Below, piece after piece: positions 1-64,000 of a stretch of 64,000 nucleotides of DNA; position 1 is the stretch's first letter, and the number at the start of each line of letters is the position of its first letter. The notes below the pieces were generated by a model. That model was not told the origin of the DNA and ran no database searches. It saw only the letters and a list, made by a program, of their open reading frames with translations. Source of the DNA: Protonemura montana (Eukaryota > Arthropoda > Insecta > Plecoptera > Nemouridae); the NCBI GenBank assembly GCA_947568835.1, contig OX387604.1:6975860-7039859 (forward strand), written 5' to 3'. The position numbers and the translations under genes were made by a program.

Positions 1-135
1 CTACTTAGAAGCTGATATATTAAGGGTTTTTAAGTGATACTCTTCCAAAAACCTATCAACGAACAACTAAACTCATTGGTTTGGTTTCTTAGATTAAATA
101 CTTCATTGGTTGTATAGGATCATTCTTTTTTTTAG

Positions 136-475
136 GGTTGACTGCAGCACAAGCCAGAAGAAGGCGGCAGAGAGCTGGCCCCAAAATACGCTCTACTGGC
201 AAAGCAGCTGACCATCGACCATCGGAGCCTACTGTAAAGAATGCCTTGTACCCGGCGAGTAACGACCAGCCGACGGTGGAAATGGTAACCCCAGTGATGG
301 CTCTGCCCAGAAGGCCAACTTTTGCTTGTGCCCAGAAACAAATGTTTTCCCCTCTTTTGGAAACAGAAAAGGCCAAGGGATTAGCAAAAGCTAAACATAC
401 TAGGGAAATTGAAGCAAAACAACAGCATCAGTGTGTGCTAAATGAAGACTGCAGAGACTCTCAAATAAAAACCGG
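136..475 (+). CDS. Possible upstream exon (candidate SRPK 5' exon)
   Basis: An open segment of 340 bp is framed by a good 3' splice site (T-rich tract then TTTAG at 131-135) and a good 5' splice site (CCGG|GTAAGG at 476). It reads as a basic, Arg/Lys/Gln-rich peptide (AAQARRRRQR near the start, KAKGLAKAKH later) with no domain I recognise. It lacks an ATG, so it is an internal exon if real. It ends with two bases of a codon, which is exactly the phase required by the first certain SRPK exon at 8861 (that exon begins with one codon-completing base). A basic N-terminus is also what SRPKs have before their acidic stretch. The joining intron would be 8.4 kb. It could equally belong to a gene lying to the left. 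Confidence 0.35.
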
Positions 476-3400
476 GTAAGGCTCTTCTCTTTATTCATAC
501 TTTGGACTGCCTAATTTTCCACGATGTTCGAACACAACCACTTATACCTGAACGTCTGGGACTTGAGAATCTGTCTGCTTATTACCTAGTCTGTAAAAAA
601 CTGTTATCAAATAATACCCAAAAAATCTTTTGTGCTTCCAAATATTTTTGATTCATGAATTTGAGAAGAAACAAAAAAGAGTTAACACATCTGACGTGAA
701 TCATGTTTTGAAGAAATGATTTCAAGAGAAATCACGTAATTAATTACTATTTTCGTCAGAGTCTTTGTTGCTGAGAAACCAAAACAAAAATCCTTGTTGA
801 TGCAGATGAAAATCCGTGGAACTTAAAATTCCTAAACTCACCTATTTAAAAATGCATAGAAAAACTAACAGTCAAACATTTCTGATAGACCAACTGGGAA
901 AACTAAAAAAAGTGTCGTAACGAAATTGTAGCCTAGAGTGCAATCTTGCAATCAAATAATACATGCCATTTTTGTCTAGTCTCAAATTTGTTATAAGAGT
1001 TGTCCAGGGCTGTGGAAGTGTAGTTGAAGTAATGGGAATATGAAGATTTACTAGCCTAATACAATAGCAGGATAGCAATAATTCGAGACTGCCATTGTAA
1101 TTAATGTATCCTTTATCCAATTATTTGAATCAATATGCTGGAATAAAATGAAAAATTAATCCTGCAGATATTATTAGAAACTCTTTGGTATCCTTTTGGG
1201 ATTGAGCAAGTGCAATAGACAAATCTGTAACATTATTGTTGAATAAGTTAGAGGAAGTGATGCATTCCATATCGTAAATTAATGTTTATCAGCTAATGGA
1301 AAAGCTGTATCGATGTGTTATATCTGTGAATTCATTAAGTGTGCCAAGTCCACACAGCTATGGAAAACCTGTAAAACTGTAATTAATAATTTCAAGAACC
1401 TGAGAGACAAGAGAATCAAATAGCCATTTCAAAGCATACATCCTAGATTCAACAGTCCTTGTTTTTCTCTATTCAAATTAAGAGAGGTCCGTGCTTTTAC
1501 TGACGACTTTATGGATAGCATCATTGATTTCATTGGTTTGATCAGAAGCCCAGCGTTAATATTGGTCTTTCTCCAGAGCTATCGAGCCTCTCAACAGGTA
1601 ACAAACTTCTACAAAATAATGACAACTCAAAATATTGATATGTCCATCAATTGTTGAGGTTAGCAGTAATAAAGATTTATAGGGCAAAAACCAGTTTAGT
1701 GTGGGTACTCTGCAAGAAATAACAAAACATTGGAAACGACGGTGATTCCATCTCTGGTTTTTTGTCATTGAAGTAGTTGTTTGGAGGCCAATTTTTGCAA
1801 AGACAGTTAAACATTATGGCTGAGTCTTTTACGAAACCTATCAACTCAATTACGCCATAAAAAGGAAGGGTTGAGTTAGATGATGCTACACAGAATGCAA
1901 TCACACAGCAAGGCATGGGAAAGCCCATATCCTTAGAATTATTTTAGAGAATTAAAAAATATCTATTGAATTAAAGTTTAACATTGGCACGGAACACTTT
2001 TCATCTACCATCATCATGCGCAATTTTAGCAGTTTTGACTGCACGTGTTTTTCAATTGTCTTAATACTTATTGTCAGTGAGATGCGCAAAATCCCCCGAA
2101 GACTGTACCCCAAAGTTTGAAAACAACTGAGAAAAGTGTAAGAGTAAGAGGCGTGAACCTCAAACGAGTATTTACTGAGTAGACTCCACCTTTAGTACCT
2201 TAAGTGTACCTACATAAGAATGCTTGTGTAAATAGTTAAGTAAATAGTTCTGAAATTACAGAAAATTTATGTACGAGTATGAAAAAATTCAGATTTTCAT
2301 GGGCAGACATTTTTTTGTAATTTATTATTGCAATTTTTCCCCTTCTGATTTCTCAAAAAGTCACACAAATTGTTCTCTTACATATTTGAGGGATGGGCTC
2401 TTTGTCGAAAGTTTCCATAGAAATTACTTTCATTTTAAAGTAAATTTTTTTTGACATTTTTTGTGTGTGATAATTGACAAAGGAGCGTAAGACACATTAT
2501 TTTATCTACACATTGACACACAACTTAAAATTCCATTGGCATGTTCTCTTAGTTGCTTCACGGTCGAGATGGTGTGTTTTTGAGCATCTAATGCCATCGG
2601 TCTCTGTCAATCTGGCTTTCAGGCAAACCTACCTTACGAACAGTGAGAAAGTTATGGTTGATCTTAATGTTATTGACGTTTTAATTGATTATTTGAGCAC
2701 GAACATGATGACTGGCACAGATTTTTGGTATATTTTGCTCGTTGGTGCCGTAACTTCGGCGTCAACTTATGTTATGGAACCACCAAATCCAAAGCTTGGA
2801 ACGCCTTTTAGTTTTTGCGCTCGGCCTTAAGTGTATGCTTGCCACGACCACAGTTATAATAAAAGACGAAACTTTCACGGATGATAGCTGTCATTATTAC
2901 TGGTGGAAGTGAGCATTTAAATTTAAGATGTATTTTTATTTTACATTCAAGTGTGAATTGTAATTAAATCTTTGCATTTGCCATCTGATATATAAAAGCA
3001 TTTGGTGCTGGTGATCGCACTGATACTAGATCTGCTTTGATTTGTGACAGGAAGCACTGACATTTTGGAACTCATGCTAAAAGCCCCCCTCCCTCTAAGT
3101 TGGTACAAGATGGTACAAGATAAAAGGTTCTTGCAAGTTTTCCACTTGCAAGCTTTGGAAAGATAGTTTAGAGACTAGAACAAACATATATATGCTAGTT
3201 TCGAGCGGCTTGCGCTCTTGGCTCAAACACGCTTTAAATAAGTACAGACGACAACATTGTGTCACAAGCATTTGCTTGGCATTTGCTTGGCTTGTATTGA
3301 GTGCCGATCACCTTCCACCGCACTAATCTTTGAACGTGTATTGATAACAACAACGCAATAAATTCTCTGGCTGTAGCGCCTGTGCCAATCAAATGCTTGT

Positions 3401-5330
3401 GACAGGCGCTACAGCCAAAGAATTTGGTGCGTTGTCGTTATCAATACACGTTCAAAGATTATTGCGGTGGAAGGTGATAGGCACTCAAAACAAGTGTTCA
3501 CATGGTTGTTTTCATCACGGATCTATCTTTTCGAAATCAAATAGTCAGAAAACTTTTGTATGCCTTTTACATATCTCCAGAAGTAGTAAAAAACTGTAGC
3601 TTGCAGTAAATGCAGTACTCCATGAGCTTGAACCCATTTAAAGTTGCATGGTTATTTTCAGAGATTTTGGGGGATCGTTTCTGGTTCAGAAATAATGGAA
3701 TGGGCAGTTAACATGCAATCGTTCTGTAGCATTTACTTTTATCTACATAATTTCAATGCGCAAAATAAAGCAAAAATAATTAGCTACCTAGATTTTTTCT
3801 GTGATTACTTGCTCTCAACTGGCCAAATGAGATATTCTCGTATGCTGGGTATTACATGAACCATCCACTACCTATAAAATGTAGGAGGCCATTGCAGGTG
3901 GTACTTGCTTGGATGTGGACGTGGATTATCAAACGAGTGTTTCTGCAAAATACTTAAAATATAACACTTCAGTTTATTTAAAACTCTAACTAAGCAGGGG
4001 GCAACCGATGTATACACACATCACGGCTAACTTAAAATTATCTTTTATTGTTTCTTCTTCCTCGAATGATCTGTTGACACCATCAACCAACGAAAGTTTG
4101 GGGGATAGAAATTCCGTGGTTGACCAACCATAGCTTTAAAATCCACAAAATTGCAACTTTCGCCGACTAAAATAGGTCAAAACAAAAAAATCGAGAAGGA
4201 ATTCTGTCCAACTTTTAAGTCTCAAGTTCGTAAAAAAAATTGTACAGTCTGCACTCTTAATTGTAAGGATGTTGTTAACATCAACTTTCATGTGATAAAA
4301 ATGAGAGGTATTTCGGAAATAAGTGGTTTGACGCATATTACCGCGTCCAAATTAACCACTGCAGGAACAGAAGGGCTGTTAACAAGCCAAGAAACTATCA
4401 TGATTGGACAGGAAAAATATTTCTCTATTCCTGTGATGTTCTTTGCTCAGTTCAAACCGAGAAGCCGATTTCAAGCATGTTTTGATTATTTTGACTAATC
4501 GAGAATTGAAGTAGTTGCTTGTGGGTACTCTTTATTTTTTTGCATGTTTAAACTTTTTTTTTAAATTATTTATCTGCAAGTTGAAATATTTATGCAGCTA
4601 ATTTTCAAATACCTTTTTTTGGGGTTTTTCACTGACTTTAACTGGGCCCAACATTCTTACTCAACACAATGGGTTGTCCTCATGGAACCATGGACTGGTA
4701 CATAATTATTTAACAATCCCTTCGCAGTCGATGTATATTACTTATTTTACTCACCTCCATCAGAACTGCAATATGTTTGTTGGCGCACAGCCTCTTATTA
4801 TGTAACAATAAAACATTCCAATAAAACTCGTAAACCACAGACGTAATTCTGACTTTGATCCGCAGGGTACAGTGGGAAGTTACGAATCACGTTTTAAAAT
4901 GCGGCCAATGGGTTCAAGAAAGCGGCTAGGCTACTCCAGAAATGTTTGTTTCTATAATGGAAAAGTGCCACGCTTATTGCAATGCCACAGTAAATAAGCC
5001 GACAAAAAGTCCACTATTAGTGTTTTGAATCTAACTTCAATTGAAGGTATTTCCAATTTCCTGCAAATCACACATTTGGCTCACATAATAATCTGGTACA
5101 TGTCAATTGCAGCTCTTTTACATTTCTCAAAATAGTTTCTTGTGTTCCTCAGATGTGTGATTTGGACATTCACTAGGATAACTATCAATATGATAAAAAG
5201 AGCGTAAAACCGCGTCTGGGTCAGCCATTTGTAACAAAATTAGAGTGTCATGTGATGGAACACAACCCATTTTTGATGTGTAATGCGTTGGCATCACATC
5301 ATCTATCAATATTATTTGGGGTTTAGTGTT
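476..5330. other. AT-rich non-coding stretch with one large hairpin
   Basis: No gene is supported here. It is AT-rich, with a strong inverted repeat at 3291-3494 (own entry). Frames of 113-118 codons at 2474-2830 and 4151-4498 (+) have no splice context, signal peptide or recognisable motif and I do not call them. If the 136-475 exon belongs to SRPK, this stretch is intron. Confidence 0.5.
3291..3494. repeat. Long hairpin (inverted repeat, arms about 92 bp)
   Basis: The left arm (3291-3382) and right arm (3402-3494) are near-perfect reverse complements separated by about 19 bp. Matching blocks include GGCTGTAGCGCCTGT on the left against ACAGGCGCTACAGCC on the right, and TTTGAACGTGTATTGATAAC against GTTATCAATACACGTTCAAA. 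The same body sequence occurs unpaired at about 20100-20290 and 36440-36610, so this is a head-to-head duplication of a dispersed repeat. Transcription through it would give a long double-stranded RNA stem. Confidence 0.85.
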
Positions 5331-5339
5331 GGTAAGGGG

Positions 5340-5758
5340 CCAGTAGCTCAGACAGATTTAGCCCGCGCACGTTTTAAGACTTTGAGCGGTCTGTCAGTGA
5401 GTGTCGGACATCCACGTGGTGGTCAACTGTTCCGCGTGACGGGCGCCGGCGCCGAGCGGAGGGTGCCATCGTCGTTGCAGCCAATACCAACCCACCCACT
5501 CCCTTATTACTGAGCTTTCTTCCCACTGACAACAGGCCGCCATAGATCCAGCTGGTTGGCAGTGGCACTCTTCAGTACTCGGTACGCTCTCGTCTGATCG
5601 CCCTCGCCAAATCGCCGTCGCTCTCATTTGCCATTCGCCTGCTAGTCGCGGTGTCAATGCTAGTTTCAGTTTCGGGTCTTTGTGGTTGCTATGATCACTT
5701 CTCGGGCATTATCCGGTTGTCTGGTCGAGCCGTGCACTTTACCTTGGGATGGGGGCAG
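5340..5758 (+). promoter_or_regulatory. CpG-rich island, candidate promoter and first exon
   Basis: Base composition shifts to GC/CpG-rich here against AT-rich flanks. TCAGT initiator-like motifs lie near 5395 and 5573. A strong donor (GGGGGCAG|GTGAGA) closes the segment at 5758. An ATG at 5691 gives 22 codons plus two bases up to that donor, in phase with the SRPK exon at 8861; an earlier ATG at 5657 is in a different, non-matching phase. I read it as a possible alternative promoter and leader exon of SRPK. No motif in the short peptide helps. Confidence 0.35.
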
Positions 5759-7180
5759 GTGAGAACACGCCCCCATCAATTTGCCGTCTCTCCTAGGTAA
5801 AACGTCAACAAGCATCATACCTAATCTTCCATTTTCCCCTTCGAAAACGTCGAAAACGTCGACGGATCTTGGACCCTTCCTGCCAGCTGCTAGTACTACG
5901 CTATCACAATCACTGTCACTGTCTTTATCACCGCCCGCCCATCGGAGAAGGGGGATGCCCGCTTATCGAGGAGCCTACCTTAGTTTGTAAGTATCCTGCG
6001 ACGCGAATCGCATTGGTACTTAGTTACTGCACGTTTCATAAGTACACATATACATATCTAAACATATATACACATCTCTCCTTCTCGCTTCCTCTGTATA
6101 TGTACCTTTCCAGCCCATGTGAATTTGTAACCCTCATGTTGTCCGCATTGTGCTTTCAGTACTTGGGACTCTGTTTGGGGTAAAACAATGCCTCTTCCTT
6201 TGTGTTACCTAAGCCTGGTCTGTTTCGTGACAGGAGTAGGACGTCTTGTCAGGCAAGCACTAGTTCAGGAATATCTGGGGCAACTGCTCCAGTTCTGAGG
6301 GCTCATTGTATATAGGTCGCCACATAGTTGTTTTCGTTTTGTTACCGATTTCTTTGTAAATCTGGGTATTCATGTTCGCTTGTGAATTGCAATCAAGCAA
6401 TGAAATCTACGTTTTGAATTCGCAAGCTATACTAGGGGGTTGTGATATTAGGGATTCTGTGTTATGTGATCATCCAATTCTCCAGCTACGAAACGCAAAT
6501 TTGTTAACTCATTGTTACGGCTCGTCGCTGTAGCTGATAAGGAGAAAACTTTGAATTTAATTTTGTAACTGCATGCGATTTCAATTCCTTGCTCTAGTTA
6601 TGTCGTCGTTTTGGTAACATTCAACTCGTGATTTACTTTATATGGGTTACCAAGTGGCATTGTCTCGGACGGTCTATTTTCGTCCCTAAATAGCGAGCAT
6701 TTCCTCTATTTGATTAGGTATTTTTCTGGGCAGCAATGCTCCAAGCTCATGTGGGAGCAGCAATAACTCTTGTCGCCAAGTAGTTGGTGCATAAGCCAGT
6801 CGGACGGCCAAAATATGCCAGCTGTGCCTTGCTCGGCGCTTGCTCAGTCAAATCGATATCCGAGTGTTATTGCTATGGCTGGCCCGCCAGCCTGCCTGCC
6901 TGGCTACTGGATCGCGGCTCGCACTTTTCAATTTTCGTGAACTGCTCTGACCTTTGACCCAGCTCTTACGCTCTAATTATGACATTTTCCCGTGTGAACG
7001 ATTTCAGTTCGATATTTCCGAGTAGGGATACCGACAGAAAGTGGGGCCGGCACCGACGTACTCGGGGTTTTATATCGCAATGATCAGCAAAGAAAAGGGA
7101 ATTTATCTTGGAGGTGCAAAGCACGAGCACAATTATTAACCCCCCCCCCCCTTCCCCTCTCCCCGGAATTTTCCGTGTCA
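5759..7180. other. Gene-free stretch between two GC-rich islands
   Basis: Mixed-composition DNA with no supported exon. Short open frames around 5781-6183 carry no recognisable protein features. If the upstream exon candidates are right, this is intronic to SRPK. Confidence 0.5.
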
Positions 7181-8089
7181 ACAACTCCGTGAGTTTTGAG
7201 CTTCTTGCAAGTGCCCAACCAGCGACAGGGCGGGCATGAGCGGGCGCTTTGCGGCAAGCATAGGCGCTAGGCGTGCTAAAATGAGCCACTGGCCACGTGC
7301 CCACATCAGTCCAACTTAGCCACACTGTTTTTGCATCTCATCCGTGATTTGGCCCGCGATTTGGAGCGCGCGCTGGGTCGGCACACTGCCAGACAAGTGA
7401 ACGTGACCGCAGCAAAACGGTGAATCGGCAACGGAAAAGGTGCGCGGCACGGCACGACGCGGCGCGGTGCGTCAAGTGCGTAGTGTGTTGTGCGTATCGG
7501 AGATTTTCGCGTGCCGTCGGAAATGTCAACTTGCGATGCCGGCCCTTCGCTCCTCACGTATTGGTTGCGAGTCGAGTGGCTGGGCCTTGACGGCCACCCC
7601 CGTGTCAACAGTTCGGTTTTAGTCGAGTGGTCAGCCCCCGGCCTTGGGGGCAGTCGTGCAGTTTGCCTTGAAGAAGACCACTACCAGCATACTAACACTG
7701 ATAGCGAGGCTGACGGGACACGCGAGAATATTCAAATACTAAATCCTACTCCTTACGAGTATTTCAACCACTTTCTCAAATGTGTTATGCACTTGCTGGC
7801 TTTTGCTGCGCTCATCTTCGTATTCGCGCGCGGCCTCGGGTTGCGAGTATTTCGCCAATCGTGGGGGAATCACAAATGGGCCGATGATCCTCTACTCTGC
7901 GAGTGGGATTTGGTGAGGCCTGCTGAACCCTCTGCTCTTGTTTTGCGGCCTCTTCGAAGATGCCAGTCGGCTCCTGATAACCTGGTCTCGTCACGACTGA
8001 GGTGTGTGGTTGAGTGGGGGGTGGTTTTCGGGAGCGTGTCCCTGCTCTTGTTCATTTTTGGCCCGGTTGTCAAATTCTGTCTCTCTTAG
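7180..8089 (+). promoter_or_regulatory. Second CpG-rich island with a 188-codon frame; candidate SRPK promoter
   Basis: A GC/CpG-rich block about 800 bp upstream of the first certain SRPK exon, hence a natural promoter or 5' exon candidate. An initiator-like TCAGTC lies near 7305. It contains an ATG-initiated frame of 188 codons (7523-8089), long for chance even in GC-rich DNA. The peptide has two hydrophobic stretches (about residues 88-105 and 160-180) but no known domain. A donor-like GAG|GTGTGT at 8002 would truncate the frame in phase 2 and splice in frame to the SRPK exon at 8861. The choices are a 5' UTR, an alternative coding first exon, or an independent small membrane protein; I cannot decide. 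Confidence 0.35.
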
Positions 8090-8860
8090 CAAGTCTTGGC
8101 ACTTACATGTTCTTAGCTTTATGAGATTTTTTCACTAATTTAATACTTTGAATGCTTTGTTCAAACAAAAAAGTGCCATGTTCAATTTGTCCATTCATTT
8201 GGGAAGAACAGCAATATCAAATGACAAAAGTTTCAAAGAAGGGTTTACAGGAACTGCATCCACTTGCCTACTTTAATTGTGATGACATACCTAAGTCACG
8301 AACGACCAAATTGTTTCTAGGGTGATCAAGTTCAGGAACACCAGCGTGAACATTGGTAAATCTGAAAAATATTGATTTTGTGTTATCAAATACATCCCCA
8401 ATTTGACTCTAGACTGATTTCCATATTAAATGCATAATTAGCAACATAGGTAATGCAATAAGCAGCTCTTAAATACATCTTGGGTCTGTAAGGGTGAAAG
8501 CCATATAAAAATGTTTTTGAAGAGCCTTCCAGTGACTTGTTAAAAATGTTTGGTGTATGCAAATGCTGAATGTTTTCTTGGGTTTAATCATGTGTGTGGT
8601 GCTTTGTGCTCCTCATTGTTCATAATTAACTTTGTTCTTGTTGCACACGTGCATACCTGTAGTTTCTATACCAGTGAAAGTGAACTTCTCCGATATTTTA
8701 AGCAGTTTATTTCAAATTTACTTCTAAGATTCACAGAGGTGAAGCATATCTGTATTATCTAGTGCTACAACACAGAAAAATGTTTGATGTCTCCATCACG
8801 AGTGCTGTTAATGCACTCATGGTTTTTAATAAATTTCAAACTCTTCTCTGTCGTCTTCAG
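8090..8860. other. Non-coding stretch immediately upstream of SRPK exons
   Basis: AT-rich, without supported exons. It ends in a pyrimidine tract and TCTTCAG acceptor at 8860. An ATG at 8784 is in frame with the exon that follows, so translation could start there in an unspliced leader, but the acceptor makes splicing more likely. Confidence 0.5.
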
Positions 8861-16168
<7,308 letters not shown>

Positions 16169-16353
16169 GGCACGACCACTTACTTTGGAACCTCGCCATA
16201 TCATACGAAGACGCAATTACATTCGAGATTTTTCCTGCTGCATTATCCAATGTGTAGCTCAAGTTTCAGCAAGAAATTGGCAATTCCACCTGGCCGCTCA
16301 CCTTCCCTTGGATGAAAATGAACTGAGCGAATTCTAAATTTAGAAAATTTATG

Positions 16354-16359
16354 AATAAA
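16354..16359 (+). terminator. SRPK poly(A) signal
   Basis: AATAAA lies 186 bp after the SRPK stop codon, in an A-rich context; it is the first canonical hexamer downstream. Confidence 0.6.
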
Positions 16360-16403
16360 AAGGTATTGAATACATTTTAAGAAAAAATTGCATTTGTTTA
16401 CAA

Positions 16404-16409
16404 TTTATT
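16404..16409 (-). terminator. Peroxiredoxin poly(A) signal
   Basis: TTTATT on the + strand reads AATAAA on the minus strand, about 264 bp after the peroxiredoxin stop. It sits only 45 bp from the opposite-strand SRPK signal, so the two transcripts probably abut or overlap at their 3' ends. Confidence 0.5.
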
Positions 16410-16672
16410 TATCCAGGTTACATACAGTATGATAGTAAATGCAGGTGGCATACAATATTTTAAACGTTGAGGTGTGTACAATTTGGAAAAGGTTCTGAAC
16501 TAATCATTTAATGATACCAGTGAGTTAATTAATACTTACAGCCATTACGAGAATTGTATTATAACAATCGTATGTCTGTTCATACCTATTCATACTGATG
16601 TGGATTGTAGGAACATGAGTGCAGGTAACAGATCTTGTTGGCAAGAGCGACCAAAGATTTTTCTCCTTGCAG

Positions 16673-17426
16673 CTATTCCGAATTCTTAAAGTATTCCAGA
16701 GCTCCAGTAGGATCGGGTTTCATTGTCTTGCTGCCGGGCTTCCATCCAGCTGGGCAAACTGAAAGAGAATCCATTTTTGAAAGCCATTTTAGCTGATGCT
16801 GGTTGGACAAAAGGAAAAAGTTTTAATGTTGAAAAGCTTACCTTCTCCATTCTTATCTGTGAACTGAAAAGCTTGTACTAGACGAAGCGTTTCATCTACT
16901 GATCTCCCCACAGGCAAATCATTCACAGTAATCTGTCGTAGGACTTGATTCCCATCAATGATAAACAATCCTCGAAACGGCACCCCGCTGTTTTCATCGT
17001 AGATCCCATAGGCAGATGCAATTTTTCCTGCCTTGTCAGCCAACAACGGAATGTTCATTTCTCCCAGTCCACCTTGTTTACGGGGTGTGTTAGCCCAAGC
17101 AAGATGGGTGAAGTGACTGTCGCAAGAAGCAGCGATTACTTCACAGTCTATGCCGTGAAACTCAGATATGCGGTCTGAGAATGCAATGATCTCCGTAGGA
17201 CACACAAACGTGCTAAATGAAGACACATGAATAAATAACAGAGAACTTTTGTAATTTATTTTCGCGCATGAATGAAAAGTTAGGTTACTTACAAGTCCAG
17301 GGGATAGAAAAAAAGCACCACATATTTCCCTTTGTAGTCTGCTAGACTCAGATCTTTAAATTGGCCTTTCACAACGGCGGTCCCAGTAAACTGCGGGGCC
17401 GGTTTCTGCAAGTCCGGTATAGGCAT
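16673..17426 (-). CDS. Typical 2-Cys peroxiredoxin (Prx1/2 type, cytosolic)
   Basis: Reduces H2O2 and alkyl hydroperoxides with thioredoxin as electron donor. Three exons: 17426-17293, 17212-16842 and 16758-16673, phases 2 and 1, giving 196 residues, the normal length for Prx1/2. It starts [13 protein letters not shown], with no signal or transit peptide, so cytosolic (Drosophila Jafrac1 type). Peroxidatic Cys49 is in FTFVCPTE; resolving Cys170 is in [10 protein letters not shown]. The GGLG motif ([11 protein letters not shown]) and C-terminal YF (ALEYFKNSE) are both present, the combination that in eukaryotes makes the enzyme sensitive to hyperoxidation. The active-site Arg is in [11 protein letters not shown] palindromic GCGCATGC element (NRF1-like) lies about 145 bp upstream of the ATG. 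The gene looks intact. Confidence 0.97.
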
Positions 17427-20000
17427 GCTGAGTTGTAGTTATTATTGTAATATTAGCGAATATTGCGCACCGGCAATGAATCTATCAACCCTCCAAGTCG
17501 CCTTCTCCGTAAAAGATGCGATTGCGATGATGCCTTTCGGTTTCAACTTCACTAATTAATGTTGCCAATTTGCGCATGCGGAATATTTTGTTTATAAAAA
17601 TCACAATCCTTTACAAAATTTCAAAAACGCAATGCTTTTATGTGGGAACACTTAGAACTATTTTCTAGGATTTTTTTTATTTTATTTTTGCTTAGAAAAA
17701 CATAAATATGTTCTTGTCTTTTTTTTGTCTCTTCACGCTTATGTCCTAAATTTCCACACTACTGGAAATTTCTACTGCAAGGCAACACAGCAAACCAATT
17801 GGATTGGGTACCGAGTAGTGCCGAGCGCCGACTTCGGTCGTGTCCGGTCCTTACCAATCGACATTCGACAGGCGCGAAGACCAAGTGTTGTCGAAGACAA
17901 AGACACTTATTTATTTATTTATTTAAAACCCCGGGTAATTACATAGTAAATGTATAGGTTGCATCAGTTGTCAAGCCTAGGTTAACAGTATATTATAGAT
18001 AACAGTATAGATAACAGTAATGTTTACATAAGATGTAGATACATATATTGGATGATTATTGTTAGGAAATGAGAGAATAATTATATAATACTATAATATA
18101 CTATGTATAATACATATATATACTACTATATTATACTATAATAAAACTATTAGACACTGGTCTAAGCTTCCTCTACCTAACCAGTAACCCTTCCTTTCTC
18201 TAAAGTCCAAGTTATCTTGGGTTCAAGTGAAGGGATACAACACGATATTTCCTGACGATTTCTGCTGGAAGCATTGGATTTGGGATGCCACAAGGAAACG
18301 CAACCTGATACGAGGGAGGGAGAGTGGTAATCCTGGATATACTACATCTAGTACTAATCTACCTTAGTACATATACGTACCTGAGATTGATTTGTTGTGT
18401 TTAACGACTGGCTCTGTGGTCATTGTCTAATAGTGTCGGAGTCTTGTAGGCGTCTTGCAGGTATGATTTGTTGAACCTTTTCTTGTCAGCGTATAGAGGT
18501 ATGCAGAAAGTCAATGGGACAATTAAATCACTAAAATGTTGTAGATAACCATAACAGATAATTTAAAAAAGTAACCTGTAACAGGCAGTTCATCAAAACG
18601 TATCAGCTATAATAGGTATAACTGAGGGAAAATGCCTTTCTCCAAGGTACATGCAATGATATTGCTCTTCATAAAGGTAAGTGCAGCTCCCAATAAAAAT
18701 TAAAAACTTTTTTCCACAAGTGTTTTTCACGTGAGCAGTAAAGCATTCAAGCCGTAATAGCTTCGATACCATTTGTGTCTTAGGTTAAATCGGTTACGTC
18801 AATCGGCGAAGATCTAGCAGACACCAGCGAGTCGTGGTTGCTTGTTGTCATCAGTCTTGAGCAAAAACCTCTGCTACGTAATGTTCGGACTGGTGATGTT
18901 TTTGAATCGCTTACAAGTAATAGTTCAAACATTTTCAACGCTGTAGATTATAAGTTAAATTATTCTGTTTCAATGTTTTGTGGAACAATCTCTCCAAATG
19001 TTTCTGTAGTTAGTAAAGAAGATGAGACATCTTTGAATTTTCTGTACCTGACATTTATTGGGAAACCTTGATTAATTTTTTAGGTAGGCTTGGATCAGTA
19101 TTTCACCAACAAGATTGAAAGATCAGAAAGTCGGTCTGAAAATATCTAAAAATTTAAAACTTTCCAGACGGTTTCCTACCAATTTTTCGTGTTAACAGAT
19201 AGCACGAGTGCAGTTGGTGGTATAGGTTGAGTGCAAGGTCCCCAAATGATTGATCTTGCCCCCCACTCTCTTCCACTCTTGCCTGGTCATAACATTAAAG
19301 GCCTTGTCCAAAACTCACCAATCTTATAATTAATACTACGCATTAATAAAACGGTTAAAAAGTCTTCAATTAAAAAACATCTTAATGTTTGCTACGCTCA
19401 TCTGGCAATTTTTAATCTTATTTAGTGAGTATTGCATTTAAAATTCATCCTAAGGGTGCAAACAAAGCTCTTTAATAACACTCTTTTAATAAGTGAAAGA
19501 AAGAAGCAGAAATGGACCAGACGAAAATAATTACAACTTCTAGGCAAATAAGAAACACAACCAGAACTGTTAGGGTTGAGAGGAAATAACAATTACTTTT
19601 TCTAGAGATAAGTGTTTAAGTTAAAACAACAACACATTTTTTTGTGTGTTTTCTATTTTTTATGTTAATGTTTCTATATTTTTTTATGGTTTTTGGCATT
19701 TTTTATGTTTTATGTTGTTTATGCTGTTTTTATTTTTGTATGAAAAACAACCGATTTTTTAAGTTTAAAGAGTTCCTTAATTTAAAGAATAATTTTAAGT
19801 GTGAAGATGGTAGAACCCACATAATGACACAAATTTGTTTTTTATTTGTCTTGGTTCAGGATCCTAACAATAAAAATATTGTTTTCTGTTTAGCGTCCCT
19901 TCTTGGTGAAAACGCACCATCAAGTTGCTGAAAATGGAAAAAACTATCATGCAATATCTAAAAGATACTGCATTCACCTTTGTGTAGTTCTGGAGTATAT
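17427..20000. other. Intergenic, AT-rich, no gene supported
   Basis: Contains a (TTTA)n run near 17906, a low-complexity TA-rich block near 18070-18150, and a stretch at about 18220-18480 that looks like decayed mobile DNA, without an identifiable coding motif. Very T-rich sequence at 19630-19750 is non-coding. Confidence 0.45.
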
Positions 20001-20014
20001 CTGGGGATATGTGA

Positions 20015-20330
20015 AGAGCAAACAACAAGCTTTTAGTTTTTTAAATGTTGGCGTAGGAAAGGTAGATTCAAGGCAAAAACAAACATATGTTTGATGTTTT
20101 GAGTGTCCTGCACCTTTCACCTCACTGCTCTTTTGAATGTGTACTAATGACAACATCGTGACACATTCTCTGGCTGTAGCGCCTATGCCAAGCAAATGAT
20201 TTTGAGACATTGTCTTAATTGCTTTGGAGCGGAAGGTGCATGTCGTTTGAAACTAGCATTCATATGATTGTTTAAGCCTCTAGTCTAACTTTCCAGCTGA
20301 TTAGTGGATAAAGTTGAAGGGCCCTTTGAT
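20015..20330 (-). repeat. Copy of dispersed SINE-like family (also at 3.1-3.5, 29.7 and 36.4 kb)
   Basis: The core TCTCTGGCTGTAGCGCC followed by TATGCCAAGCAAATG closely matches the 3.36 kb hairpin and the 36.5 kb element (there CTCCGGCTATAGCGCC then CATGCCAAGCC). Flanking blocks, GGAAAGGTAGATTC near 20055 and the TCTAACTTTCCAGC stretch near 20285, recur near the other copies. Oriented like the 36.4 kb copy, but lacking its tRNA-like head, as expected for a 5'-truncated insertion. Confidence 0.6.
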
Positions 20331-20883
20331 CTAGTACCAACTTGTTCCTTTCAAAATAACTTTAGCTCTCAGCGTGGTGGCTTGAAGAAATGTTATCACA
20401 ATGGTGTGAAGTGTCCTCATACACTTTTTGAAGTCCCTGGGCTGCAAGAGTATGAGTCAAGAATGTCTCTTCTCTCGAGACAAGGGCAGCACACGCACCT
20501 AATGCTGTCTTCTCAATTTATTTTCAGATTTGAAACATTATCACCCCAGGCCTGTGATATGTCATCTAGAGTAGTGACCACCCTGCAGTTAGTTATACCT
20601 TCAGTGATGTGACATGCTGGTGCTCGCACAATTTTTGGCTTGGGCTAAACATTTATATCTGTTTACATGTGTTGTAGTGTTGTATAGGTATTAATGGACA
20701 TGCTAGAAATGACGGTATTGATTATAATTGTTTTTAGACCTTAGCACTAGTTTTGGGAAATTTAGTTGTTCTTTACTTAGCATTCAAAACCCAGTTCAAA
20801 TATTTTTTGTCATTGTATTGATTCTTCGAAAACCACTAATGTACCCATTCTCCTAATTTCTTACAAATACATACTTTTGCGTG

Positions 20884-21062
20884 GTTGATAAGCAAGGCAA
20901 ATGAACTCGCTGTACTAACTTTCATCCCTCCAGCCCCTCTCACGAACAGAACTGATCCTGTGTTTGATGCATCATCCACCAAATACCTGACCCAGCTTTG
21001 GTGATCTGATGAGAACGGGTGTTCTCCGAACCAAACCAAAACCGAACCAAACTGTTCGGTTT
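20884..21062 (-). mobile_element. 5S-rRNA-derived SINE, truncated copy
   Basis: On the minus strand it reads CCGTTCTCATCAGATCACC, then AAAGCTGGGTCAGGTATTTG and GGTGGATGATG, aligning to the fuller copy at 26556-26990 and, in its first 70 bp, to arthropod 5S rRNA (CGGTTCTCGTCCGATCACCG region). It continues with AAAGTTAGTACAGCGAG and GCCTTGCTTATCAACC, the same body as the 26.8 kb copy, then stops. No coding capacity. Confidence 0.65.
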
Positions 21063-22768
21063 CAGATCTCAGACCTCCGGGACTGACAAATGAATGGAAG
21101 CCCCCCCCCCCCCCACATAATTTTGCAATACTTAAGCAGTAATAGCTAATATCTAATGTTTACCAAAAAAGAATGCACTGGCATAATTTTCCGGGTGTTT
21201 TGCTTCATGTAGCTCAACTTTGCTGACAATTGATTTTACGCCCTCAGAGTAGATCTTGCTCAAGGTGAGAACAGAAACTAGGTCAAATGTCTAAACTTTT
21301 CCTCACATCAAGAATTCAAGAGTTTTGTTGTTGTTGGGATGGGTGGCGTGGGGGGGGGGGGAGGGAAGAGGCATCCTGTCTGAGTGCCAAAATGTGCAGT
21401 ACTACATCCCACAAATCAAAACAAATCAAGCATCAGTTTGATCACTAATTCCAAAATCTTCTATAAAACAGATGGCGATGCATGGATTTCATTAAAACCT
21501 ACTCTTGAATGTCATGTTACAATATATCATAAATTTCATGATTGATTAGTGGGGCTTCACGACCCACTGTTTTGATAACTGGCCATGTAGATCTACAATT
21601 TAAATACTAGTTCAGTTGTAAAAATTTGTGACAAAACCACAGGAGTCGGACTTGGTGGTTCTAAAGTGAGCTACAATCCGCTTGTTTTGGCGACCCTGCC
21701 TTTGAACTACAATTTATTTGTTTTGGTGACCCTAACTTAGAAATAAGATCAATTGCCATGGTTGAAACCTGTCTTTATCCTAAAGTCTCAAAATCCTATC
21801 GTCCAGCACCCATCATCCGATCAATCGACCCAATAATCGCAACAAACTCCCTCAAGTCCAAGCATTGTAGCGTTTTGGCAACTCTTTAAATCGTGCTTCA
21901 CCTCGTTCGTCATTGGAAGGTGGTCCTGTAGGGAATTACAGTTCGCTTTTTTTGATAGATTTTTTAAGCGTGATTCATTCGAGCAGGGACGACGAGATAA
22001 GACACAAAAGATATTCTACTTTCCTGCTCTATTAACTTTTTAAAATGTCAATAACACTATGATCAAGCCTAATATTTCTCACAATGTATTAGGAATTGGC
22101 TTAGGAATGCCTCTTTAAAAATAAATGGTGAGCTAGATTGACAAAGACTGATTTCTTAGATGCTAATACATTTACATTATTTCTATTTAGCGTTCTCATG
22201 CATTCTTTTGTATGCAAACTCAAGTTACTGCAGTTCGACAGGTTATGGTTCTTGATCCTGGAAATCCACCATCGCCTGAGGTTTCTCATAAATATATTTC
22301 TAATAGTATATTTAAAGTGTTACTTTACTCATTGCATCACACATGAGGGGTTCGTCACGCTCGTCACAAGCTCCGAGCTGAAAACGTTCTAGTTTCTTTT
22401 TTACTAGTGTTGTCCAATCAAGAGATTCAATAGCAACAGCGTACCTAATACACACGTTAATGTTAAAGCGAGCGCATAGGAGCGGAACTAGAACATTTGA
22501 CTGTAATCGGTGATGCTTGTAAAAATCCTACTCTTTGTAGATACCATTACCAGCTATGAAGGTAGGTACATTTTGAACAATTGACAAACCAGGTAGACTT
22601 TAAAGTCAATTTGACTATAGCATTTTTAATGGTAGGGTTTCAGGTCTATATTTGATCATGATACAACGTTTTGCTGGCACTGATTGTAATTTCTTTGGTG
22701 CAACGCCTTTCCTTACTTTTCTTGGCCATGACTGCTTCATTGGTTTCTCGGAGGGGACTTTGCCAAGA
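21063..22768. other. Intergenic with homopolymer runs and a SINE-tail fragment
   Basis: Contains a 13-nt C run (about 21102), a G run (about 21350), and at 21538-21600 a fragment resembling the 3' part of the 5S-derived SINE (TGATTGATTAGTGGGGCTTC then GACCCACTGTTTTGATAAC). No gene is supported. Confidence 0.45.
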
Positions 22769-22769
22769 T

Positions 22770-23667
22770 TTATTTCTTCTCTTTAGAACTCTCGCCCACT
22801 TCTGGCATTTTCTGCAAGGTCAATGATCCTTTCATGATAAATGTTATCAATTGCAATTTTCGTTGCGATCAGAAATTCAACAAATGGCATAGAATTTAAG
22901 TAACAAAGATTCTAACTCACCTTAAATTTTTTTTTAGCTCTCTCATCATCCTTTTCGAGGCCTTCTAGTTCAACCATTAACTGCAAGTAGAATCATTCCA
23001 ATCAGTCAGTTTAATTTTTTTTTGTAATCAGAAATTTAAATAGTTGACTATAATTATTAAACAAAGATACAAACTCACCATCCCGATGATGGTGTCCATC
23101 ATTTTAGAATCCGCCTGAGTTTGTCCAATGTATCTTATACCATTGTCGTCGTCTGAGTCGTCTTCCGTTCCGGACTGCAAGGGGAATCAATCCATTCACG
23201 ATCAATGAGCTGCCGTTTATTTTGCAATCACAAATTAAAGTTATTGCCCTTTATTAAAATAACGAAGGTTGAAACTCACATCATCTTCCACTGAAACGCT
23301 TTCATCAACCTTTTCTTCGCCTTTCGTTTTGGGAATTATCTGAGAGGGGAACCATTCCATTAATAATCAATCAGCTTAGGTATCTTTGCAATCAGAAATT
23401 AAAGTAACTATCTTTAATTATAATAACGAAGATTCACACTCACTTGTTCATCCTCGGACTCACTTCCGTCATCGTCGCTGTTTCTTTCAAGTTCGGCAAT
23501 CAACTAAAATTCCATTCATGATCAATCGGGTGCCGTTTTCTTTTCAATAAAAAAAAAAATAATTGCCTATAGTTATAATAAAGATGATTAAAACTCACCT
23601 TCAGCAATATCCTGCCTAATATGTCAGAGTCAGCCCGGGATAATGGAGGGAATCGCATTTTATCCAT
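22770..23667 (-). CDS. Unrecognised small gene made of tandem phase-0 exon cassettes
   Basis: Six exons on the minus strand: 23667-23599 (69 nt), 23503-23444 (60), 23339-23280 (60), 23174-23079 (96), 22980-22921 (60), 22811-22770 (42, TAA). All are multiples of three, every intron is phase 0, every donor is GTGAGT and every acceptor is AG, giving 128 residues. The ATG context (AAAAAATGG) is strong. The peptide starts MDKMRFPPLSRADSDILG, has no signal peptide or membrane segment, and is rich in Asp/Glu/Ser (NSDDDGSESEDE; GTEDDSDDDNG) with a basic end (AKKKFK, SSKEKK). Exons 2 and 5 start alike (LIAELER / LMVELEG). The five introns (95-109 bp) are clearly homologous to one another, more so than the exons, so the locus grew by duplication of a roughly 165-bp exon-intron unit. 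I recognise no family. Function unknown; nuclear or cytosolic by composition only. Confidence 0.75.
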
Positions 23668-23956
23668 TTTTTCTTATCTTTCTCTTGTCCAGTCGAGCTC
23701 TGACCGTAGAGTGACCATCCAATTCCACAGCTGCGAGATCAAAATGGCCGACAACGATGACTCACCATGATGGCCGACAACAATGGGCACAAAAATGAGG
23801 CATGAAGAAACAAACCAAATTACTATGACAGCGACATTAGATAGGCACAACAATAGACAAATTTGAGATTTGGTAGTTTCATACACATGCTTTTATTTGG
23901 GCCACCTTATGTACTGGTCCCAAAATGATTATCATTTACATTAGGAGTTAGGACTT
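23668..23956 (-). promoter_or_regulatory. Probable promoter region of the exon-cassette gene
   Basis: The 5' flank carries two copies of TTGTCGGCCAT (minus strand, near 23744 and 23778), each containing the GCCAT core bound by YY1/Pleiohomeotic proteins, within 130 bp of the ATG. No TATA box is evident. Motif-based inference only. Confidence 0.3.
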
Positions 23957-26356
23957 TAAAGATAATAATAATAATAAAAATAATAATAATAATATGTTTA
24001 TTTCCCAGATTGATCTTTGTACAAGATATTTGTTTGTCACTTATATAGGTACATATATAGTAGTCATTCACATTAAAAAATCATTTACATTATAAAAACA
24101 TTTGTCAATTAAAAAGGTTTTTAGTTTTAATTTAAACTCGTCCTTATTTTTACTTTTCTTGATGGAGGCCGGAAGTGCGTTGAAGAGTTTCCATCCTGCA
24201 TGTTCTGTGTGTCTTTCTGATGACCATAGCCTGAAGCGTTTTATTGGGTGTTCTTCTTGACTGCTCTTGTTCTACTAATCTCCCCGGGTTCCTTTTCGTC
24301 TCTAGTATACAAACTTCGTTGGTCACTTACATATATATAGATTAATATAAAAAATGTAAAGACATGGGAGGGTCAAGATCTTGAAATACTTAAAATGTGT
24401 GACACAAGTATCTTTGTAAAAAATATCTGCACAGGGATTAAAACTCGCACCAGCCAAAAATCTAACTGCACGTATTTGAATAGTAAAAAGCCTCTTTGCA
24501 TGGTGAGATATTCCCCAAAGTACTATCCCATATTGGAGTATTGATTGGACATTGGCGTAATACACAGATAATGCTGTTGATAGATCCGATATTTCCATAA
24601 TTTTCTTTACGATAAAACATCCCGCTGACACCTTTCTTGCTATTACATGGATGTGTGGGCCCCAGTCAAGTACATGGTCTATGGTTATTCCAAGGAAGTT
24701 TGTTTCGTGCGCTGTTTGCATCGGTTTTCCTTCTAATTCAATGTTGATACTATCGGTCACTCTTCTGTGTTTTGTTGTGAACTGTAAAGACACCGATTTA
24801 TTGCTGTTTATTATGAGGTCATTAGCATTGCAGTAATTCTCCATCCTTCGTGTTGCTTCATTACCTAGCTCCACTAATGTCGACCCATTTTTAGTAGCCT
24901 TAACAAGTTGCGTTGTGTCATCGGCAAAGAGTGTTAGTTTTCCCAGACCTATCTGCTCGGGCTGATCGTTGGTAAATAATATAAATAAGAATGGCGAAAG
25001 GGTGCTGCCTTGCGGGATTCCGGTGTTGCTTGTTTTTTCGCTTGAGTAGTAGTCTCTATCCGTTCCTCTGATGCATATTATTTGTTTTCTATCACGCAGG
25101 AATGATCTGATCCAATTATTCGTAATTCCGTCTATGCCCAGTCTTCTTAGTTTTTCTAGCAGAAGGTTATGGTTTATAGTGTCAAACGCCTTTGTGAAAT
25201 CGTAGAAGATTCCTATAGTTTCTTCTTGTTGGTCTCTTGCTTCAATTAAGTGGTCGACGTAACTTGCGATCGCTGTTATTGTTGATTTATTCCGGGTGAA
25301 TTCATGCTGGTGTTCATTTTGCAAGTTGTGTTCGTTAATGAATGCAAGAAGCCTACAGCACATCACTTTTTCGAAAATCTTCAAGAACCCTGATAAGAGA
25401 GAGATTGGCCTATAATTTTCTGCTTTTTCCTTGTCCCCTTTCTTGTATATTGGTATAACTACTGCTTTCTCGAGTGCTTCCGGAAACATTCCCTGCGAGA
25501 ACGATTCGTTTATGATTCTTGCCAATGGCTGGCAGATGAATTGCGCCGCACTTTTGATTATGTCACATGGCACTTCGTCGAAACCAGCCGAGTGTTTGTT
25601 GCAAACTTCATTGATTATATTGTACATTTCAATCTCCGTTGTAGGTATGAGGAATATTGTTTTGTTACATTTTCTCTGAGTCCTCGAGCTTGTCGGTTGT
25701 GTGTTTTCCCGGTCTAATAGAAGCGTCGGTACAATATTTGCGTAATACTCACTGAAGTGTTCAGCTACCTCTTGTTGTACATTTGTGGTTCTTGAGCCTA
25801 TTTTCATTGTTAGATCACCTGAGAGAGGTTTTTTCGTCGCGTTGTTATTAGCTCGGATGATTTTCCATGCGACCTTCTTTTTATTTTTTGCATTGCTGAT
25901 GACCTTGTTAATATGTCTTCTCTTTGCAGCATCTAGTTGGTTTGTGTAATCTCTTTTCATTCTTCTGTAAATGCAATGGTATAAGTCTTCTGTTTCCGGG
26001 TTCGTCTTACTTGATCTGCTGTCCGCAAATGCTCTTTGCACTGCTTCACCTAATTTTTTTAGGTCTGCGGTGTACCATTCCATTCCAAGTGACCCCTTAT
26101 TTGGTCTTCCTCTTTTTCTCATCTTCTTTGGGAACGATGTGTTGAAGCATTCTAGGAATATATTAAGAAAGTTCTTCATCATTTCGTCTATTGGTCCAGA
26201 TTTGATACTTTCCTCCCATTTTATGTCACTGAGAAAGCTGTTGAACTCTTTCTTGTTATGGTCGCTTGTTATGGTGTTATGATGATGATCATCGCAAGCC
26301 GGCCGAGGCAGTAATTTGACTCGACAAATAACTCTCGTTACGTAAAAGAACATCAA
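23957..26356 (-). mobile_element. Non-LTR (LINE) retrotransposon, 5'-truncated, reverse transcriptase ORF
   Basis: A 677-codon frame (26356-24323) encodes the region after the endonuclease, then a reverse transcriptase: AENYRPISLLSGFLKIFEK, the acidic motif in FYDFTKAFDTINHN, GIPQGSTLSPFLFILFTND, and the catalytic LFADDTTQL (FADD). It then has the thumb-like NFLGITIDHVLDWGPHI. The endonuclease is missing, so the copy is 5'-truncated. After the stop at 24323 the conserved C-terminal part (HAGWKLFNALPASIKK, DEFKLKLKTFL) is readable down to about 24066, after several stops, so the copy is dead or decaying at that point. An (ATT)n tract at 23962-23993 forms the 3' tail. Clade: jockey/CR1-like superfamily by motif style; I cannot be more precise. 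The long open frame suggests a fairly recent insertion. Confidence 0.92.
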
Positions 26357-26555
26357 ACTAGCATAACAATAAAAAATGTCACAAACATTGTCTCAAATCG
26401 AATAAATGACTACTAAGCACCGTCGTTTATCGTTAGGTACTTTAATAGATTGCGAATTACATAGAAAATTGCACCGTGCCGCCCTTTAAGACTGCAAACT
26501 CCTTCATTAGAAGTCCGTTTTCACGAATGCATCTTACACGAGAAAAAAATTGTAA

Positions 26556-26990
26556 TTGATTGATTGATTATTGGGTTTAACGACACACTGTTTTGACAGC
26601 AGGCTATGTGGCACTGATCAAATGGCGTTGGTGAATAAGTGGATGATGATGAACCTAACCTAGCTTAGAAGGGAGGAGGGGAAACCCGATGCCGGTAAGT
26701 AGCCTACTCCTGTCGAATAGCACCAGGGGACCACCGGCGTAACGTCCCTTCCTAAGGACAGCACAGCGCGAACAACAGGATTCCTCCACAAATCTATGCT
26801 GTCAAGACGTTGATAAGCAAGGCGAATGAAGTTGCTGTACTAACTTTGATCCCTCCAACCTCTCTCCTTAAGAGAACTGGTCATGTGTATGATGGTCACC
26901 CATCAAATACCTGACTCAGCGCAGTGTTGCTTAACTTCGATGACCCCATGAAAACCGGTGTTTCCAACGCATCAAACCGTTTGGTCTAGA
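26556..26990 (-). mobile_element. 5S-rRNA-derived SINE, nearly full length
   Basis: Read on the minus strand the element begins near 26990 with GTTTGATGCGTTGGAAACAC, CGGTTTTCATGGGGTCATCG, AAGTTAAGCAACACTG and TATTTGATGGGTGACC. These match, in order and spacing, the first about 90 nt of arthropod 5S rRNA, including its A box (AARTTAAGCA) and C box (GATGGGNGACC), the internal TFIIIA/Pol III promoter. A non-5S body of about 250 bp follows, then a tail ending in TCAATCAATCA at 26556-26566. Body or tail fragments recur at 20.9, 21.5, 43.1 and 49.1 kb, so it is a family. No ORF; mobilisation would depend on a LINE. Confidence 0.75.
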
Positions 26991-27877
26991 TAAAAAAGTT
27001 ACATTGCCTCTCAGGTTACTACATAGGTAACATGGAGGCTTGTTTAAGTTAGAAGTTCAAGAGACTTTGCAGATTAAAGCTGACCGGCTTGAAAACGAAA
27101 GGAAAGTTCCAAAAAGCAGCAAAATCAAGAAAATTGTCAAAAGTGCTTTGCCAGGAGTAACTTTACGATAATTGAAATCATTGATGATGCATGGTGATGC
27201 AAATCATTGAATTAAAGCTTCATCAATTACAGTGGCAGCCTCGACTTTTTGCTATTCGCACATTGTATCAGGATAGTGCATTATACAATGCTAGGCTAGT
27301 GCTTAAAACTCGAAAGAAATATCACGAAACCATCTAAGCAGTTACAAATACAATTTTTTTGTTAAACACGTTGACATTCCAGTGAGTTCGAGTCCACAGT
27401 TCGCGTCATCAGGGCTTGGTCTCAGGGTTTACGCGTAAACGTAATTCTGATTGTAGTGCGTCCGAGTCGTATGAATAAAAAAAATTAAAATGTATTCCTA
27501 TTTTCGTGCAGTTATTAAAAGTTTAAAAGTGTACTTGTTACCAGAACCATCGTAAAAATACCGTTTTTAACCGTCCGTTGACCATCATTATTCAATCACA
27601 CACCCTTTTCAAAGTTTGCCAAATGGTGGACAGGATTGGTCCAAATTCATTCAGGGGTTGCATATAAAATAGTTGTCTTGTGGACACACATCGCGATCAC
27701 CACTAATGCTCTTCCTGAGCTTTGCTCCTAAAATCTTTCATCTCCTCTTCCTGACAAAACGAGCATTACTCGTAGTCATTCCAAATTCTCGCGCCTTTCA
27801 AATTGTAGTGTTCATAGCAATTCCAGTCGTCGCCCACAAGCTTCTTCTGGTAGTGCGCATAGTCATATTAGGCGATA
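26991..27877. other. Intergenic upstream of Sec8
   Basis: Contains no supported gene. The last 300 bp presumably include the Sec8 promoter; I see no TATA box, as is usual for a housekeeping gene. An 80-codon frame at 27673-27912 is out of phase with the Sec8 start and is a shadow. Confidence 0.4.
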
Positions 27878-30800
27878 ATGGCACCGCCTATGAAACCCCC
27901 TCGCGGGGTTAAACAATCAAAAGAGACGGTAATTTACTTAATTTGAGATCTTATATCTATAAAAAATTATTTTCCGTGTATTTTATTTGTATTTAATTAA
28001 AACTGCACGTACGCAAAGGCACCAACAAGACGACTTGAATGTGTGCAAGATTAACCTGCAACTGTGCTGTCACTTCTGCTGTCAAACTTACCTTTGCTAC
28101 CTTCTTACATAAATTTATTCCACATGAATTTCATGCGGTGCAAAGTATCAATTAGAAATTACAAGCGTATCTTAATCACCTTCAGTTAAGCTTGCTAATG
28201 CATTTTTATTTTCAGAGTGGACTCCTTATGTCAGTAATTCGAACACTCTCGGCAAGTGAGTCCAATGAACAACGAGACAGAGAGAAAGCAAAATTAGAGA
28301 AAGAGTACAAACGAAGTGATAAGAAATTAGATGAGTTAGTGTCAGTGCATGATAAAAGCCTTACACAAGTAATGCAACTCTTTGGAAAACTTTCAACGCA
28401 AGTTACAGCATCTCGTGAAAGAATACATTCAGTCAAAGAAAACTTACAGGCTTGTAAAATGCTTCTACGATGTCGAAGAGATGAGCTCAAAAAGCTATGG
28501 CTGGAAGGAGTTGAGCACAAACAGGTTTTGCAGTTACTAGAGGAGATTGATCATCTGCGAGAAGTACCAGCACAGCTGTCAGCATTTTTATCCAAGAAGC
28601 ATTATTTACATGCAACGCAGCTTTTAGTTTCTGCCCTGTCTTTAGGAGATGGTAGTTTAGAGGGTGTAGAAGCGTTGCGAGAAGTGAGAACAGACCTTCA
28701 GATAAAGAAACAGCAACTGCACTGTAAGCTACTAGAGGAGCTTAAACGTCATATTTATATTGTTTCGACGCAAGAAGTGCTTGCTCTGAGACGGCAAAGC
28801 TCTGGTCGAGATTATGCGTTAAATTCGCCATTTCAACGAGCTGGTGAGCTTCGAAACTCAGCACGTGGCCTGAAAGTGCGGAGAGCTCTAATGGAAGCGC
28901 CACCACCTTTCTTAGGAACCCCTTCCAGACCAAATCTCTTGACCTCCGACAGCGAAATGGATAAAATGCTAGAAGATATCGATGGATCCGAGCCAGAGGC
29001 AGATTCAGAACGTTTCATGTCAATAGTAGTAGAATGTCTAGCTTTGTTGCAGAAAGTTCCAGATGCCATTGAGGTATGATCAGTAACTGATGATTGCTAA
29101 ATGATTACGCAGGTAATTATTAATGATCTAATTAAATGTTTTTATTTTAGAGCCTAAAGGTTCAAATGCAGCCAGAGCTGCTGTCAATCATGAGCCGTAC
29201 GACGCAACAAGTGATTGAAATATCCCAGTCACAGCAGGGCCAGTCGCAGCAAGCACCGCTGGTCGAGCTTTTGTTTACTCTATTTGAGCAGTTTCGAAGG
29301 GTTGCAGCCGCCCACATGATTGTCTTGCGCAGCCTGGCTAATGTATCCTCAAAATACAATATCGATGTGAGACTATACTCAATGCCAGATGTGTGGTCCA
29401 AAGTACAAGCGGTGGTGAGTTTCTATTTCTCTTGTATGGAAAGCATCTTTCTTTGCCCCTTTCTTTGCTTTCTAGCAGCTGTTATCTTTTTAAGAAAATC
29501 ATTTTCACATCAAGAAATAATTGACTTAAAATGTCTGCTCAAAGTTATGCAGAACTATAACAATAGCCGTATACTTATAATAGTTATTTAATTAAGTTAC
29601 TTTTCTTAGCCTTATAACAGTCTTATATTTGTGTTATGTTGCACTTTGTTTAATGTTACCAGTGTTAAAGGGGCAAACAACAAGTTTAAGCACTGGGTTG
29701 ACATAAGCACTGTGAGAGGATAGTGTGCTCCATACCCTCATCAGTGCACGTTTAACGCGCGGTGGGGCACAAGTTAGGGGGCGCTCGAAACAACCTTGTG
29801 ATTGTTTGCTTCATAAATCTACCTTTCCAAAGCTAAAAAGTAAAAAACTTGTTGTGTGCCCTGTCAAGTTCCTCAGTATTCTATTGGGATATTTCATCTC
29901 ATTTATTTGTTTTGTGGTTGATTAGCTTAAGCAAAATACCTGCTCTTTTGCAGTTGGGCTTGGTTCTAATATACAATGCATTTTGCAGCTACAATTATTG
30001 CTCACAGACTACCTAGACATCCAAAATGTGGCAACTGATTCCAAACCGGCTCCAGCAACATTCTCCGATCAGGCCAACGACATATCTGCATTCTTTGCCA
30101 AAAAGAAACCTCAGAGGCCAAAAAAAACTCTCTTATTTAAATTTGATGGCTCTTCTAATGCACTGAGCATAAACAGTTATCTAAAAGAATGCAAAGAGGA
30201 TGGAGGATCACAGGTAATGTTCGCACCTAGCGTTAAATTCTTCGAGTCTTATGTACCTGGTATTTTACATATACCTTTCATGATACACAAATCTGAGGTT
30301 AGACTTTTCTTGTCCTTCAGCCGCTGGGAGGTGCAAAGTCGCGAGCAGTCGGCCGTCAACGAGCTTTGGTTTGCGCAGCCGATGCTCGAAACATCACGGT
30401 CATCCTGACACCACTGATGCGCTATGTGGAGGAGATTGAGCAGGCCATAGGCGGCAAGGCTGCATCCTCCCCTTGTGCACTTAATGCCTTCCTTGCAGAT
30501 TACGTTCGGGAAGTGTTCCTCGGCCGACTGCTCGTAATGGTCACGGAGACAATAGAGACGGCCACCAAGTCTAGCCACGCCTGGCGAACTACAACTGGAC
30601 CCGATGAGATGCAGACGCTAGGTGTTACCAGACCTGTGCTTCAGAGCACGGTAACTGTAGAGAAATGTGTCAAGGACCTTCGCGAGCTGATGCATACGCT
30701 GCCAGTCTATGCTGAGAACTTCCTCACGATTATATGCAACATTTTGGGGGGATATCGGGAATCTTGTCTCGGTGCTTACAAGGAAATTGTTCAACCAGAA

Positions 30801-32199
30801 TCGGAAGAGAAAAGAATTTGCAGTGCTGCTTGGCTGAAGGATGAAGATATCAGCAGGTTTATAAAATCGCTGCCTAACTGGATGGATTTGCAAGCACAGA
30901 AAGTGACAAATAAGCGGCGTGGGCTAAGAAGGGAAGAAACAGCTGACGAAGAAAGTCCTGAAGATGTACGCCAGAGGAATATGAGAGAGGCTGAAATATT
31001 GGCTAGCAATTTAGGTGAAGGTGGAATCAACGCTCATGAAATTATATCCAATGTTCAACTTCTGAAAGGACTTGCTATTCTTCAAGAAAGTTTGGTAAGT
31101 TAAATCAATTTCTCTCACTATTACTATTTCATTTTGATCAAGTTCACGTATTGAAAACTTATTTGCCTGCAGGAATGGTTTTCCATGTCCATTCTCATGT
31201 TTGCGTCTCATGTGCCGCGGCTGGCCCCAAAAGCACCTACCATATCTGGGCAATCTGAGGGAATCCCACCGATGCCAGAAGCGACGGTTCAAGCGTTGAC
31301 CAACCTCGGGCAGGAGTTTGAAGAATTGGCGAACACTTGCCTTTTAGTACTGCATCTAGAGGTAACTTCTTTCTTTGACAATACTGCAGTTGCAAGCCTA
31401 TGATACTCGTTTTTTCACTGTTTGTAATGTACAACAGGTTCGAGTTCAGTGCTTCCATTACTTACGCCCGAGAGGAAATAACTACAGCCGGTTTATCATC
31501 GGGGGATCAGATAGCCAAGAACCAGATCCAAAAGTACTGGAGCTCAGCCGAGTACTTGTGAACATTGACGAAGCAATGAATTCAAGCCTCCAACTTCGGA
31601 AATCAAAGGTTTGTACTAAAGATAGGTATTTTATTTTCCATCAAATTTTTTATCAGCCTTACTTGAAAATTATACTCCTTCTGATGGGCATTTTATTGAT
31701 TGTTGACTTCTTTCAGTACATTTTCGAAGGACTCGGCCATTTGATAGCCAAGATTTTGATCAGCGCTGCCCAGTTCATCGAACGCCTTGACGAGGGAGGC
31801 ATCCAGAAGATGTGCCGCAACATATTTGCTCTTCAACAGACGCTTACCAACATCACAATGACAAGAGAGGTTGCACTAGACCATGCTCGTCACTACTTTG
31901 AACTGTTTTATCACACACCTGAGGCAAGTATTTCATAATTTTACCTTTACAAAAATGTACAAAAAACATCACTAGCTAGAATTGGATATGGCCTCGACTT
32001 TCAAGACCTCTTGGTTTTTGTGTCACAGGAGATTTTGGGTGGCTTGATGGAGAAAGGGCCTGAGTTCTCGGAGTTGGAATACATGAACGCATTCCAACTA
32101 GTGCATCGCAGTCAGTCAGACCACCCGGAGCCAGAAGCAATCAACTCGCACCTGAGTCGCCTCTCCGACATTCTGGGTGAAGTTGGGGTCACTGTCTAG
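27878..32199 (+). CDS. Sec8: Exocyst complex component 4 (Sec8)
   Basis: Subunit of the octameric exocyst, tethering secretory vesicles to the plasma membrane. Nine exons, all phase 0: 27878-27928, 28216-29073, 29151-29414, 29989-30213, 30321-31094, 31173-31361, 31438-31608, 31717-31923, 32029-32199; 969 residues against 974 in human EXOC4, so complete. The first exon gives MAPPMKPPRGVKQSKET, typical of insect Sec8, spliced to SGLLMSVIRTLSASE. The N-terminal part is coiled coil (about residues 30-130: EKAKLEKEYKRSDKK, RCRRDELKKLW), the region that packs with other subunits. Strongly conserved blocks: AAFFAKKKPQRPKK-like FFAKKKPQRPK, ARNITVILTPLMRYVEEIEQ, SLPNWMDL, HYLFHYL-like QCFHYLRPRG, YIFEGLGHLIAK, KMCRNIFALQQTLTNITM. 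The intron after exon 8 has a GC donor (GAG|GCAAGT). Intron 3 carries a repeat insertion. Confidence 0.96.
29669..29863 (+). repeat. Short repeat insertion in Sec8 intron 3
   Basis: A 195-bp segment bounded by the inverted motifs GGGGCAAACAACAAGTTT (left) and AAAACTTGTTGTGTGCCC (right). Its interior (GTTTAACGCGCGGTGGGGC, GATTGTTTGCTTCATAAATC, CTACCTTTCC) matches the 3' part of the SINE-like family at 20.1 and 36.4 kb. It lies wholly in the intron and does not affect splice sites. Confidence 0.5.
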
Positions 32200-32417
32200 C
32201 ATTGCACTGCGAGTGCTCATTGATGATGATGATGATGATGTAATCAAACCATAATGCCAAGAGGCATTTATATAATAGGTAACCTAGAAATTAAGTGCAA
32301 TAACTAAATTGTTAGTTTATATTCTCGATCAGTCTGAATCACTGAGATATGCATTGGTTGGCTGTAAAATTGTAAGCTGTTACATAGCTGCCTTTCATCC
32401 AGGTGTCGGGTGACTAA

Positions 32418-32423
32418 AATAAA
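32418..32423 (+). terminator. Sec8 poly(A) signal
   Basis: AATAAA about 220 bp after the Sec8 stop codon; a (GAT)n microsatellite at 32218-32240 lies in the 3' UTR. Confidence 0.6.
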
Positions 32424-35009
32424 ATATATTATTAGCTTTATGGACAGGAGTAACCCTATTTGAATTATCGGAATCCTCTTCTACAGCCTAAGAGTAGTAT
32501 TAACAGTGGTTTTTTTGAAAAGCTACGATCGGGGGTTTTTCGCTGCCAACTGAACAAATGACGGTATAAACCCGACGTTTAGGTCAGAAGACTAGCATCT
32601 CAGAATTACTGCTTCATTAAAAAGCCAATGTGAAAGTTGGCTTAAAAATAAAAGTTTCTCTTCGAGTTTTCTTCTACAAATTTTGTCCTCCAATTTGAAA
32701 CATTTTGTGTCAAGTATTCTCTCCAAACTTTGAAAAGTTCTCAAAGGAGCTTGATCACACCACTTTGAGGACCTATCAATATTGGCTACCAAATGTAGGC
32801 ATTTAAAATGTAGTGTTGCTATTTTGGGAAGTCACACAAGCTGTTACACGAGACATTTTTGTATTTTTTATATACATACGTACCAATTTTCACAAAGAAA
32901 ATAAGAAAATGCTAAAAGTCATTACTACAATACAAAAAAATGTAATTTTGTAATCTAAAACTTAAAGTAAAAGCTACTAGGAAATTCTAGAAATAGACTC
33001 GAACAGGTATGAAAATAAAAAAATTACCGAGAGTATCTTGCAAACCCAAAATTTGATAAAATTTCTATCTTATTTTTAACTAACCCTTTCAACAAGAATT
33101 TGTTAAAAAATGTGTTCCCCACAAACGTTGCACGGGGATTTATAATAGGACAGCAGTATCTGAAATACGGGCGTTGCTTACTCTGAATAAAAACTAATAT
33201 TTTCCTCTTTTACTACATGGTCAATTATACAGTGACATTTAGATTAGGTCTCTCCGCTTTTCTAATACTCAAGGAACTACTGGTCACCTTACCCCATTTT
33301 TTTTGCGGCCATCAAAACTGTACTTCCTTATTCAGCTACACAAGTCACATTTTAATTTCCAAAAAATTGTAAATAAAATCATCTCTAAAATATAAGCAAG
33401 GCAAGTATTTGTGACTCTGTGTGAATCTGTGTGCCAGATTTAAGCACCAGAGTAAAGCACCATGGGGCCCAAAAGTCAAGAAATGCTTCATTTTTTTTTT
33501 AAATTACATACAGGCATAGGGTTCCTTCCACTTGAAAAAATGAACATCCATATTTCCAATCCTTTTCAGAATGTCAGTGCTGTTACTCAAGGTACCAAAC
33601 ACACACAAGGATTTATTTTTAACATTCAGGTCATTCAGGATATAGGTACATTATAATACGGTGATGACATTAATCATTATACGTATAATTGTTGAGTGTG
33701 CACTCTGCAAACGTGCAATTACACTCTATTTTCAAAAATGAGCTAAGACTTTTAGAAGTTGTTCTTGTATTTATGTATTTTTCAACATTTTATAATTGTT
33801 ACCCGGCAAGTTTTTTTCAGTAAAAAAAATAAATGTAAAACGTAACACTGCACTTAAACGCACTGGAGAACAGCATTTTTTTTGCAATGTTTCAGCAATG
33901 TTTCACCAGCCGAGATAAGTCGTTCCTGAAAGTTTTAGCTCGTTATTAAAGTACAGAGTGTAGTTAAGAGCTCGCAAAGTGTCGAATTGTCCGGAAAAAC
34001 AGTGGAAGAAAAGAAGAATAACTGTGGATTTTTCCTCGTGATCCTATGGAATGTTAACGATAGAATTTTTTAACTGACAATATACATCTATCAGCTACCT
34101 TTACATAATATTTGGGTGGTTTTTGAAGATCTAAATAGTTCCTTTAGTCTTTTCATTAATACATATGTAAAAGTGTATCTAAGGATTTGGAAGGGTTTTT
34201 CCAATATTTGTAGACCGTTTTGAACTAGTTTTTAATAATTTTTCCAAAACTGAAAACTTCAGGTCTGTACGTATATATTTTTTTAATTGGCAATGAGACG
34301 GAACTGAGCACAAGCAGACTGCTAAAAGAGCCCAATTTTGGAAGGTTGGTTGCACTAGTAGGCCACACTAGTTCACCTCAAATCTTCAAAAAAATCCTTT
34401 TGAGCGTTTGCTGACTTGGGTAACAAACACTGAAATTTTGAACATGACTAAAGATGAGAAGTACAGCATTTTTTTCCAAGTGGACTGGTTTTACAAGAAA
34501 TTACCCATACGCAATTGAAACTTACGTAATTCAAGAAACACAGAATCAAAGAATACATAATAGGTTTAGTACATTGACACTGCTACTCGTGTGGGTCATG
34601 CGTGTGGGTCAGGGGGTTGAAAACCGTGAGCCATGTATGGTAACTAACTGCTGGATAAGAAAATAACGGTATCTTACGTTGTTCTACTGGCAACCTTCGC
34701 CCCAAAGAAATGGACCGTTAATTCCTATAAAAGCCGTTGAGAATCTGGCAACTGGACATTATTTTTTTAAGGAAATATATCACGGTGACCACTCGTAGTA
34801 TAACCATCCACAGTATATACGGCCACCCGTAGCTCTATGAAACATTTCACCCACGATAAAAGTTAAACAGTTCAACTTGCCAAGTCATAGTCAAGGGTTT
34901 TCTAAAAAACATTTATCCAGAAGTTACTCACTATTCACTAAGACGCAAGTGAGTAGCTAATATCAACAGATAAACTACCTGTTTGGTGCTTCTTATATCT
35001 GCTTCAGGT
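32424..35009. other. Intergenic, AT-rich, between Sec8 and the ABCG gene
   Basis: No exon, repeat family or RNA gene that I can support. Short frames at 33462-33656 and 34454-34666 are low-complexity and without features. Confidence 0.5.
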
Positions 35010-38000
35010 CTAGTAGATTGGCTGCTTCTTGCTTCGGTAGCAGATTGCAACGAAGCCACAAACGTGGGAAAAGCAGTAGATAGCTAATAGGCCAACCAGG
35101 TCTAGGTAGAAGTTCGATATGTTGTAGCCGTATTTGATTAGCACTCCTGGACCACTGGAGATGCACGGGATGTTCGGATCACTGGAGCATTCTAAAATGA
35201 GAGAAGCATGCCTATCGTATTTCTAGGTTTTAAGGTGATTAATCAACGGAATCGGTTGAGTCAGCCTTTTATTGAATGACACAAAAAATGAAGAAAGAAG
35301 AACGATTAAAAGAATAGCGTGATATTCGCACGTCTCTGCTTTTTTAAACAAAAGACAATGTTAGTTTTCATTACACAGCTTTCTTTTCTACCTGGAATTT
35401 TCTTCTGTTATCTTCTAATTAAGGTAGTTGATCGACTCAAATTCCAGCCTTTTCGAACCGCCTAGTAAAGGAGGTTGTATCACGAGGACAGTTTACCGAA
35501 CGGTTTGGCGTGTTGGAAACACCGGTTCTCTTGAGATCACCAAAGTTACTGTCGGCAACTAAATCTACTCGGGACTTAAACATTTTGCGACTGAACAATT
35601 TTACGAGTTTACCTACCCCCTGCCACAGAGACTGCAGTCCTACGCGTAGGTTCAGTTCGTTAACACTGGGTAATCATACAAATGTGTAGCAATTAGACTC
35701 ATTGAAGCAAAATTTAAAACATTGCACCTCTAACAGGGAAATGGGCGCTATCACCTTATAACTTGGACCACAGAAAACGCATAACAGATTAGCTATGCTG
35801 ACAGTCATACGTTTGGAAATGGTATCAAATTTTCCCACTTATTTTCCCACGGATTTTCCCGAGCTGAAAGTGTAGGCTGACATGTACTTACCTATGCTAT
35901 CGATCTGTTGCCATTGGCTTATAGACACAGCTTCAGTTCCGTAGTAAAATTGAGACACGTACGGCAACCACGCCAAATATGGTGGAAGATTTCTGAAAGA
36001 ATATAAGGCACATGGTAGATTGACCGAATGCATCGTCGAAACATATGCGACGCTTCATCTAGCAAAGAAGTGGCATTGTGATTTTCAATTAGTAAACTGA
36101 GTGTTTGCTTTTAAATAAAGAGGGACGTATATTTTAGGATCTAGGGTAAAAAAAATCAAACAATGATCATCTGTCACCACTTCTATGGGCTTTTTAGTAA
36201 TGGTCTTCTAAAACCCTTCATAATAAAGGTGCGTTTGTGTAGTGCGCTGTACGTTTATGAGTGCTACTGACCAGCCACATATTTCTTATTCTATTGATTT
36301 TGGGGAAAATATATGCTCTCCCTTTCATAAGTAACCAAACACCATCAAAGCGCATAGAAGTGCTTTTAATTTCCAGCCCGGAAAGATATATTTGAGACGA
36401 AACAATCGCGTGTGGTCGTTTCTAAAGACCTCCCGCCTCACCACGCGTTGAATGTGACGTTGATGTGTATTAATGACGACATCGCGACACAATCTCCGGC
36501 TATAGCGCCCATGCCAAGCCAGTGCTTGTATATCGATGTCGTCATCAGTCCACGTATTTCCTGTAATGGACCTGCACCTGTTGGAATGGAAGGTGCGACG
36601 CGACGGACATACATATGATGGAAAGAAAGCTAGACTGGAAATATGTGCAACCGATCGGGGATACGAACCCGGGACCTCAAATTTCCGGTCGGGGGCTCTA
36701 CCAACTGAGCTATCCGGGCACACATATTCCAGCTTTCGCCGGGTGGGATAAGGGATCCTCTCAAGGAGGAAGTGGCCTAGGCGACTCGTATGGACGAGTT
36801 CTTAGCAACTCTAGAATAGGATGCTACTTCCATTGTTTACACGTATGATTGCAATACTGGTAGTGTGCCCCTATATTTCCCCTACAAAACTCCTGTGATA
36901 ATCGACTCATACAGTAAGCATACCCCAGCTGCAAGAAAATTCCCGAAAAGGAGACCGCCAAGAAGTCGAGGGGCACGGAAAGCAGCGTGGCCATCGCCAC
37001 AGACTCGAAGAGCGCTGATATTAGACACCCGTAGGCAGTGGCTGTGACAGCACTCATAACGACGGGTATGGTGACGGTCAGGAATCCCACAAAGCCCCCG
37101 TTGAGGCCAGCGACAGTGAACACCACCAGCGTGTAGATGACGGCCTCGATGACAGTCTGTGGTAACTGGAGGTCCGGCATATTTTAGCATCACAATCGAT
37201 TACAAGTTTCTGCTATTTTTTGGCCTGTGTGGGTATGATTTTAGAATTTTAGATGCGTTAAATACTAATAATACCCTTTCAGTAGAGCCGTGGTGTTGCC
37301 TAACAACCTGGGTGACCTCGTGAAAGATTTTCGTCATACGTAGACTTCGTCAATGTCGACAAGACTTACATTAATGCATGTATTAAGTCGATATAAAACA
37401 AAAATACAGTAGCAAACTCGTTTTCTTCCCATTTGTCAGTCCAGATCCCTTAACAACTAAATGGAGCTGCATTCCTGTTAAATACAGATAAATTGATACA
37501 CGTGAAGCTAAATGTGTACCAAACAATATTATCAGGGAAAGCAGAAGCCGGTTTAAAGGGAACGATCCTGGCGGTGGTTCGTAACCTCGGTTGGTTTTTC
37601 ATCAGCTTGAGCCCTTAGGGCGTTGTGTTGGTACTTTATAATGGTTTCAATGTTGGAAGGAAACTACTTGCTACCTGCTGTACTTATTGCTTGTGCGAGT
37701 AACTTCAAATCGGCCTTTGTACCTCATTCATCTATGCTATCAGGTTGAGTTGACAGTGAAAACGTTTGAAACACTTCGCTAAATGTACTGGAAGGGAGAT
37801 CGCATGCACTGGGCTCAATTAACATCAACTAACACAGATTGAACTAGTGAATGCAGGGAAAAGACTCAATTAGTGGTGGCTACACGGGTTGGCACTCGAT
37901 TGTCACTAAAACCTAGCACTTGGTTAGAACGTGAAAACCACTTGCAGATCGTACTTTTCCCGAACTATCCATTCTATTGACTCTTAGTCATCAGTGAAAA

Positions 38001-41000
38001 AGCTATTCTATGTAAAATATTTTTAAATTGCCGGTGTGAAATTGCAAAATACGATCATTGGACCATTATTCCCAGAATTTACTGTGTGGCAAAATTGCTT
38101 CTAGCAAGCGATTTCTTGAGCGATCTTTTCCTACGTCTTACCAGGATTAGCATCTTGGAGACATAGTAAGGCCCCGGTTTGTAAAGGTCGTTGCCGATCT
38201 CACGTAGTAAGATTGGCATCTCCTGGGGAAACGTATTGGTTACGGCGTAAGTGTAGGTGAATATCGTCTCAGTGATGATTAGGTACATGAGCCCTTGAAG
38301 ATTCTGGATGCCACTCTGGTCGACTTTCATGTTCGTGTACGCCGTAGAAATCAGCACCGCAATCATCTGCAAAAATATAACCTTTTAAAAATTGAAACTT
38401 GGAAGCTAATAAAATCAGCGCAAAGGGCAGACATTTTCACATAAACGCAACATATCCAAAATAAAATAAGAAAAATTATAATTGATGGGCGTGGCGCGCG
38501 AAGGGAGCGGAGCGAAATCTTTAATTTCACTTACCGCAAAAAAAACACGTGTGTGTGTGTGTGTTTGTGTGTGTTTGTGTGTGTGTGTGTCAGTGTCTAA
38601 CGAAATTGTCCTTATTTATCTTTATTATTCTTCAAATCCCAAAGCCTCTCCCGCCATTGCGTAAGTGTGACAGCTGACAGCTGACGTGATTCCGGGTGGC
38701 TAGCGCCCTCACTCGAAGATACTAATCTACTCAGCTTTCTAATGAGTATTAGAAATATTCAAATTTATTTTGGTAACAAATTGAATGTATGTGTTTGCAT
38801 GTAGAGCGAATGAAGAAAAGTTAAATTGTAAATTGGGAGGTTACCTCTGCAACATGCTGAAACCTACTGACGTCATCCATTACAGATCTGCAAACACAAC
38901 AACAACGCCAAACGGTTTGGCGTGTTGGAAAAACCGGTCCTCATGAGATCCGTGTGTTCTCTTGATGAACAAGAGGTTGGCAAAATAAACTGATAAATTA
39001 GTACTATTCAACGTTTAAATTTTCCAGTTTAAACACCAGTTTTGCACATTTTTCCAGTCTAGCTCCACTTCCGTCCATCGCCTGGTTTCAGCTCCCTAGT
39101 GGAATCACCAGAAAAACCAAAAACCATGCTTTTATTTTTTATTTGAATTTAATGCCTGTGTTTGTCTTAAGAGCGAAGGACGAAAAGTTAAACTGTAGTT
39201 TTTACAAATAACAAAACCAGATATGCTTCAACAACATGAGCCGGATATCCTACCATGCAAATGGTCACTTCGATCTGTCAACGACCTTGACACCTAGACT
39301 GTGGGAAAAAGTTCTCATAAATGAATATGTCTTACCTTAACCCCTATTATCTATCCCACTGTAAAATAATGGCATCGTAATGCTGGATAGGAGGTTGGTA
39401 AAATAAAGTGATCAATTGGTTCCTACGATAACACTAATTTTATTTTTTTTACATTCCGGCATGCGGTAAGCAATTTATGAATAGCCTCGAAATAAACACT
39501 AATGATTAAGTAAATTTTTAGAATATATACATGTACACAAACGAAGGCCATTCACACATCAGTATTCCAACTAAAAATTTCCAGCTCTTCCAGATGCTCT
39601 TCCTCATTTGTGGTGGAAATTATGTCTCTTAAACCGAAATTTTTTTTCAGATGCGTCGCTTTTTCAAGTTTTGCGTCCTCGATTTTTTCGATTTTTATTC
39701 TAAACTTGGCGATGTAACTCGGCAATTGCTCTGTAAGTTTTGTCATGGAGTCGTCGAAGGTCTTCCTCTTCTTCCAGTAACAGCTCCAGATACTCTAGGC
39801 AGGCATATTTATCCTCTTCAGGGAATTTGTTTGTAGCTTCTCGAACTTCATGTATTTCGCGTACGTTGACAAGTACTTACCCTGCAGACACCATTTGAGT
39901 TTGAGAACATCGCGAATTTCTCGTCTTCGTAACTGAAAGAAATCAAGCAAATGCATGATTCTAACTTTAGGGAAAGTCATTTTTTCTTGGTAACACTGAT
40001 ACTTCCGACCTCTACCGAATCTTGGTTGAGTTGGATCTGCAAGGAAGGGGGTGAGGGAGCGATTACTTTGTTTGACACATTGTCGCCCATTTGATCTCGA
40101 GATTCTCATTTGAGATCAATATTAGGGACTAAATTCAACTAAAGTGACCTACTGTTGTGCAATAAAGTGTGTGTCAAACCAAATGTGATAAATTGTGATT
40201 CAACTTTAATCGAGAAAGAGGTAAATTATATTTTAACTTACCATGATTTGATTGCTTCTTTAGAAATTATTCCATTTTCACTTCAAATAAACTTCATTTG
40301 GTGGCATGCTTGCCACTTGCACTGTTAAATGGTTTGTGATTGCTATATATTTGTAGAGTGTATCTTTTCCTGTGCGTTTCGTGTATTCCTTATTTATACT
40401 GTTTTCATTTTGCATTTTTGAACTAAGAACATCTTCAGTAAAGGCCAGGGATCTTAGATGTTTGTCATGATGTCACTCTGAATTTTTCAGTTTATAATTA
40501 GCTTTACCGCAATGAACACCTCGGCCAAAAACTATATTTAATGACAGGTGTTTACAAAACTATGAGAGGTATCAAAGGAGTTACGATTTTTTATTAAGTT
40601 CTCGATGAACACGGTCACATTTTCAAACACTTTTTTTCAAGCTTCAAAGTCTTGTGTACCCGGTTTCTAAAACAACAATATCTGTCATAGCCGAGATATC
40701 AAATCGAATATTTTTGACATCTACTCGATTTTCACTTTAAAGTTAAAGTTATCAAACAAGCAACTCTGAATATAATCCAAAGCCCAAAACCTCATTCAAA
40801 ACGTTCGAAATGTACAGACGAAATATACAGAAAATGTAACGCGCCAGCAATCATTTGAGATTCTCCTGTGACTTAGGCCTTAATTCCAGAGTGATATGCA
40901 TTCGTTCATAGAGATAGGCTAGTAAATTGGTTATTATCTTAAATCACTAAAAGAAGTCGCGACGAGGCGGGACAAGGGGCTTCGTCTCAAGTCTATAGCG

Positions 41001-44000
41001 CACCCCATGTAAGGTGTCGCGCAAAAAAAGTGTTTTGCACGCATTGTCTTTCACACCAAATAGTTTTTTGGATTTCCCCTCCGGAACCTCAAATGCCAGA
41101 TCCGACAAACCTTTTGAAGCCATGATAAAATTTAGTCGTTATCAAAAAATAAAAGAAGGGTTTGCGAACTATTGACTACCCCTTCCCCCCTCTCCCTATC
41201 TCAAGGACTAAAATTTGCCCCATGGTCGTTAAGGACCTCACCTACGCATTTCATAAGGTTAGTTTTAAATCATCGCACTATGTTTCTTAAGAAAATCTCA
41301 AAAACTCTAGGAAAGTATTAAAACACACTCTTAAATTTGCCCAAAATTTTCCACAGGGTGTAAAAACACGTCCCTTTCTGTGAAAAACGTCCACTTTAGC
41401 TAGGTTCTAAAGTTTCAAGTATGTAACATAAAAACTGTAAAACAAGATGTAGAGAAAAAATGGTATTTCAGAATTTTTAATTTTCCCCCCATTGGCACCC
41501 TAGAAACCAAAACTATCCGACTCTTTGGGTCGTAGTAAACAAAGAAGGTGTAGAAAGGAAGATATTTCAAGTAATTTTGACTCACCATGTAGAGTCCGAA
41601 CTTGAGAAAATGTGGAGATGAGTTTCGGTAGATATCAATGAGTGATCTCCAGCAGAGCCAGTACAGCTGAGTCAGCCGCTTCACTTTCAATCTGCCAAAA
41701 AACGACGAAGTGAAATTGCTAAAGTATACCTTTTAATACAGCACATGTTGTTACAGCACACTTCTTTAGCTATTTGGTAAAATCTCGCAAAATCTCGTTA
41801 AAAGCTTACGAAGCACACGTGTGCTGACCATACGAGACAACCTCGTTAGTACGTTTTTCTTATTTTTAGTCAGCAAAAAGACTATTCGATACATTTTATC
41901 TTATGCCTCGTTAGTTTTTCACTACTTCCATAACTCTAGCTTATATTAAGCACTCAAGCATCACGTAGGTGCAGACGAGTTTGCTGACCACCTGTTCCAA
42001 CCTTGTTAGTACGTTTTTTTTCTTATTTTAGTCTTCAAAAATTTAAATTGATATTTCACACCATAATACTATTTAAATTATTGGTAAACGCCATTATACA
42101 AAACGTGGTGAGATTTATTTATCGAAATATCGTGAAGGTAAAAATTCAAGTGTACTCGTTTGTTCTCAGCTGGCTGAAAAACGCATGATTAAGCGTCAAA
42201 CTTAACGAGAATCCTTAATCAGCTTAACAAATGAGAAAGCCTGTCAATTATTTATATTAGCGCTTGTATCAGGTGAACGGCCAGAATGACCTAAAATATC
42301 TGGCGTTTTGATCAAAACCGATAGTCACGCAGGTTGCACTGGTCAAAAAAATGCTGCTGCTGCCAACAGACCCTGCCGATGACGTCTCGCTAAACAAAAC
42401 AAATTGCGAAAACTTTGCCCACGTTTAGATTTTGTTTTGTAATGGCATGATTTTTTTTACAATTAATATTTTGAAAAAAAATTCCACTTAGTACTACTCT
42501 GGTATTCTGGTGCTTTATTGCAATCAAGTTATCGTTAGACCAAGTTTTCTAATGTCTCATTAGCTGTGAGGATGCATCTAGTGGTGGCTGATCATTAACC
42601 AGTGACTTACATGTCTCCTTGAGGAGGCAAGGACTCGTCGACGAGTCCTGAAGACGATAAGGACTGCAATAAGATGGATCCTTTCCTCGCACGGTGTTGT
42701 GTGAGTTCTTCTGCTATTTCCCTTCCAAACGCCGAGTCTTCGAAAGAGTCACAGAGCTTGTGTACTTTGCGGAAACTCTCCTCCTCTCTGCCAGGGATCA
42801 CTGCAAGCTGGTTGACATAGAATTCCGCCTTGTTGTACGTTCCTGGACAGAGCAACCCTAGGCTGAAAAAGCAAACATCAACAACCGTTTAGTCACTCAG
42901 AGGAACTGTATCCTCCAGCAATACTTGCATACAGGGATAAAGGGATTGAAGTTTGTACAACTTCACTCGCCTTGCTTATAAACCTCTTGACTTTATGGAA
43001 TTACGGAGAAATTCTGTTCGAGTTGTACCGTTCTTCGGAAGGGACGTTATGCAGGTGATCGCCCTGGTGTTTTTTGACAGGATTAGGTTACGTACCAGCA
43101 CCGGGTTTCCTCTCCTTCCTTCTAGACTAGGCTAAGTTCATCATTATCATCCCCAAACTCACCCACTCATTCATCGGCGCCATACGACCAATGTCAATGG
43201 CCCATTGGCAATACAGTACAATCAATAAAAAATTAAATCATCGATAGAAGTCTTCTTTCAATTTTTTTTTTAAATCTTGATCCGTGCAGTATCAAGTCTT
43301 GACTATACTGTTAGTGTACACCTGAGCGTTTAATAACGCATGTGTACCTTGCGAAGTGCGTAGCGGCGTCGGTCACGTGGCCGAGATATGCAACGCGTCC
43401 TCCTGCCAGAAGCAGCACGCGCGAGAAGTTGTCGAACAAACCGGAAGCGGGCTGGTGAATCGTGCAGATGACGGCTTTTCCACGTGTAGCCAGTGCTGCT
43501 AGCTGCTCCACCACCATAGAAGCGCTGTAGCTGTCCAATCCAGTAGTGGGTTCGTCGCAAAACAGCAATGGGGGGTCCGTCAGCAGCTGGATTTGGCACC
43601 ACATCATTTCTCAATCTTTTTAATCATACGTATTTTTTTCCTACGCTGAACAATATACGCAAAACAATAATGAAACGCCAGCTGAAAAGCTGAAAAATGT
43701 GACCAGTAGGTATAATAGTTCCATTTCAATGGAACTTCATTCTTAATTTCTATATGAAAAAATGTGTGTACTTTACTAGGTACTTAATACTGTCAATAAT
43801 CGTTTAAAATCAAGCAATGGGTTACAACCATACAACGTAGCTAATTTGGAAAGAGTATTCAACTTTCGTTCCACCGAATAGCGGAGGACGGTTTGATTCA
43901 AAACTCTTTGATTCTATCACTTTTCTCACAATGGGTGATCACAATGAGATATTTGAGGCTGATTTTTCGGGTTCTTACTCAGGTTTATATCTAGGTTTAC

Positions 44001-45892
44001 TGGATACAACTAATCGGCCAAAGCACTTGTCCGATCGCGACGAAACAAAGCGACTCATCACACTATTGGCAACAGATTGACGTTTTTCAAAATCAAAAAT
44101 ATGATTTCGTCTTATAGTTACACGCGTTGCAAAAGAGCCTGTCAAGGCGTTTTTCAGCTGATTTTCAGAAAAAAATCGGAGTTTTCATAGCAGCTATGTA
44201 TCCCAAATTTCTTCAATCTGTTAACACTACCAAACTACACATACATAAAAATACTCAAGCCTACCATTTTGAAAAGCCTCTCTTACTAGTAATATCCTGT
44301 TTATATATATAAACTTTATATATTCCAGAAAATGTGCACTAAAATAAATTTTTTTAGTTGCTGAAATAGCTTTTATCAACCCTAATGACAGAATAGAAAA
44401 AGTATTTTTTTCCCTGGATACTCCAGAAAAATAAGATAGAGGCGATACAACCCATTAATCGAAGTTTTTAATCTCATTTTACTGTATGTAAAAATCATCG
44501 CGATATTTGCATGATGGATTATCCGATGCGTGGTCGCTTCAAGTATGTTAATGTCCCCACTTACATAAATTATTTTAATTGAGAGGCTCAATCAAGTCTT
44601 TCACCGTATGGCTGCCGAGACATTACGCTTTTCAAAAGTAATGTGTATTACTTAATGTAAAACTGTACCTGTACAGCCAGTGACAATCTCTTCTTCTCTC
44701 CACCAGAAAGCCCTGAGAGACGAGTGTGCTTGCATTTGTTCAGTCCTAGGTCTTGCAGCAAGACGTTGATCCTTCTGTACCGGAGGCCCGTTATGATCCT
44801 GCGGTCCATCTTGAGCATCGCCATGAAGGCCATGTGCTCTAGCACTGTTAACGTCTCAACGGCTAGGTCTTGTTGTGGTACAAAGCCAGACATCTTATTC
44901 ATTGTCGCTTTGTCCACAGCACGCCCGTTCAGTAAGATTTCGCCCTCTGTTTGACCAACTGAAAGTACACGATATAATCTGAGGTCGTAAAAGGTAAACA
45001 ATTTCAGTAACATTGCACTGCGTCGGGCAGTAAGGTGACCATCATACCCAATAATGTCAGGGGTTAGAGGAATTGACAGTACCGCAATAGCAAGGTCATC
45101 GGTTCTCAAAGCAAGGTCAAAGTTTTAATATAAATTAAATATAGACATTAAAAATAATCAGTATTTTAGTAAGGGTTTTGCTGTAGTTCTAATGGCAAGA
45201 GGTTCAGTAGTTTTTTACTAAGTTGCCAAGTAGTTTTTGGTGGCACCAGGAGACTCATCGCGTATACCTTTCATGCGCTGGCTGAGGGTAGCTAGGAGCG
45301 TCGTCTTGCCCGCGCCACTAGCACCCATGATGGCCATTAGACTCCCTGAACTCACAAAGCCGCTCACTGGAATCAGAACCCCTGGCTAGTCAGCGATATT
45401 AGTATTCACTGGAATCAGAAGAAAACCCTCTGGCTGGCCAATGAAAACTTTGAAAATCGCAGGTCTGGTCAGCTGTTATAGCGCTTATAGAGTATAGCCA
45501 GACTTCTTTGCATGTCTCAATGACAAAAGCGATTATTCATAAAAGAGCAGTAGATTACAATAAATTTTTTCAATGAAATATAAGTGCACACATAACTTCG
45601 CCATTAAACCTCTGCAGTTGAGGCGACGGTGGGATTTAGTTTCAAATATTCTTACTCCTGAGCATTCGAAACCACTCTTCATCTCAAGATCAAATAAAGA
45701 GTAAAAATATGTTATTTGCTAGTAATTCTCACCATCGGTAAGAATTCGCTGGCTCGTGTACTGTGTTTTGTTCCACAGCTTGCCTCCGCGCTCCTTTTTG
45801 TCGATCCAGATGGAAAGATTACACCAGGAAACAGTGAGCCCCTGCGTAGGGGTGGCCATCGGCACCCGCGGAAGTACCTCTTGGCACTCCAT
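35010..45892 (-). CDS. ABCG-family half transporter (E23/white-like)
   Basis: ATP-driven membrane exporter; half transporters dimerise. Ten exons: 45892-45733, 45366-45268, 44958-44669, 43586-43348, 42862-42611, 41691-41586, 38366-38142, 37165-36924, 35992-35892, 35191-35010; phases agree at every junction, giving 631 residues. Order is ABC domain then membrane domain, the reverse orientation typical of ABCG. Walker A GASGAGKTT (68-76), Q-loop FVPQQDL, signature LSGGEKKR (170-177), Walker B LLFCDEPTTGLDS (about 190-202), H-loop TIHQPAS (His227). Six membrane segments follow from about residue 375, with a Cys-containing outer loop (ECSSDPNIPC) before the last; it ends KKQPIY. From recalled family sequences it is closest to Drosophila E23 (ecdysone-induced ABCG), less to white/scarlet; substrate unknown. 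A TAA lies in frame shortly before the chosen ATG, supporting this start unless a 5' exon splices in. Confidence 0.94.
35497..35562 (+). mobile_element. 5S-like SINE head fragment (ABCG intron 9)
   Basis: CGGTTTGGCGTGTTGGAAAC then ACCGGTTCTCTTGAGATCACC and AAAGTTACTG match the 5S-derived head of the 26.9 kb element. Only the head is recognisable; what follows differs from the body of the other copies. Confidence 0.55.
36365..36720 (-). mobile_element. tRNA-derived SINE (inside ABCG intron 8)
   Basis: On the minus strand it starts near 36719 as a tRNA-like head: GCCCGGATAGCTCAGTTGGT (A box TAGCTCAGTTGG) followed 30 bp on by GGGTTCGTATCCCC (B box with one mismatch), the internal Pol III promoter. 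The acceptor stem does not pair and the anticodon arm is degenerate, so it is not a working tRNA. The body, with GGCGCTATAGCCGGAG, is shared with the repeats at 3.3 and 20.1 kb, and the 3' end with 29.7 kb. It lies in the 931-bp intron between exons 8 and 9. Confidence 0.7.
38549..38590. repeat. (GT)n microsatellite
   Basis: Imperfect GT repeat of about 42 bp with two TTT-type interruptions, in ABCG intron 7. Confidence 0.9.
38906..38950 (+). mobile_element. 5S-like SINE head fragment (ABCG intron 6)
   Basis: GCCAAACGGTTTGGCGTGTT followed by GGAAAAACCGGTCCTCATGAG matches the heads at 35.5 and 26.9 kb. Only about 45-50 bp is recognisable. Confidence 0.5.
39552..39990 (-). pseudogene. Possible decayed coiled-coil gene in an ABCG intron
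   Basis: Three consecutive minus-strand segments look protein-like but lie in different frames: LRRREIRDVLKLKWCLQG (near 39930), then EEDKYACLEYLELLLEEEED (near 39780), then RIKIEKIEDAKLEK to the stop at 39552. The Glu/Leu/Lys-rich heptad-like character continues across the frame changes. A good acceptor (TTTCTTTCAG) precedes the first segment. Either frameshifted remains of a coiled-coil protein or an exon set I have not resolved; I do not recognise the family. Confidence 0.3.
43093..43230 (+). repeat. 3' fragment of the 5S-derived SINE
   Basis: CACCGGGTTTCCTCTCCTTC, CTTCTAGACTAGGCTAAG and GTTCATCATTATCATCC align to the body of the 26.6 kb element, ending in a CAATCAATAA-type tail. It lies in ABCG intron 4. 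Confidence 0.6.
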
Positions 45893-48800
45893 TTGCCGGC
45901 GCCTTTACTGTCCTTGCAAACTGGAAGCAGATTCTTGCATTTGAGACACAATTAAATTCAACGGATTTCCCAGCTTCACGTAATTTTCACCCCACTAGCT
46001 TATCTACTACAGAATCGGTGAAAAATTGAAACAAACTATTCCTTAAAAGCAAGGCTATGATAACAAATGTGTTGTCCTTTAAAATAAAGAACTAAAACGA
46101 GCTCTAGCTGGTGGTCGTATCTTTACTGGTAACTCTACAACTGGTAACTTAAGTAGCTGTTTTTAGGCAGGAAGACCCGAGAGACCTTTGCCCAGGTGTA
46201 ATGGTAGTTATCAGTGTTTGTATATACGATGTTCATATAATTGTATCAACACAATTCATCCACGAAATTCTTATGGCAAGCAGAAAAAATGACACCACAA
46301 TTGCAACAGAATCGTATGAAGTATACCATACCAATTAGAATTAAGTTGTACCAGAAGCAAGAAAGAAATAGTACATAGCCAGTCCCCTCAGCGTATGCTA
46401 AATAATGGTATGGTTACTAGTATAGCAACTAGCGAAGTTTCTCGAGGAGATAGCTGCCTGAGATAACAAAACTACTTGGATTAGAAGTTACCCGTTGTTA
46501 CCTCCGTTATACCGGGATGCCTTCATGATGATAAAAATCTTAAGTGTAAAATCATAGATTAAATAACCTCATTAATTCATCGTAAAACCTAGTTGCAAGC
46601 TGCCAAGGCGATCATGCTTGAAATAGAAAAATTTTAAAACTCGATTGTGATGAAAGCAACTGACTTGCAGCTAGTTAACCTTTCTGTAAGATTCTACCCC
46701 TATTTGGGTCAATGCTCACAGGTGATTGAAGGGAGGCGGGTTGATTTTTGTAAAAATAAAGATCATGAGCTCAAATTTCATTGAACCAAAAACATTTTTT
46801 GTGCGAAGCATTTGGTGTACTTATGTTTTCTTGGGCCAGTATATGGTTTTGGAAAATCGCAGCAAAAATTGTGACCGGAGTAGAGTGTATCCCCAAAGCA
46901 GAGCTAGATACGACATTACTTTTTTCCAGCTAGATTATATGAAATACGATGATCATACGATGCTAGGCTCTACGAGTCAAATAAGGCTTTTCATCTCATA
47001 GAATTTACCTGAAAACGAGTCACAGAACAGCAGTCCTCCCAAAACACAACACAATACCCATAAATTAAGTAATCTAAATATAAATAACCATATACATCTG
47101 CTAGCTCGTTTGTAGTAGTGTATAGTAGGTATTTATTATCATTTAGTTTCTTAATATTGACGCTAAACTTTGGAACGTGTGTATCGTGAACTACGGATAC
47201 TCGGCTGAGTTCAGTTCCATCTACATACGTACTTGAATAACGCCTATGCAGAGAAGCAACCAGCCAGAAATTGTCTCTCTTAAATTCTGTATTGGAGCAC
47301 AGAGAAGAGTCTTGCTTAGCACACTGTGATATGTTAGAGTACAAGTGTTTCTTCTTAGAGCCTGCACGCCATGCAGATGAACATCGACTAGCGACTGCCC
47401 AGCTCGGTGCAGCCAAGGCGGGCAGGAAAGACCGGCTAGAGCTAAGAAACCTGCCAAGCGACTTGTCAGGCAGGCTCAGATTGCATTCGAGGAGAATGAC
47501 ATTCTCACATTGGGCACATGATACTGACGATCCGGGGGCGAGGGCCACTCATCCCCTTTTTTACCAAAACGTGATAGGAACATCTATTGATTGATGTCTT
47601 CGTAACTGAATGTTATTTAAGTATATGTTCGAAGAATGTAAGGAAAGCTAGGAAGGAGATGGACATGTTAGTGAAATGGACATGATAAGCTGTAGAAACC
47701 AGAGGCTAATAAAAATCATTCATACATAAATTTCCATTAATTTGACTCGTACATTAGATACACACACTAGCAGCTGGTGGTATTGAATCTATTAGGTAAT
47801 ATCTAATATTCTGTTCTTGTTGGTTGTGACAGGTAAGGGATGTGACAGTAGTCGCTAGCGTGTAGCATCTACTCGAGAAGGACAAGAGTGTTGCTCCTCA
47901 CCATATGAGAGGTTTAAGAACTCTTATTTCCTTACACGTAAGATTTTAATCTTGTGGTGCAAATTTCCAACTGTACAAATCGGATCGTCCTTCTCAATCT
48001 GAAATTAAGAATAGTATGCACAGACTCCATCATCCCAACGGACCAAAAGAGATAATCAAGCCCCATGAATGCCGCCTTTGCCTGGAACTGGTCGGTTACC
48101 TAACAGCTTTGTCTTACGTAACTACGAGACGAGCTGGCGTCGTACCGATGCTGTTGACCAATCTATGCCAGGCTAGAATAAACATCTCGCTTTACTCGCT
48201 CTTTGGAGTTTTATCACTCAATCGAATGAAATCCGTGGAAATTACTGGACATGGCGACAGAACTAGCGCAGATATTTATTCGAAAAGTAAGCTATAAAAA
48301 GTAAATCGGAGAAAACGGGATTAGGTTATATGATCTGGTAGTATCCCCATAAACATATCCAGCTGACGGATGTATTCGAAATGGCAAACAAAGGCAAATA
48401 ATATCCAGAAAAGGTGGTAAAAAGACCTAAAACTAACAAGTAAAAACTATTAATGACGAAAACCATCAAAATACCGTTTCATCGTGAAACATTTCAATTG
48501 ATTTCATCCGTTGGTGATAGGTGTTTGATAATTGATCTGGAACCGCGAAACGTAGCTCGAAATAGAGCGTAATTTAGAGTACGCAGCGTCTGTTACTCAA
48601 TGTTCTTCTAGCATTCTTCTATCATTTTTTATAAATTGTTTTTCAGCTGATATTTTTTGGCAAATGGCTACCAAATGAATCGAGAAATGCTAATTAAGAA
48701 CTCAGTAGTTTCAAGAAACTGACCATCACATTAACATGCATGTGTTTCATAATGGCGATAAACAAATCATTAGTAACATTATTCTTAATTGTACCTTCAT

Positions 48801-50040
48801 TAATATTGAGAGTTATAACTAGTAAAGGTTAATATTTCTGAAAAAATCAGACTTTTTTATTACTTCACTGTGTTTTGGTCACACAAAAAGGTATTCGATG
48901 TACTCACTCTGTGAATCTCACGAAGAGCGTAAATGTCGTTATCTCCTACAACACACTGTCAACACATCATTCGGAATGTTTACATTCTCCCAAAATTACA
49001 TATTTTTCTACGCGTGTAAATATTTAAAAAAATTTCAATTAGGTTGACAGCTAACAGCTGACTCCAATCCCACACTGGGACATGGTCCAAGTCTAACCAC
49101 CAACCATTACGTGCAGAGATTGGGTTTCCCCTCTTCCCTTCTAGGTTAGGTTAGGTTGATAATAACTCTTACCATCACCCATGATGGGTGATGACCACTG
49201 ACGCCATTAGTCCAGTGTCTCATTCAAAACCATAAATCAATCAATGATCAATTAACCAATCAATCAACCGACACATTAATTAACAGCTATTTTTAGAGCT
49301 AACCCACTTCAAACAATATCAATAATTAATAGTTAATAGTTATTACTGTAGCAGCAAAATTTTTCCCGTGTTAAATAATTTGACTATGGTGTTGAAAATG
49401 ACTTCACTCCTCATTTCGAAGATTTTTTCATCACCTCCGGCTAGATAATATAGTAATTCCCTTACGATGGAGTGGAATTTGGAGGTACGCAGGGTTGTCA
49501 CAGGGGAGTGTAGGGGTGATTTAAAAAAAACCATTGAGTGCACCAAAGAAAACAGTTCGGGCTACAAGAATACTGATCAACGATCTGGGGATTAGTGATC
49601 CTATTGATTCAATTAATCTATAATAAAAAAATTAATTGGTATATCAACTCACTAATAAACATTTTTGCTTTAAAACGGGAAATCGGAAAATGGGTTTCAC
49701 ACTATGTGTGCAAACGTTTAGGAAATGTTCACAGCAAATTATTTTACTGATTGGTTTCCAGTAGGTACTCAATTTCGCGCGTACTCGTGTTGGACGGTTT
49801 TGCTCTGTAGGAAATGAAAATCTCTGGCCAAAATATCATTCTTAAAATTAAATTTATGAAAACATTGACATATCGTACAATACACTTAGCTATTATTGTT
49901 AAAATTTTATAGTAGCAAAAGCGTCCAGTTGGGCCTTTTGTCCAGACAACCTGTTGTCTCTTAATAGCAAGAGTCATTAGGTTAACGAGATATTTATGGG
50001 GTGTTTTCATCTTTGTAAGATGTCAGACGGTTGCTTTCCG
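45893..50040. other. Intergenic between divergent ABCG and Ser/Gly-rich genes
   Basis: Presumably contains the ABCG promoter and any 5' UTR exons, which I cannot place. A minus-strand frame at 46991-47548 is open for 185 codons but has no ATG near its start and no motif. A 93-codon + frame at 48016-48297 is also unsupported. A 3' fragment of the 5S-derived SINE lies at 49100-49260. Confidence 0.45.
49100..49260 (+). repeat. 3' fragment of the 5S-derived SINE
   Basis: GATTGGGTTTCCCCTCTTCC, CTTCTAGGTTAGGTTAGG, then a body ending AAATCAATCAATGATCAATT: the same body and CAAT-rich tail as the 26.6 kb element, plus orientation, head absent. Confidence 0.6.
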
Positions 50041-50055
50041 CCTCTTTCCATTTGA

Positions 50056-50087
50056 TATTTATAGCGTAAATCGTCCAGATTCAGTTC
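50056..50087 (+). promoter_or_regulatory. TATA box and initiator of the Ser/Gly-rich gene
   Basis: TATTTATA at 50056-50063 is followed about 25 bp later by TCAGTT (50081), matching the arthropod initiator TCAGTY at the expected distance. The ATG is 50 bp further. A focused TATA promoter suits a strongly, tissue-specifically expressed structural gene. Confidence 0.6.
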
Positions 50088-50133
50088 AGTGTGATTTGTA
50101 TTGAGAGACGGCACCGGAAACGGAAATCCAATC

Positions 50134-52167
50134 ATGGTTCATCTCCTCGCTTTTCTGCTCATCATCTCTGGGCCGTCGATAATTCTTTGCAGAGGTAAAT
50201 TTGATCTTGTTGTTCTTGACGTTAACTTATTTGTACCCAGAAGTGCGATTTTGAAAATTTTTTCTAGTACAATGAGTGTTAACTATTCGAGTTAAATTTT
50301 CATCGCTCGAACGAATTGGTATAATCTCTTTGCATCTCATTTAACTGGTAAAAAGTTACAGAATTGTACCCTAGATTATATTTGTTTGACTTATAGTTGC
50401 AGAAAGATCGATTGGGACAAAGAAATTTACAGCAAGAACAGAAAAATATTTCGTGATCGTTTTATCGACATTTTTTTTCTAAACAACAGATTTAGATGAA
50501 ATGTGTGAAGGAGTGAATCTTACTTTATCACATCAAGTCCAACGTGTGGTGATAGTTTTTACTGCCAAGAAATCAATGCAATTGAACCTCGTAATAACGC
50601 TAAGCACACGCACGAGGTTTTTTTACATTGTTTATTGTTTACAAGTTCATGTTTCTAAAACACCGCCATTGCTGCTCGGTTTTTTTTTTTTTAGTCCGGA
50701 TAAACATGTTCAACTTTGTGAAAAAGTAAGGCTCCAAATCTTGAGACTCTTGTGGTAGCTTGTAAGTGGCAGTTGAGAATACAACTAATTCACCTAGATC
50801 TGTCATTGAAACTTAGCCAAGGTCCAAGAACATTATTGAACCCGGACCAAGAAATCGCGGAAAATCAGAAAAGTATATTTATGTTGCGACTGTAAGACAA
50901 TAAAACATCTGTGTGAATATACTGCAAGTTCCATCAATTTTGTCCCCCACCCCCATGGTAGGTGAAAAACACCATATACCCAACTTTTATTGGTTCGGCA
51001 AAACTGCATCAAACATACTAGTTAAGTGTGGTTATCAAATTGCTGAGTATGAAGACTGTATTTATTATATTGCAACAACACCGATTTCAATACCAGCGGT
51101 TTACACCTAATTCAGAAACTCGAAGCTGTTCACCTTCAATGAAGAGGACTATTTTCAACCTGGTCCGTGGGCCCCTGAAACCCGAGTGGATCGTTGACTG
51201 GAACATCTAGCTGACAGTTTTATCTTTGTTAACAGGAGTACCCGAACATGACTCGCCGACAGTGGGGATTGCTGAGGTAGCGGTGGAAGTGGAAGTAGCG
51301 GAGGTAGCGGAACGATCCAGACGCTATGTATCAGGACCGATCAAATACGGAAACTCGAAAACTCAAGGAGGTCATGCGGACCATGGGTATGTGGACGACG
51401 CCAGCACCGACGGCGGGTACGGAGGCCAAGGCAGCGGGGGCTACAACCATAGAACCACCGGGGGAAACAACAACGCCAACAAAAACAACAACAACAACCG
51501 AAACCCCGGGAGCTATAACAACAATAATAACCGTAACCCAGCGGGATACAACAATAGAAATACCAATAAAGGGAGCGGGGGTGGAAGCGGGTCGTTCTCT
51601 GGATCGCAGTCGTCTTCAGGATCATTTTCCGGTAGCGGAAATCATGGAGGCGGAAGTGGTTCGTTCTCAGGGTCCCAGTCGTCCTCAGGTTCCGCTTCCG
51701 GGGGTGGCCATCTCGGATCAGGAAGTGGATCAGGATCATCTGCTGGTGGATGGGGTGGAAACCGGAACAAGGGAGCATCGCTTTCTGGTTCGCAGAGTTC
51801 GTCAAGCTCATTTTCTGGATCTCTAGGGGGTGGTCTAGGTGGACCAGGGGGTTCCCTTGGCCTCTCGGGCTCGTTCTCCAGTAGCCAGAGCGCTGCTGGC
51901 GGCGGCGGGTTTGGCTCTTCGGGCTCAGGGTCGTCCTCAGGGTCGTCGGCAGGATCTTCAGCAGGAGGTGGAGGAGGTGGTGGATTCGGAGCAGGACTTT
52001 CGGCTAGCCAAAGCTCCTCGTTTTCGGGGTCGCTTGGGATCGGGGGCGGATCAGGGCTTGGAGGGTCGTTGTCCGGAAGTCAGTCGTTCTCGGGGTCCGT
52101 TGCTGGCTCAGGGGCAGCAGGCGGCCACGGAAATCACGGGGAACATGAGGAGGAAGAAGACTTCTAG
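50134..52167 (+). CDS. Secreted Ser/Gly-rich low-complexity protein
   Basis: Two exons, 50134-50194 and 51236-52167, joined in phase 1 across a 1041-bp intron; 330 residues. Residues 1-20 form a clear signal peptide (MVHLLAFLLIISG...). A Val/Glu-rich linker (IAEVAVEVEVAEVAE) runs to a basic RSRR at 47-50, a furin-like cleavage site. The mature part has an Asn-rich block (NNNANKNNNNNRN) and about six repeats of the form SxSGSQSS(S/G)SFSGS within Gly/Ser spacers, then an acidic/His tail (HGEHEEEEDF). The exon-1-signal-peptide structure, TATA promoter and composition resemble cuticle, silk, glue or salivary structural proteins; I recognise no named family. AATAAA at 52258 follows. Neighbouring gene 56912-59158 shares the layout. 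Confidence 0.85.
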
Positions 52168-52257
52168 AATAGCAGATACACTTTTTTGTAAAGCGTTCAA
52201 TGAAAACAGATACAAATTTTTTGAATATAATGTTACCCATTAAATATCTCCAAACTC

Positions 52258-52263
52258 AATAAA
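52258..52263 (+). terminator. Poly(A) signal of the Ser/Gly-rich gene
   Basis: AATAAA 91 bp past the stop codon, followed by a T-rich stretch. Confidence 0.6.
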
Positions 52264-52540
52264 TGTTTGATGCATATTTTTTTTCAGTATTTTATCTCAT
52301 TTCACCAATGTCCCCAACAAATTCTGATTCTATATAACCTTTACAATACCTCCCTGATCTCTCTGGAAAATAAAATAAAACGTGGGATTGAAACGGTGTT
52401 TTAACGGAGTTTTGTGGATATAAAAAAATCATAAAAAAACCAAACTATCTAGCATATTGAAGGGCTATTTAAAAATAGAGACACGTTCGAAAGAGAACTT
52501 AAAATTTATCAACTATGCAATTGTTTTACACAACTGACAG

Positions 52541-52706
52541 GCTTCCAAGCTTCCAGGCTTCCAGGCTTCCAGGCTTCCAAGCTTCCAAGCTTCCAGGCTT
52601 CCAAGCTTCCAGGTTCCCAAGCTTCCAGGCTTCCAAGCTTCCAAGCTTCAGGCTTCCAGGCTTCCAGGCTTCCAAGCTTCCAGGCTTCCAGGCTTCCAGA
52701 CTTCCA
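52541..52706. repeat. 8-bp minisatellite, about 20 copies
   Basis: Tandem GCTTCCAG/GCTTCCAA units, alternating irregularly, with a few indels (GGTTCCCAA, GCTTCAG). It creates long open frames on both strands by chance, which I do not call as genes. Confidence 0.95.
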
Positions 52707-54235
52707 CTATTTGCCACAACCGTCATAATAAAAAAAAAACATTTTCTAAAATGGCCCAGCCCTAAAGAAGTTGACTGCATCGAGAAATTGCTCGGTTTTT
52801 AGGAGAAAAATTTCGGCTTCGACCTTAAAAGTAGCAAACGATTTAAGTTTCGGAACTTTAGTAAAGTAGTTTGGCATCCAGCTACGTACACTTACACTTT
52901 GTACGCCTATGTTTTTTTTAATTAACTATCAAAATTGTGTAACTTCAAAAACCATCAACATTTTTAGGAACCATTGCTAATAGGTGTATTTTGACTGCTG
53001 CAAAATTTGAGTTGTTATGATGGAAAATTTGGAACTGGTGTAAAGTTGGAAGAACGTTGGAACAGTAAAAAAATACAACAAAAGTATTATAAGTTACCGA
53101 TACTTGGTTTAATCCAATGATTCCTTAATAGCCAAGAGTAACTTATAAATTAAGTACGCCACATATCTATCGAATGCGGGCTCCATCTAGATGTTTTCCA
53201 CTCCAGAGCATCCAACTCCAACGATCCAAAGTCCGAATCTCGTCGCAATTCCAAGACTCGATTTAAAGGGGAAAGTATGTTGTCATGCAGCGACCGATGT
53301 ACAGCATACGACGACATACGCATTTTTCATCCAATTTCTGAATGTTTCCAATATAGGATAAACCGCATTAGCCCTTAAATAAAGCGAAATTTTATACTCA
53401 AAATATTTTTCTAAAAACCACATTCGCGTTATATGTGGGATTTGTTATATTGGTCATTTCACACCAAACCGACACACTTGAATTTTTTTTAACCTTCACA
53501 TCTCAGATTCTTTTAAAATTTTCAGCGTTTTTACCCAAGTTTGTGACCTAAGCCACCAAATGCACAGACGGATTTTTTTGAAAATGTTAGGCCAAGATAT
53601 GACTTATCAAAGTTAGGCTCTTTTAGCGGTCCGTACGCGCACAGTTTTCGGATATCTAAAAGACTCTTCAAGTTATAGACTTGGAGTTTTCAGCGTTAGA
53701 AAGAGCATTAAAAACTTGGTCGAAAATAGTCTCCAAATTTTGGAAAAACCCAAACAGATTGTTGGATACACTTTCTATATCATGTATTTTGAAAATACTA
53801 CAAAAATCCATACCTTCAAAAACGATCACAATTTTTTTACAATAAGCACCGTAGCTCTGTTGGATGATCTTGGTCTAAGGTACTAGAGGTATGCAGTTCA
53901 GCTACCTGCGGCACTAAATTGTGTGACCCAGAGGACTCCATTGATAGGATGGCGAAAAAATGGTCCAGAAGATTTTTTGAATTTTTTGAACATTTTTTTA
54001 ACTAAACCAAGACTTTTCATGCTCAAAAGATCTCCATCAATGTTTACCTCAACGATTGATATACACGTAACGATATTTAAAAGCGAGTAACCTACGAGAA
54101 ATATCGAAATTAAATTTCATACGACAGTGGCTCCACTCAACGGGGTGTTCCGGTACTCTGCATTTTTGTCGGTAAGATAGTCATGTGGCGACCATCTTTC
54201 ACGCTGAAACTGTAACATTAACGTTCTGTCTCTAA
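52707..54235. other. Gene-free AT-rich stretch
   Basis: No supported exon or recognisable repeat family; composition suggests old transposon debris but I cannot name it. Confidence 0.4.
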
Positions 54236-55131
54236 GGTATGTGTACCGAATAAGGCCACTCTAAGGATCAATATTTTTTTTCTCCAAGGGTTTTTTCAAC
54301 CCTTCTTTATAAACAACTAATTTATATTTAACCATGAAAAGTTGAATTGAATATCTAAAAAAATTAATTAGAAAAGTATGCAAAATGGTCTTATCAGGGA
54401 CGCATGCGCACGATAAGGCCACTTGTATTTAATGATGTAAATTATGTTAAATGAAGGTATTGTATTGTATACTTGGAATTTGATTCAGGTTGATATAATT
54501 TATTTTTATTCATTTGGTTATACTGTCGAAATGGAAAAAATTATAAGGGCAATTTACATAATGAGAAACATAATTATTTTTTAGCTTATTTTTTTAATCA
54601 GAATCATCATGTGATTACAAAAAAATGAACATGTGTAAGTTATCAACTAACGTATATGATGTTTGATTAAATAACATATAAGTTACATACAACAAACATA
54701 TTCAATAATTAAATGGGTGCTAACCCTAGGCTAAACTTTTTAGGTTATGTGGCCTTATTAGGGGAATGGGCTTTTTGAATTTGAAGGCTTGTTACACACA
54801 CAGTGGAAGTAGAAATTATTTTTCTCATTATTTTTTTAACTATTCATATATTCTCTGTCTAATAAAGTATAACCATTTTTTAATTTCAGTGGTAAATCAT
54901 ATCGTATAGTATTGTTTGTACTCACATGAAATTAGATCAGCATTTCTGTTCCAGCGTTCCAGTCAATAAAGTAGCTCTTAAGTCGTCAATTATCGTCCGA
55001 CTTTGATGAAACTTGATAAAATAGCTAGGTTTGACCAGAGAGTCATACTGGTAACGCCATTTGTCGCAAAAATAATTAGATTGGCCGTAATGCAAAGGTC
55101 ACGTGCAGCGGCCTTATTCGTTACACATACC
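54236..55131. mobile_element. Putative non-autonomous DNA transposon with terminal inverted repeats
   Basis: The left end GGTATGTGTACCGAATAAGG and right end, read as reverse complement, GGTATGTGTAACGAATAAGG match at 19 of 20 bases and continue as CCACT/CCGCT. Two further copies of the inner motif ATAAGGCCAC lie at 54413 (same orientation as the left end) and 54750 (inverted), i.e. subterminal repeats. The 896-bp interior is AT-rich with no transposase frame. No clear target-site duplication is visible. Confidence 0.5.
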
Positions 55132-55136
55132 CTTCC

Positions 55137-56187
55137 TGTAACCTGCACACTCAACGCTCGAAGTGGCGACACTGGATGACAATTCCTCTTTCGGGGATTG
55201 TGCTGACGTTCGTAGTGAGGTCCTGTCCCTGTTATCCGTTCCAAACTGCCTCGCCCAATTATTTTCAGTGTTCATTAAATGTAAAATAGAGGAATATTTG
55301 AGTAAGTTGGATAGTTACGACATGGGGAATCCCTGTGGACGAACGTCTCTAAACATGGTCACCAGCTTTTGGCAACGAACGATTGGTCGACTGAGTCACG
55401 AGGTGCGAAGACTGGTGGGTGCGTGGAAAGTGCGAAGAAAAGAAGGGCGGCGGTCGGAGGACGGTGAACCGACCGGACGTAAGAAGAAAGACGGATGGGG
55501 ACCGGCAAACCGAGCGGACGTAAGAAACGGGGTCGGCCCGGGATCGCGAGGCCAAGCGAACGCTAGTGAGCCATCGTCAGTCAGCCCAACAAAGAAACGG
55601 TTCGAGAGCGCCGAACCGAGCGGACAGAAGACAAGGACCGTCGGGAACCGTCGAACCCGAGATTCGCCAAATATCTCGAACCACGACGCTGACTCAATTC
55701 ACGACGCCTTCTCGAATGAGTCCCGAGTTACGAGCCGCCTCAACACCACCAACGCTGCCTGAGCTGCGAGCCACCTCGATACCACGACGCAGCCTGAGCT
55801 GCGAGCCACCTCCATACCACGACGCCTGCTCGACTGCGCCTTGAGCTGCGACGCCGTCCCGAGCTACGAGCGCCACGAATTACTACTCGTACTCCGCACG
55901 GTGCCCGGACGACATCGACAGCGACAGCGACGAACCGCTACATCGACGTTATTGTACTCAAGTAAAATATTTTCTTTTATTCCAGTCAGACAGCTAGCTA
56001 GGGAATTAGAGATCGTGTGTATTGTCATTCCTGAGTAAATTGGTCTTGTTTATATTATTATATTTGGCTACTCAAAGTCTGTTCCCCGCATCCTACCCAC
56101 CTTCCACGCTGAGTGCGTTGGCGGCACTTCTGACATCCGGTAACGTTGACAAAAAGTATATTACAATTTGGCTTGCCAACTTGGGGC
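55137..56187 (+). mobile_element. Possible LTR (Gypsy-like) with primer-binding site, element broken
   Basis: A sharply GC/CpG-rich block in AT-rich surroundings. It can be bounded by TGTAA at 55137 and TTACA at 56165, the short inverted ends of an LTR. Three bases later TGGCTTGCCAACTTGGGGC (56169) resembles the tRNA-Lys primer-binding site of Gypsy-type elements (TGGCGCCCAACGTGGGGC). No gag or pol follows, so only the 5' end would remain. A 199-codon frame inside (55163-55762) lacks a good start and is highly Arg/Gly/Lys-biased by the local repeats. The alternative is an isolated GC-rich island unrelated to retroelements. Confidence 0.35.
55722..55830. repeat. About 36-bp imperfect tandem repeat, three copies
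   Basis: The unit CCTGAGCTGCGAGCCACCTC followed by (G/C)ATACCACGACGC recurs three times, the first more diverged. It lies inside the GC-rich LTR candidate. Confidence 0.7.
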
Positions 56188-56911
56188 GATTAGAGGTATT
56201 TTCACAAAGGTGTATTACAAACCTAATAGCCTACCTTATTAAACCTATTTTTACCTACATTACCTTATTAAACCCACCTTAATAAAAACATTCCAAAGCA
56301 TGTAGGTAATTTTATTGACATTTATTCAATATTTTTTAATTCATTACAAATAGACAGTTACACTCTAAATGTAAATGGAATGTAATAAATAAACATTTAA
56401 AATTTTTAAACATTTAAAACATTGAAACAGATGGAAAGTATTGAAAATAAGCGGTTTTTTTCTGAACATAGGACCTACGTTTTCCTTTCAATAAAAGCGA
56501 AGATAAGACTTGCCCAATTAACGCACATAGAACACACAAAGAGGTTATCTTCAGCATTGGATGTGTGGAGTTGCACCACGATTCACTTCATCTCATGTAA
56601 ATTTAAGGCTAACCAATCTCAAACAGGTCAGCGTTATATCCTTTCTAAATGTTTGTCGTATTATGGACCGTATTATGGATGGTGGTGGTTGTTCGGGCGA
56701 TAGGGAATAATCGAAGCAAATTAAGAAAAGTAATTATTATTATTTTACTTTGATTCAAGGTTAGTGCAAAATTGTTAGCTAGGTTATAGTAAGATAATTG
56801 AACATTCTTATCCGGAATAATCTCTGTAGTAGCTTGGAGTAGCAGTTAAAAGCTAGTGATAGCGTGGTCATAATTTGGCGGTAATTTAGACATATCTTGG
56901 TCGCAACTTGA
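56188..56911. other. Gene-free stretch, 3' flank of the Gly/Tyr-rich gene
   Basis: AT-rich. It includes the 3' UTR of the minus-strand gene that follows; I see no canonical AATAAA close to its stop. Confidence 0.4.
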
Positions 56912-59158
56912 TTACCAGCCGTAAGACCCACTCGACGATTGGCTGCTGCTGCTTGATTGACTGTACGACCCACCTCCTGAAGGGTACCTACCCCCACCTC
57001 CACCACCACCCCCACACACGCTACAGTGCTGCTGCTGGGGTTGATACTGTTGCTGCGGTCGGTACTGTGGTTGAACCTGGACTACAACCACTTTGCCACC
57101 CCCATAACCACCCCCGTATCCACCCCCATGTCCACCGCCGCCGCCGTATCCACCGCCGCCGCCAAATCCACCTCCGCCGTATCCACCTCCGCCATATCCG
57201 CCTCTTTTGCCACACTTGTGACAGATAGTCCGTTTCTTACGAGGATTAGTTTCCGTATCCTCTAGCTGTGCCGTTTCCTTGTTCTCTGAAAGAAAATAGC
57301 AAATGGATTATTTTCAATTTATCAGAGTAGGTAATATATTTTATTTGTCAAATCGAGCCAAAAATGGCAACAGTAGGAATTGAATTTGTGAAGTGTGGTT
57401 GCGATGAAAAACTCAAAGTAAAAAGTAATCATTTTGAAAGGGTTATTATTTCCAGGAATCGTTGTTTCAGCAGAAATCTTCTGATCGCTATGAAACCATT
57501 TCTGCAACTGACCCACTTTCCAGATTCTGGATTTTCACTGACTCTCTATCATGGAAATTAATTGCGGAAACTGAGAGAGCTTTATCTTAAGCATACAGAC
57601 GAAGTATTCAGACGAAGAATTCTGAAAACGGATATTTCGCGTACTTTTACGTTCACAAAAAGCATCTGCACTCTGCAGTTGGAATAATAATTACACTCAG
57701 CGGATGGCGTATTCGTAGAATTCTGCATATTTAAAAAACGTGCAGAAAAATGACACTTTCCGAGTTTGTGTTAATTTTCCATTTCAATTAATAAGGCTGT
57801 GGTATATGTTGATCAGAGATTGTAAACAATGTTAAACCAAGTTTAACAAGTGTAAATCAAGCTATGTGTAAGTCAGTGATCCTAAACCAATGACACATAT
57901 GTCGTTGGTGACATGCGACAGTACTCTAGCGGTAGAGCAAGTAGCATAATTAAAAAATCCACCTATTAAACGGTCAGAAAAATGCAGGCCACTCATATTT
58001 TCACATTTTCGATTGATATTATTTGCATTGCTCTTTTCCGTTGTGGCGTGAACCTGTGCATGGATCTAGGTCCCGTACCTATTTGCTTTCAGGAAATTCC
58101 ACAGGTAACCTAACAGTTTTTGAAACTTTGACGCACAACACAGCAAGAGGAGCTGTGAAGTTTTCAAAGCTTCTTCTGTTCTCAAAATGAAATGGAGTGT
58201 AGGCTAAACGTGAGTCGAGGTAATCGATCGAAACCCTGAATGTTTCTCTGAATTAACCATGTTCTGAGTTAACCAATCACGGATCGTACCTGGCTGCTGA
58301 TATTTTTGCTGCTGTTGATCTTGTTGCTGTTGTTGCTCCGGTTGACTGAGCTGAGGAGCCAGATTGGTCGCAGCTCCAGTCAGTAGGCTCACCAATCGTG
58401 ACCTGTTGATATTGGGTTCGGAACCAGACGCGGTACCGGATGCGGTACCAGAACCAGAGTCTGCACTGGAAGTTTCTGTTTGTCTGGAAAACCTCTCAGC
58501 GCTCTCTCCAGGAGACTGCAATTCGTCGGTTATGAAGCTCTCCCCACGAACATTTCCTTTGAGAAAACAACGTCGTGAAAACTTGGTTATTCAGCCAATT
58601 CATATTCTCCCATAATGCAGTTATTACTTCTTTTTTAATGTAGACTTGGGTATACAAAGAAAGTTTAAACCACGTACTAAAGTGTATCCAGTAGTCGCTG
58701 GGATTTCTAAAATGCTATGTAAGATTTCAGTCGGAATGTATGGCACCTCCATCGACATACGACACGAAAATAGCATAGGAATTTGCTCAAAATAAGAATT
58801 TAATTATGCCCTTGGATGATTAACGAATGTCATAATAGAAATGTGAATGTTTTTTTCAAGCAGTCCAATACACTAGGCGCTAGGAGTCAAAAATGTCTAG
58901 CACCCAAACGTAAAAACGTGAATTGTCATCATCTTTACTCAGGATTGAGGCAACATAGGTTTTTTCTTTAAGTTATCTCTAAATGTGTAACCAGAGAACA
59001 TAAATAAGAAACAACGTTAGATTTTAAGATGTAATTAATCATTAAATTGTATTGTCAGCTTACTCACCTGTCTCAGAAGTGTAGCGGATGTCGAAATTCT
59101 TCCCGCTCGCTTGAGCCAAGACTAGGCTACACAGAAGTAGCAAGTGAAGTACGCCCAT
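56912..59158 (-). CDS. Secreted Gly/Tyr-rich protein with two CxxC motifs
   Basis: Three exons, 59158-59068, 58556-58290, 57285-56912, with phase 1 at both junctions; 243 residues. Residues 1-18 are a signal peptide (MGVLHLLLLCSLVLAQASG). The middle exon is Ser/Thr-rich with tandem GTASGTASGS and a Gln-rich end (PEQQQQQDQQQQKYQQ). A basic RKKR at 135-138 is followed at once by TICHKCGK, then a run of GGYGGGG-type repeats, a VVVVQVQPQYRPQQQYQP segment, CSVC, poly-Gly, and a SQSSSSQSSSGSYGW end. GYGG repeats are typical of cuticular and eggshell-type structural proteins. The paired CxxC (CHKC, CSVC) could form disulfides or bind metal. The layout parallels the gene at 50134-52167. Confidence 0.88.
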
Positions 59159-59183
59159 TGCCACGGCTGATCTACAACAAACA

Positions 59184-59210
59184 CTGCATCCGCAAGTTCC
59201 TTTATTTATA
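59184..59210 (-). promoter_or_regulatory. TATA box and initiator of the Gly/Tyr-rich gene
   Basis: TATAAATAAA (59210-59201, minus strand) precedes a GCAGTG initiator-like motif by about 25 bp; the ATG follows about 26 bp later. Confidence 0.6.
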
Positions 59211-59219
59211 CAGGATTCA

Positions 59220-60369
59220 ATGCTAGCCGATGCAGTCATAATATTGCATATTCAATTATAAAAGAAGCGGGAAGACGGTGATAATAATAGGTAGCTAATT
59301 GCATTATTAGCGCTTCTTTCAACGAAGTTATTTATTAGCGATTCACGACTCTCATGTACTACAATTTAATAGCGCATATGGAAAAATTGAAAGTGATTGC
59401 AAGCCCGGGAATCACCAGTGTTGGTCACAAATGCAATACAAACTATTGTAATTGTGGATGACGTGGCAAAAGAGCATTGAGTGTTTCGAAACGCTGTGAA
59501 ACACAGACACATACAAAGAAAATCGTGACCTTTACCAGGGTCGCGAACGACATTTCCACTTAGGAGAAAATTGTTATAGAAAATTAAAGGATTGCCCTTT
59601 ATTATATAGTGGCACAGTTAGGTTTGGGCAGTTACGGCCCATTTGTTACCGTTGTAAGATCACAAAATATATTGCAGTGGTACAACGAAAAAATTGTGAT
59701 CGGAAAAATGTTGGACCAGAAAGCAGGACGCAAGAAATATCTGTTTTGAAGAGGAGAGGTAAAGACGAAATATTAAGGCAAGGTAACGACAAGACATTTA
59801 CAAATTACTTCATTTTATATTTCTCAGTCACGGTAAAAATTAACAATATTTTTATAACATAGATCTAAAAATAAACTACAGCAAAAGTAAGCTTAGTGCA
59901 CCTCGGTCGACTCGTTTGACAGTTTGAGCCGCTCTTACTGCCTTTAAGTACAAGCAGTGATGCTATTGGTTTTATAGTCACAGCGCAGAGTTACAGCGCT
60001 GAAGTTAAACTTCCTGTGGAGAAAACGAGCCTTCAATGCTTGTTTACGGTAGTGGCCACACGATGGCGCTTTGGGCTGTATTTTAAATAAACCTCTACAA
60101 CTAGCAACTACATAATTACGACTCAAAATATCGGTACACGTGATACGAATCGTTGAGGTCAGCATAAATAATTATTAATCAAACAATCTCAAATGCGAGC
60201 AATCTGATAAAAAAAAAAAATGTGCAACACTCTAAAAGACGATTGCACCACATCTGGGATACACACGTTTCCATTAGTATGTCGGACGGTATTTTTCGCG
60301 AAAAAAGTTTAACATTAGCGCTGAGACTCTAATTATAAATTATAACCCTAACAGTGAATTACATGCATT
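59220..60369. other. Intergenic between two minus-strand low-complexity genes
   Basis: AT-rich with no supported gene. It includes the 3' UTR of the Ser-rich repeat gene to the right; no obvious canonical poly(A) hexamer close to its stop. Confidence 0.4.
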
Positions 60370-63300
60370 CTAAATTATCGCGTTTCCATCAAGAGCTTTT
60401 TGCAACAGCTCGTAATGTTTCCTATCCAATACAAAGTAACTAACATCCCTATGGACAATTGCCACCACGAATTTCTCTTGTTCATTTTGCGCTGAGGCAC
60501 CCGGTTGCGTAAATCCCTGTTGCTGCGCGCCGGGAAGAATGGCAGCGTTCAACATCGCCTCGCGCAGCTGCGCTACTTTCTGCGCGTCTCCTGTGCTTTC
60601 GAATTTTTGGGTTATGTCCGTTTCCGACACGTGGCTGACTGCTCCCAAGACGCTCTTGTGTCCTCCGGACGCGCCGGACAGTTCACGTAAAGTTGACGAC
60701 AAACTTAACACTGGACTTGCGCACGTAGGGACTGTCAGCAACTCATTCGCAATATCAATGTTCAAACCGGAAGCACTTTGTTTGTGTCCGAAATAAGTAA
60801 AATTAGTTTTAGAAAATGAAATGAGGGACCGATTTATCTTATGGGTGCTTTTGTGGTTACCACTAGCGTGATCAGAGATCGAGGTTATGTAGTTGGCCAC
60901 AGGATTCAGGATATATGAATCGGCGACCCCAAGAGCTAAAGGCAACGCCATTGGTAAACTTCCGGTAGTGGTAAGATGAATCTTATCTCCTTGGCTCGGT
61001 GAAAACGGTATTTGTATTAAATCACCTGAGCTAATTGTTAAAGGAATCGAAATTGCTCCCCCGACGCTAGAAGCGGGAGGAACAGGAACTGAGTCAAAGG
61101 CAGGAAGATTTGAATTTGAACCGTCGAAGCCGGAAGTTGAAGGAATTGATATTGAATCAATGGCACCGGAAGTAGAAGGAATTGAAATTGGGTCATTGGA
61201 ACCGGAAGTTAAAGAATTTGAAATTGAGTTTACGGAACCAGAATTATGAGGAATTGAAATTGAGTCAATAGAGCCGGAAGTTGAAGGAATTGGAATTGAG
61301 TCAACGGAACCGGAAGTTGAAGGAATTGAAATCGAGTCAACGGAACCGGACGTTGAAGGAATTGAAGTTGAGTCAACGGAACCGGAAGTTGAAGGAATTG
61401 AAATCGAGTCAACGGAACCGGAAGTTGAAGGAATTGGAATTGAGTCAACGGAACCGGAAGTTAAAGGAATTAAAATTGAGTCAACGAAGCCGGAAGTTGA
61501 AGGAATTGAAATTGAGTCAACGAAGCCGGAAGTTGAAGAAATTGAACTCGAGTCAACGGAACCGGAAGTTGAAGGAATTGAAATTAAGTCAATGGAGCCG
61601 GAAGTTGAAGGAATTGAAATTGAATCAACGAGGCTGGAAGTTGAAGGAATTGAAATTGAGTCAACGGAACCGGAAGTTGGAGAAATTGACATTGAGGAAA
61701 GGGAACCGGAAGTTGAAGGAATTGAAGTTGAGTCAACGGAACTGGAAATTGGAGAAATTGAAATTGAGTCAACGGAACCAGATGTTGAAGGAATTGATTC
61801 AGAGTCAACGGAACCGGAAGTTAAAGGAATTAAAATTGAATCAGTGGAACTGGAAGTTGAAGGAATTAAAATTGAGTCAACGGAACCGGAAGTTGAAGGA
61901 ATTGAAGTTGAGTCAACGGAACCGGAAGTTGAAGGAATTGAAATTGAGTCAACGGAAACGGAAGTTGAAGGAATTGAAATTGAGTCAACGGAACTGGAAG
62001 TTGGTGAAATTGAGTCAACGGAACCGGAAGTTGAAGGAATTGATTCAGAGTCAACGGAACCGGAAGTTGAAGGAATTGAAATTGAATCAGTGGAACTGGA
62101 AGTTGAAGGAATTAAAATTGAATCAGTGGAACTGGAAGTTGGAGGAATTGAAATTGAGTCAACGGAACTGGAAGTTGAAGGAATTGAAGTTGAGTCAACG
62201 GAACTGGAAGTTGGAGAGATTGAAATTGAGTCAACGGAACCGGAAGTTGAAGGATTTGATTCAGAGTCAACGGAACCGGAAGTTGTAGGAAGTAAAATTG
62301 AGTCAATGGAACCGGAAGTTGAAGGAATTGAAATTAAGTCAACGGAACCAGAAGTTGAAGGGATTGAAATTGAGTCAACGGAACCGGAAGTTGAAGGAAT
62401 TGAAATTGAGTCAACGGAACCGGAAGTTGAAGGAATTGAAATTGAGTCAACGGAACCGGAAGTTGAAGGAATTGAAGTTGAGTTAACGGAACCGGAAGTT
62501 GAAGTTGAAGGAATTGAAATTGAGTCAACGGAACCGGAAGTTGAAGGAATTGAAATTGAGTCAATGGAACTGGAAGTTGAAGGAATTGAAATTGAATCAG
62601 TGGAACTGGAAGTTGAAGGAATTGAAATTGAGTCAACGGAACTGGAAGTTGAAGGAATTGAAATTGAATCAGTGGAACTGGAAGTTGAAGGAATTAAAAT
62701 TGAGTCAAAGGAGCCGGAAGTTGAAGGAACTGAAATTGAGTCGATGGATCCGGAATGCTGAGGAATTGACGTTGATTCACTGAAACCTGATGTTGATTGA
62801 TTGGGCGATGGCTGGTCTATGTTTTCATTTGCAAAATATGATGACACGCTCACATTATTTGCACTGTTCAACGCAGGCACGAAGTTAATTTCTTGGTTCA
62901 AAACTTCGATATTTTCATCTGGGTTCAAGGGATTTTCTTGCTGCCAGCTTGGTACATTACTTGCGGTTTGACTACCGCCCACAACGTCACTGCCAACATT
63001 ACTTATTATTTGATTACTGGAAACAATTCCGTCGTCATCTTTGACGCTGCCTTGAGCAAATAGGTTGTGGCTAGATGTGATTACCTCATTGCCTGAAGGA
63101 AAACCTGAAGAAATACTTATGCCCATTGATGTACCTGCGGGATTGAGAGAAGAAATACTTGCCAAATTGGGGAGAGAGTTTTCTAAAGAGCCAGGAGAAT
63201 GAACTGATGCAGTTTCGGAAGTGCTGAGAACATTACCAGAAAAGTTGTTGAAATTTCCAAGAGAACTATTAGGTGAAGTGATGGAAGTGTCGAAAGTTCC

Positions 63301-64000
63301 AGAAGGTAGACCGGATGAAGAATCGGAAGTTACAGAAGAAAATATATTGGATGAAGCGTCGGGAGTGCCTGTGGAAATACTAGGGGAAGTGACGACAGAG
63401 CCAGGGGAAGTGACGACAGAGCCAGGGAAAATATCAGATGTAGTGTCGACAGAGCCAGAGGATATACCGGATGTTGTGTTAACAGTACCCGGGGAAATAT
63501 CGGATGAAGTCCCGGAATCTGCACTGGAAGTACTCAGAATTGTGGGTGAGGAGAAGAAAGTGTCCGGATTGAAAAGCAATTCAATGCCAGAAAGACTGCT
63601 CGCTTCGCTCGCTGCATTGACAAGTTCGGTAAGCAATTCGTTTTTTTTTTCACTGCCTGCTTGAAACGTTTGCGAACCGTCGAAAACATGTTGCAAGCAG
63701 GTTGCACATCCCCCTAAAAGCTTTGAAAAACACTCGACAGACTTCTTAAACCGCCCTTGTAGGCTTTTAAGCAGGTCGAAATATCTCTTATACTTCACCA
63801 GGCTAGCCTCGAACATGCGCACCTGATTTTCATCCAAACGAAATGACGGAAATCTAGTTATCCGCTCTTCAACTTCCTTTAGATTGGCAAGAAATTGATC
63901 TTGAAATAGCTTCTGTCTGTTATTTTCTGTCTTCTTGCGAAGCTGTTCCATTGATTTTACGGTATCTGACCAATGGTTGAGCAGCTCCTCGAAGCTTACT
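60370..64000 (-). CDS. Large Ser-rich protein with about 45 twelve-residue repeats (5' end outside window)
   Basis: An uninterrupted frame of 1193 codons from the ATG at 63951 to TAG at 60370; it remains open to the window edge, so the true start may lie beyond. Residues 1-130 are charged and helical ([32 protein letters not shown]) with a CATC cysteine pair. A Ser/Thr/Gly/Pro-rich zone follows (about 130-395). Residues about 395-945 are tandem copies of [12 protein letters not shown] with variants ([24 protein letters not shown]). The last 250 residues are non-repetitive, ending [20 protein letters not shown] then [12 protein letters not shown]. Ser/Thr density suggests heavy O-glycosylation or phosphorylation, mucin- or silk-like, but I see no signal peptide in this part and recognise no family. 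Confidence 0.85.
61110..62770. repeat. 36-bp coding minisatellite, about 45 copies
   Basis: On the + strand the unit is GAAGTTGAAGGAATTGAAAT followed by TGAGTCAACGGAACCG. Copies are mostly 80-95% alike, and nearly every length change is a multiple of 3 bp, preserving the minus-strand frame. Because 36 is a multiple of 3 and the unit lacks stops in several frames, + strand frames of 335 and 389 codons also appear; these are consequences of the repeat. Variants with SVDSES recur every 6-7 units, suggesting a higher-order repeat. Confidence 0.95.

Follow-up and report, generated by a model that had tools for sequence, protein, structure and literature searches.

A predicted gene of six exons, encoding a small acidic protein, was found on the minus strand between positions 23667 and 22770 of the window, i.e. 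of the whole 64-kb stretch of DNA that was analysed. Judged from its sequence, the gene is apparently present once in the genome and is likely to have arisen by an old tandem duplication of phase-0 exon-intron units within one gene.

Gene structure and predicted protein

When joined, the predicted exons form a 387-nt frame from ATG to TAA without an internal stop, and 8 and 17 stops are present in their two remaining reading frames. The exons measure 69, 60, 60, 96, 60 and 42 nt and are in phase 0 throughout; all parts of the gene lie on the minus strand. Exon 1 (23599..23667, 69 nt, with the ATG start; MDKMRFPPLSRADSDILGRILLK) was designated type A, exons 2 (23444..23503; LIAELERNSDDDGSESEDEQ), 3 (23280..23339; IIPKTKGEEKVDESVSVEDD) and 5 (22921..22980; LMVELEGLEKDDERAKKKFK), each of 60 nt, were designated type B, and exon 6 (22770..22811, 42 nt including the TAA; KMPEVGESSKEKK) type C. 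Exon 4 (23079..23174, 96 nt; SGTEDDSDDDNGIRYIGQTQADSKMMDTIIGM) is composed of a 27-nt acidic lead and a type A sequence. The predicted introns 1 (23504..23598, GTGAGT...TTTTAG), 2 (23340..23443), 3 (23175..23279), 4 (22981..23078) and 5 (22812..22920) are 95, 104, 105, 98 and 109 nt long, respectively, and every one of them starts with GTGAGT, ends with AG and is in phase 0. The proposed splicing and coding status is based on the frame and on these splice sites. The joined open frame bears out the exon lengths of 60, 60, 96 and 60 nt and the phase 0 between the five introns that an earlier note on this DNA had given. The 165-bp cassette described there holds as a typical size, but not as a fixed one, the spacing from intron start to intron start being 155-201 bp.

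A second GTGAGT was observed within exon 2 (23458-23463, minus strand), 20 nt upstream of the proposed donor, and its use would lead to a frame shift. On the plus strand, two copies of ATGGCCGACAAC(G/A)ATG were found 26 bp apart at 23744-23785 (chance mean 0.01), which places them 77-118 bp upstream of the ATG. Both copies presumably resemble a YY1-type promoter motif.

The predicted product is an acidic protein of 128 aa (14.4 kDa, pI 4.4, with 36 acidic and 21 basic residues) and contains no cysteine. No signal peptide could be recognised by eye at the N-terminus MDKMRFPPLSRADSD (MDKMRFPPLS), and a basic stretch, RAKKKFKK, is located close to the C-terminus. The protein is probably intracellular and largely disordered. 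Comparison of the protein with family models yielded no Pfam family above its cut-off and no NCBIfam match. RRN3 (PF05327), which appeared with a Pfam E-value of 0.4, i.e. under the cut-off, was dropped as a candidate relative after one segment of the genome's own RRN3, located on another contig, had given a BLASTP E-value of 5.0. Among solved structures there was one match (E 0.072), to a ThiJ-family protease-like chain. No description of the gene was met in literature searches, which is a weak negative result, and the gene was judged to be without known relatives.

Intron homology

Homology of the five introns, claimed in the earlier note for introns of 95-109 nt, was confirmed and extends over almost the whole of their length. 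All ten intron pairs scored above all 300 dinucleotide shuffles, and the same result was obtained after the splice ends had been trimmed. Mean core identity in the MAFFT alignment was 0.70, compared with 0.44 for shuffled introns aligned likewise (maximum 0.49 of 60). Without gapped alignment, introns 2, 3 and 5 anchored at their donors showed an agreement of 0.71 over positions 9-59. Intron 5 was on average the most diverged copy, with distances of 0.42-0.46 to the other introns. A sequence-only intron model gave 73-95 bits for the five introns, from which the model itself had been built, and at most 10 bits for the rest of the 64-kb window; the match covered model positions 1-91 of 105 in intron 1 and positions 1-105 in the other four. 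A donor-anchored scan of the window comprised 40 pairs within 1 kb, 14 of which scored at least 20, all inside the gene. When 141,122 bases of genome loci from outside the gene were scanned likewise, the outcome was 0 of 41 pairs, in a sample that was small and non-random, as most loci had been chosen for a word or family common with the query and five overlapping loci represent one gene.

No consensus fold was found for the five introns, and the folds of single introns were no better than those of shuffles (z -0.75 to 1.15). Rfam searches of the 64-kb window gave no family at the gathering score, with 8 sub-threshold matches between 22000 and 24300. A role of the gene as host of a snoRNA or other non-coding RNA was rejected, since neither an Rfam family at the gathering score nor a conserved fold was found. 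Patterned conservation within the introns looked attractive in 10-column windows, but failed a permutation test (p 0.12 and 0.51) and was likewise abandoned.

Exon homology and the repeated protein module

The earlier note had regarded the exons as strongly different apart from an LxxELE motif. This view could not be maintained, as exons 2, 3 and 5 and exons 1 and 4 are detectably homologous in register. Aligned without gaps, exons 2, 3 and 5 were identical at 92 of 180 sites (31/60 for exons 2 and 3, 28/60 for exons 2 and 5, and 33/60 for exons 3 and 5) against a null of 60.8 ± 5.9, and between exon 1 and the last 69 nt of exon 4, 34 of 69 sites were identical against a null of 17.4 ± 3.8. 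None of 20,000 codon shuffles reached either total. When all 15 exon pairs were scanned in frame at any offset, p was below 0.05 in three, namely exons 3 and 5 (0.0085), 2 and 3 (0.0235) and 1 and 4 (0.0015), all of which were at zero offset or right-justified, i.e. in the register expected of cassettes. The pair of exons 2 and 5 also had its optimum at zero offset, but was weak alone (p 0.137). With global gapped alignment, two of the 15 pairs were notable (2 and 3, 3 and 5). For exon 6, no homology to the other five exons was detected by any-offset scan or pairwise alignment. The order of units in the predicted gene may thus be written A-B-B-A-B-C or, with the introns, A-i-B-i-B-i-A-i-B-i-C.

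At the protein level, the two A+B modules align as RADSDILGRILLKLIAELERNSDDD and QADSKMMDTIIGMLMVELEGLEKDD with a score of 24 over 29 residues, a value reached by none of 20,000 shuffles (null 8.4 ± 3.2), so that an intron lies within the stretch that codes for the repeated protein unit. The highest amphipathic-helix moment in the protein is that of the first A+B copy (0.74; p 0.019 in comparison with shuffles), and the most hydrophobic stretch of 15 residues is in the second. A+B is probably one hydrophobic, helical segment (ADS, followed by hydrophobic residues and ELE) with an acidic tail, which occurs twice in the protein. With low confidence, we infer that the protein might be a small intracellular, perhaps nuclear, binding scaffold in which two short hydrophobic helix-like modules are placed among acidic linkers.

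Divergence of exons and introns

Pairwise distances were 0.28-0.46 between introns and 0.70-0.96 between exons, in agreement with the earlier statement that the introns are more alike than the exons. Mean identity of the homologous exons was 0.53, 0.60 and 0.44 at codon positions 1, 2 and 3, compared with 0.70 for the introns; in the B exons alone it was 0.65 at second and 0.38 at third positions, although the bootstrap intervals of second- and third-position identities overlap. Intron identity exceeded that of codon position 3 (bootstrap P 0.0001) and position 1 (0.007), and the difference from position 2 was not clear (0.083). The contrast between introns and exons is somewhat overstated by these figures, because the same sequences enter more than one pair and gapped alignment raises the value for the introns.

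The third position was clearly the least alike in two of the four exon pairs, with identities at positions 1, 2 and 3 of 0.50, 0.70 and 0.35 for exons 2 and 3 and of 0.55, 0.65 and 0.20 for exons 2 and 5. The other two pairs were flat or mixed: values were near equal for exons 1 and 4 (0.55, 0.55 and 0.50), and the third position was not the lowest for exons 3 and 5 (0.45, 0.60 and 0.60). Where aligned codons specified the same residue, 9 of 20 were identical, indicating that silent sites had diverged too. As third positions of the exons are near saturation, the contrast points to slowly changing introns and not to fast-changing peptides. The exons have the appearance of normal coding sequence in which silent sites are well diverged.

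Copies elsewhere in the genome

A genome search with the intron consensus, for which the earlier note had asked, was carried out with the consensus as DNA query against the 258-Mb genome. It returned three introns of the gene and nothing further, so that no dispersed repeat came to light within the limited sensitivity of the search. A 26-base word from the 5′ block, allowing up to 3 mismatches, was found at 3 places, all of them introns of the gene (control 0). A 19-base word from the middle block, allowing up to 2 mismatches, was found at 40 places, a small excess over the 26 for the reversed control; 3 of the 40 were introns of the gene, and 6 were one identical variant, which is perhaps another repeat. 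The intron model was run on 29 loci, i.e. the gene and 28 of the 37 other places of the 19-base word. The best match outside the gene covered part of the model (positions 3-61; 16.5 bits, E 0.00067) and three more were below an E-value of 0.01, values that are flattering because these loci had been chosen for sharing the word. No full-length intron copy was thus found outside the gene in the 258-Mb genome by the consensus and the two word searches, each of which finds three of the five known introns and may therefore miss diverged copies. With the protein as query, the genome gave five matches at E-values up to 10, all inside the gene.

Other observations in the window and the genome

A reverse-transcriptase frame of 689 aa from stop to stop (RVT_1, E 2.7e-33) occupies 24323-26392 on the minus strand; this retroelement ends about 0.65 kb from the start of the gene, on the upstream side. 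At 61130-62769, a 36-bp tandem repeat of about 45 copies was observed, with a 503-aa open frame of protein repeats of a 16-letter motif. Two frames on opposite strands (51211-52167 and 56912-57307) are rich in Gly-Ser/Gly-Tyr repeats with SQSSSGS-type motifs and resemble structural proteins; no Pfam family scored over its cut-off in either.

In the genome, COX1 was found at high score twice on the nuclear contig C4 (5760925-5762262 and 5776811-5777755). The low ends of the two copies are 15,886 bases apart, and C34, the apparent mitochondrial contig, is 15,885 bases long. The twin copies point either to nuclear copies of the mitochondrial genome in tandem array or to an error of assembly. Weaker COX1 fragments, four in number, were located on C12, C4, C16 and C3. 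The COX1 of the mitochondrial contig is open throughout when translated with invertebrate code 5, and it appears arthropod-like.

Origin of the gene and alternative explanations

The amplification of a cassette, as proposed in the earlier note, is supported by the features found here that mark exon-intron cassette duplication, i.e. homologous introns, exons homologous in register (2, 3 and 5, and 1 and 4, with the exception of exon 6) and a symmetric phase 0. Phase-0 exon-intron units of two kinds, A and B, would have been duplicated in tandem, for which unequal crossing-over at the similar introns would be the simplest route. The distances of the B exons and of the introns preceding them rank alike (introns 0.28, 0.33 and 0.41; exons 0.70, 0.78 and 0.96), as expected if an intron was duplicated together with the exon after it, the ranking comprising three points only. 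After copying of an A+B block, exon 2 should be closest to exon 5, and intron 1 to intron 4. This mode is disfavoured, since the distance between exons 2 and 5 is the largest among the B pairs (0.96) and introns 1 and 4, at 0.41, are not close either.

The five introns might instead be copies of one intron-generating mobile element, or introner, that had landed repeatedly in the gene. Introns alike from end to end beside weakly similar exons, and a unit spacing of 155-201 bp, are consistent with such insertions. Target-site duplications were not convincing, the longest words common across junctions being 3-5 bases, and inverted ends were equally unconvincing (4-9 of 20 bases), although introner families may be without both features according to PMC9860276. 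An element of this kind is disfavoured by the genome searches, in which the consensus and the 26-base word led back to three introns of this gene, with 0 places for the control of the word, and in which the excess of the 19-base word (40 places against 26) was small, with one identical variant at 6 of the 40 places. The likeness also continues into the exons in register, and intron similarity reaching beyond the intron is filtered out in PMC9860276, where it is taken to indicate that a longer region was duplicated. We therefore consider introner insertion quite unlikely. The earlier note had favoured diversifying selection on short peptide modules. Such selection, acting in an effector-like or secreted gene, is in our opinion highly unlikely. 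It would account for exon distances (0.70-0.96) above those of the introns (0.28-0.46), and exons 3 and 5 are indeed less alike at position 1 (0.45) than at position 3 (0.60), the pair of exons 1 and 4 being near equal. Under selection for peptide change, however, positions 1 and 2 should be more divergent than position 3, and the mean shows the reverse, with third positions least alike (0.44) and second positions most alike (0.60), clearly so in two of four pairs and with overlapping bootstrap intervals. Furthermore, less than half of the same-residue codons (9/20) were identical, so that silent sites had diverged as well, and MDKMRFPPLS has no signal peptide by eye. The claim thus has to be considered unsupported, and the gene gives reason for caution, in that introns more alike than exons need not imply positive selection on the exons.

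Co-duplication alone would not account for introns that are more alike than third codon positions. On top of cassette duplication, the introns may have been kept alike by gene conversion or by a function in regulated splicing, i.e. frame-safe skipping or swapping of exons; we regard this as possible, though doubtful. The excess of intron identity over that of third positions (bootstrap P 0.0001) and the phase 0 of every intron would agree with it, while the introns showed no conserved fold, no Rfam match at the gathering score and no significant blocks. Slow introns could be due to constraint on the introns or to gene conversion between them, and the present data fit either, the constraint version being weakened by the conserved blocks not being significant (p 0.12 and 0.51). 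Carried further, the introns would be a homogenised set, by conversion or by a splicing function, and would act as recombination handles, with the exons drifting and with cassette number or isoforms varying between individuals; this appears unlikely. Should homogenisation of the introns be real, the gene would lend itself naturally to tests of cassette turnover and of gene conversion between introns.

Comparison with known systems

The growth of a gene by duplication of exon-intron units is an already known route, and internal exon duplication by way of same-phase introns is a general and known kind of event. The predicted gene resembles it in its fixed-length phase-0 exons, duplicated in register with the introns. 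It differs in that the duplication is old, with exons at about half identity, and in that the introns are better kept than third codon positions. The gene may serve as a compact, readable case of lengthening by phase-matched exon-intron units.

Two families to which the gene had been likened in the earlier note proved to be poor counterparts. Schistosome micro-exon genes, a kind not known outside flatworms, have very small symmetrical exons and, according to PMC4350168, a signal peptide on all of their products. Several small symmetrical exons that could be skipped without a frame shift are found here too; they measure 42-96 nt, and no limit of size was seen for the exons of micro-exon genes. 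No second family member was found in the genome, and the likeness fails on the signal peptide, as none is recognisable by eye. In aphid bicycle genes, as characterised in PMC9168663, nearly all internal exons are in phase 2, exons average about 17 with a minimum of 5, and many members have CYC motifs and an N-terminal signal sequence. A run of small internal exons in one phase is common to both, and six exons are within this minimum. The comparison breaks down on intron phase and cysteines, since the present gene is in phase 0 and encodes no cysteine; it also has no signal sequence by eye, and no gene family was found.

Introner elements share with this gene introns that are similar from end to end. 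Here, however, one gene only is concerned, the similarity extends into the exons, although less than in the introns, and there is no insertion signature. Conserved introns are also a feature of venom and conotoxin genes. The protein-coding parts are reported to change rapidly in comparison with the remainder of these genes (PMC2474615, PMC3862624). In those genes the contrast is seen between gene copies of secreted toxins, whereas in the present gene it is seen within one gene, in which third codon positions are on average the least alike.
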